Assembly: GCF_004343075.1 (NCBI RefSeq)
Contig: NZ_SLXP01000002.1
Coordinates: 1 to 64,000, forward strand
Length of the DNA: 64,000 nt
Direction of reading: 5' to 3'
DNA from: Rhodovulum marinum
GTDB taxonomy: Bacteria; Pseudomonadota; Alphaproteobacteria; Rhodobacterales; Rhodobacteraceae
Shown: piece by piece, positions 1 through 64,000 of the stretch
Layout of the letters: every line of letters starts with the position of its first letter
Numbering within the stretch: the stretch's first letter is position 1
The notes under the pieces: generated by a model
Told to the model about the DNA's origin: nothing
What the model saw: only the letters and a program-made list of their open reading frames with translations
The model's database searches: none
Program-made: the position numbers and the translations under genes

Positions 1-30
1 CTCTTCGGGCTTGTGCTTCTTCTGGGGCAT
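1..30 (-). CDS. IS3-family transposase OrfA, N-terminus only (partial)
   Basis: Only the first ten codons are in the window, starting at ATG 30-28 and reading MPQKKHKPEE. This start matches the well-known opening of the IS3-family OrfA helix-turn-helix protein (MPxKKHKPEEIV...). A GGAGGA Shine-Dalgarno motif lies about 7 bases upstream. OrfA normally binds the terminal repeats and is fused by frameshift to the OrfB DDE integrase. The identification rests on ten residues plus the adjacent terminal repeat, so the family is firm but the specific element is not. Confidence 0.75.
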   Translation of the reverse strand, partial: MPQKKHKPEE

Positions 31-70
31 TCCTTCGTCCTCCATCTGGCTCGAAAGCCTACTTCAGGGA

Positions 71-95
71 GGACCACTTTTCAGGGGGCAGGCCA
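71..95 (-). repeat. Terminal inverted repeat of the IS3-family element
   Basis: On the minus strand the sequence runs from TG at 95 through CCTGCCCCCTGAAAAG to GGTCC at 71. The TG terminus, the C-run and the CTGAAAAGTGG core are typical of IS3-type ends. The matching repeat at the other end is outside the window, so the exact length is an estimate. Confidence 0.65.
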
Positions 96-101
96 AAGTA
101 G

Positions 102-305
102 ATGCCGCGCAATGTAGTTGTGCTTCTCGATAATTCTGACGGGCGCTCCATGATTAAGGAAGCCTGCAAGGAAAACGGCATGCATTTCGCCGAATTCGAA
201 GAGCTTGTTCAGGCGGAAGTCGAACAAACAGGAAAGCAGCGCCGCGCCGGTCTTTGGGATTCCTTTGACGATATCCTCGACCGTATTCAGGTAGACGATA
301 AATAA
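102..305 (+). CDS. Small DNA-modification (Dnd) system-associated protein
   Basis: This 67-residue acidic protein (MPRNVVVLLDNSDG...FDDILDRIQVDDK) resembles the small proteins encoded just before dndD in DNA phosphorothioation loci; no biochemical role is known to me. It stops 3 bp before the start of the dndD-like frame at 309, which is typical operon spacing and supports the assignment. Its upstream neighbour has been replaced by an IS3 end only 6 bp before the ATG, and no strong ribosome site is left between them. The gene is full length, but its system is broken, so it is probably a relic or is expressed only from the IS. Confidence 0.6.
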   Translation: MPRNVVVLLDNSDGRSMIKEACKENGMHFAEFEELVQAEVEQTGKQRRAGLWDSFDDILDRIQVDDK

Positions 306-308
306 AGC

Positions 309-1187
309 ATGCATATTTCGCAGATTACGCTCCGGGATTGGAAAGCCTACACGACCGCCAATTTCGATTTTCCTGCGCCCGCAACGGATAAGAACATTAT
401 TCTGATCGGTGCGCCGAACGGTTACGGCAAGACTAGCCTCTTCGAAGCCATTGTTCTTGGCATGTTCGGACGGGACGGCCTTCCGCTCATCGCACGCTCG
501 CCGTTCTCAGGGGCGGACAAGGAACGGCTTGCCACCTCCTACAAGAACTTCCTCGAAAAAGCGCTCCATAGGGGCGCGACCACAGCGGGCCGCACGTCTT
601 GCTCGGTGAAGCTGGTCTTCACTGACGAAAATGATGAGCCGCTGGAAATCCAGCGTATCTGGCATTTCAGCGATTCCGGCGTCTACCGCCCGCAGGATGA
701 AGAGATTCACATCTATGAAGGCTCGACCCGCAAGGCGGTGGGTCCTGGAGCCTTGCAGGGCAATGACCGCACGGATTGGTTCCGCGAGTATATTGCCGAA
801 AACCTTCTTCCCTTCACGCTCGCGCATTTCTTCATGTTCGACGGCGAACAGGTGAGCGTGCTGGCCGAGCGTGAGATACGCATTCTCTGCATGATCGATG
901 AGGCGCACCAGATACTTGGCACTAGGCTTCCATCCTTGTCCCGCCTGATCCGCATGAGCCGCTCGAAGGGTGGCGCGGTGATGCTTGTTTCGCAATCGCC
1001 GGACGATTTCTCCGGCGAAGACGACGAGTTCCTCGACAACATGGGATTGGTCGCAGCATTTGCGACGAACGCTAAGCCAGGGGCGGCAGCGCGCGTCCTC
1101 GGCAAAGGCGCCAATCTTACGAACCTTCAGACAGGCCAGTGCTTCGTGCGGTTCGACAAGACCACCAAGAAGATCAAGGCGTGGTAG
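309..1187 (+). pseudogene. Chimeric remnant: DndD N-terminus fused in frame to DptH C-terminus
   Basis: The open frame codes 292 residues. Residues 1-189 match the start of DndD, the SMC/ABC-like ATPase of DNA phosphorothioation: the MHISQITLRDWKAY opening, Walker A GAPNGYGKTS at 34-43 and FFMFDGEQ at 175-182. From about residue 190 the sequence switches to an unrelated HerA/FtsK-like ATPase end: Walker B CMIDEAHQ at 194-201, an arginine-rich SRLIRMSRSKGG segment, the SQSPDDF sensor and a terminal KIKAW, as in the restriction factor DptH. Full DndD is more than twice as long and full DptH far longer, so everything between was lost by an in-frame deletion with its junction near 866-885. The product has a Walker A from one family and a Walker B from another and is unlikely to be a working ATPase. 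Confidence 0.8.
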
Positions 1188-1490
1188 TGCAACCGCTGAA
1201 CTGTGGCACTGGTCGCAAATGGGAACGCGTTCGATTTCAGTTCCAACTCGGTACTTGTCTCTGAAATCGAAGTGTTCAGCGGATGGTATATTAAATCGTA
1301 TGACTTCAATGGCTTAGCGGAAATTCACCAAATCGGCGCAGTCATCAGGTCCGGAGAATATCGGCCCTGAGAGACCCCTCCCGAGCATTCTGGCGGCTGG
1401 CCCCGTGCTCAGCTCCTCCCGAATAACCTTCGAATATAACGAGAAAATCCGGCCGCAGCCGGATGGGGAGAACGCTTTCGCGGGGGCAAG
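1188..1490. other. Intergenic stretch between the Dnd/Dpt remnant and tRNA-Ser
   Basis: I see no convincing gene in these 303 bases. They hold an 11-bp inverted repeat (listed separately) and a lower-GC segment up to about 1310, after which composition returns to that of the chromosome. The stretch directly follows the 3' end of the minus-strand tRNA-Ser gene, where an island attachment site would be expected; no integrase gene and no obvious copy of the tRNA 3' end are visible. Confidence 0.5.
1230..1271. repeat. 11-bp inverted repeat with 20-base spacer
   Basis: TTCGATTTCAG at 1230-1240 is the exact reverse complement of CTGAAATCGAA at 1261-1271. It begins 43 bases after the stop codon of the chimeric frame, so it could be a transcription terminator without a U-tract, a protein-binding site or a remnant of a mobile-element end. 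Confidence 0.5.
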
Positions 1491-1580
1491 TGGCGGAGAG
1501 ACAGGGATTCGAACCCTGGAGACGGTTTCCCGCCTACACGCGTTCCAGGCGTGCGCCTTCGACCACTCGGCCACCTCTCC
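1491..1580 (-). tRNA. tRNA-Ser (anticodon GGA)
   Basis: The minus strand folds into a long-variable-arm class II tRNA. The acceptor stem pairs GGAGAGG with TCTCTCC, followed by discriminator G and an encoded CCA at 1493-1491. The anticodon GGA is read from 1546-1544, in the loop CTGGAAC, and the T-loop TTCGAAT is intact. Its 3' end faces the Dnd/Dpt remnant, the usual side for genomic-island integration into tRNA genes. Confidence 0.95.
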
Positions 1581-1654
1581 GTGCGGCGCTTCCTACCCCC
1601 GGGCGGGGGCGCGATGCAAGAGGGAGTTTGACACGCGAGGCGCGTCCGAGCCAC

Positions 1655-2374
1655 TCATCCCGCAAGTTCCAGGGTCACCCGACGGTTCTGGCGGCCCTTC
1701 TTCTCGATCTTGCCCAGGCGGATTTGCCCGATCTCGCCGGTGCGCCGCACATGGGTGCCGCCGCAGGGCTGCAGATCGATCTGTGTCTCGCCCTCGCCGA
1801 TCCGGATCAGACGTACCCGCCCCGCCCCCATCGGAGGCGCCACCGACATCGTCTTGACGAGGCCCGGATTGGCCTGCAGTTCCTCGTCGGTGATCCAGTC
1901 CTCGGTCACGGGCAGGTCGCGCATCACCAGGTCGTTCAGCGCCCGCTCCAGCTCGGTCTTGTTCTCGGGGGCGTCGGGCATGTCGAAATCGAGCCTCCCC
2001 TTGCCGGCACCGATCGCGCCACCGGTGACCGGCAGCGGGATCACAACGGACAACAGGTGCAACGCGGTGTGGATCCGCATGTGAAGATGGCGCCGCTCCC
2101 ACTCCAGCACCTGCGTCACCGGCATGCCGACCTCGGGACGCGGGTCGCCCTCGGCCGGCAGCAGAACGATGGACTCGTCGCCTTCCTTGACGGTATCGCT
2201 CACCCGCATACCGCCGCCGGGCCAGTCCAGCCGCCCGGTATCGCCGGGCTGCCCGCCGCCACGCGGATAGAACAGCGACGCCGAAAGAACCACACCGCCC
2301 TCGGGCAGGACCGCCGTCACGCGCCCCGGCGCCTCGCGCAGGTACGGGTCGGATCTGAAAAGCGTCGCGGTCAT
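1655..2374 (-). CDS. alaX: Alanyl-tRNA editing protein, AlaX family
   Basis: This 239-residue stand-alone editing enzyme hydrolyses mischarged Ser- or Gly-tRNA(Ala) in the cytoplasm. The zinc site is complete: HTALH at residues 102-106 and CGGTH at 204-208. The N-terminal half holds the ThrRS/AlaRS second additional domain (FYPRGGGQPGDTG at about 35-47). The length fits the medium AlaX class. The start ATG (2374-2372) overlaps the stop of the upstream channel gene in an ATGA junction, so it is the last gene of a translationally coupled set with cysK and the channel. Confidence 0.92.
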   Translation of the reverse strand: MTATLFRSDPYLREAPGRVTAVLPEGGVVLSASLFYPRGGGQPGDTGRLDWPGGGMRVSDTVKEGDESIVLLPAEGDPRPEVGMPVTQVLEWERRHLHMRIHTALHLLSVVIPLPVTGGAIGAGKGRLDFDMPDAPENKTELERALNDLVMRDLPVTEDWITDEELQANPGLVKTMSVAPPMGAGRVRLIRIGEGETQIDLQPCGGTHVRRTGEIGQIRLGKIEKKGRQNRRVTLELAG

Positions 2375-4839
2375 CGGGATTCGCCTCCATCTGATGCGGC
2401 GGCGTCGCCGTCGAAATCATCGTGCGGTTCGGGTTGCGGGTCATCATCATGCCGGGGCGGCGCAGGCTCGGCAGGGCCAGAGGCTGCGGCAGAAACGGCC
2501 GCGCCGCGATGCAGCGTCTCGGGGTTTCGCAGCCAGATATCACGCTGTGCGAAGGGAATCTCGATCCCCTCCTCGGCAAATCGGCGGGCAATCTCGTGGT
2601 TCAGCTCGGTGCGCACCGACAGACCGTAATTGATATCGCGCAGGATCACCCGCAATTCGAAATCCAGCGAATCCGCGCCGAACCCCTGGAACACGACCGT
2701 GGGCGGCGGGTTTATCATCACCAGGGGGTGGTTCTCACCAATCTCGCGCAGGATCTTCTCGACCTTGCGCGTGTCGGTGCCGTAGGCGACGCCGACGGCC
2801 AGGATCACCCGCCCGGTCAGGTTCTGCCGGGTCCAGTTGGTCACAACCCCCGAGACCAGATCGGCATTGGGCACGATCACGTCGGTCCGGTCAAAGGTCT
2901 GGATGCGGGTCGAGCGCACAGAAATATCCTGCACCGTGCCCATCACACCGCCAACCTCGATCCAGTCGCCCTGGCTGATCGGTCGTTCGATGAGCAGGAT
3001 GATCCCCGACACGAAATTCGACACGATGGTCTGCAAGCCGAAACCGATGCCAACCGACAGCGCGCCGGCCACGATCGCAAGCGACGAAAGGTCGATCCCC
3101 GCCGTGGTCACCGCGATCAAGGTCGCGAGAATGACGCCGAGATAGCCCAGCCCCGAGATGATCGCCGTCTGACCGCCCGGGTCGATCCGCGTCTTGGGCA
3201 GAACCGTCGACCGCAACGTGCCCTGCACCAGGCGCGTCAACGTATAGCCAAGTGCAAAGACGATGGCGAAGGTCAGGAAATTGGTGGGCGAGATGCGCGT
3301 GCCGCCAAGCGTGAACCCGGCGGTGAAACTCGCCCAGATCTCGGTCAGATCCGCAACCCGGGCGCCCCAGATCAGCGCCAGAAGCGGCAGCGCCAGTATG
3401 GCCAGCACAAGGCCGATCAACACCGGGATCAGCGCGTCCGAGGCGCTTTCCTCCTCGCCATGGCGGGTCAGCAGGTCGTAGACATCGCCGACAAACCGCT
3501 GCAGCACCATCAGCAGGCCCAGCAAGGCCAGTGTCAGGATCGGCGGATACGTGAAATAGTCCGCCGCCTCCTTGTAACCGATCGCGCCAAGCACCGGCCC
3601 CAGGACACCAAGCACCATCGAAGCGCGGCCGATCAGCCCGACCAGCCGGCTGCGATAGGGGCGCAGTTGGTCGGCAGCCGGTTCGACCCGGCTTTGCGCG
3701 ATCAGGATCTGACCCATCCGCAGCAGCAACAGCCCCCCCGCGACAACCAACGGGAACCCCAGGACCACGCGCGCCTCATCGGGGAACTGGCCAAACTCAC
3801 CCACCAGGCCCAGCAACCCGGCAAGCGCGATCACGACCCCCATCCAGGTGGCATGGAACCGCGCCTCGGCCATGCGCTCGGGGCTGAGGTCGAAAAGCCG
3901 ACGCGAAACCGAATGCTCGGCAAAAACCCGTGCCCCAAGCCAGCGCGCGGCAAAGAGGGTCAGCCCCAGAACCGGCAGGGCAAACAGGATCTCGGTCAGA
4001 CGCGGGCCGCCAAGGCCCGTTGTCGCCAGCGCCGAGACCAACAGCAGGATGCCCAGCGTCGGCACCACGATCTGGCCCAGCGAGACCAGCGACGAGAACA
4101 CCGCCTTGCCGCGGCGTTCGCTGGCCTGGATCAACCGCTCGGACAGCAACACCACCCAGCGGCGCCCGCGTGCCAGCAGCACGACCGCCATCGTCAGGAA
4201 CAGGATCGTCGCGGGCAGGTCCTCGCGGAAACTGGCACGGCGAGACGGCAACGCCCACGCCTCTGCCAGTTCGCGATACGCCGTGGCGAGCGTGTCTCGC
4301 AGCGCCTCGGCACCGGCGGCCCAATTGGCCGGGTTCAGCGGCGTCGGTCCCAGTTCCAGAAGCTTGCTGGTCTGGCGCTCGCGGATCACGCTGTCGATCT
4401 CGCGGATCAGGCCGTCGGCGCGGCTATGCGCCTCGACCGCCTGCAAGCCAGGCGCCTGCAACTCGGCCAGTTGCCGGTTCAGTTCCGCCCGTCGGCTGGC
4501 GATCTCCCCGGGTTCGGTCTCTCCCTCGGCCGGCGTCGGACCAAGCGCCGATATCTGGTCACGCAGGGTCTTGATACGGGCGGCGTTGATCCCCTGGGCA
4601 TCCAGAAACCGGGTACGCCAGTCAACCAGTTGCCCGCGCAGCTCGGACAGCGCCTTATCCGACGCGCGGCCCTGGCCCAGCACCTCTTCGGCGCGTGTGG
4701 CCAACTCTTCCCAAGCCTTGTAATCGGGTGCCTTTTCTTCGGCTGCGGCGGTTTGCTGGGCCTGAACCATGGGCGCCGACAACGGACCGGACAGTGCCGC
4801 AGCCAGTACAAGGACGAGAACACGAAGCAACGGGGTCAT
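2371..4839 (-). CDS. Large MscS-family mechanosensitive channel with N-terminal DUF3772-type domain
   Basis: The 822-residue protein has a signal peptide (MTPLLRVLVLVLAAAL...VQAQ), a periplasmic coiled region of about 200 residues like DUF3772, roughly ten membrane segments, and a C-terminal MscS core with the pore helix and beta domain (GIGFGLQTIVSNFVSGIILL, then ERPISQGDWIEVGG). It should open under membrane tension to release solutes. I chose ATG 4839 because it overlaps the TGA of cysK (ATGA) and is followed by a good signal peptide; an open frame extends further upstream but is antisense-like noise inside cysK. The stop overlaps the start of alaX. It is longer than classic MscS (about 286 residues), in the size range of MscK-like channels. 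Confidence 0.9.
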   Translation of the reverse strand: MTPLLRVLVLVLAAALSGPLSAPMVQAQQTAAAEEKAPDYKAWEELATRAEEVLGQGRASDKALSELRGQLVDWRTRFLDAQGINAARIKTLRDQISALGPTPAEGETEPGEIASRRAELNRQLAELQAPGLQAVEAHSRADGLIREIDSVIRERQTSKLLELGPTPLNPANWAAGAEALRDTLATAYRELAEAWALPSRRASFREDLPATILFLTMAVVLLARGRRWVVLLSERLIQASERRGKAVFSSLVSLGQIVVPTLGILLLVSALATTGLGGPRLTEILFALPVLGLTLFAARWLGARVFAEHSVSRRLFDLSPERMAEARFHATWMGVVIALAGLLGLVGEFGQFPDEARVVLGFPLVVAGGLLLLRMGQILIAQSRVEPAADQLRPYRSRLVGLIGRASMVLGVLGPVLGAIGYKEAADYFTYPPILTLALLGLLMVLQRFVGDVYDLLTRHGEEESASDALIPVLIGLVLAILALPLLALIWGARVADLTEIWASFTAGFTLGGTRISPTNFLTFAIVFALGYTLTRLVQGTLRSTVLPKTRIDPGGQTAIISGLGYLGVILATLIAVTTAGIDLSSLAIVAGALSVGIGFGLQTIVSNFVSGIILLIERPISQGDWIEVGGVMGTVQDISVRSTRIQTFDRTDVIVPNADLVSGVVTNWTRQNLTGRVILAVGVAYGTDTRKVEKILREIGENHPLVMINPPPTVVFQGFGADSLDFELRVILRDINYGLSVRTELNHEIARRFAEEGIEIPFAQRDIWLRNPETLHRGAAVSAAASGPAEPAPPRHDDDPQPEPHDDFDGDAAASDGGESR

Positions 4840-5867
4840 CTCTCGAACACCTCCGGCAGAACGCGCGCCGGCCCGCCCAGCCATCCGGGCACCGGCAATC
4901 CCTTTTCCCGCAGGAAGGCCGGGTTGAACAGGCGCGACTGGTACCGCGTGCCATAATCGCAAAGCACGGTCACGATGGTATGCCCCGGCCCCATTTCGCG
5001 GGCCATCCGCATCGCACCCGCAACGTTGATCCCCGATGAACCGCCCAGGCACAGCCCCTCGTTTTCCAACAGGTCGAACACCACAGGCAGCGCCTCGGAA
5101 TCCGGGACGCGGCAACAGAAATCAGGGGCAAGCCCTTCCAGGTTGGCCGTGATGCGCCCCTGCCCGATCCCCTCGGTGATCGAAGTTCCCTCGGATTTCA
5201 ACACGCCCGTCGTGTAATAGCTGTACAGCGCCGCGCCCTCGGGATCGGCCAGCCCGATCCTGACGCCCTTGGGCTGCAGCGCCATGGCGACCCCCGCCAG
5301 CGTACCGCCCGAACCCACCGCGCAGATGAAGCCATCGACCTTGCCCCCCGTTTGCGCCCAAATCTCGGGACCGGTCGTCTCGGCATGGGCCAGCCGGTTC
5401 GCCGTGTTGTCGAACTGGTTCGCCCAGACGGCGCCGTTCGGTTCCGACTGTGCCAGCCGCTCGGCCAGCCGGGCGGAGTAACGCACGAAGTTGTTCGGGT
5501 TCGAATAGGGCGCGGCGGGCACCTCGATCAGTTCCGCCACGGCCAGCCGAAGCATGTCCTTCTTCTCGCGGCTCTGTGTCTCTGGGATCACGATCACCGT
5601 GCGGAACCCCATGGACGCACCCACCAGCGCTAACCCGATACCGGTATTGCCCGCGGTGCCCTCGACGATGGTGCCGCCGGGTTTCAGCGCGCCGCGGGCG
5701 ACCGCGTCGCGGATGATCCACAGCGCGGCGCGGTCCTTGACCGACTGACCGGGGTTCATGAACTCGGCCTTGCCCAGGATCTCGCAGCCCGTCGCACGGG
5801 ACGGGCCGCTCAGACGGACAAGCGGCGTGTTGCCGATCAGCGCCGCCAAATCCTTACCGATATCCAT
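4836..5867 (-). CDS. cysK: Cysteine synthase A (O-acetylserine sulfhydrylase)
   Basis: The 343-residue PLP enzyme makes cysteine from O-acetylserine and sulfide. The PLP lysine is K44 in NPGQSVKDRAA, the substrate/phosphate loop GTAGNTG is at 70-76, and the second glycine-rich phosphate-binding loop (VGSGGT) follows later. It sits directly after trgA and trgB on the same strand, the arrangement described for the tellurite-resistance locus of Rhodobacter sphaeroides, where cysteine supply contributes to tellurite tolerance. The C-terminus is about 20 residues longer than the E. coli enzyme. Its stop overlaps the start of the channel gene downstream. Confidence 0.93.
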   Translation of the reverse strand: MDIGKDLAALIGNTPLVRLSGPSRATGCEILGKAEFMNPGQSVKDRAALWIIRDAVARGALKPGGTIVEGTAGNTGIGLALVGASMGFRTVIVIPETQSREKKDMLRLAVAELIEVPAAPYSNPNNFVRYSARLAERLAQSEPNGAVWANQFDNTANRLAHAETTGPEIWAQTGGKVDGFICAVGSGGTLAGVAMALQPKGVRIGLADPEGAALYSYYTTGVLKSEGTSITEGIGQGRITANLEGLAPDFCCRVPDSEALPVVFDLLENEGLCLGGSSGINVAGAMRMAREMGPGHTIVTVLCDYGTRYQSRLFNPAFLREKGLPVPGWLGGPARVLPEVFER

Positions 5868-5919
5868 GACGTCTCGTCTCCCCCGTTTCCCACAGTGCTA
5901 CGGGGGCAAGCACCGGAAC

Positions 5920-7047
5920 TCAACCCGAAGCCCGCAGCCGCTCACGGTTCCGTGCAAGCCACAAGAGCGACAGGATCAACGGCGCATTGCCGATCTCGCC
6001 GGTTTCGACAAGGTCCATGGCGCGGTCGAAGCCAACCACATGGGCGCGGATGTCCTCGCCCTCGGCGGCCAGCCCGCCAAGCCCCCCCACCCCGTCATGC
6101 AGGTCGGCCTCGCCCACATAGGAATAGATGAACTCGGTCTTGGCACCGGGCGAGGGATAATACCCATAGACCGGGTGCAACCGCCCGACCGTGACGCCCG
6201 CCTCCTCGACGGCCTCTCGGCGCACCGTCGCCTCGGGCGTCTCACCCGGATCGACCAGCCCCGCGATCGCCTCGAGCGACCAGCATTCGCTGTCGCCCCG
6301 TCCATAGGGACCGACACGGAACTGTTCGATCAAAAGCACTGCGTCGCGCGCCGGGTCATAGGGCAGTACCGTCGCCGCGTCCGACGTGAAAAAGGCCGCG
6401 CGGTTCACCGGCGGGCTCCACTCCCCATCAAAGCGGCGATGCCGGAAGTCGTATTCCTCGACGGCAAAGAAATTGGCATAGGGCTGGGACCGCGCGAATT
6501 CCTCGATATCGCCGGGCCGGGTCGGCCGGCGCAATGTCGCGGGCGACATCGCACGGGCCCGGATCCGCGCCGCCGCACGTGCAAGGATCATCCGGTAACG
6601 CCTGGCATTCACAGCCGGATCGCGCCCCGGAAAGCCCAGCATCACCTCTTCGGCAGCCAGCGTCGTGACCTCGCCCCAGCGCGCTTGCCAGTCGGCCAGG
6701 TTCCAGGCCACCCCGGGACGCAGGCCCGAACCTTCGGGGCGATAGACCCGCGCGGCCCGCAAGCCGCCGGGCGTCTCGACCGTCACCTCGGACACCCCGA
6801 AGCCATACCCGCCTTCGTAATAGTCAAGCCGCGCGCGGGCCTGGGCGTCCACCCCTTCAAGGCACAGGCCCTCGACCACCGCACCCGGCACGGCCCGGAT
6901 CAAGGGAAAACTCTCTCCCTCGGCCCAATGAACGGCGTAATCCCCAAGCCGTGCCGGCGTCAGGTCAAGCGCGGCCTCTGACCGACCCAGCACGCGCGAC
7001 AGAAGCGGTCGGTGACAAAGCGTGCCGTAAAAAAACATGCGGTCCAC
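5920..7047 (-). CDS. trgB: TrgB-like protein: gamma-glutamylcyclotransferase-like domain plus NUDIX hydrolase
   Basis: The protein is a two-domain fusion of 375 residues. The N-terminal 130 residues start with the FFYGTLCHRPLL motif of gamma-glutamylcyclotransferase-like folds. The C-terminal half is an ADP-ribose-pyrophosphatase-type NUDIX domain with its box at 263-285 (GLVDPGET...REAVEEAGV). It matches TrgB of the R. sphaeroides trgAB-cysK tellurite locus by architecture and neighbours. The frame opens with GTG at 7047 and has an ATG at 7038, three codons in; either could be the start. It lies 9 bp after trgA and 52 bp before cysK. The natural substrates are not shown by the sequence. Confidence 0.82.
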   Translation of the reverse strand: MDRMFFYGTLCHRPLLSRVLGRSEAALDLTPARLGDYAVHWAEGESFPLIRAVPGAVVEGLCLEGVDAQARARLDYYEGGYGFGVSEVTVETPGGLRAARVYRPEGSGLRPGVAWNLADWQARWGEVTTLAAEEVMLGFPGRDPAVNARRYRMILARAAARIRARAMSPATLRRPTRPGDIEEFARSQPYANFFAVEEYDFRHRRFDGEWSPPVNRAAFFTSDAATVLPYDPARDAVLLIEQFRVGPYGRGDSECWSLEAIAGLVDPGETPEATVRREAVEEAGVTVGRLHPVYGYYPSPGAKTEFIYSYVGEADLHDGVGGLGGLAAEGEDIRAHVVGFDRAMDLVETGEIGNAPLILSLLWLARNRERLRASG

Positions 7048-7056
7048 GGCGCCCTC

Positions 7057-7500
7057 TCATCTCCAGCGGCGCCCGGCCCATTCCACGACCAAGGCGGCCA
7101 GCACACCCCCGGCAATCAGGATGCCCATCACCACCGGCGACGTGACCACCATAAGGCCATACTTGCCCATCAGTTCCACCGTCCCGGTCAGCGCCTCCAT
7201 CACGCCGTCATAGCGCATCCGCGTGGCCTGCCGCAGCATCTCGTAGATCGAGTGGAACAGCAGCGCGTAGAACACAAGGACGGCGCTTGTCCGCAGCCCA
7301 GAAGCGACCGCCACCCCATAGCCCTCTCCCGCCAGTCGGCCCATCACCAACCAGCCTGTCAGCCCGCCGATCACGGTGTTGACGATCGCGAACGACCCCA
7401 GGTCCGTGCCCTCGGGAAACAACGGCACGATGGAATCCGAAGCGAACGACGCCACCGCAGCATACAGCAGGGCAGCAACAAGCTTGGCGGCGGTGGGCAT
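7057..7500 (-). CDS. trgA: TrgA family membrane protein (tellurite-resistance locus)
   Basis: This 147-residue inner-membrane protein has about four hydrophobic segments (near residues 5-20, 35-55, 65-85 and 115-140) and ends in a basic WAGRRWR tail. It resembles TrgA, first described with TrgB in R. sphaeroides tellurite resistance; the biochemical role is unknown. The start ATG 7500 lies 3 bp after the stop of the upstream lipid methyltransferase, so the two are co-transcribed. The assignment is supported both by sequence type and by the gene order trgA-trgB-cysK. Confidence 0.82.
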   Translation of the reverse strand: MPTAAKLVAALLYAAVASFASDSIVPLFPEGTDLGSFAIVNTVIGGLTGWLVMGRLAGEGYGVAVASGLRTSAVLVFYALLFHSIYEMLRQATRMRYDGVMEALTGTVELMGKYGLMVVTSPVVMGILIAGGVLAALVVEWAGRRWR

Positions 7501-7503
7501 GGG

Positions 7504-8715
7504 TCAGGCGGGTCTCGTGACGGTGAACTGGGTCACGTCGCAGTTTCCGCTGTGGAAGGTCGCCGCGCAAGAGGTGAGATACATGTTCCACATGCGCCGG
7601 AACCGCGCATCGAAGCCCAACGCGGAAATCTCGTCCCAGCGGTCATTGAAGGTCTCGTGCCAGCGTCGAAGGGTCTGGGAATAGCTTTCGCCGAACTCGA
7701 TGGACCGGGTGACGTCCAGATCGGCCGCCCGCGCCAGGTCGCCCAGCACCGTGTGGCTGGGCAGCATGCCGCCGGGGAAGATGTATTTCTGGATGAAATC
7801 CACGCCCTTGCGGTAGATCTCGAAGCGGCGCTCCTGCACCGTGATGACCTGCAACGTGGCATGCGCCCCGGGTTTCAGGCACTGGCGCAACTTGCCGAAA
7901 TAGGTCGGCCAGTATTTCTCGCCCACCGCCTCGAACATCTCGATCGAGGCGATACCGTCATAACGCCCGGTCTCGTCGCGGTAATCCTGAAGCTTGATCT
8001 CGACCCGGTCCTGAAGCCCGGCCCGCGCGATGCGCGCCACCGCGTAATCGTGCTGTTCGCGGCTGATCGTCAGTCCCGTAACCTTCAGCCCGCGCTTGCC
8101 GGCGGCGTATTCCGCGAAACCGCCCCAGCCGCAGCCGATTTCCAGCACGTGATCGCCCGGCTTCACGCCCATCTCGTCGACCATCGACGCGTATTTCAGT
8201 TCCTGCGCCTGTTCCAGGCTTTCCTGGCCCGTGCGAAACAGCGCCGAGGAATAGGTCATGCTTTCATCCAGCCAGAGCGCGTAGAAATCGTTGCCCAGGT
8301 CGTAATGCGCGGCGATGTTCTTTCTGGCCTGCCGCTTGGTGTTGCGCTGCAACCAGAACCGAAACCGTTCATAGGCCCGCACCAGCGCCATGCCCGGAAA
8401 ACCGTCGAAAAGTTCGTCGTTATCGGCATGGACGAGATCCATGAACGCCATCAGGTCCGGCGTTGTCCACGCCTCGTCCAGATAGGCCTCGCAAAAGCCA
8501 AGGTCACCCTCGCGGATCAGGCGCGCGAAGACGTCCGGGTCGTGGATGTCCAGCTGGGCCACCGGCCCCGGCCCCTTGCCCTCGGCACGGAACCGTCGCC
8601 CGTCGGGCAGCACGAAATCCAGCCGCCCATGGGCCATGTTGCAGGCCACGTCGAAGACCTGGGTGAAATATCGCGGCAGGTTAGCCTGCCCTTTCGTTGT
8701 TGTCAGGACCGTCAT
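7504..8715 (-). CDS. Cyclopropane-fatty-acyl-phospholipid synthase family SAM methyltransferase
   Basis: The 403-residue enzyme has the SAM-binding motif VLEIGCGWGGFAEYAA and the CFA-synthase architecture, with an N-terminal lipid-binding region followed by a class I methyltransferase fold. It would add a methylene or methyl group to unsaturated membrane lipids from S-adenosylmethionine. I chose ATG 8715 because it is preceded by an AGGGAG ribosome site and gives the family length; the open frame continues upstream without coding character. It lies between the photolyase and trgA genes on the same strand, suggesting a membrane- and DNA-protection operon. The exact product (cyclopropane versus other methylation) cannot be told from sequence. 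Confidence 0.88.
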   Translation of the reverse strand: MTVLTTTKGQANLPRYFTQVFDVACNMAHGRLDFVLPDGRRFRAEGKGPGPVAQLDIHDPDVFARLIREGDLGFCEAYLDEAWTTPDLMAFMDLVHADNDELFDGFPGMALVRAYERFRFWLQRNTKRQARKNIAAHYDLGNDFYALWLDESMTYSSALFRTGQESLEQAQELKYASMVDEMGVKPGDHVLEIGCGWGGFAEYAAGKRGLKVTGLTISREQHDYAVARIARAGLQDRVEIKLQDYRDETGRYDGIASIEMFEAVGEKYWPTYFGKLRQCLKPGAHATLQVITVQERRFEIYRKGVDFIQKYIFPGGMLPSHTVLGDLARAADLDVTRSIEFGESYSQTLRRWHETFNDRWDEISALGFDARFRRMWNMYLTSCAATFHSGNCDVTQFTVTRPA

Positions 8716-8779
8716 CCCGGCTCCCTCGTTCCCTTTTGTCGTTATTTCTTGCAGATGCGCCCCCAAGGGCGCAACGCCC

Positions 8780-10201
8780 CTAGCCGCTGCGTGCCTCATA
8801 GGCGGCCAGAGCCCTTTCGCGGCCGGCCTGGGGGGACACCACCGGGGCGGGATAGCGGTCGCCGGCTGACAGCCCCCACGATTTCGGCACCGCCTCGAAA
8901 TACGACAGCGCGGTGTCGCTTGGCCGCTGGCGTCCCTCTGCGATCCAGGCATCGAGGTAACGGCCCTTTGGGTCGAATTTCTCGGCCTGCGTGACCGGGT
9001 TGAAGACGCGGAAATAAGGGGCGGCATCGGGGCCCGAACCCGCCACCCACTGCCAACCCATCGCATTCGAGGCCGGGTCCCAGTCGATCAGATGATCCTC
9101 GAACCATTTCAGCCCGACCTTCCAATGGGTCATCAGGTGCTTGGTCAGATAGGACGCGACGATCATCCGGCTGCGATTGTGCATCGTGCCGGTCACGTAC
9201 ATCTCGCGCATCGCGGCATCGACGAAAGGAATGCCCGTGCGGCCGCGCTTCCATGCCGTCACCTCGGGGGCGGTGTCGTCGGTCGACCACGGGAACGCGT
9301 CCCAGCCCTCGCGCCAGTTGCCGGTCGCGATGTGCGGGCTGTGCCACATCAGATGCCAGGCGAATTCACGCCAGACCAGTTCCTTGAGAAAGTGCTCGGC
9401 CCCTGCCTTTCCCTCGCCCATCGCACGCATCCCCGCGTGCCAGCAGGCGCGCGGCGAAATCTCTCCATAGGTCAGGTTCTCGGACAGCCGCGAGGTGGCC
9501 TCGGCCGCCGGAAAGTCCCGCTCGGCCTTGTAGGCAGCGATCCTGTTCGCGACAAAGGCCCCCAGCCGGCCCTGCGCTGCCGCTTCGCCCACGCAGGCAT
9601 GGGGCGCCACGACCGCCGCCCCCCGGCGCATCGCAGCGCCCATGTCCCAGTTGCCCAGATCGTCGGACCCCGGCCAGTGATCGGGCCCCGGGATCGTGCC
9701 CGGCGCCGTCATGGGCTCGGGCACCTCGCGGACGCGCACCGCTTTCCAGAACGGCGTATAGACCCTGTAGAACGCGCCCTGACCGGTTTCGACAGTCCAT
9801 GGCTCGAACAGCAGGTGACCCGCGACGGATCGCGCGTCGATGCCGTCGTCCTTTAACGCGGCCTTGACCGCCTTGTCGCGCGCGACGCCGTCGGGGTCGT
9901 AGGCGCGCGTCCAGATCACCGCCCCCGCCCCGGTTTCGGCGATCAGCGCGCGCAAGACGTCCAGCGCCCGTCCCCGGCGCAGGATCAGGCGGGACTTGTG
10001 CGCACCAAGGCTGTCGGCGAACGCTTCCAGTCCCAGGCCGAGGCGCCATTTCGGCGCCGCGCCCAGGGCCTCGACCTGCTCGTCATGGATGAACACCGGG
10101 ATCACCGGCCGCCCCATTTCGCAGGCGGCCGCAAGGGCGGGGTTGTCGGTCAAGCGCAGGTCGCGGCGGACCCACCAGAGGATCGGAGAGGCATCGGGCA
10201 T
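8780..10201 (-). CDS. phrB: Deoxyribodipyrimidine photo-lyase (class I CPD photolyase)
   Basis: The 473-residue flavoprotein uses blue light to split cyclobutane pyrimidine dimers. The N-terminal antenna domain opens with ILWWVRRDLRLTDNPAL, and the C-terminal FAD domain contains NRSRMIVASYLTKHLMTHW and the DWDPASNAMGWQWVAGSG signature. All blocks of a class I enzyme are present and the length is normal. It is followed 64 bp later by the lipid methyltransferase gene and starts 13 bp after the stop of the aminotransferase-like gene. Cryptochrome function is less likely because the photolyase substrate-binding blocks look complete. Confidence 0.93.
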   Translation of the reverse strand: MPDASPILWWVRRDLRLTDNPALAAACEMGRPVIPVFIHDEQVEALGAAPKWRLGLGLEAFADSLGAHKSRLILRRGRALDVLRALIAETGAGAVIWTRAYDPDGVARDKAVKAALKDDGIDARSVAGHLLFEPWTVETGQGAFYRVYTPFWKAVRVREVPEPMTAPGTIPGPDHWPGSDDLGNWDMGAAMRRGAAVVAPHACVGEAAAQGRLGAFVANRIAAYKAERDFPAAEATSRLSENLTYGEISPRACWHAGMRAMGEGKAGAEHFLKELVWREFAWHLMWHSPHIATGNWREGWDAFPWSTDDTAPEVTAWKRGRTGIPFVDAAMREMYVTGTMHNRSRMIVASYLTKHLMTHWKVGLKWFEDHLIDWDPASNAMGWQWVAGSGPDAAPYFRVFNPVTQAEKFDPKGRYLDAWIAEGRQRPSDTALSYFEAVPKSWGLSAGDRYPAPVVSPQAGRERALAAYEARSG

Positions 10202-10214
10202 TGGAATTCCGGGT

Positions 10215-11444
10215 TCAGAGTTCGCTATCTAGCGCGGTAATCAACCGGTCAACATCTTCGCGCAAGGTGTAGTGCAACAACGACAGGCGCAGAACACCGC
10301 GCGCCGGGTCGACCCCCATCGCCTGAAGCACCCGACCCGCGTAGAAATCCCCGCCCCCCGCAAGGATACCATGGCGCGCAAGCCGCGCCGCGGCCTGCGC
10401 GCCCGGCTCGTTCAGCGCGATCGACACGGTGGGCAGCCTGCCGCGCGCATCCTTCGGCCCCAGCACCCTCAAGCCCGGACGACCGGCAAGATAGGCCATC
10501 AGCGGTTCCAGCAACAACGCCTCGTGCGACCGGATCAGTTCGCCGGCCTTCTCGGCACGGCCACGCGCATCGCGCCCACCCAGGAAATGGTGATCGTAAA
10601 GCGCATCCATGTAATCCGAGATGCCCGCACAGGCCGCGACCTGCGCATGATCGGGACCGGAGGGATTGAACCGCTTGACCGTGTCGTCCGCGTTGAACCA
10701 GTGCCCCTGGTTTGGCAACCGGTGGGCCAGTTCGCGCCGCATCACGATAATGCCCTGGTGCGGCCCATAGGTCTTGTAGGTCGAGAACAGGTAGATGTCG
10801 GCCCCCAGCCGCGTGACATCGGGCAGACCATGCGGCGCATAACTGACCCCGTCGACACAGCTGAGCGCGCCAGCGTCGCGCACCATTCGGCAGATCGCGG
10901 CGACGTCGTTCACCTCGCCCAGGATATTCGACGCATGGGGAAAACAGACCAAGCGCACGCGATCGTCCAGCAACCCAGCCAGCGCATCTGGGTCGAGACG
11001 CCCGGTTTCGGGATCGACCTGCCATTCGCGAATTTCCACGCCGCCATCCTCGGCCAGCCGCCGCCATGGACCGGAATTCGCCTCGTGGTCCTGGTTCGTC
11101 ACGACGATTGCCGACCTTTTGGGCAGCCATTGCCGAAAGGCATGCGACAGGACATAGGCGTTCGCCGTGGTCGAGGGGCCGAAATGCATCTCGTCGCGGC
11201 CCACCCCAAGATGCGCCGCAAGACGCATGCGCGCCTCGTCCATCTCCTCGCCAGCCATCTGCGAGGTCGCGAAGGCGCCGTAGGGTTGGACCCGGCGTTC
11301 GTTGAAATACCGGTGAATGCGCCAGATCACATAGCGGCAGACATAGGAGCCGCCCGCATTCTCGCAGAACACCTTGTCGCGCAGGTCTTTTTGCCGGAAA
11401 GCCGGAAACTGATTGCGGACAAAGTCGGTATCGAGCGCAACCAT
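10215..11444 (-). CDS. Class V aminotransferase / cysteine desulfurase-like PLP enzyme
   Basis: The 409-residue protein has the fold-type I PLP pattern of NifS/SufS-like enzymes: D198 in CVDGVSYAPH and the Schiff-base lysine K224 in STYKTYGPH. It could be a cysteine desulfurase-like or related aminotransferase; no SUF or ISC genes are next to it, so I do not assign SufS. ATG 11444 was chosen as the family start because the open frame upstream overlaps the promoter region. It is the first gene of the leftward train that includes photolyase, cfa-like, trgAB and cysK. Confidence 0.78.
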   Translation of the reverse strand: MVALDTDFVRNQFPAFRQKDLRDKVFCENAGGSYVCRYVIWRIHRYFNERRVQPYGAFATSQMAGEEMDEARMRLAAHLGVGRDEMHFGPSTTANAYVLSHAFRQWLPKRSAIVVTNQDHEANSGPWRRLAEDGGVEIREWQVDPETGRLDPDALAGLLDDRVRLVCFPHASNILGEVNDVAAICRMVRDAGALSCVDGVSYAPHGLPDVTRLGADIYLFSTYKTYGPHQGIIVMRRELAHRLPNQGHWFNADDTVKRFNPSGPDHAQVAACAGISDYMDALYDHHFLGGRDARGRAEKAGELIRSHEALLLEPLMAYLAGRPGLRVLGPKDARGRLPTVSIALNEPGAQAAARLARHGILAGGGDFYAGRVLQAMGVDPARGVLRLSLLHYTLREDVDRLITALDSEL

Positions 11445-11473
11445 CGGGGCTCCGGCGGCGACGGGTGGTTGAT

Positions 11474-11491
11474 CCCGTCTGTCTAGACGGG
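11474..11491 (-). promoter_or_regulatory. 7-bp stem, 4-base loop hairpin in the leader of the leftward operon
   Basis: CCCGTCT (11474-11480) pairs exactly with AGACGGG (11485-11491) around GTCT. It lies about 30 bp upstream of the ATG of the aminotransferase-like gene, so it would be in the 5' leader of that transcript. A role in message stability or translation is inference. Confidence 0.4.
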
Positions 11492-11501
11492 GCGCTGCGG
11501 A

Positions 11502-11529
11502 ATTGCAAAGCCTTGAAAAACCTTGCAAT
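11502..11529. promoter_or_regulatory. Palindrome ATTGCAA...TTGCAAT upstream of the leftward operon
   Basis: ATTGCAA at 11502-11508 is mirrored by TTGCAAT at 11523-11529, and a direct CCTTG repeat (11511-11515, 11521-11525) lies within it. It is the only AT-richer block in the 116-bp gap between the BCCT gene and the aminotransferase-like gene, so it is a plausible operator or promoter element for the stress operon. The cognate regulator is unknown. Confidence 0.4.
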
Positions 11530-11560
11530 CGCGCTAGTGCGCCCCGCCCGGCCGACGAAC

Positions 11561-13201
11561 TCAGCGCTTCTCGCTGAGCAGTCCCTTGAAGATCGCCCAA
11601 CACATCAGCAGCAGGACCACCGTGAACGGCAGGCCCGTGGAAATCACCATCGCCTGCAGCGCGCCCAGGCCGCCACCGATCAGAAGCACGATCGCGACCG
11701 CCCCCTCGAAGGTGCACCAGAACACCCGCTGCGGCACCGGCGCGTCGATCTTGCCACCAGCGGTGATCGTGTCGATCACCAGCGACCCGGAGTCCGACGA
11801 GGTCACGAAGAACACGATCACCAGGATGATCCCGATCACCGAGGTGATCGCCGCCAACGGCAGCCCCTCGAGCATCGCAAAGAGCGACATCGGCGGGTTA
11901 TAGCTGTCGATCACCTGCGCCTTGACCGCGCTGGTCGCGGGGTCTGACAAGACCTGGTCGATCGCCGTGCCGCCGAAGACGGCCATCCACAACACGCAGA
12001 CCAGGCTGGGGATCAAGAGCACGCAGATGACGAATTCGCGCACCGTGCGGCCGCGGCTGACGCGCGCGATGAACATGCCCACGAAGGGCGACCAGGAAAT
12101 CCACCAGGCCCAGTAGAACGCCGTCCAGCCCTGCATATAGCCGGTATCCTCGCGCCCGACCGGGTTCGACAGCGCCGGCAGGTCCTTGCCATAGGCGACA
12201 AGACCCGAGGCGAAATCCGACAGGATCGTCAACGTCGGCCCGGCCAGCAGCACGAAGACCAGCAACAGCGCGGCAACCCCCATGTTGATCTCGGACAACA
12301 CCTTTACGCCGCCATCCAGACCGCGCAGCACCGAGATCAGCGCAACCGCCGTGATCGCCGTGATCAGGATCACCTGCACCGTGACATTCTCGGGCACACC
12401 GAAGACGTGGTTCAGTCCGGCGTTGGCCTGCTGCGCCCCGAAACCCAGCGACGTGGCGAGACCGAACAGCGTGGCAAAGACGGCCAGCGTGTCGATCACA
12501 TGGCCCCACCAGCCCCAGATCCTTTCACCGAAGACCGGATAGAAGGCCGAACGGATCGTCAGCGGCAGCCCCTTGTTGTAGGTGAAAAGCGCCAATGCCA
12601 GCGCCACGACCGCATAGATCGCCCAAGGATGCAGTCCCCAGTGATAGATTGTCGCCGCCAACCCCATGGTGCGCGCCGCATCGACGTTTTCGGGGATCAG
12701 TTGGCCGTCCTCGGTAAAGGGCGACGGCACCCCCAGGGGCGACGAGATCGCCATGTGATAGACCGGCTCCAGCACCCCGAAGAACATCAGCCCGATACCC
12801 ATGCCCGCCGCGAACAGCATCGCGAACCAGCCGACATAGGTATAATCGGGCACCGCCTCGCGCCCGCCCAGCCGCACGCTGCCCACCGGCAACACGATGA
12901 GGGCCAGGCAGAACACCACGAAGACGTTCGCCGCGCTCAGGAAGAACCAGTCGAAGGTCGAGGTCAGGAAGGGCCTGAGCCAACCGAAGATCGCGCCGGC
13001 CTGTTCGGGCAGCGCAAGCGCATAGAACACGAAGGCCACGATCGACAGGCCCGATATCATGAAAACCGGGTTATGGATGTCGAAGCCGAAGGGCCCGACG
13101 TTGCCTTCGATATTGTCCTGCCCGATCGTGTAATCCGTGTCGATCAGCTCGGTCGGCCCCTCGGGTTCGGGAATCCCCGGCTGTGTCGTTTCATCGCTCA
13201 T
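11561..13201 (-). CDS. BCCT family betaine/carnitine/choline transporter
   Basis: The 546-residue inner-membrane protein has about twelve membrane segments and BCCT hallmarks: GMGIGLMFFGVLEPVYHM, the tryptophan-rich substrate segment YWAWWISWSPFVGMFIARVSRG, and an acidic N-terminal tail. It would import quaternary ammonium compounds such as glycine betaine or choline. The start at ATG 13201 (MSDETTQ...) gives a normal BCCT length. It follows the universal stress protein gene on the same strand by 43 bp, so osmotic stress co-regulation is likely. The precise substrate is not determined by sequence. Confidence 0.92.
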   Translation of the reverse strand: MSDETTQPGIPEPEGPTELIDTDYTIGQDNIEGNVGPFGFDIHNPVFMISGLSIVAFVFYALALPEQAGAIFGWLRPFLTSTFDWFFLSAANVFVVFCLALIVLPVGSVRLGGREAVPDYTYVGWFAMLFAAGMGIGLMFFGVLEPVYHMAISSPLGVPSPFTEDGQLIPENVDAARTMGLAATIYHWGLHPWAIYAVVALALALFTYNKGLPLTIRSAFYPVFGERIWGWWGHVIDTLAVFATLFGLATSLGFGAQQANAGLNHVFGVPENVTVQVILITAITAVALISVLRGLDGGVKVLSEINMGVAALLLVFVLLAGPTLTILSDFASGLVAYGKDLPALSNPVGREDTGYMQGWTAFYWAWWISWSPFVGMFIARVSRGRTVREFVICVLLIPSLVCVLWMAVFGGTAIDQVLSDPATSAVKAQVIDSYNPPMSLFAMLEGLPLAAITSVIGIILVIVFFVTSSDSGSLVIDTITAGGKIDAPVPQRVFWCTFEGAVAIVLLIGGGLGALQAMVISTGLPFTVVLLLMCWAIFKGLLSEKR

Positions 13202-13244
13202 TGGAAATGTCCTCTGCTTGCGCGCCAAGGCGCCTGGGCCGGGA

Positions 13245-13670
13245 TCAGTCCTCGTGCTCGCGGACGAGCATGATCGAGGCATGCGCATGAAGCGCCAGCT
13301 TGCCACCGTGCGATGGCCAGACGTAATCGCCGAGATTGGGCATGTGCGATCCCATCACCACGAGATCGGCATTCAAATCCTTGCGGGCCTCGCGGATCGC
13401 GTGGTCCAGATCGACGGCCGGATCGTGGCTGACAACTGTCTTGGCGTCGGCCCTGTGCCCGTGTTTTGCCGCCTGCTCTTCGGCAAAGGCCCTCAGTTTG
13501 CCCGCGAATTCCTCGGGGCTATGCGCCAAAGGGCCGGGCTGCGGCGTGGTCACCGCGACATAGGTGACCCCGATATCGTAATGGCGCGCAAGGTCGGCAG
13601 CGACCTCCAGCGCCCGCGTCAGCCGGTCGACATGGGCCAGGTCGACCGGGGCAAGGATGTGACAGAACAC
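13245..13670 (-). CDS. Universal stress protein, UspA family
   Basis: The 141-residue protein has a single Usp domain: an N-terminal ILAPVDL strand and a C-terminal nucleotide-loop region VVMGSHMPNLGDYVWPSHGG. The start appears to be GTG 13670 behind an AAGGGGAGAG ribosome site. It is the upstream partner of the BCCT transporter gene. Usp proteins bound to transporter operons are thought to tune stress responses, but the partner here is inferred only from adjacency. Confidence 0.88.
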   Translation of the reverse strand: MFCHILAPVDLAHVDRLTRALEVAADLARHYDIGVTYVAVTTPQPGPLAHSPEEFAGKLRAFAEEQAAKHGHRADAKTVVSHDPAVDLDHAIREARKDLNADLVVMGSHMPNLGDYVWPSHGGKLALHAHASIMLVREHED

Positions 13671-13974
13671 GTCGCTCTCCCCTTATTGTTGGGGCGCCCG
13701 CCTGTGGTCCAGGGCGTTGCCGTCCGCAGCGGACGCGCGTGTCGGATTTTTTCGGGGAACCCTTCGTGTTCTCGCCTGCTTCCCCGCGTCCAAAGCCTAA
13801 CGCGGAAAGACAGAGCCGCCAACCCGCGTACCGAAAAAAGCGGCGGATACCGGCTCTATCTTCGAAAGGCACATTAAAATCGATTCGTATGCCTTTGTTT
13901 TAAAAAGACTTGGTAGGCCAAATGATTGCCACCCCGGCCCTGTTCCACCGGGGTGGCGCGCGATCTGGGCCGGT
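13671..13974. other. 304-bp intergenic region upstream of the stress protein gene
   Basis: No gene is visible. On the minus strand TTGGCG (13822-13817) and TAGGCT (13799-13794) are spaced 17 bp and could be a weak sigma70-type promoter for the usp-BCCT pair. An unusually AT-rich block at about 13870-13915 lies next to the end of acuI. These assignments are by eye and weak in such GC-rich DNA. Confidence 0.3.
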
Positions 13975-14967
13975 TCAGCCGTTCACGTCGACCACGACGC
14001 GACCCTTGACCCTGCCTTTCAGGATATCCGCCCCCAGCGACGGCAGATCGGCCAGCGTCGCGGGCTGGACCATCGCCTCGAGCTTGTCCATCGGCAGGTC
14101 GGCGGCGAGGCGGTTCCAGGCGCGCACGCGGTCCCCATACGGACGCAGCACGCTGTCGATGCCCAACAGGTTCACGCCGCGCAGGATAAAGGGCGTGATC
14201 AACGCGCCCTCGATCGCCGCACCGCCCGCCAGGCCCACCGCCGCGACCGAACTGCGGTATTTCATCTGTTTCAGCACGCGCCCCAGCATTGCGCCCGCAA
14301 CGGAATCGACGCAGCCCGCCCAGGTCTCGCTTTCCAGGGGTTTCCGCGTGACCTCGGTCAGGTCTTCGCGCGGCACGATCTGTGCGGCCCCCAGATCGCG
14401 CAGGTAATCCGCTGTTTCGGGCCGCCCGGTCACGGCGGCCACCTCATGGCCCAGCTTCGCCAGGATCGCGGTCGCGACCGAGCCCACACCGCCGGCCGCC
14501 CCGGTCACCAGCACCGGTCCGTCGCCCAGCTTAAGCCCGTGATCCTCCAGCGCCATCACCGCCAGCATCGCGGTGAACCCGGCGGTGCCCACCGCCATCG
14601 CCTGGCGCGTGGTCAGCCCGTCGGGCAGCGGCACCAGCCAGTCGGCCTTGACCCGCGCCTTTTGCGCATAGCCGCCCCAATGGGCCTCGCCCACCCGCCA
14701 GCCCGTCAGCACCACCTTGTCGCCCGGCTTGTAGCGGTCGTCCGAACTGGCCTCGACGGTACCCGCGAAATCGATCCCCGGCACGTGGGGATAGTGCCGA
14801 ACCAGTCCGCCGCCCGGCCCGATGCACAGCCCGTCCTTGTAGTTCAGCGTGGAATATTCGACCGCTACCGTGACCTCGGCCTCGGGCAGGCGGGCCTCGT
14901 CCAGGTCCTGCACATCCGCATGGGTCTTGCCGTCCTCGTCTTTCTCGACGACCAGCGCCTTGAACAT
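13975..14967 (-). CDS. acuI: Acrylyl-CoA reductase AcuI (MDR family)
   Basis: The 330-residue NADPH-dependent enzyme reduces acryloyl-CoA to propionyl-CoA, the detoxifying step of DMSP/acrylate and 3-hydroxypropionate assimilation in Rhodobacterales. It is a zinc-less medium-chain reductase: the N-terminus reads MFKALVVEKDEDGKTHADVQ, the conserved YSTLNYKDGL segment follows, and the Rossmann loop is VTGAAGGVGSVA. ATG 14967 has a GGGAG ribosome site and gives the family length. It is followed across a short gap by a DinB gene on the same strand. No dddP, dddL or dmdA lies in the window, so the DMSP link is by family only. Confidence 0.9.
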   Translation of the reverse strand: MFKALVVEKDEDGKTHADVQDLDEARLPEAEVTVAVEYSTLNYKDGLCIGPGGGLVRHYPHVPGIDFAGTVEASSDDRYKPGDKVVLTGWRVGEAHWGGYAQKARVKADWLVPLPDGLTTRQAMAVGTAGFTAMLAVMALEDHGLKLGDGPVLVTGAAGGVGSVATAILAKLGHEVAAVTGRPETADYLRDLGAAQIVPREDLTEVTRKPLESETWAGCVDSVAGAMLGRVLKQMKYRSSVAAVGLAGGAAIEGALITPFILRGVNLLGIDSVLRPYGDRVRAWNRLAADLPMDKLEAMVQPATLADLPSLGADILKGRVKGRVVVDVNG

Positions 14968-14989
14968 CGTCTTACTCCCTTTTTGGATC

Positions 14990-15511
14990 CTACCCGACAA
15001 GGTCGGGCATCAGAAACAGGTCGGTCGGCCCCGGGTCCACCCCCGCCGACGTCAGCATCGCGTGAACCTGGCCGCGGTGGTGGGCTTGGTGGTTGAACAT
15101 GTGCATCACGCAGATCGCACGCGGCATGGTCACCGCGCGCCCCGCCGCCGCCGAGTGCCAGGCTAGGTCGCCGGCCAGCGCCTCGTCGTCCAGCGCTTGC
15201 GCCCAGCGGCTTATGCGCGCGTCGGTGATCTGCCGCTTGGACCGCAGTTCGGCCCAGTCGGTCACGAACCCGCCACTCTCGGCCAGTGCGGCGCCCGGCG
15301 CCTCCCAGCCGTCCAGCCGCGCCATCCAGACATGATCGGCCCACAGCAGATGCGCCAGCGTTCCCCGGATCGAGCCCCAGAACGCCCCCCGATCGGCTTC
15401 GCGCAGCTCGGGCGCCAGGGTGCCCGCCGCCTCGACCGCCGCGCGGTTCTGCCAGCGGTTATAGCGTGCCATTACCCGGCACCAGTCGGCCGTCACCAGC
15501 GTCGTCGCCAT
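14990..15511 (-). CDS. DinB family protein
   Basis: The 173-residue four-helix protein has the DinB-type three-histidine metal site: a histidine in LAHLLWADHVW and the pair in FNHQAHHRGQ. DinB/YfiT-like proteins include thiol S-transferases, but the substrate here is unknown. Two ATGs are possible (15529 and 15511); the second is preferred because GTGAGGG lies 5 bases upstream of it. The gene ends 22 bp before acuI, so the two are probably one transcript. Confidence 0.85.
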   Translation of the reverse strand: MATTLVTADWCRVMARYNRWQNRAAVEAAGTLAPELREADRGAFWGSIRGTLAHLLWADHVWMARLDGWEAPGAALAESGGFVTDWAELRSKRQITDARISRWAQALDDEALAGDLAWHSAAAGRAVTMPRAICVMHMFNHQAHHRGQVHAMLTSAGVDPGPTDLFLMPDLVG

Positions 15512-15650
15512 CAGACCCTCACCCTTCATGCGCCGCCCCCTTTTGACAGAGCCGTGGGCCGGTTGCGAGTCCCCCCCTAAATCCCTTGAGCAGGCGACAC
15601 CGCATCGCTAGCGTGACCTTGCACCACTTACCCCAACACAGGGACGACGA

Positions 15651-16694
15651 ATGACGATGCGCACCTTCCTCGCCGGTTCCGCCGCCATGCTGATCGGCAC
15701 CGCCGCCTGGGCAGCCGACCCCGATCTCCTGGTATTCGACTACTCGGGATTCGAGGACCCGGCCTTCCATACCAAGTACGCCGAACAGCACGGAGAGCCG
15801 CCGAGTTTCACCTTCTTCGGCGACGAGGAAGAGGCGTTCCAGAAGCTGCGCTCGGGCTTCAAGGCCGATGTCAGCCATGTTTGCGCGGGTTCGGTCACGA
15901 AATGGGTCGAGTCGGGCATCCTGGAACCCTGGGATGTCAACCGGATCACCGCCTGGGGCGACCTGAACGCCGACCTGACCGGCACCGATGTCGGCGATAC
16001 CGGCGCCGCGGTCTATTTCATTCCCTCCGATTTCGGCTCGACCGCCATCGCCTACAACACCGACGAGGTTCCGACCGAAGACGTGGCCAGCCTGAACGTG
16101 TTCAAGGACCCGAAATACGAAGGCCGCGTCACCCTGCCCGACAACGTGGACGACGCCTATGCACTTGCCTACCTGGCGACCGGCACCACGAACTGGACCA
16201 ATGCCACGGACGAACAGTTCCAGGCCGCCTCCGCCTGGCTGCGCGAGGTGCATCCCAATTTGCGCACCTACTGGGTGGACCCGGCGGAACTTGCGCAGCT
16301 TCTGGCCACCGGCGAGGTGCTGATCGCCTGGGCCTGGAACGAAACCGTCCCGACCATGGCCGACGAGGGATTCCCCATCGGCTTTCAGCGTGAACCGGCC
16401 GAGGGTTCGTCGCTTTGGTTGTGCGGCTACGTGAACCTCAAGGATGGCGAGGGCTCCGAGGACAAGGCGTATGACTTCATGAACGCGCTGCTCGATCCGT
16501 CCTCGACCCAGGCGCTGCTGGATGCGGGCTATGGCCACTCCAACGCCACGGCGATGGCGGGGATCGGCGACGAGGCGCTGACCGCGGTCGGGCTTGGCCC
16601 GATCGACGCGCCCGTCCTGGCCCAGCTGCCGATGCCGGGCGAGTTGCGCGAAAAGCAATCGGCCGAGCTCGAGAAGATCAAGGCCGGTTTCTGA
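15651..16694 (+). CDS. Periplasmic extracellular solute-binding protein (PotD/polyamine type)
   Basis: The 347-residue protein has a cleavable signal peptide (ending AAWAA) and the pattern of family 1 polyamine-type ABC binding proteins: a VFDYSGFED opening, a FIPSDFGSTAIAYNTDEV hinge strand and a LPDNVDDAY segment. It would capture a ligand, possibly a polyamine, in the periplasm. The first of two close ATGs is used, 6 bases after AGGGA. There is no ATP-binding or permease gene next to it, so its transporter must lie elsewhere. The ligand is not predictable with confidence. Confidence 0.85.
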   Translation: MTMRTFLAGSAAMLIGTAAWAADPDLLVFDYSGFEDPAFHTKYAEQHGEPPSFTFFGDEEEAFQKLRSGFKADVSHVCAGSVTKWVESGILEPWDVNRITAWGDLNADLTGTDVGDTGAAVYFIPSDFGSTAIAYNTDEVPTEDVASLNVFKDPKYEGRVTLPDNVDDAYALAYLATGTTNWTNATDEQFQAASAWLREVHPNLRTYWVDPAELAQLLATGEVLIAWAWNETVPTMADEGFPIGFQREPAEGSSLWLCGYVNLKDGEGSEDKAYDFMNALLDPSSTQALLDAGYGHSNATAMAGIGDEALTAVGLGPIDAPVLAQLPMPGELREKQSAELEKIKAGF

Positions 16695-16705
16695 CACCTG
16701 CCGCG

Positions 16706-16731
16706 CGCCGCCCCGTCCCCGGGGCGGCGCA
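16706..16731. terminator. 10-bp GC hairpin after the solute-binding protein gene
   Basis: GCGCCGCCCC (16706-16715) pairs exactly with GGGGCGGCGC (16722-16731) around a six-base loop. It begins 12 bases after the stop codon. There is no U-tract, so it may be a message-stabilising 3' stem or a weak terminator. Confidence 0.5.
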
Positions 16732-16968
16732 ATCCCGCCCCCGCGGGCTGTGCTTCCCCCCTGCATGCCGGCGCGTCCCTTTTTTCTGGCACCGGCGCCC
16801 ACCACGACCCGCTCACCCGCCGCAGCGGCGGAAAACCGACCGGCCGGACGCAGCAAGAAAGAACGGACGATTTTTTCGCGGTTTCGCGTTAGGCTGAGTC
16901 GCGGTATGCGGTATTGCGCCGCGCGGTAACACGCCACAGGTTCGGCCCATCAACCAGAGGTGACCGAC

Positions 16969-17931
16969 ATGACGAAACATCTTTCCCCCCTCGCCTTCGC
17001 CCTTGCCCTGCTGGCCCAGCCGGTCTTGGCCCAGGACGCCGGGTTCGGTCCGCTGATCGACGCCCAGTCCCTTGCCGGGGCGCGCGAAACCGTCGACCCG
17101 CTGATCCTCGACATCCGCCCCGGCAAGGTCGAGGACAGCGAAAAGACCCATTTCGAGGTCGGCCATATCCCCGGCGCGGTGCATGCGCCCTATAACCTGT
17201 TCCGCGGCCCCAAGGAAAACCCCGGCGCCCTGATCCCCGAGGACAAGCTGACAGAGGTGCTGCGCAGTCTGGGCGTCACCCTCGACCGGCCAACGGTTAT
17301 TGTTCACCAAGGCACCGACCAGACCGATTTCGGCTCTGCCGCGCGGGTCTACTGGACGCTGAAATCCAGCGGGGTCAGCCCGCTGGCCATCCTGAATGGC
17401 GGCATGAACGCGTGGCAAGAGGCGAAGCTGCCGGTGGAAACCGGCCCCGTCACACCAACACCCAGCGACGTGACGATAAGCTTCTCGCACGAATGGCTTG
17501 CCACCACCGGGGATGTCGAACAGATCGTGGCAGGCACGCAGCCGGGCGAGTTGATCGACGCGCGCACCCAGGCCTTCTGGGAAGGCAACGCCAAGCATGA
17601 CGCCGCCGCCCGCCCCGGCACCTTGCCCCAGTCGCGCTATTTCACCCATTCGAACTGGTTCGGGTCGGACCGTCCGGCCCTGATCGAACCGGGAGTCGTC
17701 GAACGCCTCGCCGCCGAAAACGGATTCGGACAGGGCGACCAGCTGGTGTCGTTCTGCAATACCGGCCACTGGGCGGCCACCAACTGGTTCGCCCTCAGCG
17801 AACTGGCCGGGATCGAGGGCGTGCGCCTTTACCCCGAGTCCATGGTCGGCTGGTCCAGTGCGGGGAACGAGATGGCCAATGTCCCGGGGCCGATCCGCAA
17901 CCTGTGGAACCGCGTGACCGGCAAGTATTGA
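16969..17931 (+). CDS. Periplasmic tandem-rhodanese sulfurtransferase
   Basis: The 320-residue protein has a signal peptide (to about residue 21, ...VLAQ) and two rhodanese domains. The N-terminal one is degenerate, with VHQGTDQTDFG in place of a cysteine loop. The C-terminal one carries the active cysteine C263 in SFCNTGHWA. It should transfer sulfane sulfur, for example from thiosulfate, in the periplasm. ATG 16969 is chosen over GTG 16960 because AGAGGTG is correctly spaced before it. The gene is followed after 7 bp by a YeeE/YedE transporter gene, which points to thiosulfate handling. Confidence 0.88.
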   Translation: MTKHLSPLAFALALLAQPVLAQDAGFGPLIDAQSLAGARETVDPLILDIRPGKVEDSEKTHFEVGHIPGAVHAPYNLFRGPKENPGALIPEDKLTEVLRSLGVTLDRPTVIVHQGTDQTDFGSAARVYWTLKSSGVSPLAILNGGMNAWQEAKLPVETGPVTPTPSDVTISFSHEWLATTGDVEQIVAGTQPGELIDARTQAFWEGNAKHDAAARPGTLPQSRYFTHSNWFGSDRPALIEPGVVERLAAENGFGQGDQLVSFCNTGHWAATNWFALSELAGIEGVRLYPESMVGWSSAGNEMANVPGPIRNLWNRVTGKY

Positions 17932-17938
17932 GGCATCC

Positions 17939-19063
17939 ATGACAGACACCCCCCTCGAGGCGCGCATCGCGCCGCGGCTGAAGGGCCGCGCCCTGGCGGT
18001 TCTGATGGCGCTTGTGGCCGCACTTGCGGTAGCGGCGCTGGCCGGACCGCGCTACGGCGCGCTTCTGCTGATCGGGCTGGGCTTCGGCATCGCGATGGAG
18101 GGGCTGCGCTTCGGTTTCACCGGGCCGTGGCGGCGGTTGATCCTGTTTCGCGATGCCACGGGCATGGTGGCACAGATGATCTGTATCGGCCTCGTCGCGG
18201 TCGCGGCCTTCCCCCTTCTCGCGTCCAACCCGACCGAACTGTCCGGGGCGCATGCGCCGGTGGGCTATGCGATGATCGGCGGCGCCTTCGTGTTCGGGAT
18301 GTGCATGCAGATCGTGCTGGGCTGCGGATCGGGCACATTGGTCAATGCCGGCTCCGGCAACATCGTCAGCGCCGTGGCGCTGCCCTTCTTTGCCTTGGGC
18401 AGTTTCGCGGGGGCCTATCACCTGACCTGGTGGACCGGGTTGGGCAGCCTGCCGGTGGCGGCGCTGTCCGGTCCCTTCGGCCTCGCGCTGACGCTTCTGG
18501 CGCTGGCCTCTGTCGCGGGCATCGCGCTGGCCGTTGCCGAACCGGGCAAGCGGAAGCTGCCCGGTCGACTGTGGGCCGCGGCACTGATCGTGGCGGGGCT
18601 TGCGATCCTGCACCTGGTGGTGGCGGGACAGCCCTGGGGCGTGGTCTACGGGCTGGGGCTGTGGGTGGCCAAGGGCGCGGTGGCGCTGGGCGCCGACCTG
18701 TCGGGCTCGCCGTTCTGGGCCGCGCCCGGCAATGTCGAACGCCTCGAACAAAGCATGCTGACCGACATCACCTCGTTGACCGATATCGGCCTGATCGCCG
18801 GGGCCGCGCTGGCCGCGTGGTGGCGTGACGGGCTGACCGCGCGGGTCAAGGGCCACCCGGTGCACGCATGGGTCGCGGTGATCGTCGCGGGGTTCCTGCT
18901 GGGCTATTCCTCGCGGTTGGCCTTCGGCTGCAATATCGGCGCTCTGTTCAGCGGTGTGTCGACTGGAAGCCTGCATGGCTGGGCGTGGTTCGCCGCCGCG
19001 TTTACCGGGTCATGGTACGGCATCAAGCTGCGCCCCTATCTCGGGCTGGAGCCGCGCCGATGA
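17939..19063 (+). CDS. YeeE/YedE family (TsuA-like) sulfur-compound transporter
   Basis: The 374-residue inner-membrane protein has about ten membrane segments and the conserved cysteine loops of thiosulfate transporters: C122 and C129 in FGMCMQIVLGCGSGTL and C331 in LAFGCNIGALFSGVSTGS. Characterised relatives move thiosulfate across the membrane by relay between such cysteines. It is co-transcribed with the upstream rhodanese and overlaps the next small gene by ATGA. The substrate is inferred from the family and the rhodanese neighbour. Confidence 0.88.
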   Translation: MTDTPLEARIAPRLKGRALAVLMALVAALAVAALAGPRYGALLLIGLGFGIAMEGLRFGFTGPWRRLILFRDATGMVAQMICIGLVAVAAFPLLASNPTELSGAHAPVGYAMIGGAFVFGMCMQIVLGCGSGTLVNAGSGNIVSAVALPFFALGSFAGAYHLTWWTGLGSLPVAALSGPFGLALTLLALASVAGIALAVAEPGKRKLPGRLWAAALIVAGLAILHLVVAGQPWGVVYGLGLWVAKGAVALGADLSGSPFWAAPGNVERLEQSMLTDITSLTDIGLIAGAALAAWWRDGLTARVKGHPVHAWVAVIVAGFLLGYSSRLAFGCNIGALFSGVSTGSLHGWAWFAAAFTGSWYGIKLRPYLGLEPRR

Positions 19064-19230
19064 CCCGCTTGCCCGTCGTGATCGCCCTTCTGGCCGCGGT
19101 CGCCGCGCTTCTGGCGCTTGACCTTGCGACCTCGCACCCGCTCGACCCCTTCGCCGCGCCGCCCCTGATGGCGCTGGGTTCGGGGCAGGCATCGGGTGGG
19201 GCGCATTGCGCCTCGCTGCCGGGCCAATGA
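19060..19230 (+). CDS. Small membrane-anchored protein after the YeeE gene
   Basis: This 56-residue frame begins with an ATG that overlaps the YeeE stop (ATGA). It has one N-terminal hydrophobic segment (VVIALLAAVAALLALDLA) and a glycine-rich tail containing a single cysteine (GGAHCASLPGQ). The tight coupling and the lone cysteine suggest a sulfur-relay or transporter accessory role, but I do not recognise a family and the function is unknown. Confidence 0.6.
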   Translation: MTRLPVVIALLAAVAALLALDLATSHPLDPFAAPPLMALGSGQASGGAHCASLPGQ

Positions 19231-19243
19231 GCAACCACACCCC

Positions 19244-19272
19244 TTGATCGACCCGCAGAAGGCGCCTACATT
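19244..19272 (+). promoter_or_regulatory. Sigma70-type promoter of the tmRNA gene
   Basis: TTGATC (19244-19249) and TACATT (19267-19272) are separated by exactly 17 bp. They lie just before the expected 5' end of the permuted tmRNA precursor, giving a start near 19279. Both hexamers deviate from consensus by two bases. Confidence 0.55.
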
Positions 19273-19278
19273 CGCTTC

Positions 19279-19590
19279 GTCTCGCAAGGGACTATGGCGA
19301 TAAACGCGCCCGTAATAAGCGGATCGGACCCGGGGGCGGTACCCGGCGGCTCCACCAAAAATCCCACATTGGCGGGATCATGGGGCCGAAACAGGATCGA
19401 CGGACGTCTAAAGGGGTTTTGCTTTCGCCCGGTGAGCTACCACCGTTATCGGTGCAAGCATGATAGTTGCCAATGACAACCGTGCTCCGGTGGCGCTGGC
19501 CGCGTAAGCGGTCCGCAAAACCAAATTTAAGCCCTTGCGTCTAGCAACGTAAGGCGGGGTTCGCAGGCACCTGGCAACAGAAGCCTGCAC
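19279..19590 (+). ncRNA. ssrA: Two-piece (circularly permuted) tmRNA
   Basis: The acceptor piece comes first and ends CGGCTCCACCA at 19357. After a short intervening loop the coding piece begins GGGGCCG at 19382, which pairs with CGGCTCC of the acceptor end to rebuild the tRNA-like stem. The tag frame starts with GCC at 19469 and reads ANDNRAPVALAA, with TAA at 19505-19507. This permuted order is the alphaproteobacterial form. It rescues stalled ribosomes and tags products for ClpXP. The 5' and 3' limits are estimates; a terminal GCAGGC/GCCTGC stem at 19563-19588 closes the coding piece. The ClpXP adaptor sspB is about 2 kb downstream. Confidence 0.92.
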
Positions 19591-19749
19591 TTTCCCCGAT
19601 TTTCGTTCTGAAACCACGCTTTCGCCGGTGGCCGTCACCCGCAACCCTGGGCCTGCTTCCGTCGCGGAACTGATCACGCCAACAGCGATCGAAACACTTC
19701 GCTAACGCTTTTGCGCGACAAGGGCAGAGGAAACCGGAGGATCGCGCCA

Positions 19750-20175
19750 ATGGACAGGGTCGCACGGCTGGAGGACTGGTACCGCCGCGTCTATATCGAC
19801 GGCGATTTCGATGCGGTGGGCACCCTGTTCACCGACAGCACCCGCGCCGAAGGACTGATGGACGGGATGCAGGTCGGCCCCGAGGATATCGCGGTTTTCG
19901 CGATGGCCTTGGTGCACCTGGTCGAAAAGCCGCGCTTTCGGATCGTGAAGGCGATCGAGTCGGGGGACTGGCTGTCCGCCCTGATCGAATGCGAGGCCGA
20001 GCGCCCCGAAGATGGCACGCCGCTGCGCGTGATGGGCCAGTTGATGGCCCGCTTCGATGGCGAAAGTATCGCCGAGGCCTATAACTGCTTCGATTTCGTT
20101 TCCTTCTTCGAGCAGTTGGGCCTTTTGCCGGCCCATACCGTCGCCATCGGGATGAGCGGGCAGCAAATCTGCTGA
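19750..20175 (+). CDS. NTF2-like / SnoaL-type small protein
   Basis: The 141-residue protein begins MDRVARLEDWYRRVYIDGDFDAV and shows the alternating helix/strand pattern of the NTF2/SnoaL cone fold (FRIVKAIESGDWLSALIECEAE). Such proteins range from cyclases to ligand-binding modules, so no reaction is assigned. ATG 19750 is chosen because GGAGG lies about 10 bases upstream; the frame is open earlier but without a site. It stands alone between ssrA and chrA. Confidence 0.7.
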   Translation: MDRVARLEDWYRRVYIDGDFDAVGTLFTDSTRAEGLMDGMQVGPEDIAVFAMALVHLVEKPRFRIVKAIESGDWLSALIECEAERPEDGTPLRVMGQLMARFDGESIAEAYNCFDFVSFFEQLGLLPAHTVAIGMSGQQIC

Positions 20176-20245
20176 CACCGCGGGTCGGCGCTGACCGCTT
20201 GCCAATGTCATCGCCTTGTCGCGCGCAGCCCGCTATGACGGGGCC

Positions 20246-21511
20246 ATGACCGCCCCTGCGCCCTCGCTCTCCGAACTGACCCGCGTTTTCGGGCGCATCG
20301 GCCTTATCTCCTTTGGTGGACCTGCCGCGCAAATCGCCCTGATGCATCGCGAACTGGTCGAAACCCGTGGCTGGCTGGACGAGGCGGGCTTCCTGCGCGC
20401 CCTCAGTTTCTGCATGCTGCTGCCGGGCCCCGAGGCGATGCAGCTGGCCACCTTCGCGGGCTGGCGGCTTCGGGGCGTGCCGGGCGGGCTGATCGCGGGC
20501 ACGCTGTTCGTCGCGCCCGGCGCGGCGGTCATCCTGGCCCTGGCGGCCGGCTATGCCGCCTGGGGCGCCGTGCCCCTGGCCCAGGCGCTGTTTCTGGGCA
20601 TCCAGGCGACCGTCGTGGTGATCGTGCTACAGGCATTGACCCGGCTCGGGCAGAAGGCGCTGAAAACCCCCGCCCGCTGGGCGCTGGCGGGGCTGTCCTT
20701 CCTCGCCATCTTCGCGTTCGCCCTGCCCTTCCCCCTGATCATCGCGGTCGCCGCATTCTGGGGGTATGCCACCGCCTGCGGAGCGCCGCCCCCCCTTACG
20801 GCCCGGTCCGAACGTCCCCGCACCGGGCGGACGATTGCCCTTTGGGGGGCACTTTGGTTCGCGCCGGTTGCCGCTCTTCACGCGATGGGGGGCGGCCTGC
20901 TGTCCGAGATCGCCGCCTTTTTCTCAAAGCTTGCCGCGCTGACCTTCGGCGGCGCCTACGCGGTGCTGGCCTGGATGGCGCAAGAGGTGGTCGCAACCCG
21001 CGGCTGGCTGAGCCCCGAACAGATGATCGACGCCCTGGGGCTTGCCGAAACGACGCCCGGACCGCTGATCTTGGTCACCCAGTTCGTGGGCTTCCTCGCA
21101 GGCCAGCAGGCGGGGGGCTGGGCGCTCGGCCTCGCCGCCGCCGCGGTCACGCTTTGGGTCACTTTCGTGCCCTGCTTCCTGTGGATCTTCGCAGGCGCTC
21201 CATATGTCGACCGGCTGGCCGGCTTTCCGCGCCTGTCGGCCGCGCTGGACGCGGTGACCGCGGCCGTGGTCGGCGTCATCCTGAACCTGTCGCTGTGGTT
21301 CGCCGCCCATGTCGCCTTTGACCGTGTCGACCGGATCACCGCCGGACCTCTCGACATGATCGTGCCCACCTGGACCAGCTTTCAACCCGCCGCCGCGGTG
21401 CTCGGCGCCCTGGCCGCACTGCTGCTTCTGGTGCTGCGCTGGCCACTGCCGGGGGTGCTGGTGCTGATGGCCGGGGCAGGCGTGCTCGCAGACGGCGGAT
21501 TTTTCCTCTAG
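20246..21511 (+). CDS. chrA: Chromate transporter, ChrA family (long chain)
   Basis: The 421-residue inner-membrane protein consists of two homologous halves, each with the CHR signature. The first has GLISFGGPAAQIALMHRELV and LLPGPEAMQLATFAGW; the second has LTFGGAYAVLAWM and TTPGPLILVTQFVGFLAG. Long ChrA proteins export chromate, sometimes linked to sulfate status. ATG 20246 opens directly on the first domain. No chrB-type regulator is adjacent. Specificity for chromate is by family only. Confidence 0.88.
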   Translation: MTAPAPSLSELTRVFGRIGLISFGGPAAQIALMHRELVETRGWLDEAGFLRALSFCMLLPGPEAMQLATFAGWRLRGVPGGLIAGTLFVAPGAAVILALAAGYAAWGAVPLAQALFLGIQATVVVIVLQALTRLGQKALKTPARWALAGLSFLAIFAFALPFPLIIAVAAFWGYATACGAPPPLTARSERPRTGRTIALWGALWFAPVAALHAMGGGLLSEIAAFFSKLAALTFGGAYAVLAWMAQEVVATRGWLSPEQMIDALGLAETTPGPLILVTQFVGFLAGQQAGGWALGLAAAAVTLWVTFVPCFLWIFAGAPYVDRLAGFPRLSAALDAVTAAVVGVILNLSLWFAAHVAFDRVDRITAGPLDMIVPTWTSFQPAAAVLGALAALLLLVLRWPLPGVLVLMAGAGVLADGGFFL

Positions 21512-21574
21512 CCCCTTCCCCTGTCATCCGAATCCCCTATGCTGGGGGCCACTCAACCCAAGGGTACATCGGCG

Positions 21575-22075
21575 ATGTCGAACCGGATCGACTATGGCAA
21601 CCTGATGCATGCCGCGATGCGCGACCTGATCCGCAGGGTCCTGTCGCGTGTCGCCGAAACCGGTCTGCCGGGCGAGCACCATTTCTTCATCACCTTCGAC
21701 ACCACCCATCCCGATGTGGGGCTGGCCGATTGGCTGCGCGACCGTTACCCCGACGAGATGACGGTGGTGATCCAGCACTGGTTCGCCGATCTCGACGTGA
21801 CCGAGGACGGGTTTTCGGTCACGCTCAACTTCGGCGACAGCCCCGAACCGCTGTATATCCCGTTCGACGCGATCCGCACCTTCGTCGACCCCTCGGTCGA
21901 ATTCGGCCTGCGCTTCGAGACGCAGGAAAGCGACGAAGAGGACGAAGAGAGCAGCGACGCGGATAGTGTCGCCGACAGCAATGGCGCGGCCGAGGGCGAA
22001 GACAGCGACGCGCCCGCCGGTGGAACCGGACACCGCGAGGCCGAAGTCGTGAGCCTCGACAAGTTCCGCAAGTAG
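21575..22075 (+). CDS. sspB: SspB family ClpXP adaptor (alphaproteobacterial type)
   Basis: The 166-residue protein opens MSNRIDYGNLMHAAMRDLIRRVL and has the SspB tag-binding core (FITFDTTHPDVGLADWLRDRYP...IPFDAIRTFVDPSVEFGLRF). It then has a long acidic linker and a short conserved C-terminal tail (AEVVSLDKFRK) that docks on ClpX. It delivers ssrA-tagged proteins to ClpXP. It lies about 2 kb from the ssrA gene in the same orientation, although a NTF2-like gene and chrA stand between. ATG 21575 is chosen as the family start. Confidence 0.92.
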   Translation: MSNRIDYGNLMHAAMRDLIRRVLSRVAETGLPGEHHFFITFDTTHPDVGLADWLRDRYPDEMTVVIQHWFADLDVTEDGFSVTLNFGDSPEPLYIPFDAIRTFVDPSVEFGLRFETQESDEEDEESSDADSVADSNGAAEGEDSDAPAGGTGHREAEVVSLDKFRK

Positions 22076-22225
22076 GGTCCCGCGCAGCCGCCGGCCCGCG
22101 CCACCCGCTGACCGCTCCGCGAAAGGCACCGATCTAGCCGGCCTTCCGCCCGGCGCCCGATTGATCTTTCCGTCCCAGACGTTAAGACCCGGGGGGCCCA
22201 GACCCGCCACAAGGAGAGCGTGCCG

Positions 22226-23619
<1,394 letters not shown>

Positions 23620-23620
<1 letters not shown>

Positions 23621-23802
23621 TGGCCAAGGGCGTCGTCAATCTGCGCGCGGCGCGCAAGGCGAAAGCCCGCGCCGACAAGCGTGCCGAGGGCGACGCCAAC
23701 GCGGTGAAATTCGGCCGTACCAAGACCCAGAAGGCGCGCGAGGCCGCCGAGGCCGCGCGCGCCCGTTCAGTGCTCGACGCGCACAAGCGCGAGGACGAAT
23801 GA
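23620..23802 (+). CDS. DUF4169 family small basic protein
   Basis: The 60-residue protein is rich in Ala, Arg and Lys (MAKGVVNLRAARKAKARADK...HKREDE) and fits the DUF4169 family, found almost only in alphaproteobacteria and of unknown role. It overlaps the fumC stop by one base and its own stop overlaps the next gene by ATGA, so all three are translationally coupled. Confidence 0.8.
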
Positions 23803-24017
23803 CCAGCGGCCGCCCGGTCAAACGCTCGTTGACGCTGCGCGGCCACCGTACCAGCGTCTCGCTGGAAGATGCGTTCTGGATCGCCTTCCGTGAAATTGCC
23901 GCGGAAAAAGGCATGGCGATCAACGCCCTGGCCGCCGAAATCGACGCGGGCCGCGACATGGAAACCGGCCTCGCCTCGGCGATCCGGGTCTACGTCCTGC
24001 GTCATTACCGCGGCTGA
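23799..24017 (+). CDS. Ribbon-helix-helix domain protein
   Basis: The 72-residue protein has a strand KRSLTLRGHRTSVSLE followed by two helices (DAFWIAFREIAAEKGMAINAL and a C-terminal helix ending YVLRHYRG), as in the short RHH proteins common downstream of fumC in this clade. It could bind DNA as a dimer; no target is known. Its start overlaps the DUF4169 stop. It ends 20 bp before the convergent P450 gene. Confidence 0.8.
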   Translation: MTSGRPVKRSLTLRGHRTSVSLEDAFWIAFREIAAEKGMAINALAAEIDAGRDMETGLASAIRVYVLRHYRG

Positions 24018-24037
24018 CCGCCACGCGCTTGGCACGA

Positions 24038-25390
24038 TCAGGACCGGCGCGGCGATATCTCCAGCCAAATCCCCTGTTTCGCGCGCACCGTCAGATGCGC
24101 GACCGGAACCGGGTCACAGCCTGCGACACGGGCGAAACGGTAACCGCGCACCAGCATCGCCAACAACAACGGCCCTTCGATCATCGCGAATCCCGCCCCC
24201 GTGCAGACCCGCGGCCCCGCCGAGAACGGGATGAACGCCTCGCGCAGGCAGGCCCGCCCGTTCGGTGTCGCAAAACGGTCGGGGTCGAACGCATCGGGCC
24301 TTTCCCACAATCTTTCATGCCGGTGCAGGTGCCAGGGACTGATCACGATCTGGCTGCCGCGCGCGATGCGCCGGTCACGGAACCGTTCGGGCCGCTTGGC
24401 CTCGCGCACCATCATCGGCACCGGCGGGTAAAGCCGCAGCGTCTCGCGGAACACGTCGCGGGTGAAGGTCAGTCGCCCCATGTCGCCCATGGTCGGCCGG
24501 TCGGGCAACCCCGCGGCCTCGGCCGCGACGCGGTCCTGCACATCGGGGAACAGCGCCAGCAAATACAGTGCCCACGCCAATGCCGAGGCCGAAGTCTCGT
24601 GCCCGGCCAGGAAAAAGATCGCCACCTGGTCGACCATCTCGGACGCATCGAACCCGTCACCCGTTTCGGGATCGCGCGCGGTCATGATCTTGGTGGCCAG
24701 ATCGTCGGGCGCGGTCCCTCGGGCGATCTCGGCGGCGCGCTTCCGGGTCAGCGCCTCGATCAGCGTCCGAATTTCACGCGCCGTTGCCCGCGTGCGCCGA
24801 CCGTGAAACCGCGGCATCCAGCCGGGTCCCCCAACGAAGGCCCCCAGATTCAAAAGCGGCTGGCCGCGCTGATAGGCGCGGAACGCATCGAACACCGTCC
24901 GCGCAACCCCATCCTCGATCGGAAGCGAGAACAGCGTGCGAAAGATCACGTCGGCCGCGGCGTGGCTGGTGACCGCCTCGATCTCGCGAAGACCGGGTCG
25001 CAGACGGGCGACTGCCGCCGAAGCGGCATCGACCATCGCCGGAAAGGTATCGCGCAAACGTCCGCCGTCGAAGGCGGGGTCGATCAGCCGCCGCTGGCGC
25101 TCCCAGGTCGCGCCGTTCGTCACGAAGACCGACTCCCCCAAAAGCGGCGCAAGACCCGCCTGCACTCGATCCGACTTCGGGAAATCGCCGGGCCGCTCCT
25201 GCAGCACCAGCCGCACCAGGTCGGGCTGATTGACCAGGTAGGACCGAAAGAACGGCGTTCGGAACTCGGCCATCTTCGCACGGTACAGCCGGGCCGGCTG
25301 GGCCGACAGGATATCCGCCCTGAACCGGCGCAGGTAACCGGCAAGTGAGACGCGGTCGGGCCGCGAACCGGGTTTCGGCGGCAGGGTCAT
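24038..25390 (-). CDS. Cytochrome P450
   Basis: The 450-residue soluble monooxygenase has the I-helix AGHETS at 262-267, the ExxR pair ETLR at 316-319, and the heme loop FSAGPRVCTGAGFA with ligand C396. It resembles the bacterial CYP groups related to fatty-acid or terpene hydroxylases, but the substrate is not predictable. The start ATG overlaps the stop of the upstream hydrolase-like gene (ATGA), so the two are coupled. No ferredoxin or reductase gene is adjacent. Confidence 0.93.
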   Translation of the reverse strand: MTLPPKPGSRPDRVSLAGYLRRFRADILSAQPARLYRAKMAEFRTPFFRSYLVNQPDLVRLVLQERPGDFPKSDRVQAGLAPLLGESVFVTNGATWERQRRLIDPAFDGGRLRDTFPAMVDAASAAVARLRPGLREIEAVTSHAAADVIFRTLFSLPIEDGVARTVFDAFRAYQRGQPLLNLGAFVGGPGWMPRFHGRRTRATAREIRTLIEALTRKRAAEIARGTAPDDLATKIMTARDPETGDGFDASEMVDQVAIFFLAGHETSASALAWALYLLALFPDVQDRVAAEAAGLPDRPTMGDMGRLTFTRDVFRETLRLYPPVPMMVREAKRPERFRDRRIARGSQIVISPWHLHRHERLWERPDAFDPDRFATPNGRACLREAFIPFSAGPRVCTGAGFAMIEGPLLLAMLVRGYRFARVAGCDPVPVAHLTVRAKQGIWLEISPRRS

Positions 25391-26589
25391 GGCATGGTCG
25401 CGGCAAACCAGTTCAGCGGCGTCGCGATCCGCCCCGGCGAGGGCGGCTGCCCGGCAAACCGCGCCCCCAACGTCAGCGGCCCGGCCGTCACGCGGAAGTA
25501 ATCGTATGTCCTCGGCCGGTCAAAGGCACAGAGATACTGGAAATGCAGCCGAAAGAACCGCCAGCGCAGCGCCCGCCAGCGCGCCGACGACAGGGTGTGG
25601 CTGAACGCCGCCGAAATCACCAGCGGCCAGCGCTGCGGCTCGGGCGCCACGCCCGACACTGCCACCGGATCGCACAGCGCAAAGGCGCAGCCGTCGCCCG
25701 GCGCAGTGACATCCACCCAGGGAATGCGCCCCTGCCCCGCCATCAGCCACAAGTCGGCCCGCAGCCGATTGGCCCGCGGCAGAAAGCTCACCATCGGCAC
25801 CACCTGCCCCAGCGTCAGCAGCGATAGCGCCGGCCCATCCTCGGGCACACGGCCCGACCGCAGCAGGTCCGCCAGGATCGAAACCGCCAGATGCGCCCCC
25901 GAGGAATGACCGACGACCAGCACCTCGTCGACATCCTCGGCCAGCGCCGCGGCGATCCGGTCGGCAAATGCGCCCAGGCGGTCCTCCAGCTCTGGCGGAT
26001 AGGCGCCGCCCCGGCTGGCCGTATGGGCATAATCATGCATCAGGTACCAGGCGAACAGCCGTCGGTCGCGTGCGCGGAACCAGGCCAGCACTGGCCAGAC
26101 CACGACCAGGCCCAGCCACCCGACCCCCGGCAATCCGCTGGCCGCCAGCACCGCGCCCAGCCCGCGCGCGGCGGCCAGCCCGATCGCCAATTGCCCCAGC
26201 AACACCGCGATCGGATAAAGCGCGGCGATCGTCGGCCCCTTGCGCAGCCGTGCCAGCCGAAACAACGCGCCCGACCCCAGATAGGCCCAGGCGGTGCGGA
26301 CAAGTTGCACATAAGTGGCCAGGATCGACGGCGACATCGACACGCGCACGATATCCGACCACACCAGCACGTCGATCCCGGTCTCGACCGACGCCCCTTC
26401 GACCTGCGCGGTTACTCGCCAGGTCTCGGGGCCCGTTCCAGACGTTACCACGATCCGAAAGCCCGAAATCGCGGCCTGTGCGGCCGCCTCTCTGCGGTAC
26501 AACTCGCGGTAGCGGCGCGGCGGGAACGGGTCATAGCCGGGGATATACAGCACCCGCCGCCGCCTGACTGCTCCCGTGCCGCCCGCCAT
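25387..26589 (-). CDS. Predicted membrane-associated alpha/beta-hydrolase-like protein
   Basis: The 400-residue protein opens near a LYIPGYDPFPPRRYRELYRRE segment, has two or three hydrophobic segments around residues 130-190 (LYPIAVLLGQLAIGLAAARG and following), and then a nucleophile-elbow motif VVGHSSGAHLA, as in serine esterases. The family is common but uncharacterised in Rhodobacterales. ATG 26589 is preferred since the frame upstream of it is low in coding character. Its stop overlaps the P450 start, so the two likely act on the same lipid or acyl substrate; that is inference. Confidence 0.7.
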   Translation of the reverse strand: MAGGTGAVRRRRVLYIPGYDPFPPRRYRELYRREAAAQAAISGFRIVVTSGTGPETWRVTAQVEGASVETGIDVLVWSDIVRVSMSPSILATYVQLVRTAWAYLGSGALFRLARLRKGPTIAALYPIAVLLGQLAIGLAAARGLGAVLAASGLPGVGWLGLVVVWPVLAWFRARDRRLFAWYLMHDYAHTASRGGAYPPELEDRLGAFADRIAAALAEDVDEVLVVGHSSGAHLAVSILADLLRSGRVPEDGPALSLLTLGQVVPMVSFLPRANRLRADLWLMAGQGRIPWVDVTAPGDGCAFALCDPVAVSGVAPEPQRWPLVISAAFSHTLSSARWRALRWRFFRLHFQYLCAFDRPRTYDYFRVTAGPLTLGARFAGQPPSPGRIATPLNWFAATMP

Positions 26590-26632
26590 GCCGTCCCGGC
26601 CCCCGTCGTCTGCCCGACCAAGCCTAGGGCGA

Positions 26633-27385
26633 TCAACCCAAAGTTGCCAACCCCGGAAAGGTCTCAAGCAACCAGTAGCTGAAGGCGCTGAACGCCCCCG
26701 TCACCAGGGCCAGCCCGACCGCGACCAAAAGCCCGCCCATCGCCTTTTCGATCAGGACCATATGGCGTTTCAGCCGGTTCATCACACCCATCGCGCGCTG
26801 GATGAACAGCGCGGCCAGGATGAACGGAATACCCAGCCCTGCGGCATATACCCCAAGCAGCACGGTGCCTCGGGCCACCGAGGCCTCGGACGCCGCAAGC
26901 GACAGGATCGCGCCCAGTTGCGGACCGATGCAGGGCGTCCAGCCAAAGGCAAAGGCCAGGCCCAGCAGATAGGCCCCAAGCGCCGACCCCCCCCGGTCGC
27001 CCGCATCCAGCCGCGCCTCGCGGTCGAGGATCGGAATACGGAACACACCCAGGAAATGAAGGCCGAACACGATGACCATCACGCCGGCGATACGCGCGAA
27101 CCAGTCCTGGTTCTGCAGAAAGAATGCTCCGAAGGCCGAGGCGGTAAAACCCAGCAAAAGGAACACCGTCGACAGGCCCATGACAAAGAACAGCGCCGGC
27201 AAAAGCGCTCTCCGTCGCGCCTCCGTCGCGCCCGTCAGGTCCACCATGCTGATCCCGCCCATATAGGCCAGGTAGGGCGGAACGATGGGCAGCACGCAGG
27301 GGCTGAGGAAACTCAGAAGCCCGGCGACCAGCGCCACCAGCATGGCCGGCAGCAGCCCCGCGTCGATCAGCTCTATTCCGAACAT
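26633..27385 (-). CDS. ccdA: Cytochrome c biogenesis / thiol-disulfide transporter CcdA
   Basis: This six-segment inner-membrane protein of about 250 residues carries the two redox cysteines in LSPCVLPIVPPYLAY and GWTPCIGPQLGA. CcdA passes electrons from cytoplasmic thioredoxin to periplasmic thiol pathways, for example heme attachment to cytochrome c. The second of two close ATGs (27385) is preferred because AGAGGA is 6 bases upstream. It is divergent from a tusA-like gene 111 bp away, a pairing that suggests sulfur trafficking as well. Confidence 0.9.
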   Translation of the reverse strand: MFGIELIDAGLLPAMLVALVAGLLSFLSPCVLPIVPPYLAYMGGISMVDLTGATEARRRALLPALFFVMGLSTVFLLLGFTASAFGAFFLQNQDWFARIAGVMVIVFGLHFLGVFRIPILDREARLDAGDRGGSALGAYLLGLAFAFGWTPCIGPQLGAILSLAASEASVARGTVLLGVYAAGLGIPFILAALFIQRAMGVMNRLKRHMVLIEKAMGGLLVAVGLALVTGAFSAFSYWLLETFPGLATLG

Positions 27386-27496
27386 CGCCATTCCTCTTCT
27401 ACGCGTCCGGGCTTAGCCCAAGGCGGGCGTTTCGTCACGTGGCCACCCCTCACAAAGCCGTGGACAAGGCGCCGCAACCCGCATACTCCCGCAAAA

Positions 27497-27724
27497 ATGG
27501 TGGTGTCTTTGGAAATAGACGCGCGAGGGTTGCGCTGCCCGCTGCCTGTGCTCAAGGCCCGCAAGGCTCTTGAGCAATTGGCCGATGGCGGACTGCTGCG
27601 GCTTTGGGCCGACGACCCTGTGGCGGTCGTGGACATCCCGCATTTCTGCAAGGAAGCGGGGCACGAGTTCATCGCGATGGAAGATTGCGAGGAAGGCCAG
27701 CTTTACCTGATCCGGCGCGGCTAG
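27497..27724 (+). CDS. TusA family sulfur carrier protein
   Basis: The 75-residue protein has the TusA fold with the sulfur-accepting cysteine C14 in LRCPLPVLKARKAL. TusA-type proteins relay persulfide sulfur to tRNA modification or other acceptors. ATG 27497 gives the family length. It ends before a shared hairpin that separates it from the convergent rne gene. It may work with the divergent CcdA, but the specific pathway is not shown. Confidence 0.88.
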   Translation: MVVSLEIDARGLRCPLPVLKARKALEQLADGGLLRLWADDPVAVVDIPHFCKEAGHEFIAMEDCEEGQLYLIRRG

Positions 27725-27752
27725 GCCGGCCCCCACTGGCGAGGGACCGGCC
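27724..27752. terminator. Hairpin between convergent tusA-like and rne genes
   Basis: GGCCGGCCCC (27724-27733) pairs with GGGACCGGCC (27743-27752) with one C-A mismatch and a nine-base loop. It lies between two convergent genes, so it could serve as a bidirectional terminator. There is no U-tract on either strand. Confidence 0.4.
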
Positions 27753-27769
27753 CCGTCATGCGATCGGCC

Positions 27770-30490
27770 CTAGCGGCCCAGCGACCACCACCCCCGTTTG
27801 CGAGATTTCGGCGCGGCCTCTTCTGCATCGGCCGTTTCCTCATCCTTTACCGCCGCCGTGGCGGGTTCGGGGGCCGGCTCCGGTTCCGGGGCGACGACGA
27901 TTTCGGCAACGGGTTCAGGTTCAGATTCTGCCGCAGGTTCCGCAGCGGATTCGGAAACGGCGTCCAAGCTCGGCTCCGGCGCCACCTCGATCACCGGGGC
28001 GGGCTCTGCCTCGGGCGCAGCGGTATCGGCCTGGACCTCCACCTTGGTCGCCTTTCCGCCACGCGGCCGGCGGGTGCGTTTTTTCTTGGGCGTATCCTCG
28101 GCAGGCTCTGCGGCCCCGGCCGGTTCGGCGCTGTCGCTCGCCGCCTCGTCCACGGCGCCCTCCTCGTCGCCGCCGGTTTCATCGCGCATGTCGGCGCCCG
28201 TGCCCTCGCCCGGCTCGCCACCCTGGCCGGATTTCTTGCGCCGGCGCCGGCGACGGCGTTTCTTCGGCTTATCGTCGCCCTCGACGGACGGTGCGGCCGC
28301 CTCTTCGACGACTTCAGGCTCCTCGATCAACTCGGGCAACTCAGAGGTGTCGACCGAAATGACCGGTGCGGACACTTCGGGCACCGCGCGGGTCGCCGTC
28401 TTGAACCGCTCGATCGAGAAATCGGGCGAGATCAGGAACGGATCGGCCTCGATCCGCACCGACAGGCCATAGCGAGCCTCGATCTGGGCGACATGCTCGC
28501 GTTTCTGGTTCATCAGGAAGTTCACGATGCCCACCGGTGCCTTCAGCAGCACCTCGCGCGAGCGTCCGCGCACGCCCTCTTCCTCAAGCTGGCGCAGGAT
28601 CGACAGCGCCAGGTTGTCATCGGACCGGATCAAACCGGTGCCGTGGCAGCTGGGGCACGGCTGGGTCGTCGCCTCGATCATGCCCGGCCGCAACCGCTGG
28701 CGGCTCATCTCCAAGAGGCCAAAGCCCGAGATACGGCCCACCTGGATCCGCGCACGGTCGTTCTTCAGCTTGTCCTTCAGGCGCTTCTCGACGGCGGCGT
28801 TGTTCTTCCGCTCTTCCATGTCGATGAAGTCGATCACGATCAGCCCGGCCAGGTCCCGCAGACGCAGCTGGCGCGCCACCTCCTCCGCGGCCTCCAGGTT
28901 CGTCTTCAGCGCGGTTTCCTCGATCGAGCCTTCCTTGGTCGCCCGGCCCGAGTTCACGTCGATCGCAACCAGTGCCTCGGTCACGCCGATCACGATATAG
29001 CCGCCCGATTTCAACTGAACGGTCGGGTTGAACATCGAGGACAGGTAGCTTTCCACCTGGAACCGCGCGAGCAGCGGCATCGGATCGGTGTAATGCTTCA
29101 CGTTCTTGGCATGGGACGGCATGATCATCTTCATGAAGTCCTTGGCCACGCGATAGCCGCGTTCGCCCTCGACCAACACCTCGTCGATCTCGCGCGAGTA
29201 AAGGTCGCGGATCGACCGCTTGATCAGGTCCCCTTCCTCATAGATCGGCGCGGGCGCGATGGATTTCAGCGTCAGTTCCCGGATCTGTTCCCACAACCGC
29301 TGAAGGTATTCGTAATCGCGCTTGATCTCGGACTTGGTGCGTTGCGCGCCGGCGGTCCGGATGATCAGGCCGGCGCCCTCGGGCACGTCAAGCTCACCCG
29401 CGATTTCCTTGAGTTTCTTGCGATCCGCGGCGTTGGTGATCTTGCGCGAAATGCCGCCGCCGCGCGCGGTGTTGGGCATCAGCACGCAATAGCGGCCGGC
29501 GAGGCTCAGATAGGTCGTCAGCGCCGCGCCCTTGTTGCCGCGTTCCTCCTTGACCACCTGCACCAGCATGATCTGCCGGACCTTGATGACCTCCTGGATC
29601 TTGTAGCGGCGCGGACGGGCTTTGCGCGGGCGGATCTCCTCGGCAACGTCTTCTTCCGCGACCGATTCGATATGGTCGTCGCGCTCTGCGGGCTCCGCGA
29701 TGTCCTCTTCCGCTTCGACCGCATCGTCCGACGCCGCATCCGGTGCATCGGCCTCCGGTTCGGCGGCCTCGTCACGGTCGGATTTGCGCGCGGGCTTGCG
29801 ACGGCGGCGGGTCGTCTTGCGCGGCTTGGCCTCTTCGCTCGCGGTCTCGATAGGTTCGGCGGTCACCTCGTCATCGGGCGCCAGATCGACGACATCCATG
29901 CCGGGTATGTCGGCCGGCTCGCGGGTTTCCACGGGATCGTCGCTGCGCGCGGCGGCGGCGATGGTGGTGCTGGGCGGCGCATCATCGACGTTACCCGCAT
30001 CCTGCGGCCGGTCGAGCGATTCGCCCTCCGGTTGAGAGACCTCCGCGACGTCGGCCGCATCATCGGTGCCCGCTTCGGCCACGGAACCTTCGATCGCCTC
30101 CGCAGGCGCGGCTTCGGGTTCTGCCCGGGATTTCCGCCGCGAGCGGGTGCGCTTTTTCGGCTTGGCCTTTTCGGCCGGTTCGTCCTCGTCGATCTCCTCG
30201 GCCAGCGCGCGCTCCTCGGCCAGCAATGCCTCACGGTCGGCAACCGGGATCTGGTAGTAATCCGGATGGATTTCCGAGAAGGCGAGGAAGCCGTGCCGAT
30301 TGCCGCCGTAATCCACGAAAGCCGCCTGGAGCGAGGGCTCCACGCGAGTGACTTTCGCTAGATAGATATTACCGGCGAGCTGCCGCTTGTTGACGCTTTC
30401 GAAGTCGAAATCATCAACCCTGTTTCCGTCAACCACGACCACGCGGGTTTCTTCCGCGTGGGTGGCGTCGATAAGCATTTTCTTTGCCAT
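27770..30490 (-). CDS. rne: Ribonuclease E
   Basis: The 906-residue endonuclease is the core of the RNA degradosome. The S1 domain starts at residue 40 and is interrupted by a highly charged insert at about 100-295, resuming at YKIQEVIKVRQIMLVQVVKEE; this split is an alphaproteobacterial trait. The catalytic aspartates are D511 (VAIDVNSGR) and D554 (LIVIDFIDME), and the zinc link is CPSCHGTG at 612-619. The C-terminal 200 residues are low-complexity acidic/basic, as expected for a scaffold. ATG 30490 (MAKKMLIDAT) is the family start, though its ribosome site is weak. A long leader lies upstream. Confidence 0.94.
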   Translation of the reverse strand: MAKKMLIDATHAEETRVVVVDGNRVDDFDFESVNKRQLAGNIYLAKVTRVEPSLQAAFVDYGGNRHGFLAFSEIHPDYYQIPVADREALLAEERALAEEIDEDEPAEKAKPKKRTRSRRKSRAEPEAAPAEAIEGSVAEAGTDDAADVAEVSQPEGESLDRPQDAGNVDDAPPSTTIAAAARSDDPVETREPADIPGMDVVDLAPDDEVTAEPIETASEEAKPRKTTRRRRKPARKSDRDEAAEPEADAPDAASDDAVEAEEDIAEPAERDDHIESVAEEDVAEEIRPRKARPRRYKIQEVIKVRQIMLVQVVKEERGNKGAALTTYLSLAGRYCVLMPNTARGGGISRKITNAADRKKLKEIAGELDVPEGAGLIIRTAGAQRTKSEIKRDYEYLQRLWEQIRELTLKSIAPAPIYEEGDLIKRSIRDLYSREIDEVLVEGERGYRVAKDFMKMIMPSHAKNVKHYTDPMPLLARFQVESYLSSMFNPTVQLKSGGYIVIGVTEALVAIDVNSGRATKEGSIEETALKTNLEAAEEVARQLRLRDLAGLIVIDFIDMEERKNNAAVEKRLKDKLKNDRARIQVGRISGFGLLEMSRQRLRPGMIEATTQPCPSCHGTGLIRSDDNLALSILRQLEEEGVRGRSREVLLKAPVGIVNFLMNQKREHVAQIEARYGLSVRIEADPFLISPDFSIERFKTATRAVPEVSAPVISVDTSELPELIEEPEVVEEAAAPSVEGDDKPKKRRRRRRRKKSGQGGEPGEGTGADMRDETGGDEEGAVDEAASDSAEPAGAAEPAEDTPKKKRTRRPRGGKATKVEVQADTAAPEAEPAPVIEVAPEPSLDAVSESAAEPAAESEPEPVAEIVVAPEPEPAPEPATAAVKDEETADAEEAAPKSRKRGWWSLGR

Positions 30491-30846
30491 GTCAATTCTT
30501 TGCACCACGGCGGACCGCCCGTCCCCGGAGGAACAAGGCGGCGCGGTGGGTGTCTTGTTGGGGCGTGGTCGCACGCAAACGGCCGGTGGGCGGCCCGTGG
30601 CCTGCCCGTCCCGTATCCGATTATGGTGGCGCGCTCCATCGCGGTTCGTCTCCGATGCCGCATGGGGGCGCGGCATCCGTTGCTAAGTCCCGGCGACCCT
30701 TGGGTCCCGGGGATGCTGTGGGTCCTTTCGGAACCCGATCGGTCTGTTTCGTGCTGGTCCCGGCGATGTTGCCGCGGGACGCGCGAAAGACAGCGAAACT
30801 CGTTCGAAGCGGCGGCGCGCCCCTCGGGACGGACCACCGCTCGGCG
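30491..30846 (-). promoter_or_regulatory. Long 5' leader of rne (about 350 nt)
   Basis: No gene is visible in the 410 bp between rne and dctD. If transcription starts just after the promoter at 30847-30876, the rne message has a leader of roughly 350 bases rich in GC stems. Enterobacterial rne also has a long leader that the enzyme itself uses for autoregulation; whether this unrelated sequence does the same is inference. Confidence 0.4.
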
Positions 30847-30876
30847 ACATTAGCGGCAGAGCGCAGCCAAATACAA
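30847..30876 (-). promoter_or_regulatory. Candidate sigma70-type promoter for rne
   Basis: On the minus strand TTGTAT (30876-30871) and TAATGT (30852-30847) are spaced by 18 bp, just downstream of the dctD stop. They are the best hexamer pair I see in the gap and point toward rne. Confidence 0.45.
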
Positions 30877-30900
30877 TGCCTTTTTCCGCCGCATTCCGCC

Positions 30901-32232
30901 CTAAAGATAGTCGGCGCGGCTCAAACCGTACTTGGCCATCTTCTCGTTAAGCGTGCGCCGGGGCAGGCAAAGCTCCTCCATCACGCCCGCGATGGACCCC
31001 TTGTGGCGGCGCATCGTGTTGTCGATCAGCATCCTCTCGAACGCCTCGACATATTCCTTCAGCGGCTTGCCCTCGGTGGTCATCACCGGGCGCGTTGCCT
31101 CGTTGTCGGCCATCAGAAGGCTGGCGATCGTGCCCGAACCGCGCCGGTTCTGCAGCACCGCGCGTTCGGCCACGTTGATCAACTGCCGCACATTCCCCGG
31201 CCAGGGCGCCTGCATCAGTTGCGCGGCCTCTTGGGCGGTCACCTCGGGCGCTTCGCAGCCGTATTCCTCGGCGAACTGTTCGGACAGGCGGTTGAACAGC
31301 GTCAGGATATCCTCGCCGCGTGCGCGCAACGGCGGCAGGGTGATCTTCATCGCGGCGAGACGGTAGAACAGGTCGGGGCGCAGCACGTCCTCGACGGTCT
31401 TGTCCTGCTCCTGCAGGTTCGACACCGCGATGATCCGCGTCTCGGCCGGGCTGCCCTGGTCGTTGATGAAGGTCAGAAGACGGGCCTGAAGCGCGGGCGA
31501 CAAGGCCTCGACATCCTCCAGGCACAGCGTGCCGCCGCGCGCCTCCTCGACCGCCGGAATCGCGCCGCCCTCTTCGACCGGGCCGAACAGCTTGGCCGAC
31601 AGGGCGTCGGGTTCATGCGCGGCACAGGCGATCTGGACGAATTTCTTTCCCGCCCGCGGCCCCACGGCGTGCAGCGCATGCGCCACCAGCGTCTTGCCGG
31701 TGCCGGTCTCGCCGTCGATCAGCACATGCCCGTCGGCCTGGCCCAGGTCCAGGATGTCCTCGCGCAGCCGTTCCATCACCGGCGAGGACCCGATCAGTTT
31801 CTTCACCAGAACCGTGCCATCCCCCAACTCGCGGCGCAGCGCGCGGTTGTCCAGCGTCAGCCGGCGCGCCTGGCTGGCGCGTTTCGCCAATTCCGTCATG
31901 CGGTCGGGGTTGAACGGCTTTTCCATGAAATCATAGGCGCCGATCCGCATCGCCTCGACCGCCATCGGCACGTCGCCATGGCCGGTGATCATGATCACCG
32001 GCAGCGTGGAATCGAGGCTCATCAGCTTTTTCAGGAACGAGATCCCGTCCATGCCCGGCATCTTGATGTCGGTGACCACCACGCCCGGGTAATCGGGCCC
32101 GATCTCCTTCAGTGCATCCTCGGCCCGCGCAAAAGTCGCGGTCTCGAAACCGCTCAGCGCCAGCCACTGGCTGATCGACTGGCGCATGTCCTGCTCGTCA
32201 TCGACAATCGCGATCTTCATGGCCTGGGGCAT
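30901..32232 (-). CDS. dctD: DctD-like two-component response regulator lacking the GAFTGA motif
   Basis: The 443-residue NtrC-class regulator has a receiver domain with D55 (VVVTDIKMPGMDG), an AAA+ domain with Walker A GETGTGKT at 174-181, and a C-terminal helix-turn-helix (GVMEELCLPRRTLNEKM). The loop that should carry GAFTGA is replaced by LFGPVEEGGAIPAVEEARGG, and Walker B reads TLCLED in place of the usual TLFLDE order. GAFTGA contacts sigma54, so this protein probably does not drive sigma54 promoters; Rhodobacter capsulatus NtrC is a known precedent of a sigma70-acting, GAFTGA-less member. The start may be ATG 32232 or ATG 32220 (MKIAIVDDE). It follows dctB by 10 bp. Confidence 0.85.
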   Translation of the reverse strand: MPQAMKIAIVDDEQDMRQSISQWLALSGFETATFARAEDALKEIGPDYPGVVVTDIKMPGMDGISFLKKLMSLDSTLPVIMITGHGDVPMAVEAMRIGAYDFMEKPFNPDRMTELAKRASQARRLTLDNRALRRELGDGTVLVKKLIGSSPVMERLREDILDLGQADGHVLIDGETGTGKTLVAHALHAVGPRAGKKFVQIACAAHEPDALSAKLFGPVEEGGAIPAVEEARGGTLCLEDVEALSPALQARLLTFINDQGSPAETRIIAVSNLQEQDKTVEDVLRPDLFYRLAAMKITLPPLRARGEDILTLFNRLSEQFAEEYGCEAPEVTAQEAAQLMQAPWPGNVRQLINVAERAVLQNRRGSGTIASLLMADNEATRPVMTTEGKPLKEYVEAFERMLIDNTMRRHKGSIAGVMEELCLPRRTLNEKMAKYGLSRADYL

Positions 32233-32242
32233 TCCTGGTTAT

Positions 32243-34009
32243 TTACTCCGCTGCTTCCACGTCCTGCCCCAATATGGGCAGCTGAACCTCGAATACCGCG
32301 CCCCCCTCGCGCCCGTTACGCGCGGTCAGGCGCCCGCCGAGATCGTTCACGATCCCCGACGAGATCGCAAGGCCAAGCCCGACGCCATCGCCGGGCTGCT
32401 TGGTGGTGTAGAAAGGTTCGAACAGGTTCTCGAGATCCTCGATCCCGTGACCGTTGTCACGCACGGTCATCGTGGCGGTTTCCCCCGCAGAAAGGATCAC
32501 GTCGACCTGGGGCTGATCGACCTCGCGCGTGGCGTCCAGGGCGTTCCTCAGCAGGTTGATGATGACCTGCTCCAGACGCACCCGGTCGGCCATCACCATC
32601 ACCGGTTCGCGCGGCAGCGTCCGCGTGATCGTGACCTGGCGGCGCTTCAGCTGGGGCTCCATCATCGACAAGGCGCCCGAAACGCAGGACCGCACATCCA
32701 GCGGCTCGAACGCGTCGCCGCCCTTGCGCGCATAGCTTTTCAGCTGTCGGGTGATCGCGCCCATCCGCTCGATCAGGTCGTCGATCCGCTGGAACGAGGA
32801 CAGCGCCTCGTCGGGGCGCTTGCGCTGCAGCAAAAGCCGCGCGCCGGCCAGGTAGGTCTTCATCGCGGCCAGCGGCTGGTTCAGCTCGTGGCTGACCGCC
32901 GCCGACATCTCGCCCAGCGCGGCCAGCTTGGAACTTTGCGCCAGCGTCTGCTCGGCCACCTCCAGGTTCTTCTCGGCCCGCTCGCGCTCGGCGATTTCGC
33001 GCTGCAGGCGTATGTTCAACTCGCGCAATTCCGCGGTCTCGCGCTGGAACACGATCGACCGCAACTGTGCGCGCCGCGACATGAGGTAGAAGGTCAACGC
33101 CAGCAGGATCGCGAACCCCATGATCTCCAGGGCCAGCACGGAATTCACCTTGTCGCGGATCGATACGTAGGAGGTAAAGGACACGATCCGCCAGCCGCGG
33201 AACGGGATGCGCGCATCGTTGCGCATCACCGCCTCGCCCATCATATAGGCATCGGGCGGCAACGCGCCCCAGTCGGCCGTGGCCTGCAAAGCACGCCGGA
33301 TCGCCGAGGGCGGCGAACGTACCGACAGCGCCTCTTCCACCGTGCGCCCGCGCCAGCGCGGTTCGGTCGACAGGATGATCTGACCTTCGCTGTCGGTGAC
33401 GATGATCGCATCCGCGATCCCCGCCCAGCTTTGCTCGAACTTGGCCAGGTCAACGCCCACCACGATCACGCCCGCCTTGCGCCGGTCGGCCGTGATCGAA
33501 CGCGAATAGGTAAATGTATAGGCGCCCGCCTCGGTCCGCGAAGTGATGAAAACCGTGTCGTTCGACCGCTGCGCCTCGACGAAGAACGGCGCACTTCGCA
33601 GGTTGGTCCCGATCTTCGCCCGGTCCGTCGCCGCGACCACCCGGCCGGAATTGTCCAGCAACATCAGCGAGGCCGCGCCGATATCGTCGACATAAGAGAT
33701 CAGCCGCTGCGAACTTTGCGAGAAATCAGAACTGTCCAGCGCCTGGATCAGCGTCGGGTCGCGCGACAGCAACAGCGGCACGACCGAGGCGCGCTGCAAT
33801 TCGCTGACCACGTTGCCGGAATACAGCGCCAGCCGCACCTGCGCCCGGTTCCGCGTGCTTTCGGTGAACCGCTCCGTCAGCCAGGTATTTGTCACCCAGA
33901 CCGTCGCCACCGCCACCAGGATCAGCAGCAGCAACGCCATGCGCTTCCGCCACTCGCCCCCAACGGGCGGACGGCTGAAACCGGCCTGTCGAATGATCCC
34001 CAGCAGCAT
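32243..34009 (-). CDS. dctB: DctB-like sensor histidine kinase
   Basis: The 588-residue membrane kinase has two transmembrane segments flanking a periplasmic double-PAS (dCache-like) sensor of about 270 residues, a coiled linker, the H-box LAALGEMSAAVSHELNQPL, and an ATPase domain with NLLRNALDA, DNGHGI and GVGLGLAIS. It matches DctB, which senses C4-dicarboxylates. ATG 34009 is preferred over an upstream TTG. It is co-transcribed with the dctD gene, but no dicarboxylate transporter is next to the pair. Confidence 0.9.
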   Translation of the reverse strand: MLLGIIRQAGFSRPPVGGEWRKRMALLLLILVAVATVWVTNTWLTERFTESTRNRAQVRLALYSGNVVSELQRASVVPLLLSRDPTLIQALDSSDFSQSSQRLISYVDDIGAASLMLLDNSGRVVAATDRAKIGTNLRSAPFFVEAQRSNDTVFITSRTEAGAYTFTYSRSITADRRKAGVIVVGVDLAKFEQSWAGIADAIIVTDSEGQIILSTEPRWRGRTVEEALSVRSPPSAIRRALQATADWGALPPDAYMMGEAVMRNDARIPFRGWRIVSFTSYVSIRDKVNSVLALEIMGFAILLALTFYLMSRRAQLRSIVFQRETAELRELNIRLQREIAERERAEKNLEVAEQTLAQSSKLAALGEMSAAVSHELNQPLAAMKTYLAGARLLLQRKRPDEALSSFQRIDDLIERMGAITRQLKSYARKGGDAFEPLDVRSCVSGALSMMEPQLKRRQVTITRTLPREPVMVMADRVRLEQVIINLLRNALDATREVDQPQVDVILSAGETATMTVRDNGHGIEDLENLFEPFYTTKQPGDGVGLGLAISSGIVNDLGGRLTARNGREGGAVFEVQLPILGQDVEAAE

Positions 34010-34056
34010 GACCGCAAGGTTACGCCGAGGCCGGGGCCTGCTCAAGCGACTCCGCC

Positions 34057-34725
34057 TCAGGCCGGCGTCAGCGCGCCGATCAGCGAGCGGAAAAGCGCCG
34101 CCCCGTCGGTGCCGCCATGTGCCGGTTCCGCGGCGCGTTCGGGATGCGGCATAAGCCCCAGCACGCGGCGGTTTTCCGACAGGATCCCGGCGATATCGGC
34201 CACCGACCCGTTGGGGTTGTCGGCATAGCGGAACGCGATCCGGTCTTCGCCGCTCAACCGCGCCACCAGATCGGCATCGCCCACGTAGTTCCCGTCATGG
34301 TGCGCGACGGGAATGGTGATCCGCTGCCCTGCCTCGTAGCCCGAGGTAAAGGCGCTGTCGCCGGTTTCCACGATCAGATCGACCGGCTTGCAGACGAATT
34401 TCAGCCCTGCATTGCGCATCAGCGCGCCGGGCAGGATGCCGGTCTCGGTCAGCACCTGAAAGCCGTTGCAGATGCCCAGCGCAAAACCGCCCCGGTGGGT
34501 ATGCTCGATCACCGCCCGCGTGATCGGCGAGCGCGCGGCGATCGCGCCGCAGCGCAAATAGTCGCCGAACGAGAACCCGCCGGGAATGCCCACCACGTCG
34601 ACGCCCGCCGGCAGCGCGTCCTCCTTGTGCCAGACCATCGTGACCTCGGCGCCGGCCGCGCGGAAGGCCACCGCAAGGTCGCGGTCGCAGTTCGAGCCGG
34701 GGAAGACGAGAACGGCGGCTTTCAT
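34057..34725 (-). CDS. purQ: Phosphoribosylformylglycinamidine synthase, glutaminase subunit PurQ
   Basis: The 222-residue class I glutaminase subunit supplies ammonia to PurL in purine synthesis. The catalytic cysteine lies in [12 protein letters not shown], the N-terminal [10 protein letters not shown] is typical, and the histidine/glutamate end is [10 protein letters not shown]. It is part of a leftward cluster with purC and purS, but an alcohol dehydrogenase gene is lodged between purS and purQ. Confidence 0.95.
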
Positions 34726-34740
34726 GTCGGGGCTCCTCGA

Positions 34741-35784
34741 TCAGGACTGGAAATCGGTGATGACGGCGACACCGGGCGGCGCCGGTGCATCAAAGGCGGC
34801 AAGCTCGTCGCTGGCCTGGCTCAGGCGCACGCGCCGCGCGATCAGCGGCGTCAGGTCCACGTGCCCGCCATCGATCAGCGACAACAACGACGGGTAACGC
34901 CAGGCGGGCATACCGCGCGTGCCATAAACGGCCAGCTGTCCGGAATAGACCGCGTCCATCGGCAGTTCCATCGTGGTGTGCTCGCCCGCGGGCATACCCA
35001 CCTGAACCATCCGGCCCAGCTTTCGCAGTGCGCGCAGCGCGCCGGCGGTGGTCTCGGGAATGCCCAGCGCCTCGATCGCGACATGGGCGCCGCCCCCGGT
35101 GATCTCGCGCACCGCGTCGGCCGCATCGCCCGTGCGCGCGTCCACCACGGCATGCGCGCCCAGTTCGGTCGCATAGGCCAGCTTGTCCGGCACCACATCG
35201 ACCACGACCACCCGCGCGCCCAAAGCCCGGCCCAGCAACAGCGCCGAAATCCCCACGCCGCCGCCGCCGAACACCGCCAGCCACTCGCCCGGCTTCAACG
35301 CCGCACGCCCCGTCAACGCCTGCCACGCGGTCGTCACCCGGCAGCCAAGGGCGGCGGCCAGCGCGGGTTCCATCCTCTCGGGCAGGCGCGTCAGGTTGCT
35401 ATCGGCATAAGGCACCGCGATCAGTTCCGCGAAGGCGCCCGCCTGCGTGAAGCCCGGAAGCGCCTGGCTCGCGCAGATCGTCTGGTTGCCCGCGGCACAA
35501 TCCGGGCAACGCCCACAGGCCAGGATGAACGGCGCGATCACCCGGTCGCCCACGGACCAGCGCGTGACCGCGGGCCCGACCTCCTCGACCACCCCGCAAT
35601 ATTCGTGCCCCGGGATATGCGGCAGCGACACGTCGGAGTCGGCGCCGGTCCAGGCGTGCCAGTCGGACCGGCACACCCCGCAGGCCAGAACCTTCAGCAC
35701 CACGCCATCGGGCGGGCAGGCCGGATCCTCGACCATGGACAGTTCCAGCGGCTTGCGCCAGCCGGTCAGCAGCGCCGCGCGCAT
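34741..35784 (-). CDS. Zinc-dependent alcohol dehydrogenase (MDR family)
   Basis: The 347-residue enzyme has a catalytic zinc site (CGVCRSD, GHEYCG), the structural four-cysteine lobe (CGRCPDCAAGNQTIC), and a Rossmann loop VFGGGGVG for NAD(P). It oxidises an unknown alcohol or aldehyde. It starts 1 bp after purS and ends 15 bp before purQ, so it must be read within the purine message. A link to purine or folate chemistry, for instance formaldehyde, is speculative. Confidence 0.88.
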   Translation of the reverse strand: MRAALLTGWRKPLELSMVEDPACPPDGVVLKVLACGVCRSDWHAWTGADSDVSLPHIPGHEYCGVVEEVGPAVTRWSVGDRVIAPFILACGRCPDCAAGNQTICASQALPGFTQAGAFAELIAVPYADSNLTRLPERMEPALAAALGCRVTTAWQALTGRAALKPGEWLAVFGGGGVGISALLLGRALGARVVVVDVVPDKLAYATELGAHAVVDARTGDAADAVREITGGGAHVAIEALGIPETTAGALRALRKLGRMVQVGMPAGEHTTMELPMDAVYSGQLAVYGTRGMPAWRYPSLLSLIDGGHVDLTPLIARRVRLSQASDELAAFDAPAPPGVAVITDFQS

Positions 35785-35785
35785 C

Positions 35786-36025
35786 TCAGCCGATCTCGAT
35801 GTCGTAGCGTTCGATCACGGTATTCGCGAGCAGCTTCTCGCACATCTCGCGCACCTTCGCGCGGGCGGCCTCTGTGTCGGTCTCGTGCAGTTCCAGGTCG
35901 ATCACCTTGCCCTGGCGCACATCGCCCACCCCTTCGAAACCAAGCGCGCCCAGCGCATGTGCCACCGCCTGTCCCTGCGGGTCCAGAACGCCGTCCTTGA
36001 GCATCACGTGAACGCGGGCCTTCAT
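35786..36025 (-). CDS. purS: Phosphoribosylformylglycinamidine synthase subunit PurS
   Basis: The 79-residue protein (MKARVHVMLKDGVLDPQGQA...VIERYDIEIG) is the small bridging subunit of the three-part FGAM synthase, channelling ammonia from PurQ to PurL. ATG 36025 has AGGA about 8 bases upstream and gives the family length. purL is not in the window. Confidence 0.94.
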   Translation of the reverse strand: MKARVHVMLKDGVLDPQGQAVAHALGALGFEGVGDVRQGKVIDLELHETDTEAARAKVREMCEKLLANTVIERYDIEIG

Positions 36026-36140
36026 CGTCTCGTCCTTCCTTCGCTCGGCACCGGCCCTGAAACGGAACCGGCGCGCATCGGTCACATCAACTCAGCGGCG
36101 CCGGCCATGCTTGCCGCGGGCGCCCGTAGGGTGGGGGTCA

Positions 36141-36176
36141 TGTCCGGTTCGGATTTGTGATGACACAAGCCGGACA
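36141..36176. promoter_or_regulatory. Two-tier stem-loop between purC and purS
   Basis: An outer stem TGTCCGG (36141-36147)/CCGGACA (36170-36176) encloses an inner stem TTGTG (36155-36159)/CACAA (36164-36168) around ATGA. It lies just after the purC stop and 116 bp before the purS start on the minus strand. It could be an attenuator, a partial terminator or a processing site; no U-tract follows. Confidence 0.45.
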
Positions 36177-36187
36177 CGCTTTCCCTT

Positions 36188-36949
36188 TCAATTGATCAGG
36201 GTGGGCTTCGTCGGGTGGGTGACGTTGGTGGGCAGCACCCCCAGCCGCTTGGCGACCTCGGTATAGGCATCCGTCAGGCTGCCCAGGTCGCGGCGGAACA
36301 CGTCCTTGTCCAGGTGATCGCCCGTCTTGACATCCCACAGCCGGCAGGAATCCGGGCTGATCTCGTCGGCGACCACGAGGCGCATGAAATCGCCGTCCCA
36401 GATGCGCCCGATCTCGATCTTGAAATCCACCAGCTTGATACCGACCGCCAGCATGACGCCGGAAAGGAAATCGTTCACCCTGAGCGCAAGCGCCACCATG
36501 TCATCCAGGTCCTGCTGGGTGGCCCAGCCAAAGGCGATGATGTGTTCCTCGGTGACCAGCGGATCACCCAGCGCGTCGTCCTTGAAATAGAACTCGACGA
36601 TGGGCCGGGGCAGCGCGGTGCCCTCCTCGATGCCCAGGCGCTTGGACATCGACCCGGCGGCGGTATTGCGCACCACCACTTCCAGCGGGATGATCTCGAC
36701 CTGGCGGATCAGCTGCTCGCGCATGTTGATGCGCTTGATGAAATGGGTGGGTACCCCGATCGCGTTCAGCCCGGTCATGAAGAATTCGGACAGGCGGTTG
36801 TTCAACACCCCCTTGCCCTCGATCACGTCGTGCTTCTCGGCGTTGAAGGCGGTGGCGTCGTCCTTGAAATACTGCACCAGGGTGCCCGGCTCCGGGCCTT
36901 CGTACAGGATCTTCGCCTTGCCCTCGTAGATTTTCTTGCGCCGTGCCAT
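36188..36949 (-). CDS. purC: SAICAR synthase
   Basis: The 253-residue enzyme adds aspartate to CAIR in purine synthesis. The ATP-grasp-like signatures are present: [13 protein letters not shown] near the start, [11 protein letters not shown] in the middle and [15 protein letters not shown] at the nucleotide site. ATG 36949 is chosen as the family start; the frame upstream has no coding character. It heads the purC-purS-adh-purQ cluster. Confidence 0.96.
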
Positions 36950-37126
36950 GGAAACTCCGAATCCGGGAGGCGCGGGAAACGGACGCCCGCGCATATGTGC
37001 TGAACCTTTAGGGCAAGCGGGAGCGTGCCGCAAGGCGGCGCACTCGGCGCTCGCGGGCCGTTGCAACGCCTGATGACGCTACGTCACATGCAATTTTTCT
37101 AATACTAAAGCATGGCCGACCTTGAC

Positions 37127-37142
37127 GTATACAATTGCATAC
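37127..37142. promoter_or_regulatory. Palindromic operator-like site between purC and the SRPBCC gene
   Basis: GTATACAATTGCATAC is a 16-base palindrome with a single mismatched pair, similar in style to GntR-family operators. Part of it (AATTGCAT, 37133-37140) is the inverted copy of ATGCAATT at 37088-37095. This AT-rich block is the likely divergent promoter region for purC and the gene at 37233. The regulator is unknown. Confidence 0.4.
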
Positions 37143-37232
37143 CCGATGTCGCGTCGCGCACTCGCGCCGAAGTAGCAGCCCACCAGCCCCTTCGCGCCGA
37201 TGGCGAACAATGCTGCCGAAGGGGTACAAGCA

Positions 37233-37742
37233 ATGAATATTCCTGTGATCGACCGCGCGGCGCCCGTCTGCGCGCGCGCCCAAGAGGTCATCTTCGCATC
37301 GCGCGAGCGTGTCTGGGACGTCCTGACCGATTTCAGGCGCTGGCCGGCCTGGAACCCGGCCTTTCGGCGGGTCGTGCTGCATGGCGCCCTGGCCGAGGGG
37401 GCCTGCGTGACCTGGACGACAAGTCACGGGATGACGTTCCAGACCCAGGTCGCTTCGCTGGATCGCTACAATTGCATCGCCTGGCTGGGCTCCACCGCGG
37501 CAATGCGTGCGGCCTACATGCTCACGCTGGCCTCCGATCCCGGTCGGACCTGCGCCAGCCTCGAGGCTTCGGTGGAGTCGGGCCTCGCCCGGCTGATGCC
37601 CCAATTCACCCAGCGTGCGCTCCATGCGAGCCTTGCCCGGGGCCTTGCCGCGCTGCGACGCGAAGCCCAGCGATGCGCACAAAACCCAGCGATGCGCCCA
37701 ATCGCGGCCAAGATCGGCGGCTCAGGCGCAGGCAGCCCCTAG
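37233..37742 (+). CDS. SRPBCC family protein
   Basis: The 169-residue protein has a START/Bet v1-like domain: the strand-helix EVIFASRERVWDVLTDFRRWPAWNPAFRRVVL is typical of SRPBCC polyketide-cyclase/dehydrase proteins that bind hydrophobic ligands. It ends in a basic, low-complexity tail. ATG 37233 is chosen because GAAGGGG lies about 9 bases upstream. The ligand is unknown; it is divergent from purC. Confidence 0.78.
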   Translation: MNIPVIDRAAPVCARAQEVIFASRERVWDVLTDFRRWPAWNPAFRRVVLHGALAEGACVTWTTSHGMTFQTQVASLDRYNCIAWLGSTAAMRAAYMLTLASDPGRTCASLEASVESGLARLMPQFTQRALHASLARGLAALRREAQRCAQNPAMRPIAAKIGGSGAGSP

Positions 37743-37805
37743 GCATCGGGCACATCTTCCCTTAAATGGCTCTCGAAACCGGATTCCCAGGAGGGCTCAA
37801 GGCCG

Positions 37806-38120
37806 ATGACCACCTTCGACGACCGCGAGAACGCGTTTGAGAACAAGTTCGCCCACGATTCCGAAATGCAATTCCGGGCCGAAGCCCGCCGCAACAAGCT
37901 TCTGGGCCTCTGGGCGGCCGAGTTGATGGGCCTGTCCGAAGAGGCCTCGCTCGAATACGCCAAGGAAGTGGTGAAGGCCGATTTCGAAGAGGTGGGCGAC
38001 GAAGACGTCTACCGCAAGGTCGCGGGCGATCTCGGCACCAAGGCCGACGAGGCGACGATCCGCGCCAAGATGGCCGAACTGATGGCCGTCGCCAAGGAAC
38101 AGATCATGACCGAAAGCTGA
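37806..38120 (+). CDS. ATPase inhibitor subunit zeta (DUF1476)
   Basis: The 104-residue protein is the alphaproteobacterial F1-ATPase zeta inhibitor, first defined in Paracoccus denitrificans. The N-terminal inhibitory helix FDDRENAFENKFAHDSEMQF and the four-helix body (GLWAAELMGL...AKMAELMAVAKEQIM) are intact. It blocks reverse ATP hydrolysis by inserting into F1. It is monocistronic here, after the SRPBCC gene. Confidence 0.93.
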   Translation: MTTFDDRENAFENKFAHDSEMQFRAEARRNKLLGLWAAELMGLSEEASLEYAKEVVKADFEEVGDEDVYRKVAGDLGTKADEATIRAKMAELMAVAKEQIMTES

Positions 38121-38245
38121 GGCGCCGCGGGTCGCAACGCGCCCCCACCCGCCATCAGCGCCTCGCGCGGGGGCGCGCCGCCTGCGCCCCTGCCCGACCG
38201 GCGGCCCGCCTCGGCCGCCGCCTGCCTTTCGAAAGGACGCCACCC

Positions 38246-39256
38246 ATGACCGACGCGCTTTCCCGCCTGCTCGAAACCCGCGACTGGCTGATGGCCGACG
38301 GTGCCACCGGCACCAACCTGTTCAACATGGGGCTGGCCTCGGGCGAGGCGCCGGAACTGTGGAACACCGACGCGCCCGACAAGATCCGCGCGCTGTACCG
38401 TGGCGCGGTCGAGGCGGGATCGGACATCTTCCTGACCAACAGCTTCGGCGGCAACGCCTCGCGGCTGAAACTGCACGATGCGCAGGGCCGCGTGGCCGAG
38501 TTGAACCGGGTCGCGGCGGAACTGGGCCGCGACATCGCCGACGCCGCCGGCCGCCCCGTCGTGGTGGCGGGCTCGGTCGGGCCGACCGGCGAGATCATGC
38601 AGCCCATGGGCCCGCTTTCCTACGCCTCCGCCGTCGAGATCTTCCACGAACAGGCAGAGGCGTTGAAATCCGGCGGCGCCGATGTGCTGTGGGTCGAAAC
38701 GATCAGCGCCCCCGATGAATTCAAGGCCGCCGCCGAGGCCTGCAAGCTGGCAGAAATGCCCTGGTGCGGCACGATGAGCTTTGACACCGCCGGGCGCACC
38801 ATGATGGGCGTGACCTCCGCCGACCTGGTGGAACTGGTCGAGAAACTGCCCGCCAAGCCCATCGCCTTCGGTGCGAATTGCGGCGTGGGCGCCTCGGACC
38901 TGTTGCGCACCGTGCTGGGATTCGCCGCGGCCGGGACCGAACGGCCGATCATCGCCAAGGGTAATGCCGGCATTCCGAAATATGTCGACGGGCACATCCA
39001 TTACGACGGCACGCCCGAGTTGATGGCCGATTACGCGGTGCTTGCGCGCGACTGCGGCGCGACGATCATCGGCGGCTGCTGCGGTACCACGCCCGAGCAT
39101 CTGCGCGCGATGCGCGCAGCCCTTGAAACCCGCCCCCGCGGCCCCCGGCCCAGCCTCGACGAAATCGCCTCTCGGCTCGGCGGCTTTTCCTCGGCCTCGG
39201 ACGGCACCGGGGACAGCGAAACACCCGCACGGACCCGGCGGCGCCGGCGCGGATAA
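38246..39256 (+). CDS. bmt: Betaine-homocysteine S-methyltransferase family protein
   Basis: The 336-residue zinc enzyme has a TIM barrel with the zinc cysteines C212 (GANCGVG) and C278-C279 (GGCCGTTPEH) and the DGATGTNLFNMGL opening. It transfers a methyl group, probably from glycine betaine, to homocysteine. Bacterial relatives in Roseobacters are used in betaine catabolism. A corrinoid protein and DUF1638 gene 2.5 kb downstream on the same strand suggest a linked one-carbon module, although a convergent gene lies between. The last 30 residues are a basic, low-complexity tail. Confidence 0.85.
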   Translation: MTDALSRLLETRDWLMADGATGTNLFNMGLASGEAPELWNTDAPDKIRALYRGAVEAGSDIFLTNSFGGNASRLKLHDAQGRVAELNRVAAELGRDIADAAGRPVVVAGSVGPTGEIMQPMGPLSYASAVEIFHEQAEALKSGGADVLWVETISAPDEFKAAAEACKLAEMPWCGTMSFDTAGRTMMGVTSADLVELVEKLPAKPIAFGANCGVGASDLLRTVLGFAAAGTERPIIAKGNAGIPKYVDGHIHYDGTPELMADYAVLARDCGATIIGGCCGTTPEHLRAMRAALETRPRGPRPSLDEIASRLGGFSSASDGTGDSETPARTRRRRRG

Positions 39257-39308
39257 CCGCGCCCGGCAGACCACCTCGCCCGCGCGTGCCGGCACGCCGG
39301 AGCCGGGT

Positions 39309-39384
39309 TTTTTCTTGGTCGAAATACTCCGGGGGTTCCGGGGGGCAGCGCCCCCCGACGGATCGCCTTGGCTTGGCCAAGGCG
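39309..39384. repeat. Dispersed TTTTTCTTGG element with two hairpins, copy 1
   Basis: TTTTTCTTGGTCGAAATACT begins at 39309; nearly the same 21-base element recurs at 46249. It is followed by two perfect stems: GGGGGGC/GCCCCCC at 39340-39356 and CGCCTTGGC/GCCAAGGCG at 39364-39384. It lies between the ends of two convergent genes, so it probably acts as a terminator or is an intergenic repeat of this lineage. Confidence 0.6.
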
Positions 39385-39397
39385 AAAATAGCCCTTT

Positions 39398-40486
39398 TCA
39401 GAACAGCGTCAGCTGATCGCCCGGCCGCGGCGGCACCCGGAACAGGTCCACCCGCAACTCCGGCAACTCGCGCGCAAGCCCCAGCCGCGCCGCCGCGACC
39501 CGGAAGCGCTGGCCGATCATCTGCGCGTAAGGTCCCTCGCCGCGCATCCGTCGGCCCCAGTGCGCACTGTACTCCTGCCCCCCATGCATCTCGCGCAGCC
39601 GCGCCATCACCCGCTCCGCCCGGCCGGGCGCGTGCCGTTCCAGCCAGTCGCGGAACAAGCCGGACACTTCCAGCGGCAGGCGCAGCATGACCCAGGTCGC
39701 CGCCACCGCACCGGCCCGCGCGGCACTTGACAGGATCGCCTCGATCTCGTGATCGGTCAGCGCCGGGATCACCGGGGCCACCATCGCGCGCACCTCGACC
39801 CCCGCCGCGGCCAGTTGCTCGATCATCCGCAGCCGCCGCGCCGGCGCGGGGGCGCGCGGCTCCATCGCACGGGCCAGCCCCGCGTCCAGCGTGGTCAGCG
39901 ACACGCCCACCCGCACCAGCCCAAGCCCGGCCATTTCGGACAGCAGGTCCAGGTCGCGCTCGATCAGCGTGCCGCGGGTGACGATGCCCACCGGGTGACG
40001 AAACTCCAGCAGCACCTCCAGCAACCGCCGCATGATCCGCTGCTGCGCCTCGACCGGCTGGTAGGGGTCGGTATTGGTGCCGATCGCGATGGTGCGCGGC
40101 CGGTAGGACGCACGCGCAAGTTCCTGCGCCAGAAGTTCGGGCGCCTCTGGCCGCGCCACCAGCCGCGTCTCGAAATCCAGACCGGGCGACAGGCCCAGCC
40201 AGGCATGGCTCGGCCGGGCAAAGCAATAGACGCAGCCATGTTCGCAGCCCCGGTAGGGGTTGATCGACCGGTCGAACGGCACGTCGGGAGAGGCATTCCG
40301 GGTGATGACCCGACGGGGCCGTTCCAGCCGCAATTCGGTGCGCAGCACCGGCAGGTCGCCCTCGGGCGTCCAGCCGTCATCGACCGCCTCGGCCCTCAGC
40401 CTGTCATAGCGGTTCGCGGGGTTGGAAACGGCGCCCCGGCCGGGCGCGCGGGCAAGCGGGCGGTCCATGGGGAAAGCTTGGAACAT
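39398..40486 (-). CDS. PA0069-family radical SAM protein
   Basis: The 362-residue protein has the radical SAM cluster motif CEHGCVYC, preceded by SINPYRGC, and a TIM-barrel pattern (GTNTDPYQPVE, VRVGVSLTTLD). The family is widespread and uncharacterised; DNA-repair (spore photoproduct lyase-like) links have been suggested. ATG 40486 is used; an in-frame ATG six codons later is possible. It is convergent with bmt. Confidence 0.9.
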   Translation of the reverse strand: MFQAFPMDRPLARAPGRGAVSNPANRYDRLRAEAVDDGWTPEGDLPVLRTELRLERPRRVITRNASPDVPFDRSINPYRGCEHGCVYCFARPSHAWLGLSPGLDFETRLVARPEAPELLAQELARASYRPRTIAIGTNTDPYQPVEAQQRIMRRLLEVLLEFRHPVGIVTRGTLIERDLDLLSEMAGLGLVRVGVSLTTLDAGLARAMEPRAPAPARRLRMIEQLAAAGVEVRAMVAPVIPALTDHEIEAILSSAARAGAVAATWVMLRLPLEVSGLFRDWLERHAPGRAERVMARLREMHGGQEYSAHWGRRMRGEGPYAQMIGQRFRVAAARLGLARELPELRVDLFRVPPRPGDQLTLF

Positions 40487-40579
40487 TATGCGAACCCACG
40501 CAACCCGCGCCGATCGCCGTGGACAGGTTGCAACCGACCCGCTCTAATGGCCTTCGAACGCCGAGAGAGGGGGGATACC

Positions 40580-41566
40580 ATGAAACATCTCGCGCTTGCC
40601 GTCGCCCTGCTGGCCGCGCCATTGCCGGCCGCGGCCGTGTCGCTGGGCACGTATTCGGACGTTTTCGTGTTCGGCGACAGCCTGTCCGATCCCGGAAACC
40701 TCTTCGACGCGGTCTATGGCGCTCCGCTCTCACCGGTGGCCCCGCTTTACGGCAACGCCCAGTTCAGCGACGCAGACGCCTGGGCAAGCCAACTCGGCAT
40801 CGATTTCGCATCCGGGGCGAATTTCGCCTTCGGTGGCGCGACCGCTGTCCAAAGCGGCCCGTTCGACATCGCCCTGCCCAACGGACCCTACCCCGTCGAC
40901 GTCCCCGATTTCGCCGACCAGCGCGCGCTATACCGGGCCGCTGCACCGACATTGGGCAGCAACCCGTTGGCGGCGGTCTGGTTCGGCGGCAATGACCTGC
41001 GCGATGCCTTCATCGCCCCGGACCCGGGCAGCGCGGTCCCCATCGCCATCGGCCAGGCCGTCACCGCCATCGCCACCGGCGTGCAAGAACTCGTGAACGA
41101 AGGGCTGACCACCGTCGCGGTGTTCGGCCTGCCGAACCTTGGCCGGGTGCCCCAGATCACCACGCGCGGCGCCGCCGCAATCGCCGCGGCAACCGGCGCC
41201 ACGGTCGCGTTCAACGACACGCTGCGCACCGCGCTGGCCGGCGTGACCGGCGGCGACCTTGCCTTCGTCGACATATTCGGCCTGTTCGAAACGGTCGCCG
41301 CGGCGCCCGGCGCCTATGGCTTCACCGACATCGAAGACGCGTGCCTCGGGGCGCTGCTGGCCGGCACCGCAAGCGATTGCCAGGGCTTCCTGTTCTACGA
41401 CGACCTCCACCCGACCGCGGCGGGCCACGCGCTGATCGCCGATCGCTTCCTCGAAAGCATCGCCCCGGTGCCCCTGCCGGCGGGGGGCGGGTTGCTGCTG
41501 GCCGGGCTGGGCATGCTGGCGATCGTTCGGCGGACCCAAGCTGCCGACATGAGTCGGACCGCATAA
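40580..41566 (+). CDS. Secreted SGNH/GDSL hydrolase with VPLPA-CTERM signal
   Basis: The 328-residue protein has a signal peptide, the GDSL block FVFGDSLSDPGNLFD with the catalytic serine, the block III glycine/asparagine pair WFGGNDLRD, and the catalytic Asp-His in YDDLHPTAAGHALIADRF. It is an esterase or lipase. It ends in VPLPAGGGLLLAGLGMLAIV followed by an RR tail, a VPLPA-CTERM exosortase sorting signal, so it should be cleaved and anchored at the cell surface. Confidence 0.9.
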   Translation: MKHLALAVALLAAPLPAAAVSLGTYSDVFVFGDSLSDPGNLFDAVYGAPLSPVAPLYGNAQFSDADAWASQLGIDFASGANFAFGGATAVQSGPFDIALPNGPYPVDVPDFADQRALYRAAAPTLGSNPLAAVWFGGNDLRDAFIAPDPGSAVPIAIGQAVTAIATGVQELVNEGLTTVAVFGLPNLGRVPQITTRGAAAIAAATGATVAFNDTLRTALAGVTGGDLAFVDIFGLFETVAAAPGAYGFTDIEDACLGALLAGTASDCQGFLFYDDLHPTAAGHALIADRFLESIAPVPLPAGGGLLLAGLGMLAIVRRTQAADMSRTA

Positions 41567-41686
41567 ACTAACCCCGGATTCTTCATTACCCTTCGATCCC
41601 GATCCCCGCTAAAAGGTCGCGCGATGCGCGGCCCATGTCGCAAGCGGCCAAGTTGGACCTTGCGAAATGGAGATAGATCGCGGAAA

Positions 41687-41710
41687 GGCCGGTGCCCGCG
41701 AGGACCGGCC
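41687..41710 (+). promoter_or_regulatory. 7-bp hairpin in the leader of the corrinoid-protein gene
   Basis: GGCCGGT (41687-41693) pairs with ACCGGCC (41704-41710) around a ten-base loop, about 20 bp before ATG 41731. I looked for a known riboswitch (cobalamin, SAM, SAH) in the 164-bp leader and could not recognise one. A structured leader remains possible. Confidence 0.35.
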
Positions 41711-41730
41711 GGGGAACCGGAGTGACGAGA

Positions 41731-42435
41731 ATGGCCGAGGACGACGACGACCTGATCCTTTCCGACCTGCCCGACGAGGAACTCGTCCCGCAGATGCATG
41801 ACGACCTGTATGACGGCCTCAAGGACGAAGTCGTCGAAGGCGTCGAAATCCTTCTGGAACGCGGCTGGACCCCCTACCGCGTGCTGACCGAGGCGCTGGT
41901 CGCGGGCATGACCATCGTCGGCAACGACTTCCGCGACGGCATCCTGTTCGTGCCCGAGGTGCTGCTTGCCGCGAACGCGATGAAGGCGGGCATGGGCATC
42001 CTGAAACCGCTCCTGGTCGAAACCGGCGCGCCCAAGTTGGGCAAGATGGTCATCGGCACCGTCAAGGGCGACATCCACGACATCGGCAAGAACCTGGTTT
42101 CGATGATGATGGAGGGCGCCGGCTTCGAGGTGGTCGACCTGGGCATCAACACCGATGTCGACGAATACCTGGGCGCCCTGGAAAAGGAACGTCCCGACAT
42201 CCTGGGCATGTCCGCGCTGCTGACGACCACCATGCCCTACATGAAGGTCGTGATCGACACGCTGACCGAAAAAGGCCTGCGCGACGACTATATCGTGCTG
42301 GTTGGCGGTGCCCCCCTGAACGAGGAATTCGGCCGCGCCATCGGGGCGGACGCCTATTGCCGCGATGCCGCCGTCGCCGTCGAGACCGCGAAGGCCTTCG
42401 TCGCGCGCAAACACAACCAGGCCGCAGCAGGCTGA
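41731..42435 (+). CDS. Corrinoid (B12-binding) methyltransferase protein
   Basis: The 234-residue protein has the MtbC/MetH-cap architecture: an N-terminal helical cap (about 15-95) and a C-terminal Rossmann B12 domain with the base-off motif GDIHDIGKN (D114, H116, G119) and LVGGAPLNEEFG. It would carry a methyl group between a substrate methyltransferase and an acceptor. It heads a tight set with a 53-residue membrane protein and a DUF1638 gene. The partner methyltransferase may be the bmt product or an MttB-type enzyme outside the window. Confidence 0.9.
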   Translation: MAEDDDDLILSDLPDEELVPQMHDDLYDGLKDEVVEGVEILLERGWTPYRVLTEALVAGMTIVGNDFRDGILFVPEVLLAANAMKAGMGILKPLLVETGAPKLGKMVIGTVKGDIHDIGKNLVSMMMEGAGFEVVDLGINTDVDEYLGALEKERPDILGMSALLTTTMPYMKVVIDTLTEKGLRDDYIVLVGGAPLNEEFGRAIGADAYCRDAAVAVETAKAFVARKHNQAAAG

Positions 42436-42495
42436 CCCCTTGCGGGCCCCGGGGGCGGGGCCCCACATTCCCCGAATGACCCAAGGGGAAAGCTC

Positions 42496-42657
42496 ATGCC
42501 GTTCCGCGTCTTCGCCCTGATCCTAGCCGGCGTGATCGCCTCCGGTGCGCTGACCGTGGGCCTTGTGGTCGCGCTGCCCGGCCATGGCATGGCCATCCTG
42601 ATCCCGCTGGCACTTGCGGCCGCGCTCGGGCTGCGCCTTCTGCAGCGCAGGAAATGA
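42496..42657 (+). CDS. Small membrane protein in the corrinoid operon
   Basis: This 53-residue frame (MPFRVFALILAGVIASGALT...) has two hydrophobic segments (about 5-27 and 33-46) and a basic LLQRRK end. AAGGGGAA lies 6 bases before its ATG, and its stop overlaps the DUF1638 start by ATGA. I know no family. It was probably missed by length filters elsewhere. Confidence 0.65.
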   Translation: MPFRVFALILAGVIASGALTVGLVVALPGHGMAILIPLALAAALGLRLLQRRK

Positions 42658-43292
42658 CCGCGCCCGACGACCGCATGCTGACCGAAACCGGCCTGACCCC
42701 GGCGGGCCGGGGGCGGGTGCTGGTGATCGGTTGCGGCGCGCTGGCCCATGAAATCCTGGCATTGAAACGGGCCAATGGCTGGCACCATCTCGACCTCGCC
42801 TGTCTGCCCGCGATCTGGCACAACCACCCCGAGCGGATCGCCCCCGGCATCCGCGAGGCCGTCACCCGGCATCGCGCTGCCTATGACAAGATCCTGGTGG
42901 CCTATGCCGATTGCGGCACCGGTGGCGATCTGGCGCGCACCTGTGCGGAACTGGGTGTCGAGATGATCGAAGGCCCGCATTGCTACGCGTTCTTCGACGG
43001 GCTCGACGCCTTTGCCGCCCGGGCCGGGGACGAGATCACCGCCTTCTACCTGACCGATTTCCTCGCGCGGCAGTTCGACGCCTTCGTCTGGCGTCCACTC
43101 GGGCTCGACCGCCACCCCGAGTTGACCGAGACCTATTTCGGAAATTACGACCGGCTGGTGTTCTTGGCCCAGACCGATGATCCCGCGCTTGACGCACGCG
43201 CGCGCGACTGTGCCCGCCGGCTGGGCCTGGCCTATGAACGGCGGGCGACGGGCTATGGCGATCTTGCCCGGTTCCTGCAAGAGCGCGCCTGA
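42654..43292 (+). CDS. DUF1638 domain-containing protein
   Basis: The 212-residue protein has the DUF1638 pattern: IGCGALAHEILALKR, LPAIWHNHPERI and VAYADCGTGG, with several conserved cysteines and histidines that could bind a metal or corrinoid. The biochemical function is unknown. It is coupled to the small membrane protein and corrinoid genes, which argues for a role in corrinoid-dependent methyl transfer. Confidence 0.85.
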   Translation: MTAPDDRMLTETGLTPAGRGRVLVIGCGALAHEILALKRANGWHHLDLACLPAIWHNHPERIAPGIREAVTRHRAAYDKILVAYADCGTGGDLARTCAELGVEMIEGPHCYAFFDGLDAFAARAGDEITAFYLTDFLARQFDAFVWRPLGLDRHPELTETYFGNYDRLVFLAQTDDPALDARARDCARRLGLAYERRATGYGDLARFLQERA

Positions 43293-43390
43293 CCGAAAGA
43301 CACCCCGACCCCTGCGGCAACAACGAATCTTCCACTGCCACGCCAAACCGCTATCCTCGGGCCTGTCTTTGGATAAGGGGGGTAACGATC

Positions 43391-44008
43391 ATGTCTGGTT
43401 GGGTCACGAACCTGCGGGCTGCCGCTGTTCTGGGGATTGCCGTCGGCCTTTCGGCACCGTGCCAAGCGGCAAGCCTGTCTTTCGACATCCTGGAAAGCGA
43501 CACGGCGGGCTTCTGGACCTACACGTCCACCTTCGCGCTTCCGACAGGGTTTTCAAACGCCACCCTTGCGATCGACTATTTCGCCTCGGATGACCGTGCC
43601 GTCATGGCCCTGAACGGAACCAATGTCGCAAGCGCCGGTTTGTGCCAAACCTGGCGGGGCAACAGCGGCTACATGACTTTCGACGGGTCGACGTTCCAGC
43701 CCTACAGCTTCGATTATTGCCACTACACCGATACCGGCACGGGTCCGGCCAGCTATGCGCCGGTCACCAGTGGTTTCGTGGACGGAACGAACACACTGAC
43801 CTTCTACGTGAACAACACGAACAACCGCATTTACCCCGCCTACATCGTCGATACGGCGGTCGGGTCGGGGGACTATGATAACGTCAAGTTCCGCGGAACG
43901 CTCAGCTACGACATGCCGAACGCCGTTCCGCTTCCCGCCAGCCTTCCGCTGCTTTTGGCAGGTCTTGCCGGGCTTTCGCTGGCCACCCGTCGCCGTCGGA
44001 CCAGCTGA
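43391..44008 (+). CDS. Secreted VPLPA-CTERM protein of unknown function
   Basis: The 205-residue protein has a signal peptide (about 1-27), a beta-rich middle with a lectin/CBM-like look (FDILESDTAGFWTYTSTFALP, FYVNNTNNRIYPAYIV), and a C-terminal VPLPASLPLLLAGLAGLS followed by RRRR. The end is a typical VPLPA-CTERM sorting signal. No enzyme motif is seen. Confidence 0.8.
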   Translation: MSGWVTNLRAAAVLGIAVGLSAPCQAASLSFDILESDTAGFWTYTSTFALPTGFSNATLAIDYFASDDRAVMALNGTNVASAGLCQTWRGNSGYMTFDGSTFQPYSFDYCHYTDTGTGPASYAPVTSGFVDGTNTLTFYVNNTNNRIYPAYIVDTAVGSGDYDNVKFRGTLSYDMPNAVPLPASLPLLLAGLAGLSLATRRRRTS

Positions 44009-44038
44009 ACGAAACCGACAAGGCCGCGGCCGGGGACC

Positions 44039-44470
44039 TCAAACCCCGGCTGCTGCGCCCGTGGCCTGTTCGCGGATGCGTTCGACCATGGCACGCAACC
44101 CGTTCGAGCGCTGCGAGGACAGGTGCTCGTCCAGCCCCAACCGCGCCAGTTCCGCCCCGGCATCGGTCTCCAGCACCTCGGCCACCTTGCGCTCGTCATA
44201 CAGCGCCTTCAGCACCGCGATCAGCCCGCGCACGATCATCGCATCGCTGTCGCCCTTGAACCGATAGATCGCGTCTGCCCCCTGCCCCTCGATATCGGCC
44301 ATCAGCCAGACCTGGCTGGCACAACCGTCGACCTTGGTCGCGGGCACCTTGAAGGCCTCCGCCAGCGGCTCCATGGCGCGGCCCATCTCGATCACGTGGC
44401 GATAGCGGTCCTCCCAATCCTCCAGGAAGTCGAACGTCTCCACGATCTCCTCGAATGCCGCACTTGCCAC
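44039..44470 (-). CDS. sufE: SufE family protein (sulfur acceptor for cysteine desulfurase)
   Basis: The 143-residue protein has the SufE core with the persulfide cysteine in KVDGCASQVWL. SufE takes sulfur from SufS and enhances iron-sulfur cluster assembly. The start is read as GTG 44470, 9 bases after GGAGG, because the ATG further upstream has no coding character. No suf operon is adjacent. Confidence 0.9.
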   Translation of the reverse strand: MASAAFEEIVETFDFLEDWEDRYRHVIEMGRAMEPLAEAFKVPATKVDGCASQVWLMADIEGQGADAIYRFKGDSDAMIVRGLIAVLKALYDERKVAEVLETDAGAELARLGLDEHLSSQRSNGLRAMVERIREQATGAAAGV

Positions 44471-44605
44471 TGTCGATGCCTCCTTGCCGCTGCCTCCCTG
44501 ACTTAGGCCCGCCGCGCGCAAAGGTCCAGCCGCCCGCCTGTCGCGGCTTTTCAAGACCCGCGGTTTCGGCTAACCCAAAGGCAGATTGCAATCCCGGGGG
44601 GCCCG

Positions 44606-45073
44606 ATGCGAGCACCGCTTCTGCTGATCCTGTCGGCCGCGCTGATACTGGGCGGCTGTTCGACGGTGCGGGAATCGCGCCTCAACCCGTTCAACTGGTT
44701 CGGCGGCTCGACCGAGGAAACAGTGACCGTGGCCGCAGGCCGCGCCGTGGTCACCGACCCGCGCCCGCTGGTCGATCTGGTGACCGACATGGCCGTCGAA
44801 CCCACCCCCGGCGGCGCCATCGTGCAGGCCACCGGCCGGCCCCCACGCCAGGGCTACTGGATGGCCGAACTGGTGCGGGACCGGTCCACACCGGGCGACG
44901 ATGGCGTCCTCGTGTTCGATTTCCGCGTCGCCCGACCCGAGGGGCCCACCCGGACCGGCACAGAACCCTCGCGCGAGGTGACCGCGGGCAGCTTCCTGAC
45001 CACGCAGGATCTGGACCGGGTGCGCAGCATCGTCGTGCGCGGCGACCGCAACCAGCGCCGCGCCAGCCGCTAA
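44606..45073 (+). CDS. Predicted outer-membrane lipoprotein of unknown function
   Basis: The 155-residue protein has a signal peptide with lipobox LGGC at about 15-18, followed by STVRESRLNPFNWFGGS. It should be an acylated periplasmic or outer-membrane protein. The remainder is a compact beta-rich domain with no family I can name. Its stop overlaps the stop of the convergent gene. Confidence 0.75.
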   Translation: MRAPLLLILSAALILGGCSTVRESRLNPFNWFGGSTEETVTVAAGRAVVTDPRPLVDLVTDMAVEPTPGGAIVQATGRPPRQGYWMAELVRDRSTPGDDGVLVFDFRVARPEGPTRTGTEPSREVTAGSFLTTQDLDRVRSIVVRGDRNQRRASR

Positions 45074-46116
45074 AGGCCGCGCCCTCGGCCGGCCGGCCGC
45101 CGCCGGCGCACCAGCGCAAGCGATCCCAGCGCGCCCACCAGCAAAGGCAAACCCGCCGGCAGCGGGACCACCTGACCTTCGGGCAGAACCCGCACCGTGG
45201 CCAATGTCAGCGCCGCCTGCGAGAAATCCAGATCGAAACGCGACGATCCGATCGGAAGAAACCCCGACGAGATGCCCGCACAGACGACCACGCAGGCGCG
45301 TCCGCCGATCTCGATCCCGAACTCCGAGGCAAAATCGCCCTCGACCGTGATCCCGCCCAGCGCCAGTTGCCACAGACCCGGCCGCTGCAGGTCAAGAAGG
45401 ACCGACTCCGCCTCGTCAAAGGCGAAACTGCGCGTCACCAGCGTGCCATCCTCGTGGGTCGCGTGCACGGTGCCCAGAAGGTCGCCGAACACCAGTTCGG
45501 ACTCCTGCACTGCGTCCACGGTCGCCCGCGCCCCCCACCGCGTACCCAGCCACGGGTCACGGTAGATCCGACCGGCTTGCGCGATGCGTTCCTCGTCATC
45601 CGCCGCGACGGTCTCGCCGAAGGGCAACAGCCGGACCCCCGAAGTCTCGAGAAACCCGTCGATGTTCAGAAGACGCAGATCGGCCGCGCCGAACAGCTCG
45701 ACCTCCACCTCGGCCTCGACACCGAAGGCCGTCTGGAACGACCCGATCGCGCCGGGCACCTGCAGATCGGGCAAGGGCGCCGGCAAATCGACCACGAAAG
45801 GCGCAAATGACAGCGAAACCGGCGTCATTGCCGCCGCCGAAAAGGTCACCACATCCGGATGCTCGACCTGAAGACGCGCCTGCACTGCGGCCTCGACGCT
45901 CCCCGCGCTCGCGCGCGCCTGGTAATGCACCTCGGCCAGCGACCGGACGCCGAAACTGTCCGGTCCGATCTGGAAATCCCCGATCGGCGCCCCCCCGAAC
46001 AACGAGGCAGACGCTGTCAACGCCACGTCCCCCGTGATCGTCGCGGCCTGCGCGTACGCCGCCGAAAGCCAGACCCCCACCGCCACCGCAGCGCGCACAG
46101 CCCAATTTCCCGCCAT
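45070..46116 (-). CDS. Secreted VPLPA-CTERM protein of unknown function
   Basis: The 348-residue protein has a signal peptide (MAGNWAVRAAVAVGVWLSAAYA), a long beta-rich body, and a C-terminal VVPLPAGLPLLVGALGSLAL followed by VRRRR. The sorting signal marks it for exosortase processing. ATG 46116 follows GGGGAG. There is no recognisable enzyme domain; filamentous or extracellular-matrix roles are possible. Confidence 0.8.
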   Translation of the reverse strand: MAGNWAVRAAVAVGVWLSAAYAQAATITGDVALTASASLFGGAPIGDFQIGPDSFGVRSLAEVHYQARASAGSVEAAVQARLQVEHPDVVTFSAAAMTPVSLSFAPFVVDLPAPLPDLQVPGAIGSFQTAFGVEAEVEVELFGAADLRLLNIDGFLETSGVRLLPFGETVAADDEERIAQAGRIYRDPWLGTRWGARATVDAVQESELVFGDLLGTVHATHEDGTLVTRSFAFDEAESVLLDLQRPGLWQLALGGITVEGDFASEFGIEIGGRACVVVCAGISSGFLPIGSSRFDLDFSQAALTLATVRVLPEGQVVPLPAGLPLLVGALGSLALVRRRRPAGRGRGL

Positions 46117-46248
46117 CTCCCCTCTCCCCGGTTCGATCCCAACCGGTTCAGCATCGGCACGCGCAACAAGGTGGGCATTGATAAGTGTCAAGCCGCCAGC
46201 CACCTGCGACGGGGGCACAGGCCCGCCCGGCCGGGTGGTCCCGCTGTC

Positions 46249-46269
46249 TTTTTCTTGGTCCAAATACTC
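46249..46269. repeat. Dispersed TTTTTCTTGG element, copy 2
   Basis: TTTTTCTTGGTCCAAATACT and the next base differ from the copy at 39309 at one position of 21. It lies downstream of the rnd gene and upstream of the VPLPA-CTERM gene start. Its second-copy hairpins are not conserved. Confidence 0.55.
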
Positions 46270-46304
46270 GAAGGGCGCAGGGCACGCCGCCTGGCGCTGC
46301 GCGG

Positions 46305-47468
46305 CTACAGCGCGACAACCTCTACGCTGCTGCCCCGGGCCGCCAGCGCGATCTCGCCCGCGCACAGACGCAGTGCGTCCTGCCCGAACACCTCGCGCCG
46401 CCACCCCTTGAGCGCGGCGACATCGCGCTCGCCGGCGGCGATCAGGTCCAGGTCCGAGGATGTCGCGATCAACTTCTGCGCCACGCCGGCCTCTTCCGAC
46501 TTGGCCTTCAGCAGCACCCGCAGCAGATCGGCCAGCGCCGGGTTCACCTGCAGCTTGGCATTGATCCGCGGCAGCTTGGGGTGATCCTCGGGCGCCATGT
46601 CCTGCGCCGTCTTCACCGCCGCGATGATGCCATCCGCGATATCGCCGCGCCGCGCCTCGCGCAGCAACAGCCGCGACCGGCCCAGTTCTTCGATGGTCTG
46701 CGGCCGGGTCGAGGCCAGTTCCAGCAGCGCATCGTCCTTGAACACCCGGTTGCGCGGGATGTTGCGCGCCTGGGCATAACCTTCGCGGAACCGCGCCAGT
46801 TCCCGCACCACCGCCAGGAACTTGCCCGAATTGGTGCGCGTCTTGACCCGCTTCCACGCCTCCGAAGGCCGCACGATATAGGTTTCCGGGTCGGTCAGCA
46901 CCCCCAGTTCCTCGTGCAGCCACTTGGCGCGGCCCGTCCGGTCCAGATCGGCCGACAGATATTCATAGATCACCCGCAGATGGGTGACGTCGGCCAGCGC
47001 ATAGGTCTTTTGCGCCTCGGACAACGGCCGGCGCGACCAGTCGGTGAACCGCGAGGTCTTGTCGAGATTGGCCTTGGCGATCTTGCGCACCAAGGTCTCG
47101 TAGCCCACCTGCTCGCCGAACCCGCAGACCATGGCCGCCACCTGGGTGTCGAACAGCGGTTCGGGAAAGACCTTGCCTTCGGTAAAGAAGATTTCCAGGT
47201 CCTGCCGCGCAGCGTGGAACACCTTGACCACGTCGCGGTTGCGGAACAGCTCGTAAAGCGGGTCCAGGGACAGATCGCCGGCCAGCGGATCGACCAGCAC
47301 CGCCTCGCCCTCGGGACCGTCCGTGGCCGGAATCGCCAGCTGAACCAGGCAAAGCTTGGCGTAATAGGTGCGTTCGCGCAGGAACTCGGTGTCGATGGTG
47401 ACGTAAGGCGACTGCGCGGCCGCCTTGCAGAATTCGGCCAACGCCTCGGTGGTGGTCAATGTCTTCAT
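46305..47468 (-). CDS. rnd: Ribonuclease D
   Basis: The 387-residue 3'-5' exoribonuclease trims tRNA precursors. The DEDD motifs are present: VTIDTEFLRERTYY (Exo I), VFHAARQDLEIF (Exo II) and YALADVTHL (Exo III). Two C-terminal HRDC-type helical regions follow. ATG 47468 (MKTLTTTEAL) is chosen as the family start; the open frame upstream is not coding-like. Confidence 0.94.
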   Translation of the reverse strand: MKTLTTTEALAEFCKAAAQSPYVTIDTEFLRERTYYAKLCLVQLAIPATDGPEGEAVLVDPLAGDLSLDPLYELFRNRDVVKVFHAARQDLEIFFTEGKVFPEPLFDTQVAAMVCGFGEQVGYETLVRKIAKANLDKTSRFTDWSRRPLSEAQKTYALADVTHLRVIYEYLSADLDRTGRAKWLHEELGVLTDPETYIVRPSEAWKRVKTRTNSGKFLAVVRELARFREGYAQARNIPRNRVFKDDALLELASTRPQTIEELGRSRLLLREARRGDIADGIIAAVKTAQDMAPEDHPKLPRINAKLQVNPALADLLRVLLKAKSEEAGVAQKLIATSSDLDLIAAGERDVAALKGWRREVFGQDALRLCAGEIALAARGSSVEVVAL

Positions 47469-47642
47469 CTGCGCCCGTGTCCTGCTGCGTTCATGCGCAA
47501 TCCCGGTCCCGTCCTGCCCCGCCTCCTGATAAAGAAAGCCCGAAGCCTTGGAAAGGGTTCTTCGCCCGGCGCATGCGATTGGCGAAATCCCTTCCGGTAT
47601 CACGGGATTGACCGCCGCCGCCTGCCCGCCGGCCAAAGCCGG

Positions 47643-48233
47643 TCAGGGCAGGGTCACCAGCGTGCGATCACCGGCGGCAAAGCGGCGCAACACGGCGGGG
47701 TAAAGCCGGTGCTCCATCGTCAGAACGCGCGCGGCCAACGCCTCGGGCGTGTCCCCGGACAAGACCGGCACCCGCGCCTGGCCCAGGATCGGCCCGCCGT
47801 CCAGCTCGGCCGTCACCTCGTGGACGGAACACCCCGCCTCGGCATCCCCCGCGGCAATGGCGCGGGCATGGGTGTCGAGACCACGGTATTTCGGCAAGAG
47901 CGACGGGTGGATGTTCAACATGCGCCCGGCATAATGGTCGATGAAAAGCGGCGTCAGGATCCGCATGAACCCCGCCAGCGCAAGGATGTCCGGCGCATAT
48001 TCGTCGATCTTCGAAATCAGTTCACTTTCAAAGGCTTGCCGGTCGCTCTTGAAATCGCGGTGATCGACGACCTCGGTGGGGATCCCCATCGCCTCGGCCC
48101 GGGCCAGCCCGCCCGCACCCGGCACGTTCGACAGCACCAGCACGGGGCGCGCGGGGTGATCGCCCGCCATGCTCTCGGCCAGCGCCACCATGTTGGAACC
48201 GCCACCCGAGATCAGGATCGCGACGCGTTTCAC
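47643..48233 (-). CDS. purN: Phosphoribosylglycinamide formyltransferase
   Basis: The 196-residue enzyme adds a formyl group from 10-formyl-THF to GAR. The N-terminal [13 protein letters not shown] and the catalytic block [21 protein letters not shown] are intact. It starts with GTG 48233, overlapping the stop of purM, so the pair is translationally coupled. Confidence 0.95.
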
Positions 48234-49276
48234 AACAGCGCGCCCCGGTAGACCACTCCCTGCCCCGGCATCACCCGGCCGATCTCGAATACCGTCTCGC
48301 CCTCGCCGGTCAACAGCTCCGCGATGGCGCCTGCCCGGTCGGGCGCGACAGCCAGCACCATGCCGATCCCCGCGTTGAAGGTCTTGAGCAGTTCCGCCTC
48401 GGCCATGCCCGCGGTCTCGGCCAGCCAGCGGAACACCGGCGCCAGGTCCCAGGCCGACAGGTCGATCTCGGCGCCCAGCCCCTCAGGCAGGACACGCGGC
48501 AGGTTCTCGGTCAGCCCGCCGCCGGTGATATGGGCCAGCGCATGCACACCCCCCGCCCGCACCGCCGCCAGCGCCGGTTTCACGTAAAGCCGCGTCGGCG
48601 TCAGCAGGGCCGCGCCCAGCGCGCCCTCGGCAAAGGGCGCGGGCGCATCCCAGCCCAGCCCGGCCAGGTCCACCACCTTGCGCACCAGCGAATAGCCGTT
48701 CGAATGCACCCCGTCGGACGCCAGCCCCAGCAGCACGTCGCCCTGGGCCACGCCCGCGGGCAGATCCTTGCCCCGCTCCATCGCGCCGACGGCGAACCCC
48801 GCAAGGTCGAAATCGCCATCGTGATACATGCCCGGCATTTCCGCCGTCTCGCCCCCGATCAGCGCACATCCCGCGCGCGCACAGCCCTCGGCGATGCCCT
48901 CGATCACGCTTGCCGCCTCGTCGACCGACAGCTTGCCGGTGGCGAAATAGTCGAGAAAGAACAAGGGCTCGGCCCCTTGGCAGACCAGGTCGTTCACACA
49001 CATCGCGACCAGGTCGATGCCCACGCCGCCGACCTCGCCGGTGTCGATGGCGATCCGCAGCTTGGTGCCCACACCGTCGGTCGCGGCCACCAGCACCGGG
49101 TCGGCATAGCCTGCCGCCTTCAGGTCGAACAGCGCGCCAAAGCCCCCCAGCCCGGCCATCACACCGGCCCGCGCCGTGCGCTTGGCGGCCGGCTTGATCC
49201 GCTCGACAAGCGCGTTGCCCGCGTCGATATCCACGCCCGCCTCGGCGTAGGTCAGGCCATTCTTGCGCTCGGTCAT
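48230..49276 (-). CDS. purM: Phosphoribosylformylglycinamidine cyclo-ligase
   Basis: The 348-residue AIR synthetase closes the imidazole ring in purine synthesis. [12 protein letters not shown] and [15 protein letters not shown] are the nucleotide-binding hallmarks, with [16 protein letters not shown] in the C-terminal domain. ATG 49276 gives the family length. It forms an operon with purN, separate from the purC-S-Q cluster 12 kb away. Confidence 0.95.
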
Positions 49277-49381
49277 CGGTGCCCCTCCGTTAGGTCGGGG
49301 CAGCGTTAGCCGATCCCCCGCGCGCTGTCCACGGCCCGGCTTGACGGTCCTTGCCGGTCTGCTACTCAGGGACACACGGTC

Positions 49382-49455
49382 GGGCCTGTAGCTCAATTGG
49401 TCAGAGCAGAGCGCTCATAACGCTTTGGTTGGGGGTTCGAGTCCCTCCGGGCCTA
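49382..49455 (+). tRNA. tRNA with CAT anticodon (probably tRNA-Ile2, else elongator Met)
   Basis: The cloverleaf has GGGCCTG pairing with CGGGCCT (two G-U pairs), a D-arm GCTCAATTGGTCAGAGC, anticodon loop CTCATAA, and T-arm GGGGG/CCCTC. The anticodon stem and the following CTTTGGTT resemble the lysidine-modified isoleucine tRNA more than elongator methionine; it lacks initiator features. The 3' end reads ACCG, so CCA is not encoded, unlike the other two tRNAs in the window. Confidence 0.88.
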
Positions 49456-49529
49456 CCGTCCGATCCCGCCCTGCCGCACATCGCTGCCACAGACGTGGCC
49501 GCAGGTGCCTGCGACAACCTGAACATGTG

Positions 49530-49550
49530 CTTTCTCAAAACTGTCACCCT
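49530..49550 (+). promoter_or_regulatory. Degenerate Pho-box-like pair upstream of the alkaline phosphatase gene
   Basis: CTGTCAC at 49541-49547 has a degenerate copy CTTTCTC exactly 11 bp upstream (49530-49536), the spacing of PhoB half-sites. It lies about 110 bp before the phosphatase ATG. The second half-site matches in five of seven bases only, so this is tentative. Confidence 0.3.
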
Positions 49551-49658
49551 CGGGACGAGTGATCGTTACACGAGGGCGCAACTTTCTGCCCGCGCGCCGC
49601 CCGAACCGCGTTCAGCGCGACCGCATGGCCTTTGTCATATTCAACGCACGAGGACAGA

Positions 49659-51152
49659 ATGTCGTTCATCCTTTCGCGCCGCGCGCTTCTCGCGGCTTCG
49701 GCTTCCCTTGCCCTTGCAGCCCCCCTGACCGCCACGGCCGGCACGATCGGGGCCGCCGACAACGTGTTCCTGTTCATCTCCGATGGCGCGTCCTGGGGCA
49801 CCTGGGACATGGCAAGTTACTGGCAATACGGCGAAAAGGGGAAGCAGCCCTATGACGGCTTCGACGTCAAGATGGGCATGACGACCGAACCCGCCTCGGC
49901 CACGCCACGGACCTATGACCCGGACGCGGCCTGGGACACGACCGCCACGGGCGACGCCGACTATTTCGCCGGATACAAGACCATCAAGCAGGGCGCGACC
50001 GACAGCGCCGCCGCCGGCACCGCGCTGGCCACCGGCGAAAAGACCTATAACGGCCGCATCGACGTCGACACCGAGGACAGCCCGCTGCCCTTCATCAGCC
50101 AGGCGATGAAAGAGGCCGGGAAATCCGTCGGCGTGCTGTCGAGCGTGCCGATCAGCCATGCCACGCCGGCCACCTTCGGCGCCCAGAACATCAGCCGCAA
50201 CAACTACACCGAGATCGCCAACCAGATGATCATGGAAGGCACGATCGACGTGCTGATGGGCGGCGGCAACCCGCTTTACGACGACGAAGGCAACCTGCGC
50301 ACCACACCAAGATACAACCGGATCTCGGAAGCGGACTGGACCGCCTTGAACGGCGCCGGCGCACCGATGACGCTGATCCAGGCCAAGGACGATTTCGAGG
50401 CGATCGCCAATGGCACGCTCGACATCGACGGCCGCGTCATCGGCATGCCGCAGGTCGGTGACACGCTTCAGGCCAACCGCGACGCCACGCTGATGGGCAG
50501 CGATCCGGCCAATCCCAGTGGCGTGGCCTTCATCGAGTCGGTGCCCACGCTGGAAACCATGACGCGGGCGGCGCTCAACCTGCTCGGTGACGACCCGGAC
50601 GGGATGTTCCTTATGGTCGAGGGCGGCGCGGTCGACTGGGCGGCGCATGCCAACGATACCGGGCGCATCATCGAAGAACAGGTCGACTTCAACAACGCGG
50701 TGGCCGCGGCGATCGGCTGGATCGAGGCCAACTCGTCCTGGGAAGACAGCCTGATGATCGTGCTGACCGACCACGGCAACGGCATGCCGATGGGCCCGGA
50801 CTCCGACACCATCGCGTTCCAGCCGATCGAGAACAACGGCGCGGGCAACCTGCCGGGCGTGCTTTGGCACCATGGCACCCACACCACCGAGAACACGCTG
50901 CTCTGGGCCCATGGCGCGGGGTCGGACCTTTTCGCCGATCATGTCGTCGGCACCGATCCCTTCCTGAACTCGATCCTGGGCTTCAACGACGGCAGCTATA
51001 TCCAGAACAACGCGGTGGGCCGGATCATGGCCGACGCCGCGGGGGTCGATCTCACCCCCGTTTCGGCGGTTCCGCTGCCGGCGGGCATCTGGCTCTTCGG
51101 CTCGGGGCTGGTTCTCTTGGCCGGCCTGCGCCGCCGGGCGGGCGCGTCCTGA
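49659..51152 (+). CDS. Alkaline phosphatase with Tat-like signal and VPLPA-CTERM anchor
   Basis: The 497-residue protein belongs to the PhoA superfamily: metal Asp in FLFISDGAS, nucleophile S116 in GATDSAAAGTALATG, and further metal ligands in EGGAVDWAAHAND and LTDHGNG. The N-terminus (LSRRALLAASASLALAAP) fits a Tat signal, and the C-terminus is VPLPAGIWLFGSGLVLLAGL followed by RRR. It should be a surface-bound phosphomonoesterase. ATG 49659 follows GAGGA. Confidence 0.9.
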   Translation: MSFILSRRALLAASASLALAAPLTATAGTIGAADNVFLFISDGASWGTWDMASYWQYGEKGKQPYDGFDVKMGMTTEPASATPRTYDPDAAWDTTATGDADYFAGYKTIKQGATDSAAAGTALATGEKTYNGRIDVDTEDSPLPFISQAMKEAGKSVGVLSSVPISHATPATFGAQNISRNNYTEIANQMIMEGTIDVLMGGGNPLYDDEGNLRTTPRYNRISEADWTALNGAGAPMTLIQAKDDFEAIANGTLDIDGRVIGMPQVGDTLQANRDATLMGSDPANPSGVAFIESVPTLETMTRAALNLLGDDPDGMFLMVEGGAVDWAAHANDTGRIIEEQVDFNNAVAAAIGWIEANSSWEDSLMIVLTDHGNGMPMGPDSDTIAFQPIENNGAGNLPGVLWHHGTHTTENTLLWAHGAGSDLFADHVVGTDPFLNSILGFNDGSYIQNNAVGRIMADAAGVDLTPVSAVPLPAGIWLFGSGLVLLAGLRRRAGAS

Positions 51153-51309
51153 CCGCGGCCTGCGCCGTCCAGACGCCCTGATTCCCGTCGTGCCGCCGCG
51201 CCCCAGCGGCGGCACCTGCCCGCCGGGGCGGCCGGGCACTTATTTCTTGTGCCCGCCGCCGGTTTCTGCATCCTTCCCGGAAAACGAACCAACGGGAGGA
51301 GGAGACCCC

Positions 51310-52302
51310 ATGAAACATCTGGTGTTCGGCACCGTTTCGGCTGCCGCGATCGCTCTTGGAACGCTGGCCGCGAATGCCGCCGAGACGACGCTGCGAATCT
51401 CGCTGCAATTGCCGCTGAAATCCCACCTCGGGCAGAACCTCGTGCTGTTCAAGGACCAGGTGGAATCGGCCTCGAACGGCGATATCGCGGTTGAAATCTA
51501 TGACTCGGCCCAACTCTACAAGGACAACGAGGTGCCCCAGGCCGTCGGCTCGGGCTCGATCGAGATGGGGGTGGCCTCGCTGACCCGCTACGTGGGCGAT
51601 GCGCCCATCGTCGACATCTTCTACCAGCCGTTCCTGTTCGACACCGAAGCCAAGGTGCGCAAGGCCGTCGCGCCGGGCAGCCCCGTGCGCCAGCCCATCG
51701 ACGACGCCATCGCCGAGACCGGGTCAACCGTGCTCTGGTGGCAGGCCTATGGCGGCGCGATCATGTTGTCGAACGGCGGGCAGATCAAAGGCCCCGACGA
51801 CCTCAAGGGCAAGAAGGTCCGCGTCTTCGGCAAGACGCTAGGCGAATTCGTCGAGGCCGCGGGCGGCGCGCCGACGATCATCTCGGGGTCCGAACAATAC
51901 CTCGCCTACCAGCGCGGCACGGTCGATGTCGGCATGACCGGCGTCTCGGGCGTGCAGTCGCGCAAACTGTGGGAGGTGATGGACACGATCACCGTCACCA
52001 ACAACGCCGATATCGAGTTCATCGTGGTGGTGAACACCGACTTCTGGAACGGCCTGCCCGAGGAACACCGCGCGATCATCGCCGAGGCCGCCAGGATGGC
52101 CGAGGACACGGTGCGCGACGAGATGTCGAACATCGAAGCCACCGCCTTCGCCGAGGCGGAACAGAACGGCATGACGATCTACACGCCCACCGAAGACGAG
52201 ATGGCGGCGTGGAAAGCCGCCTCGCAACCGGTCTACGACGCTTTCATCGAACGCACCGGCGACACCGGCCGCGCGATGCTCGAGGCCGCCCAGTCGTTCT
52301 GA
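51310..52302 (+). CDS. TRAP transporter substrate-binding protein (DctP family)
   Basis: The 330-residue protein has a signal peptide (MKHLVFGTVSAAAIALGTLAANA) and DctP features: LRISLQLPLKSHLGQNLVLF at the start and the conserved carboxylate-binding arginine region KKVRVFGKTLGEFVEA. It binds an organic acid in the periplasm. It is followed by the dctQ- and dctM-type membrane genes, completing a TRAP system. The ligand is unknown. Confidence 0.92.
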   Translation: MKHLVFGTVSAAAIALGTLAANAAETTLRISLQLPLKSHLGQNLVLFKDQVESASNGDIAVEIYDSAQLYKDNEVPQAVGSGSIEMGVASLTRYVGDAPIVDIFYQPFLFDTEAKVRKAVAPGSPVRQPIDDAIAETGSTVLWWQAYGGAIMLSNGGQIKGPDDLKGKKVRVFGKTLGEFVEAAGGAPTIISGSEQYLAYQRGTVDVGMTGVSGVQSRKLWEVMDTITVTNNADIEFIVVVNTDFWNGLPEEHRAIIAEAARMAEDTVRDEMSNIEATAFAEAEQNGMTIYTPTEDEMAAWKAASQPVYDAFIERTGDTGRAMLEAAQSF

Positions 52303-52360
52303 TCCGACACCGGCCCGCCGTCCCGTCGCGGCGGGCCGATCCCTTTCCGAAAGACCGCCG

Positions 52361-52858
52361 ATGCGCCTTTTCGACGCCGTGGAACTTCTGGCCGCGCGGT
52401 TCGCCGCCCTGCTTCTGGTCGCGACCGGGGCGATGCTCAGCTACGAGGTGGTCGCGCGCTATTTCTTCACCCAACCCACGATCTGGGCGGCCGAGCTCAG
52501 CCAGCTTTGCCTGATCTGGGCCTGTCCGCTGGCCGCGCCCTGGGTCCTGTCGGCACGCCGCCACATCCGGGTAACGGCGGTCACGCAATTGCTGCCCTTT
52601 GGCCTGCGCCGGATGCTGGAGGTGGCGGCCATGCTTGTGATCGCCGGGTTCAGCGGGGTCGTTCTGTGGTTCGGCTTCGGCATCTTCCACGACAGCTGGG
52701 TGCGCGGGCGCACGACCGGCACCATGCTGGACCTGCCCGCCTGGCTGCCCGAGGCGGCGATCCCGGCGGGCTTCGCGCTGCTCACCGTCTCGGCCCTGGG
52801 CAACGCCTGGCGCGCCGCGACCGGCCCCCTGCCCGCCGAGGGGGAGATGATGGAATGA
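52361..52858 (+). CDS. TRAP transporter small permease (DctQ family)
   Basis: The 165-residue protein has four membrane segments and the DctQ pattern SYEVVARYFFTQPTIWAAELSQ. It pairs with the large permease to form the membrane part of the TRAP system. Its stop overlaps the start of the large-permease gene. Confidence 0.92.
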   Translation: MRLFDAVELLAARFAALLLVATGAMLSYEVVARYFFTQPTIWAAELSQLCLIWACPLAAPWVLSARRHIRVTAVTQLLPFGLRRMLEVAAMLVIAGFSGVVLWFGFGIFHDSWVRGRTTGTMLDLPAWLPEAAIPAGFALLTVSALGNAWRAATGPLPAEGEMME

Positions 52859-54129
52859 CCATCGCGCTGATCCTCGCGCTGCTGTTCGGCCTGTTGCTGG
52901 CGGGCATCCCCGTGGCCTTCGCGCTGGGCGCGCTGGGGCTGGGGATGCTGTGGGCCGGGGGATTCTCGCCCCTCATGGCACCGCAGGCGATCCTGTCGAC
53001 GCTGGACGGCTTCATCCTTCTGGCGGTGCCGCTGTTCCTGTTGATGTCGAACATCCTGCTCAAGGGCGGCGTCGGGCGCGACCTTTACGCCGCGGTGCAG
53101 GCCTGGGTCGGCCACTGGCCCGGCGGCATGGCGGTGGCCACGATCATTTCCTGCGGGATCTTCGCGGCGATCTCGGGCTCTTCGGTCGCGACCGCCGCCA
53201 CAATCGGCACCGTCGCCGCGCCCGAGATGATCTCGCGCGGCTATGACAAGAGGTTCGTCTACGGCCTGTTGGCCGCGGGCGGCACGCTGGGCATCCTGAT
53301 CCCGCCCTCGATCCCGCTGATCATCTACGGCTTCGTGACCGAGGAATCGGTGATCGCCCTCTTCATGGCGGGCATCGGGCCGGGTTTGGCGCTGATCGGC
53401 CTGTTCATCGCCTATTCGGTGATCCATGCCCGGTTCTTCGGCAACTATACCCCCGTGCCGCGGGCCAGCCGGGCCGAGCGCCTGACAGCCACATGGCGGG
53501 CGATGCCCTCCATGGTCTTGGCCGTCGTCGTGCTTGCCGGCATCTATACCGGCGCCTTTACCCCGACCGAGGCGGCGGCCATCGGCTTTGCCGTGGCACT
53601 GCTCATCACCGGCGTGATCCTGCGCAGCCTCTCCTTGCGTGCGCTCTGGCAGGCGGTCTGGGACTCGATGGTCACCACGGTCGCGATCCTGTTGATCATC
53701 GCGGGCGCCAAGGTCTTCGGCAAGGCGATCACGCTCTATCGCATCCCGCAGGAAATATCGGCCTTCCTCGCCGACGCGGTCTCGACGCCGCTGGGGCTGG
53801 TGGTGCTGGTCTGCGGCGTGCTGCTGCTGATGGGCCTCGTGTTCGAGGCGCTTTCGATGATCCTGATCATGACGCCCGTGCTGCTGCCCGCAGCCATGGC
53901 GATGGGGTTCGACCCGATCTGGTTCGGCATCTTCATGGTGGTGATGGTCGAATGCGCCCTCATCACGCCGCCTGTCGGCCTGAATCTCTACGTGATCCAG
54001 TCGGTCACCCGGTCCAGCCTGGTCGACGTCTCGCGCGGCACGCTGCCGTTCCTCGCGCTGATGCTGGTGCTTGTGGCGATCCTCTATGCCTGGCCCGACC
54101 TCGCCCTTTTCATCCCGTTCAAGCTCTAG
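52855..54129 (+). CDS. TRAP transporter large permease (DctM family)
   Basis: The 424-residue protein has about twelve membrane segments and DctM motifs, such as SGSSVATAATIGTVAAPEM, GGTLGILIPPSIPLIIYG and ITPPVGLNLYVI. It drives sodium-coupled uptake with the DctP/Q partners. ATG 52855 overlaps the DctQ stop. Confidence 0.93.
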   Translation: MTIALILALLFGLLLAGIPVAFALGALGLGMLWAGGFSPLMAPQAILSTLDGFILLAVPLFLLMSNILLKGGVGRDLYAAVQAWVGHWPGGMAVATIISCGIFAAISGSSVATAATIGTVAAPEMISRGYDKRFVYGLLAAGGTLGILIPPSIPLIIYGFVTEESVIALFMAGIGPGLALIGLFIAYSVIHARFFGNYTPVPRASRAERLTATWRAMPSMVLAVVVLAGIYTGAFTPTEAAAIGFAVALLITGVILRSLSLRALWQAVWDSMVTTVAILLIIAGAKVFGKAITLYRIPQEISAFLADAVSTPLGLVVLVCGVLLLMGLVFEALSMILIMTPVLLPAAMAMGFDPIWFGIFMVVMVECALITPPVGLNLYVIQSVTRSSLVDVSRGTLPFLALMLVLVAILYAWPDLALFIPFKL

Positions 54130-54135
54130 GTGCCC

Positions 54136-55002
54136 ATGACCTCTGCCCCCGAAAAGCTCCGCGCCCTGCTGGCCGAACCCGGCCTGATCACCATGCCCTG
54201 CTGCTTCGATCCGCTGTCGGCCAAGCTCATCGAACAGGCGGGCTTTCCGCTCAGCTTCATGTCGGGATTCGCCACCGCAGCCGCGCGGCTGGGGATGCCC
54301 GACACCGGCCTCATGTCCTATGCCGAGGTGCTCGACCAGGGCCGCAACATCTGCAACGCCGTGTCCATCCCGGTCATCGGCGACGGCGATACCGGCTATG
54401 GCAACGCGATCAACGTCAAGCGCACCGTTCAGGGATTCGCGCAGGCCGGGTTCGCGGCCGTGATGATCGAGGACCAGGTCGCGCCCAAGCGCTGCGGCCA
54501 TGTCGCGGGCAAGTCGGTGGTCGACCGCGACGAGGCCTTCGCCCGCATTCGTGCCGCCGCCGACGCGCGGGCCGAGGGCGCCGACATCCTGATCCTCGCC
54601 CGCACCGATGCCCGCCACGAACACGGGCTGGACGAGGCCATCGCGCGCGCCGCCCGCTTCGCCGAACTGGGCGCCGACATCCTGTTCGTCGAGGCCCCCC
54701 GCGACGCCGCCGAAATGGCCCGCGTTCCCGCCGAACTGCCCAAACCCTGCATGGCCAATATCGTCGAGGGCGGCCTGACCCCCGCCCTGCCACCGTCCGA
54801 GATGGAGGCCATGGGCTACAAGATCGCCGCCTATCCCCTGACCCTGATGGCCGCCGCCATGAAGGCCATGGCCGACACGCTCGAGGCGTTCAAGACCGGC
54901 ACGCCCGACGAGGCGACGCTCATGGGGTTTGCCGAACTGAAACACCGCATCGGCTTCGACGCCTATTTCCAGGACGAAGCGCGCTACGCCGCCAAGGCGT
55001 AA
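54136..55002 (+). CDS. Isocitrate lyase/PEP mutase superfamily enzyme
   Basis: The 288-residue protein has the superfamily metal motif DGDTGYGN (83-90) and KRCGH at 118-122, in the loop corresponding to the lyase cysteine. It resembles oxaloacetate decarboxylase or methylisocitrate/dimethylmalate-type lyases. ATG 54136 is chosen over GTG 54130. It directly follows the TRAP large permease, so its substrate is probably the transported acid. Confidence 0.85.
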   Translation: MTSAPEKLRALLAEPGLITMPCCFDPLSAKLIEQAGFPLSFMSGFATAAARLGMPDTGLMSYAEVLDQGRNICNAVSIPVIGDGDTGYGNAINVKRTVQGFAQAGFAAVMIEDQVAPKRCGHVAGKSVVDRDEAFARIRAAADARAEGADILILARTDARHEHGLDEAIARAARFAELGADILFVEAPRDAAEMARVPAELPKPCMANIVEGGLTPALPPSEMEAMGYKIAAYPLTLMAAAMKAMADTLEAFKTGTPDEATLMGFAELKHRIGFDAYFQDEARYAAKA

Positions 55003-55012
55003 GGCGCGCGCC

Positions 55013-56332
55013 CTATCGCGCCAGCACCAACTCCGCCTTCAGCCCGCCCAGTCGCGCGCTTTGACCCAACCGCAGGGCACCGCCATGGCCGCGGGCGATA
55101 TCCGACGCGATGGCCAGACCCAGGCCAACGCCGCCGCCCTTGTCCTGGCTGCGTGCCGCGTCCAGCCGCTGGAACGGCTGCACCGCCTGCTCGCGCCGGT
55201 CCTCGGGGATGCCGGGGCCGTCGTCCTCGACCGTGTAGACGACGCGCCCCGGGCTGATCGTCATCCCCAGGGCGGCCCGCGTGCCGTGCCGAAGCGCGTT
55301 GTTCACAAGGTTCTGCAGCGCCCGTTCCACCGCCAACGGGCGCAGCATCGCCCGCTCACCCGTCGGCGGATCGGCCAGTTCCACCGCCCCCCCCGCGGCC
55401 CGCGCCCGCCCGGCCACCCGGGCCAGGATCTCGGCCGGGTCGCAGGGTTCGGGGTCGTCCAGCGCATCGGCCCGCGCGAAATCCAGGAAGGTGTCGATCA
55501 TCCGCTCCATGTCGCCCAGGTCGCGCTGCATCGCCTGTGTCTCGGGCGTCTCCTCGGCCATCGACAGTTCCAGCTTCAGGCGCGTCAGCGGCGTGCGCAA
55601 ATCGTGGCTGACCCCCGACAGCATCAGCGTGCGCTGTTCGATCTGCCGCTCGATCCGCGCGCGCATGTCCAGGAAGGCCCGGCCCGCCGCGCGCACCTCG
55701 GTCGCGCCCGATGGCTTGTAGGGCATGGTGCGCCCCTTGCCGAACGCATCGGCCGCGGCCGCCAGCCGGGTGATCGGGCGCAGCTGGTTGCGCAGGAACA
55801 GATAGGCGATCAGCGTCATCAGGATGCCGGTCACCACCATCAGCACCAACAATTGATGCGGGTTCGAGGCCGACACCCGGCGCCGGTCGAAACCGACCTC
55901 CATCGGACCGAACGCCGTCTCCAGCCCCACCCGCACCTGCCGCATGTTGGTCGCCAGATCGATCCCGCGAAACTGCGGCAGCCCCTCCTGCATGGTGGCC
56001 CTCACGGTCTTGCCGGACAGATCATAGAACAGGCGGCTTTCGCCGGTCGGAATGTCTGCCTTCAGCGCAACGGACAATGCCAGCGGCGCGGCGATCTCGC
56101 GCGCCGCGGCCTCGGCCGTCGCCCGGTCGGGTGCCTCTTCGACAAGGCGCACCAGGTAGGCCAGTTCCAGCACGATCGCCCGCGACATCTGCCGCGTGAC
56201 ATCCTCGAAATGGCGCTGGATGAAGACCACCGACACCACCAGTTGCAGCGTCACGATCGGCACCAGCAGAATCAGCGCGGCCCGGCCATACAGCCCCCGC
56301 GGCAGCATCCGTTTGATCCAGCGCTCCTGCAT
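55013..56332 (-). CDS. EnvZ-like sensor histidine kinase
   Basis: The 439-residue membrane kinase has two transmembrane segments, a short periplasmic domain, a HAMP region, the H-box GVSHDLRTPLTRLKLEL with the conserved histidine, and an ATPase end (VNNALRHG, DDGPGIPEDR, GVGLGLAIA). The H-box is EnvZ-like. No response regulator gene is adjacent, so its partner must be elsewhere. ATG 56332 was chosen as the family start. Confidence 0.88.
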   Translation of the reverse strand: MQERWIKRMLPRGLYGRAALILLVPIVTLQLVVSVVFIQRHFEDVTRQMSRAIVLELAYLVRLVEEAPDRATAEAAAREIAAPLALSVALKADIPTGESRLFYDLSGKTVRATMQEGLPQFRGIDLATNMRQVRVGLETAFGPMEVGFDRRRVSASNPHQLLVLMVVTGILMTLIAYLFLRNQLRPITRLAAAADAFGKGRTMPYKPSGATEVRAAGRAFLDMRARIERQIEQRTLMLSGVSHDLRTPLTRLKLELSMAEETPETQAMQRDLGDMERMIDTFLDFARADALDDPEPCDPAEILARVAGRARAAGGAVELADPPTGERAMLRPLAVERALQNLVNNALRHGTRAALGMTISPGRVVYTVEDDGPGIPEDRREQAVQPFQRLDAARSQDKGGGVGLGLAIASDIARGHGGALRLGQSARLGGLKAELVLAR

Positions 56333-56377
56333 GCTAAAGCCATACCGGCCCCGCCGCCGCCAGGGAAGCCTCGACAG

Positions 56378-57274
56378 ATGACCGACCGTTTCGACCCCAC
56401 ACCCGGTGCCTGCGACACCCTGCGCCCCGGGCTGCGCCGGGTGTTGGCGCCGAATCCCTCGCCGATGACCTTTCGCGGCACCAACAGCTATATCCTGGGC
56501 GAGGGCCGCGTCGCGGTGATCGACCCCGGCCCCGCCCTGCCCGCGCATCTCGACGCGCTGTTGGCCGCCCTCGCCCCGGGCGAAACCGTCAGCCACATCC
56601 TGGTGACCCATTCCCATGTCGACCATTCGCCGCTGGCCCGCCCGCTGGCCCGGGCGACGGGGGCCCCGGTGCTGGCCTTCGGCGACAGCGCGGCGGGGCG
56701 CCGCGCCGATCTCGCCGCACTCTCCGGGCTGGGCGGCGGCGAAGGGGTGGACACGCATTTCACACCCGACGCCCGCCTTGCCGATGGCGAAACGGTCGCG
56801 GGCGATGGCTGGCGGGTGAAGGCGATCCACACGCCCGGGCACATGGGTAACCACCTCAGCTTCGCCTGGCAGGACGCGATCTTCTCGGGCGACCACGTGA
56901 TGGGCTGGGCAACCTCGATGGTCTCGCCCCCCGATGGCGATCTCGCCGCCTTCATGGCCTCGCTCGACCGGCTGGCCGCGCGCCCGGAGGCGGTGCTTTA
57001 TCCCGGCCACGGCGCACCGGTCGCGAACGGCCCCGCACGGATCGCCAAATTGATCGCGCATCGCCGCGCCCGCGGGGCTCAAATCCTCGCCGCCCTGGCC
57101 GCGGGCCCGGCGACCCCCGGCCAGATCGCGCGCACCGTCTATGCCGACACGCCCGCCGCACTCCTGCCCGCGGCCACCCGCAACGTGCTGGCCCATCTCA
57201 TTGAACTGGCGGACAAATCCCTGGCCACGCCCGAGGGCGAGATCTCCGCCCAGGCCCGCTGGCACCGGCTCTGA
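56378..57274 (+). CDS. MBL-fold metallo-hydrolase (LACTB2-like)
   Basis: The 298-residue protein has the zinc motif THSHVDHSP, a second histidine in HTPGHMGNH and an aspartate in FSGDHVMG. A C-terminal winged-helix extension (PGQIARTVYAD...RNVLAHLIELADKSL) resembles human LACTB2 and bacterial homologues. It is a hydrolase of unknown substrate, divergent from the kinase gene. Confidence 0.87.
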   Translation: MTDRFDPTPGACDTLRPGLRRVLAPNPSPMTFRGTNSYILGEGRVAVIDPGPALPAHLDALLAALAPGETVSHILVTHSHVDHSPLARPLARATGAPVLAFGDSAAGRRADLAALSGLGGGEGVDTHFTPDARLADGETVAGDGWRVKAIHTPGHMGNHLSFAWQDAIFSGDHVMGWATSMVSPPDGDLAAFMASLDRLAARPEAVLYPGHGAPVANGPARIAKLIAHRRARGAQILAALAAGPATPGQIARTVYADTPAALLPAATRNVLAHLIELADKSLATPEGEISAQARWHRL

Positions 57275-57345
57275 CCGCGCATCCATTTTTCCGCGCAAAA
57301 CCCTCTGGACGGGGCGGAATCCACTTGCTATACGGCGCCCCACGT

Positions 57346-57420
57346 TCCGGCGTAGCTCAGTGGTAGAGCAGTTGACTGTTAATCAATTGGTCGTAGGTTC
57401 GAATCCTACCGCCGGAGCCA
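57346..57420 (+). tRNA. tRNA-Asn (anticodon GTT)
   Basis: The cloverleaf has TCCGGCG pairing with CGCCGGA, the anticodon loop CTGTTAA with anticodon GTT, T-loop TTCGAAT, discriminator G and an encoded CCA at 57418-57420. It lies between the MBL hydrolase gene and the Anbu operon. Confidence 0.97.
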
Positions 57421-57549
57421 AAATCACCACCGATAGGCCCTGATCCTTTCGCACGGGTACGCCCGGCGTCGGGCCGGCTGGCCTTGTGGATGTCCGGGGA
57501 TCGCGCCAAAATCCGTCCGGCACACAGCGCCGCACAAACCGGAGGAACC

Positions 57550-57726
57550 ATGCGCAAGGTCGCCAGCCGCGAAGCCCTGGACGATATCCAGCAGATGCAC
57601 CGCGGCGTGCACATGGCGCTGGATGCGCTGGTCAACCAGTCCGACCCCGAGCGCGCGGTCGAGATCCTGCAACAGATCGACGCCGCCATGGTCGCCTGGA
57701 TCAACGAGGTGCGAAAGATGCGCTAG
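57550..57726 (+). CDS. Small conserved protein upstream of the Anbu operon
   Basis: The 58-residue frame (MRKVASREALDDIQQMHRGV...INEVRKMR) is helical and follows a strong GGAGGA site 3-9 bases upstream. I know no family. It is 132 bp before the ATP-grasp gene and may be its first operon member or a separate gene. Confidence 0.6.
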   Translation: MRKVASREALDDIQQMHRGVHMALDALVNQSDPERAVEILQQIDAAMVAWINEVRKMR

Positions 57727-57858
57727 GACGGCCCGCCCGATGATCCCTCCCCGTCCCCTGCCTTGCATCGCCCAAAAAACAGGCACCCGATTGCCAATCC
57801 GCCCCGCTTTGCGCGCTTCCCAGTTGCCGCCGCCCGCACCGCTGCCTAGCGTTGAGCC

Positions 57859-59280
57859 ATGAACGACACGCCGATCTTTGACGAGATGTGGGGCCGCGAC
57901 GAGGCCCTGCGCGCACCCTATGCGCGGTTTCAACATTGGCTGGAAGGCGAGGACATGGCCCGCCTTCGGGCCAAGCAGCGCGAGGCCGAAGAGGTGTTCC
58001 GCCTGACCGGAATCACCTTCAACGTCTACGGCCGCGCCGAGGCCGAGGAACGGCTGATCCCGTTCGACATCATCCCCCGCATCATCTCGGGGCGCGAATG
58101 GCTGCGGCTGTCCAAGGGCATCGAACAGCGGGTGCGCGCGATCAACGCGTTCCTGCACGACATCTATCACCGCCAGGAAATCGTCCGCGCCGGCCGAATC
58201 CCCGAAGAGGCGATCTCGCGCAACGACGCCTTCCTGCCGCAGATGATCGGGGTCGAACCGCCGGGCGGCATCTACACCCATATCGTCGGCATCGACCTGG
58301 TGCGCACCGGAGACGACCAGTTCTACGTGCTCGAGGACAACGCCCGCACGCCGTCCGGGGTCAGCTACATGCTGGAAAACCGCGAGACGATGCTGCAGAT
58401 GTTCCCCGAGCTGTTCGCCCAGAACCGGGTGCAGCCGGTGCAATCCTACCCCGCCGACCTGCGCCGCTCGCTGGCGGCCTGCGCACCGGCGACCATGGGG
58501 CCGCCCACGGTCGCGGTGCTGACGCCCGGCATCTACAACTCGGCCTATTTCGAACACGCCTTCCTGGCCGACCAGATGGGCGTGGAACTGGTCGAGGGCA
58601 ACGATCTGCGCGTGGTCGACGGCAAGGTGGCGATGCGCACGACGCAGGGCTATCAGCCGATCGATGTGCTGTATCGCCGGGTCGACGACGATTTCCTCGA
58701 CCCGCTGAACTTCAATCCCGACTCGGCACTCGGCATCCCGGGCATCATGGATGTCTACCGCGCCGGCGGCATCACCATCGCGAACGCGCCGGGCACCGGT
58801 ATCGCCGACGACAAGGCGATCTACAGCTACATGCCCGAGATCGTCGAATTCTACACCGGCGAAAAGGCGCTTCTGGAAAACGTGCCGACCTGGCGCTGTT
58901 CCGAAGCCGATGCGCTGGCCTACGTGCTGGACAACCTGCAGGATCTCGTGGTCAAGGAGGTGCACGGGTCGGGCGGGTACGGCATGCTGATCGGACCGAC
59001 CGCGACCAAGAAGGACCTCGCCGAATTCCGCCGCAAGCTCAAGGCGCGGCCCGGAAATTACATCGCCCAGCCCACGCTGTCGCTCTCGACGGTGCCGATC
59101 TTCACCCGCAAGGGGCTGGCGCCGCGCCACGTGGACCTGCGCCCCTTCGTGCTGGTCAGCCCGCAGGGCATCAACATCACGCCGGGCGGCCTGACCCGGG
59201 TGGCGCTGAAAAAGGGTTCGCTGGTGGTGAACTCGTCGCAAGGCGGCGGAACCAAGGACACCTGGGTGCTGGAGGACTGA
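57859..59280 (+). CDS. Circularly permuted ATP-grasp protein (type 2) of the Anbu operon
   Basis: The 473-residue protein has the circularly permuted ATP-grasp pattern (DUF404/DUF407): FYVLEDNARTPSGVSYMLENR, TPGIYNSAYFEHAFLADQMG, and a late KEVHGSGGYGMLIGP loop. Such enzymes are predicted to form amide or peptide bonds with ATP. It is the first of four genes always linked with Anbu: this one, alpha-E, transglutaminase and the Anbu peptidase. It ends 6 bp before the alpha-E gene. Confidence 0.92.
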   Translation: MNDTPIFDEMWGRDEALRAPYARFQHWLEGEDMARLRAKQREAEEVFRLTGITFNVYGRAEAEERLIPFDIIPRIISGREWLRLSKGIEQRVRAINAFLHDIYHRQEIVRAGRIPEEAISRNDAFLPQMIGVEPPGGIYTHIVGIDLVRTGDDQFYVLEDNARTPSGVSYMLENRETMLQMFPELFAQNRVQPVQSYPADLRRSLAACAPATMGPPTVAVLTPGIYNSAYFEHAFLADQMGVELVEGNDLRVVDGKVAMRTTQGYQPIDVLYRRVDDDFLDPLNFNPDSALGIPGIMDVYRAGGITIANAPGTGIADDKAIYSYMPEIVEFYTGEKALLENVPTWRCSEADALAYVLDNLQDLVVKEVHGSGGYGMLIGPTATKKDLAEFRRKLKARPGNYIAQPTLSLSTVPIFTRKGLAPRHVDLRPFVLVSPQGINITPGGLTRVALKKGSLVVNSSQGGGTKDTWVLED

Positions 59281-59286
59281 GGCGCG

Positions 59287-60228
59287 ATGCTGGGCAAGAC
59301 CGCCAACGGGCTGTTCTGGATGTATCGTTACCTGGAACGGGCCGAGAACACCTCGCGCCTGGTCGAGACCGGCCAGCGCATCGCGCTGACCCGGCTGGAC
59401 AGTTCCGACGGCGAATGGCTGTCGATCATGCAGACCGCGGGCGTGGCCGACGGCTATCTGGCGCATCACGACGAGGTCACGAAAGAGGCCGCCATCGACT
59501 GGATGCTGCGGGCCCGCGACAACCCGTCCTCGGTGCTGTCGACGATTTCCGAGGCACGCCAGAACGCCCGCCTGGTGCGCACCGCGCTGACCCATGACGT
59601 GTGGGAGGCGATGAACGGCTGCTACATGAAGGTGCGCGGCGCACTGGCCCGCCGGGTCAACGAACGCGACCTGCCCGCCGCGATCGACTGCATCCAGCAA
59701 CACACCGCGCTGGTGCGCGGCACCACGCAGGGCACGATGCTGCGCAACGACATCTTCAACTTCGCCCGCATCGGCACCTACCTGGAACGCGCCGACAACA
59801 TCGCCCGTATCCTCGACGTGAAATACTACGTGCTGCTGCCCGGCGTGCAGTCGGTCGGCAGTTCGATCGACAACGTGCAGTGGGAAACGATCCTGCGCTC
59901 GGTCTCGGCCCGCGGCGGGTTCCGCATGGTGCATGGCAACCAGGCCAGCCCCGTCGACATCGCGAATTTCCTCATCCTCGACCGGCGCATGCCGCGCAGC
60001 CTGCGCTTCTCGATCACCAAGATCCGCGACAACCTCGATTACCTGGCCTCGGATTACGGGGCCCGGCTGGAATCCCATGCCCAGGTGGAAACGCTCGTGC
60101 ACCGCTTCCTGTCGCATGACATCGACGCGATCTTCGATTACGGGCTGCACGAATACCTGCAGGATCTTCTCGGCGCGCTGGCCGGTCTGGGCCGGCAGAT
60201 CGAGATCGACTACCGGTTCTACGAGTAA
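59287..60228 (+). CDS. Alpha-E domain protein
   Basis: The 313-residue all-helical protein begins LGKTANGLFWMYRYLERAEN and has the conserved YLERADNIARILDVKYY block of the alpha-E family. Its role is unknown; genomic linkage has been used to predict a peptide-tagging pathway with ATP-grasp and transglutaminase enzymes. It is 6 bp after the ATP-grasp gene and 4 bp before the transglutaminase-like gene. Confidence 0.92.
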   Translation: MLGKTANGLFWMYRYLERAENTSRLVETGQRIALTRLDSSDGEWLSIMQTAGVADGYLAHHDEVTKEAAIDWMLRARDNPSSVLSTISEARQNARLVRTALTHDVWEAMNGCYMKVRGALARRVNERDLPAAIDCIQQHTALVRGTTQGTMLRNDIFNFARIGTYLERADNIARILDVKYYVLLPGVQSVGSSIDNVQWETILRSVSARGGFRMVHGNQASPVDIANFLILDRRMPRSLRFSITKIRDNLDYLASDYGARLESHAQVETLVHRFLSHDIDAIFDYGLHEYLQDLLGALAGLGRQIEIDYRFYE

Positions 60229-60232
60229 GCCC

Positions 60233-61030
60233 ATGCGCCTGAGAATCAGCCACACCACCCGCTACCGCTTCGAGAACCCGGTGACATACGGGCTGCAGCA
60301 GTTGCGCAAGACGCCGAAATCCAGCCACCAGCAAAACGTTCTGAACTGGTCCACCAGCGTGCAGGGCGGCCGCAAGGAACTGAGCTTCGAGGATCACCAC
60401 CACAACACGGTCGAATTGATCAGCTTCGAACGCGACGTGACCGAACTGATCGTGCGGTCCGAGGGCGAGGTCGAACTGGCCGAAACCCACGGCGTCGTGG
60501 GGCCCCATCGCGGCCCCGCGCCGCTGTGGCTGTTCCGTCGCGCCACGCCGCGAACGCGCGCCGGTCAAGGCTGCCGTGCCCTGATCCGCGAAGTCGCGGG
60601 CGACACCGATCTCGACCGGCTGCACGCGCTGTCGCACGCGATCCTGAACGCCGTCGCCTACGAGATCGGCGCAACCGGCGCCGAGGCCACCGCCGAAGAG
60701 GCCCTGGCCGAAGGCCGCGGCGTTTGCCAGGACCACGCCCATGTCTTCATCGCCTGCGCCCGCGAAATGGGGTTTTCCGCGCGCTACGTCTCGGGCTATC
60801 TCAGCATGGACGACCGCGACGAACAGGACGCGATGCATGCCTGGGCCGAGGCGCATGTGAACGGGCTGGGCTGGGTCGGGTTCGACGTGTCGAACGGGAT
60901 CTCGCCCGACATCCGCTACGTGCGCGTGGCCACCGGGCTTGACTATGACGAGGCCGCGCCGGTACGCGGCACCCGTGTCGGCGGCGCGGGAGAGGCGCTT
61001 TCGGTCGCAATCGAGGTGGCGCAGCAATAG
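60233..61030 (+). CDS. Transglutaminase-like (cysteine protease fold) protein of the Anbu operon
   Basis: The 265-residue protein has an N-terminal beta domain (bacterial TGase N-terminal type, starting MRLRISHTTRYRFENPV) and a catalytic triad C165 (GRGVCQDHAHV), H202 (MHAWAEA), D218 (GFDVSNG). It may hydrolyse or form amide bonds on tagged substrates. It precedes anbu by 23 bp. Confidence 0.93.
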   Translation: MRLRISHTTRYRFENPVTYGLQQLRKTPKSSHQQNVLNWSTSVQGGRKELSFEDHHHNTVELISFERDVTELIVRSEGEVELAETHGVVGPHRGPAPLWLFRRATPRTRAGQGCRALIREVAGDTDLDRLHALSHAILNAVAYEIGATGAEATAEEALAEGRGVCQDHAHVFIACAREMGFSARYVSGYLSMDDRDEQDAMHAWAEAHVNGLGWVGFDVSNGISPDIRYVRVATGLDYDEAAPVRGTRVGGAGEALSVAIEVAQQ

Positions 61031-61053
61031 CTGCACAAGAGGCGGGACGGGCA

Positions 61054-61797
61054 ATGACCTATTGCGTCGGGCTTATGCTGGACCGGGGGCTTCTGATGAT
61101 GGCCGACACCCGCACGAATGCGGGCCTGGACAACATCTCGACCTTCCGCAAGCTCTTCACCTGGGACGTCCCGGGCGAGCGGGTTCTGATGATGATGACC
61201 GCGGGCAACCTGGCCACCACCCAGGCCGTGGTCAGCCTGCTGGACGAACGCACCAAGGCCCATGAAGACCGCGCGCCCTCGATCCTCGAGGTGCCCTCGA
61301 TGTTCCAGGCCGCCCGGCTGGTGGCCGACACGCTGCGCGACGTCATCGCCAACCATGCCGAGGCCGGCCAACGCGCCGACAGCACCTTCAACGCCACGCT
61401 GATCCTCGGCGGCCAGATCAGGGGCGGGCCGGTCCGGCTCTTCCTGATCTATCCCGAGGGCAATTTCATCGAGGCCGGGGCCGACACCCCGTTCTTCCAG
61501 ATCGGCGAAACGAAATACGGCCGCCCGATCCTGGTGCGGGCCTATGACCCGGACATGAGTTTCGAGCGCGCGGTGAAACTGCTGCTGGTCAGCTTCGACA
61601 GCACGGTCAAGGCCAACCTTTCGGTCGGCCCGCCCTTCGACCTGCAGCTGTATGAAACCGGTACCCTCAAGCTGGGGCCGAAACTGCGGATCGCCGCCGA
61701 CGCCCCCTATTTCCAGGCGATCTCGACGGGCTGGGGCGAGGCGCTCAAGACCGCTCTGGACAGCCTTCCCGATTTCGACCTGACCGCCGAGAGCTGA
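61054..61797 (+). CDS. Anbu, proteasome-like peptidase
   Basis: The 247-residue protein is the bacterial proteasome homologue Anbu. The catalytic nucleophile would be T2, exposed when the initiator Met is removed (MTYCVGLMLDRGLLMMADTRTNAG). The following DTRTNAGLDNIS block is typical. Relatives form ring or helical assemblies; physiological substrates are unknown. With the three upstream genes it forms the complete operon. Confidence 0.93.
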   Translation: MTYCVGLMLDRGLLMMADTRTNAGLDNISTFRKLFTWDVPGERVLMMMTAGNLATTQAVVSLLDERTKAHEDRAPSILEVPSMFQAARLVADTLRDVIANHAEAGQRADSTFNATLILGGQIRGGPVRLFLIYPEGNFIEAGADTPFFQIGETKYGRPILVRAYDPDMSFERAVKLLLVSFDSTVKANLSVGPPFDLQLYETGTLKLGPKLRIAADAPYFQAISTGWGEALKTALDSLPDFDLTAES

Positions 61798-61858
61798 GCC
61801 GCGCCGCGGGGCGCGTGACGGGCGCCCGCCCCCGCAGCGCCTTGCGGGCGCGGCCGGG

Positions 61859-63583
61859 TCAGGGCTGGCGCAGCACCGCCGACACCGGGGCCAGCGTCAC
61901 TTGCTCGGCCTCGGCTTCCAGCGCCCAGGAATACAGCGCGGTCACCGTGTCGGAATAGCTGTGCCCGACCATCACCACATGCCCGTCCTGACGTGCCTTG
62001 AACACCGCCCGGTCCAGCACGCGGCGGATCGTCGGCGCGTTCGGGCGGTCGTCATCGATCACCCGAAACACCGTCGCCTGCGGCACGCCCGCCTGCCCGG
62101 CCAGCCGCGCGGCGCTGTTCAACCCGCGGTCATAGGTCACCAACCCGTGCCCGGTCTCTCCGGCAAAGGCCACCATCTGCGCGGTCAGCGCCCGATCGTC
62201 CTGGAACCCGCCCGAGGCCACGTCCAGAACCGCCACCGCCCGGTCGAGCAGCGCGCGCTGCGCGGTCAGCACGACCTCCAGGTCGCTCGGCACGGCCCCC
62301 GCGGGCAACGCCGAGGCCAGCGCCACCACCTCGTAGCCCGCCGCCCGGTAGGCCGCCATCGCCTCGGCGGCATCGGGCCGAGTCGGGTCCACCGCAAAGG
62401 TCACCGGGAACGAAAAGGTCATCAGCGTCTCGCGGTCCAGCCCCTGCTCGCCCGCGTCGATCAGGATCACCGAGAACAACGGCCGGTCGCTCTCGGTCTG
62501 GAACGGGACCGCGTTGCGCGCCAGCGCCCCAAGCGCGATGGCCGGCTCTTCCGCAGGCGCGTCCGCGGCCTGAGCGCTTTCGGCGGGGGCCGCCGTGACC
62601 ACCTCGGCCGCGGCCGGCGGTTCGGGCGCCGCCTCGTTCACCGTGGGCAGGCGGCCGATGCGGATATCGGTCGTTCCGACCGTCGCCCCGGGCGCCGGCA
62701 CACGCAGCCCTGTCTCGCCCGCAACGTCCGACGGGTCCTCGGCGGTGTCCTGCGTCGGTGCATCGGCGGGAAGACCCGGCAGCGGCCGCACCCGCGGCTG
62801 TTCCGCCACTCCAGGCCCGCCATCATCCGAAGACTGGGCAACCGGGGCGGCGCGCTCCGGTTCGACGGGCGGCGCCGTGTCGGCGGTCCGGGCGGCAGCG
62901 GTATCCATGCGGGGCGCCGGCGCGGGATCGGTCACCGTTTCGGGCAGGTCCGGCTGCGGCGCGGGACTGCCCGGCGCCGCATCGGCCGCTTGGGCGGTCT
63001 GCGTCTCGCGCCGGGATTCGGCCGCCGGCCCGGGGGCACTACGCAACGCGGCGGGCGCATCGGCCCCGGGCGCCGGCACGAAGGGCTCTTCGGCGCCCAG
63101 ATCGGGCGGCGCCTCGGCGGTCAGCGGCGGGGCCAGCCCGTCGGGACCATCGGTCACCGGCTCGGGCGCGGCGGACGGCGCGGTGTCGGGCAACGGCGCC
63201 TCGGCCATCAGGTCGCCCGGTTCGGGGCCGCGCACCGGCGGCGCGCCGCGCGGCTCGGCCTCGGCATCGGGCAGGCTCGCCGCACGTTCGGGCGGCGGGC
63301 GGTTGAATTCCGACCCCGGCGGCAACTCGATATCGGTGGCCGGCCCGCCCAGCGGCGCGGGAACCGCCGGCCGGCCCGTCGACGCAGGCCCCCCCGACGG
63401 AACCGGGGGCGCCGCTTCGGGCATCAACGTGCCCTGGTCCGGCGCCTCGGGACGGGCGGCCATCTGCGGCGCGGGCGCCTCGCCCGGCCCGGTCGGCGCG
63501 GGCCCCACCAGCGCCAGCACGACCAGGCCCAGCCCGGTCACGACGATGCCCCAGACGATCCCGCTGAACAGCCCCCTGCCCAT
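61859..63583 (-). CDS. Divergent polysaccharide deacetylase family protein (YibQ-like)
   Basis: The 574-residue protein has an N-terminal membrane anchor (GLFSGIVWGIVVTGLGLVVL), a linker of about 320 residues that is extremely rich in Pro, Ala, Glu and Asp, and a C-terminal YibQ-type deacetylase-like domain (SVILIDAGEQGL, VVMVGHSYSDTVTALYSW). A YibQ homologue also lies next to trp genes in R. sphaeroides. ATG 63583 follows AAGGAG. It is divergent from trpG. Confidence 0.87.
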   Translation of the reverse strand: MGRGLFSGIVWGIVVTGLGLVVLALVGPAPTGPGEAPAPQMAARPEAPDQGTLMPEAAPPVPSGGPASTGRPAVPAPLGGPATDIELPPGSEFNRPPPERAASLPDAEAEPRGAPPVRGPEPGDLMAEAPLPDTAPSAAPEPVTDGPDGLAPPLTAEAPPDLGAEEPFVPAPGADAPAALRSAPGPAAESRRETQTAQAADAAPGSPAPQPDLPETVTDPAPAPRMDTAAARTADTAPPVEPERAAPVAQSSDDGGPGVAEQPRVRPLPGLPADAPTQDTAEDPSDVAGETGLRVPAPGATVGTTDIRIGRLPTVNEAAPEPPAAAEVVTAAPAESAQAADAPAEEPAIALGALARNAVPFQTESDRPLFSVILIDAGEQGLDRETLMTFSFPVTFAVDPTRPDAAEAMAAYRAAGYEVVALASALPAGAVPSDLEVVLTAQRALLDRAVAVLDVASGGFQDDRALTAQMVAFAGETGHGLVTYDRGLNSAARLAGQAGVPQATVFRVIDDDRPNAPTIRRVLDRAVFKARQDGHVVMVGHSYSDTVTALYSWALEAEAEQVTLAPVSAVLRQP

Positions 63584-63738
63584 GCCTCGCTCCTTCGGTA
63601 AAACGGCCTGCCGCCTCTTGCCTTCTGCCTTGCGCGCGGATCTGCCCGCGCCACCGCCCCTTGACCGGGGCGCACTGCTCTGAACATGTATAGCCCGACC
63701 CGCAAGCCGGTTCACCCCCTTTCGCTGATGGCGCGACC

Positions 63739-64000
63739 ATGCTGCTTCTGATCGACAACTACGACAGTTTTACCTACAACCTCGTCCATTACCTGGGTGA
63801 GTTGGGCGCCGAAACGCGCGTGGTCCGCAACGACGCGATGGACGTCCAGCAGGCGATGGCGCTGCGGCCTTCGGCGATCCTGCTCTCGCCCGGCCCGTGC
63901 GACCCGGCCCAGGCGGGCATCTGCCTGGCCCTGACCCGCGCCGCCGCCGAAACCGGCACGCCGCTGATGGGCGTCTGCCTGGGCCACCAGACCATCGGCG
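63739..64000 (+). CDS. trpG: Anthranilate/aminodeoxychorismate synthase glutaminase component (partial)
   Basis: The frame starts at ATG 63739 ([20 protein letters not shown]) and runs off the window after [12 protein letters not shown], which contains the glutaminase cysteine. The [11 protein letters not shown] loop is also present. It is a class I glutaminase subunit; whether it serves TrpE or PabB cannot be told from this end. The ribosome site is weak. Confidence 0.9.

Follow-up and report, generated by a model that had tools for sequence, protein, structure and literature searches.

The dnd genes of Escherichia coli have been described on islands at tRNA genes, and two dnd islands at different tRNA genes of a single E. 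coli genome have been reported (PMC4373003). In a subset of Dnd systems, a HerA/FtsK ATPase of clade 3 is fused to DndE and is encoded beside a DndD-related ABC ATPase, so a DndE-HerA fusion gene is already in print, in a paper that likewise describes the C-terminal domain of DptH/DndH as HerA/FtsK-like (PMC10853773). The locus described here lies at the left end of the window, a stretch of 64,000 nucleotides of Rhodovulum marinum (Rhodobacteraceae) whose base 1 is also base 1 of contig C2. It differs from the tRNA-borne islands of E. coli in that tRNA-Ser genes are involved and both copies of the island in the genome are decayed. At its center is an open frame at positions 309-1187 that joins the beginning of dndD to the end of a dndE-herA gene (Table 1). 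This frame is very probably a pseudogene, the remnant of a recently inactivated phosphorothioation island at a tRNA-Ser gene, in which the two parts stayed in frame by chance.

Table 1. Features at the left end of the window. L029, L031, L033 and L045 are related loci; L029 is from Stappia indica.
Feature	Positions	Strand	Evidence
Insertion-sequence end at contig start	1..95	-	Recurs at the ends of five other contigs
dndC last codon and stop	96..101	+	Aligned with the intact loci L029, L031 and L033; in these, AAGTAGATG closes dndC and opens the next ORF
Complete 67-aa ORF	102..305	+	Counterpart of the small ORF between dndC and dndD; 96% identical to L029 9794-9994
5' part of dndD (codons 1-189 and two bases of codon 190)	309..877	+	98% aa identity to dndD of Stappia indica (L029)
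Deletion junction (hybrid codon 190, ATA; base 877 common to both parents)	876..878	+	dndD of 7 relatives and the DndE-HerA gene in 9 sequences, side by side
3' end of dndE-herA gene (last ~103 codons and stop)	877..1187	+	Counterpart of L029 HerA residues 409-511; 4 differences in 309 bp versus L045
Right island end	1188..1490	.	1323-1516 recurs by tRNA-Ser genes in congeners and relatives
tRNA-Ser (GGA)	1491..1580	-	ARAGORN

The ORF translation of the fused frame, on the plus strand, was 292 aa long, had no internal stop and contained the motifs GAPNGYGKTS, FFMFDGEQ, IDEAHQ, SQSPDDF and KIKAW. Searched alone, residues 1-189 matched the TIGR03185 model of DndD, the ABC-type ATPase of the DNA phosphorothioation complex, at E=7e-24, and correspond to the N-terminal lobe with its Walker A motif. 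The frame scored 85 bits with this model against a cut-off of 245.85 and covered model positions 1-180 of 650, short of a full-length DndD; the dndD part at 309-877 aligned to positions 1-164. The DndD Walker A motif (GAPNGYGKTS) is kept, with an AAA_23 match of 46 bits against a cut-off of 27. About 505 of the 694 codons of dndD are absent, including the coiled coil and the C-terminal ABC ATPase half with its signature and Walker B, and the codons after 190 are those of the dndE-herA end. The best PADLOC model for residues 1-189 alone was PDLC02736, labelled PbeC (E=1.3e-96). This label was set aside; the intact homologue in Stappia indica passes the NCBIfam DndD cut-off (267.4 bits against 245.85 with TIGR03185). 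PbeC is a CxC-type ATPase (PMC10853773), and no CxC was seen when the sequence of the S. indica dndD homologue was inspected by eye.

Residues 190-292 alone gave weak matches of the HerA/FtsK/TraG type, among them mad8 (E=5.2e-8) and TraG-D_C (22.7 bits, cut-off 22). A Pfam scan of the window protein found no match to the DndE domain (PF08870), and the HerA Walker A lies outside the retained part, the parental motif in S. indica (GSGSGKT) being upstream of it. A search for PDB chains similar to the fused protein gave none at E<=0.01.

The two parents were identified by comparison with S. indica, where window positions 96-877 corresponded to L029 9788-10569 at 89% DNA identity and positions 866-1187 corresponded to L029 13296-13617. 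The gene order in L029 is dndC (390 aa counted from 8621), a 67-aa ORF, dndD (694 aa), a 511-aa protein, a 181-aa protein without a family match, and a DGQHR protein (TIGR04172, 496.5 bits, cut-off 450). The gene for the 511-aa protein starts 4 bases before the end of dndD, thus overlapping it. The protein carries a HerA-like ATPase behind a DndE domain (PF08870, 27.0 bits, cut-off 25), and its residues 170-460 match a DndH model at E=3.6e-17. The same parental layout is found in relatives, with the DndE domain at ~27-117 and the HerA-like ATPase at ~165-505, directly after dndD. The Pfam DndE domain was above its cut-off in all seven intact relatives scanned (lowest score 25.1; L029, L031, L033, L036, L040, L041 and L042, 7 of 13 intact loci).

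Since the 511-aa parent carries DndE and then a HerA-like ATPase, the second half of the frame is the end of a DndE-HerA protein of the kind described in Dnd systems, of which just the last ~103 of 511 residues remain here. DptH was ruled out as its source by the length of the parent, its N-terminal DndE domain and its neighbourhood: the matched DptH/DndH models are 1,567-1,715 positions long, whereas this 511-aa parent has DndE at its start. The fragment in the fused frame matched the DndH model at E=0.049. A preliminary description of the locus had assigned residues 1-189 to DndD and residues 190-292 to a HerA-like end of DptH, joined in one open frame. The DndD assignment is upheld by the TIGR03185 match and the identity to the S. 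indica protein; the second half is indeed HerA-like, but its origin in DptH does not stand. That an open frame joins two parents is borne out by two of the checks proposed in that description. Profile searches of the separate halves returned a DndD-type and a weakly HerA/FtsK/TraG-type part, and in the intact loci of relatives, L029 included, dndD and dndE-herA are separate, adjacent genes.

In Methylorubrum extorquens AM1 (NC_012811.1, 1015202-1018818), matches to the start of dndD (60%) and to full-length DndE-HerA (57%) lie within 4 kb; no gene is listed beneath them in the incomplete gene table of this plasmid-collection replicon.

The junction could be placed to the base. The dndD match runs to base 877 and the dndE-herA match in L045 and L052 starts at base 877, an overlap of one base, and codon 190 (ATA) combines parts of dndD ATG and herA CTA. 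Relative to intact relatives, the gap of ~2.74 kb extends from dndD codon 190 to dndE-herA codon 409. The missing span was 2,738 bp in five of seven relatives. L034 gave 2,732 bp; L036 gave 2,731 bp as aligned and 2,732 bp after allowing for one alignment gap, its dndD row in this comparison being one base out of register. No dpt genes were found within the deleted stretch in L029, and the inferred deletion removed none, because none lie between dndD and the dndE-herA end. The preliminary description had put the junction near 866-885, with a residue boundary that was right to one residue, and had the deletion take most of dndD, presumably dndE, and most of the dpt restriction genes; the first two losses are confirmed and the last is not. 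The join would have come from an ordinary illegitimate deletion, and the frame would have been kept by chance, an outcome expected one time in three.

The left side of the operon is also missing. Identical copies of bases 1-95, 93-95 bp long, are found at the ends of contigs C14, C17, C20, C27 and C29 with different flanks; because the DNA that follows differs, this segment is the terminal part of a repeated mobile element, which we take to be an IS3-like insertion sequence. Its reverse strand holds a frame with MPQKKHKPEE. The insertion-sequence end directly abuts the last codon of dndC, and the remainder of dndC is absent. Loss of dndC and of the island's left side would have come from the insertion itself or from a deletion beside it. 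In the same genome, near a further copy of the 1-95 end, a protein at L060 (G000:C17) 914-2026 matches a presumably integrase-like protein of L029 (32% over 420 aa).

No dndC was found in the assembly by protein, DNA or family-model search. As a control, the protein query found dndC in four of four other genomes, all picked as known holders, with a fragment only in G191. The family-model search is weak by itself, since it matched 5 of 14 control genomes and none above the cut-off. No second DndD was found in the assembly, the sole DndD-model match being the fragment in the window. Thus, of the dndC, dndD and dndE genes that define a working phosphorothioation system, the first was not found in the assembly, and dndD and dndE-herA are truncated. 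An assembly gap at the insertion sequence could conceal the left side of the island, together with any dndC.

The ORF that survives between the dndC remnant and dndD gave weak matches to DndC models over their C-terminal ~50 positions (E=1.4e-4 and 1.6e-4). In 13/13 intact loci a small ORF, with matches of 63-67 aa, lies between dndC and dndD; against the last ~50 DndC-model positions it gave E<0.1 in seven of the ten scanned and no match in three, and its frame differs from that of dndC in L035, L039, L043 and L028. This weak match to the end of the DndC model, in a frame other than that of dndC, suggests that DndC in this group may be split into two genes.

Taken as a decayed operon, the locus would derive from a genomic island that had inserted at the 3' end of a tRNA-Ser gene and whose cargo included dndC, the small ORF, dndD and a fused dndE-herA gene. 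Any 292-aa product translated from the frame would carry the DndD Walker A without its own ABC signature or Walker B, followed by a HerA end without the DndE domain or the HerA Walker A. No phosphorothioation activity is expected of it, and in the absence of dndC the DNA should carry no modification. The preliminary description of an in-frame deletion chimera recording an inactivated phosphorothioation locus is sustained, and dndE is indeed lost. Its wording that two unrelated ATPases were joined is too strong. DndD and the HerA parent are both P-loop ATPases, of different classes. The further suggestion that the product could interfere with related systems found no support, and such interference is unlikely because no such system, neither a dndC nor another DndD, was found in the genome. 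The appropriate annotation is a decayed dndC-dndD-dndE/herA operon, and neither "dpt restriction island" nor "functional fusion protein" would be a correct label; a chance in-frame join of this kind can look like a gene to automatic annotation.

The age of the event was assessed from the two halves. The first half differed from L029 at 67 nucleotides in 567, with 2 amino acid changes in 189 codons. The second half differed from L029 at 37 nucleotides in 309 and from L045 at 4 nucleotides in 309 bases, where the sole amino acid change was the hybrid codon. This pattern of substitution indicates that both halves were under strong constraint in the past and, with almost no amino acid change in either, the deletion looks recent. 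The codon comparison pools changes before and after the fusion, and several dS values were saturated or undefined. Nearly all of the divergence can predate the deletion, and the counts therefore fit a recent event but cannot show selection on the fusion.

The tRNA-Ser (GGA) gene to the right of the frame is the likely integration site of the island. An Rfam match at 1494-1536 (+) was taken as chance, since it scored below the gathering score and overlies the tRNA. Sequence 1323-1516 is probably a shared island end. Fifteen of the 20 listed matches of at least 60 bp had a tRNA-Ser gene in the fetched stretch, with anticodon GGA, TGA or GCT, in a list from which seven duplicate loci were left out and which still holds some places twice or more; several congeners had more than one copy. 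This island-end sequence was also seen upstream of dndC at L036 8109-7921 and L037 8112-7919, in the opposite orientation to the operon compared with the window, and the L037 copy adjoins a tRNA-Ser (TGA).

A second dndE-herA remnant was located 460 kb away at C2:461179-461570. It covers codons 379-511 with 92% aa identity to L029, and has three codons missing and further changes; downstream of it, ~330 bp of the island end are 88% identical to the window. It adjoins a tRNA-Ser (TGA) gene (L052 13875-13964, equal to C2:461874-461963). The second island seems to have been reduced to roughly a kilobase, because the DNA upstream of the remnant (L052:11000 to ~12650) is common to four congeners (G299, G300, G302 and G309).

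That the genome contains two related remnants, each at a tRNA-Ser gene, raises the question of whether the join came from recombination between two islands and not from a deletion within one. The second half is nearer to L045 (4 in 309 bp) than to L029 (37 in 309), and the nearest sequence found for the first half is that of L029 (67 in 567), which would suit two sources. However, the homology at the join amounts to one base, and L045 has no comparable first half, its contig ending ~100 bases before its match. We consider recombination improbable, and its product would still be a pseudogene, so it competes with the deletion step and not with the reading of the locus as a remnant.

An assembly or base-calling artefact at the junction is less probable still and would be surprising. 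The window does begin at a contig end in a repeat, and the genome contains a 91% identical copy of the second half at another place, whose match begins precisely at base 877; yet that copy differs in ~9% of bases and has a 3-codon gap, and therefore cannot have supplied the second half. In addition, a single base is shared with the parents at the junction, no match in the genome spans the junction, and neither parent is intact anywhere in the assembly.

We give least credence of all to a new protein that is expressed and maintained, such as one binding partners of either parent and blocking incoming Dnd systems, or a hybrid P-loop protein with an ABC Walker A and HerA/FtsK Walker B and sensor strands that acts as their inhibitor: the frame has a start codon, no stops and the preceding 67-aa ORF as in intact relatives, and the mad8 profile aligns over both halves (residues 28-289, E=3.9e-12), but the fusion was in no other genome searched, a scan for sigma-70-like promoters found none in 1-1600, the upstream part of the operon is replaced by the insertion-sequence end, and no partner system was found in the genome. 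Judged from the general features of these folds, such a product would join an ABC-type Walker A to the Walker B region typical of HerA ATPases. An open frame with almost no amino acid change fits a recent deletion and a maintained fusion alike. The AlphaFold model of the fused protein had a low pLDDT of 49.7, with residues 26-67 and 216-292 under 50, from an input alignment whose remaining 14 sequences span just the first half; for the L029 DndE-HerA protein, modelled by itself, the pLDDT was 36.6.

Matches in other genomes were confined essentially to one half of the fused frame at a time. In a sample of 295 genomes of the family, 14 had a match (own genome included), and those outside the window locus cover essentially one half; among plasmid records, 0 of the 14 matching ones cover 80% of the frame. 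Within the genus (16 genomes, own included) the protein matched in its own genome only, neither half being found in any of the 15 congeners at E<=0.001. The dndD/dndE-herA join of the window was absent from 23 related loci, which were drawn by scanning genome contigs with peptides of the chimera itself and are not a fair sample. Near-full-length dndC, small ORF, dndD and dndE-herA, each in one frame, were found in 13 of these loci (L029-L036, L038, L040-L042 and L049). Four others (L039, L043, L044 and L048) have frame breaks in dndD that may be real or may be sequencing errors; in L048 other genes are broken too and there is no dndC match. Three loci (L037, L045 and L050) break off at a contig end or no more than ~140 bases from it, and three (L046, L047 and L051) are truncated inside a contig, in dndD. 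The locus adds one recent-looking case of island loss, with two remnants at two tRNA-Ser genes of one genome, and related bacteria have copies that are broken differently. In L015 (G191), which is outside the 23 loci, dndC codon 97 is joined out of frame to dndE-herA codon 190 near a tRNA-Ser (TGA). Since this locus and the truncated loci are broken elsewhere, island deletions recur with different breakpoints, and the in-frame join is one outcome among them.
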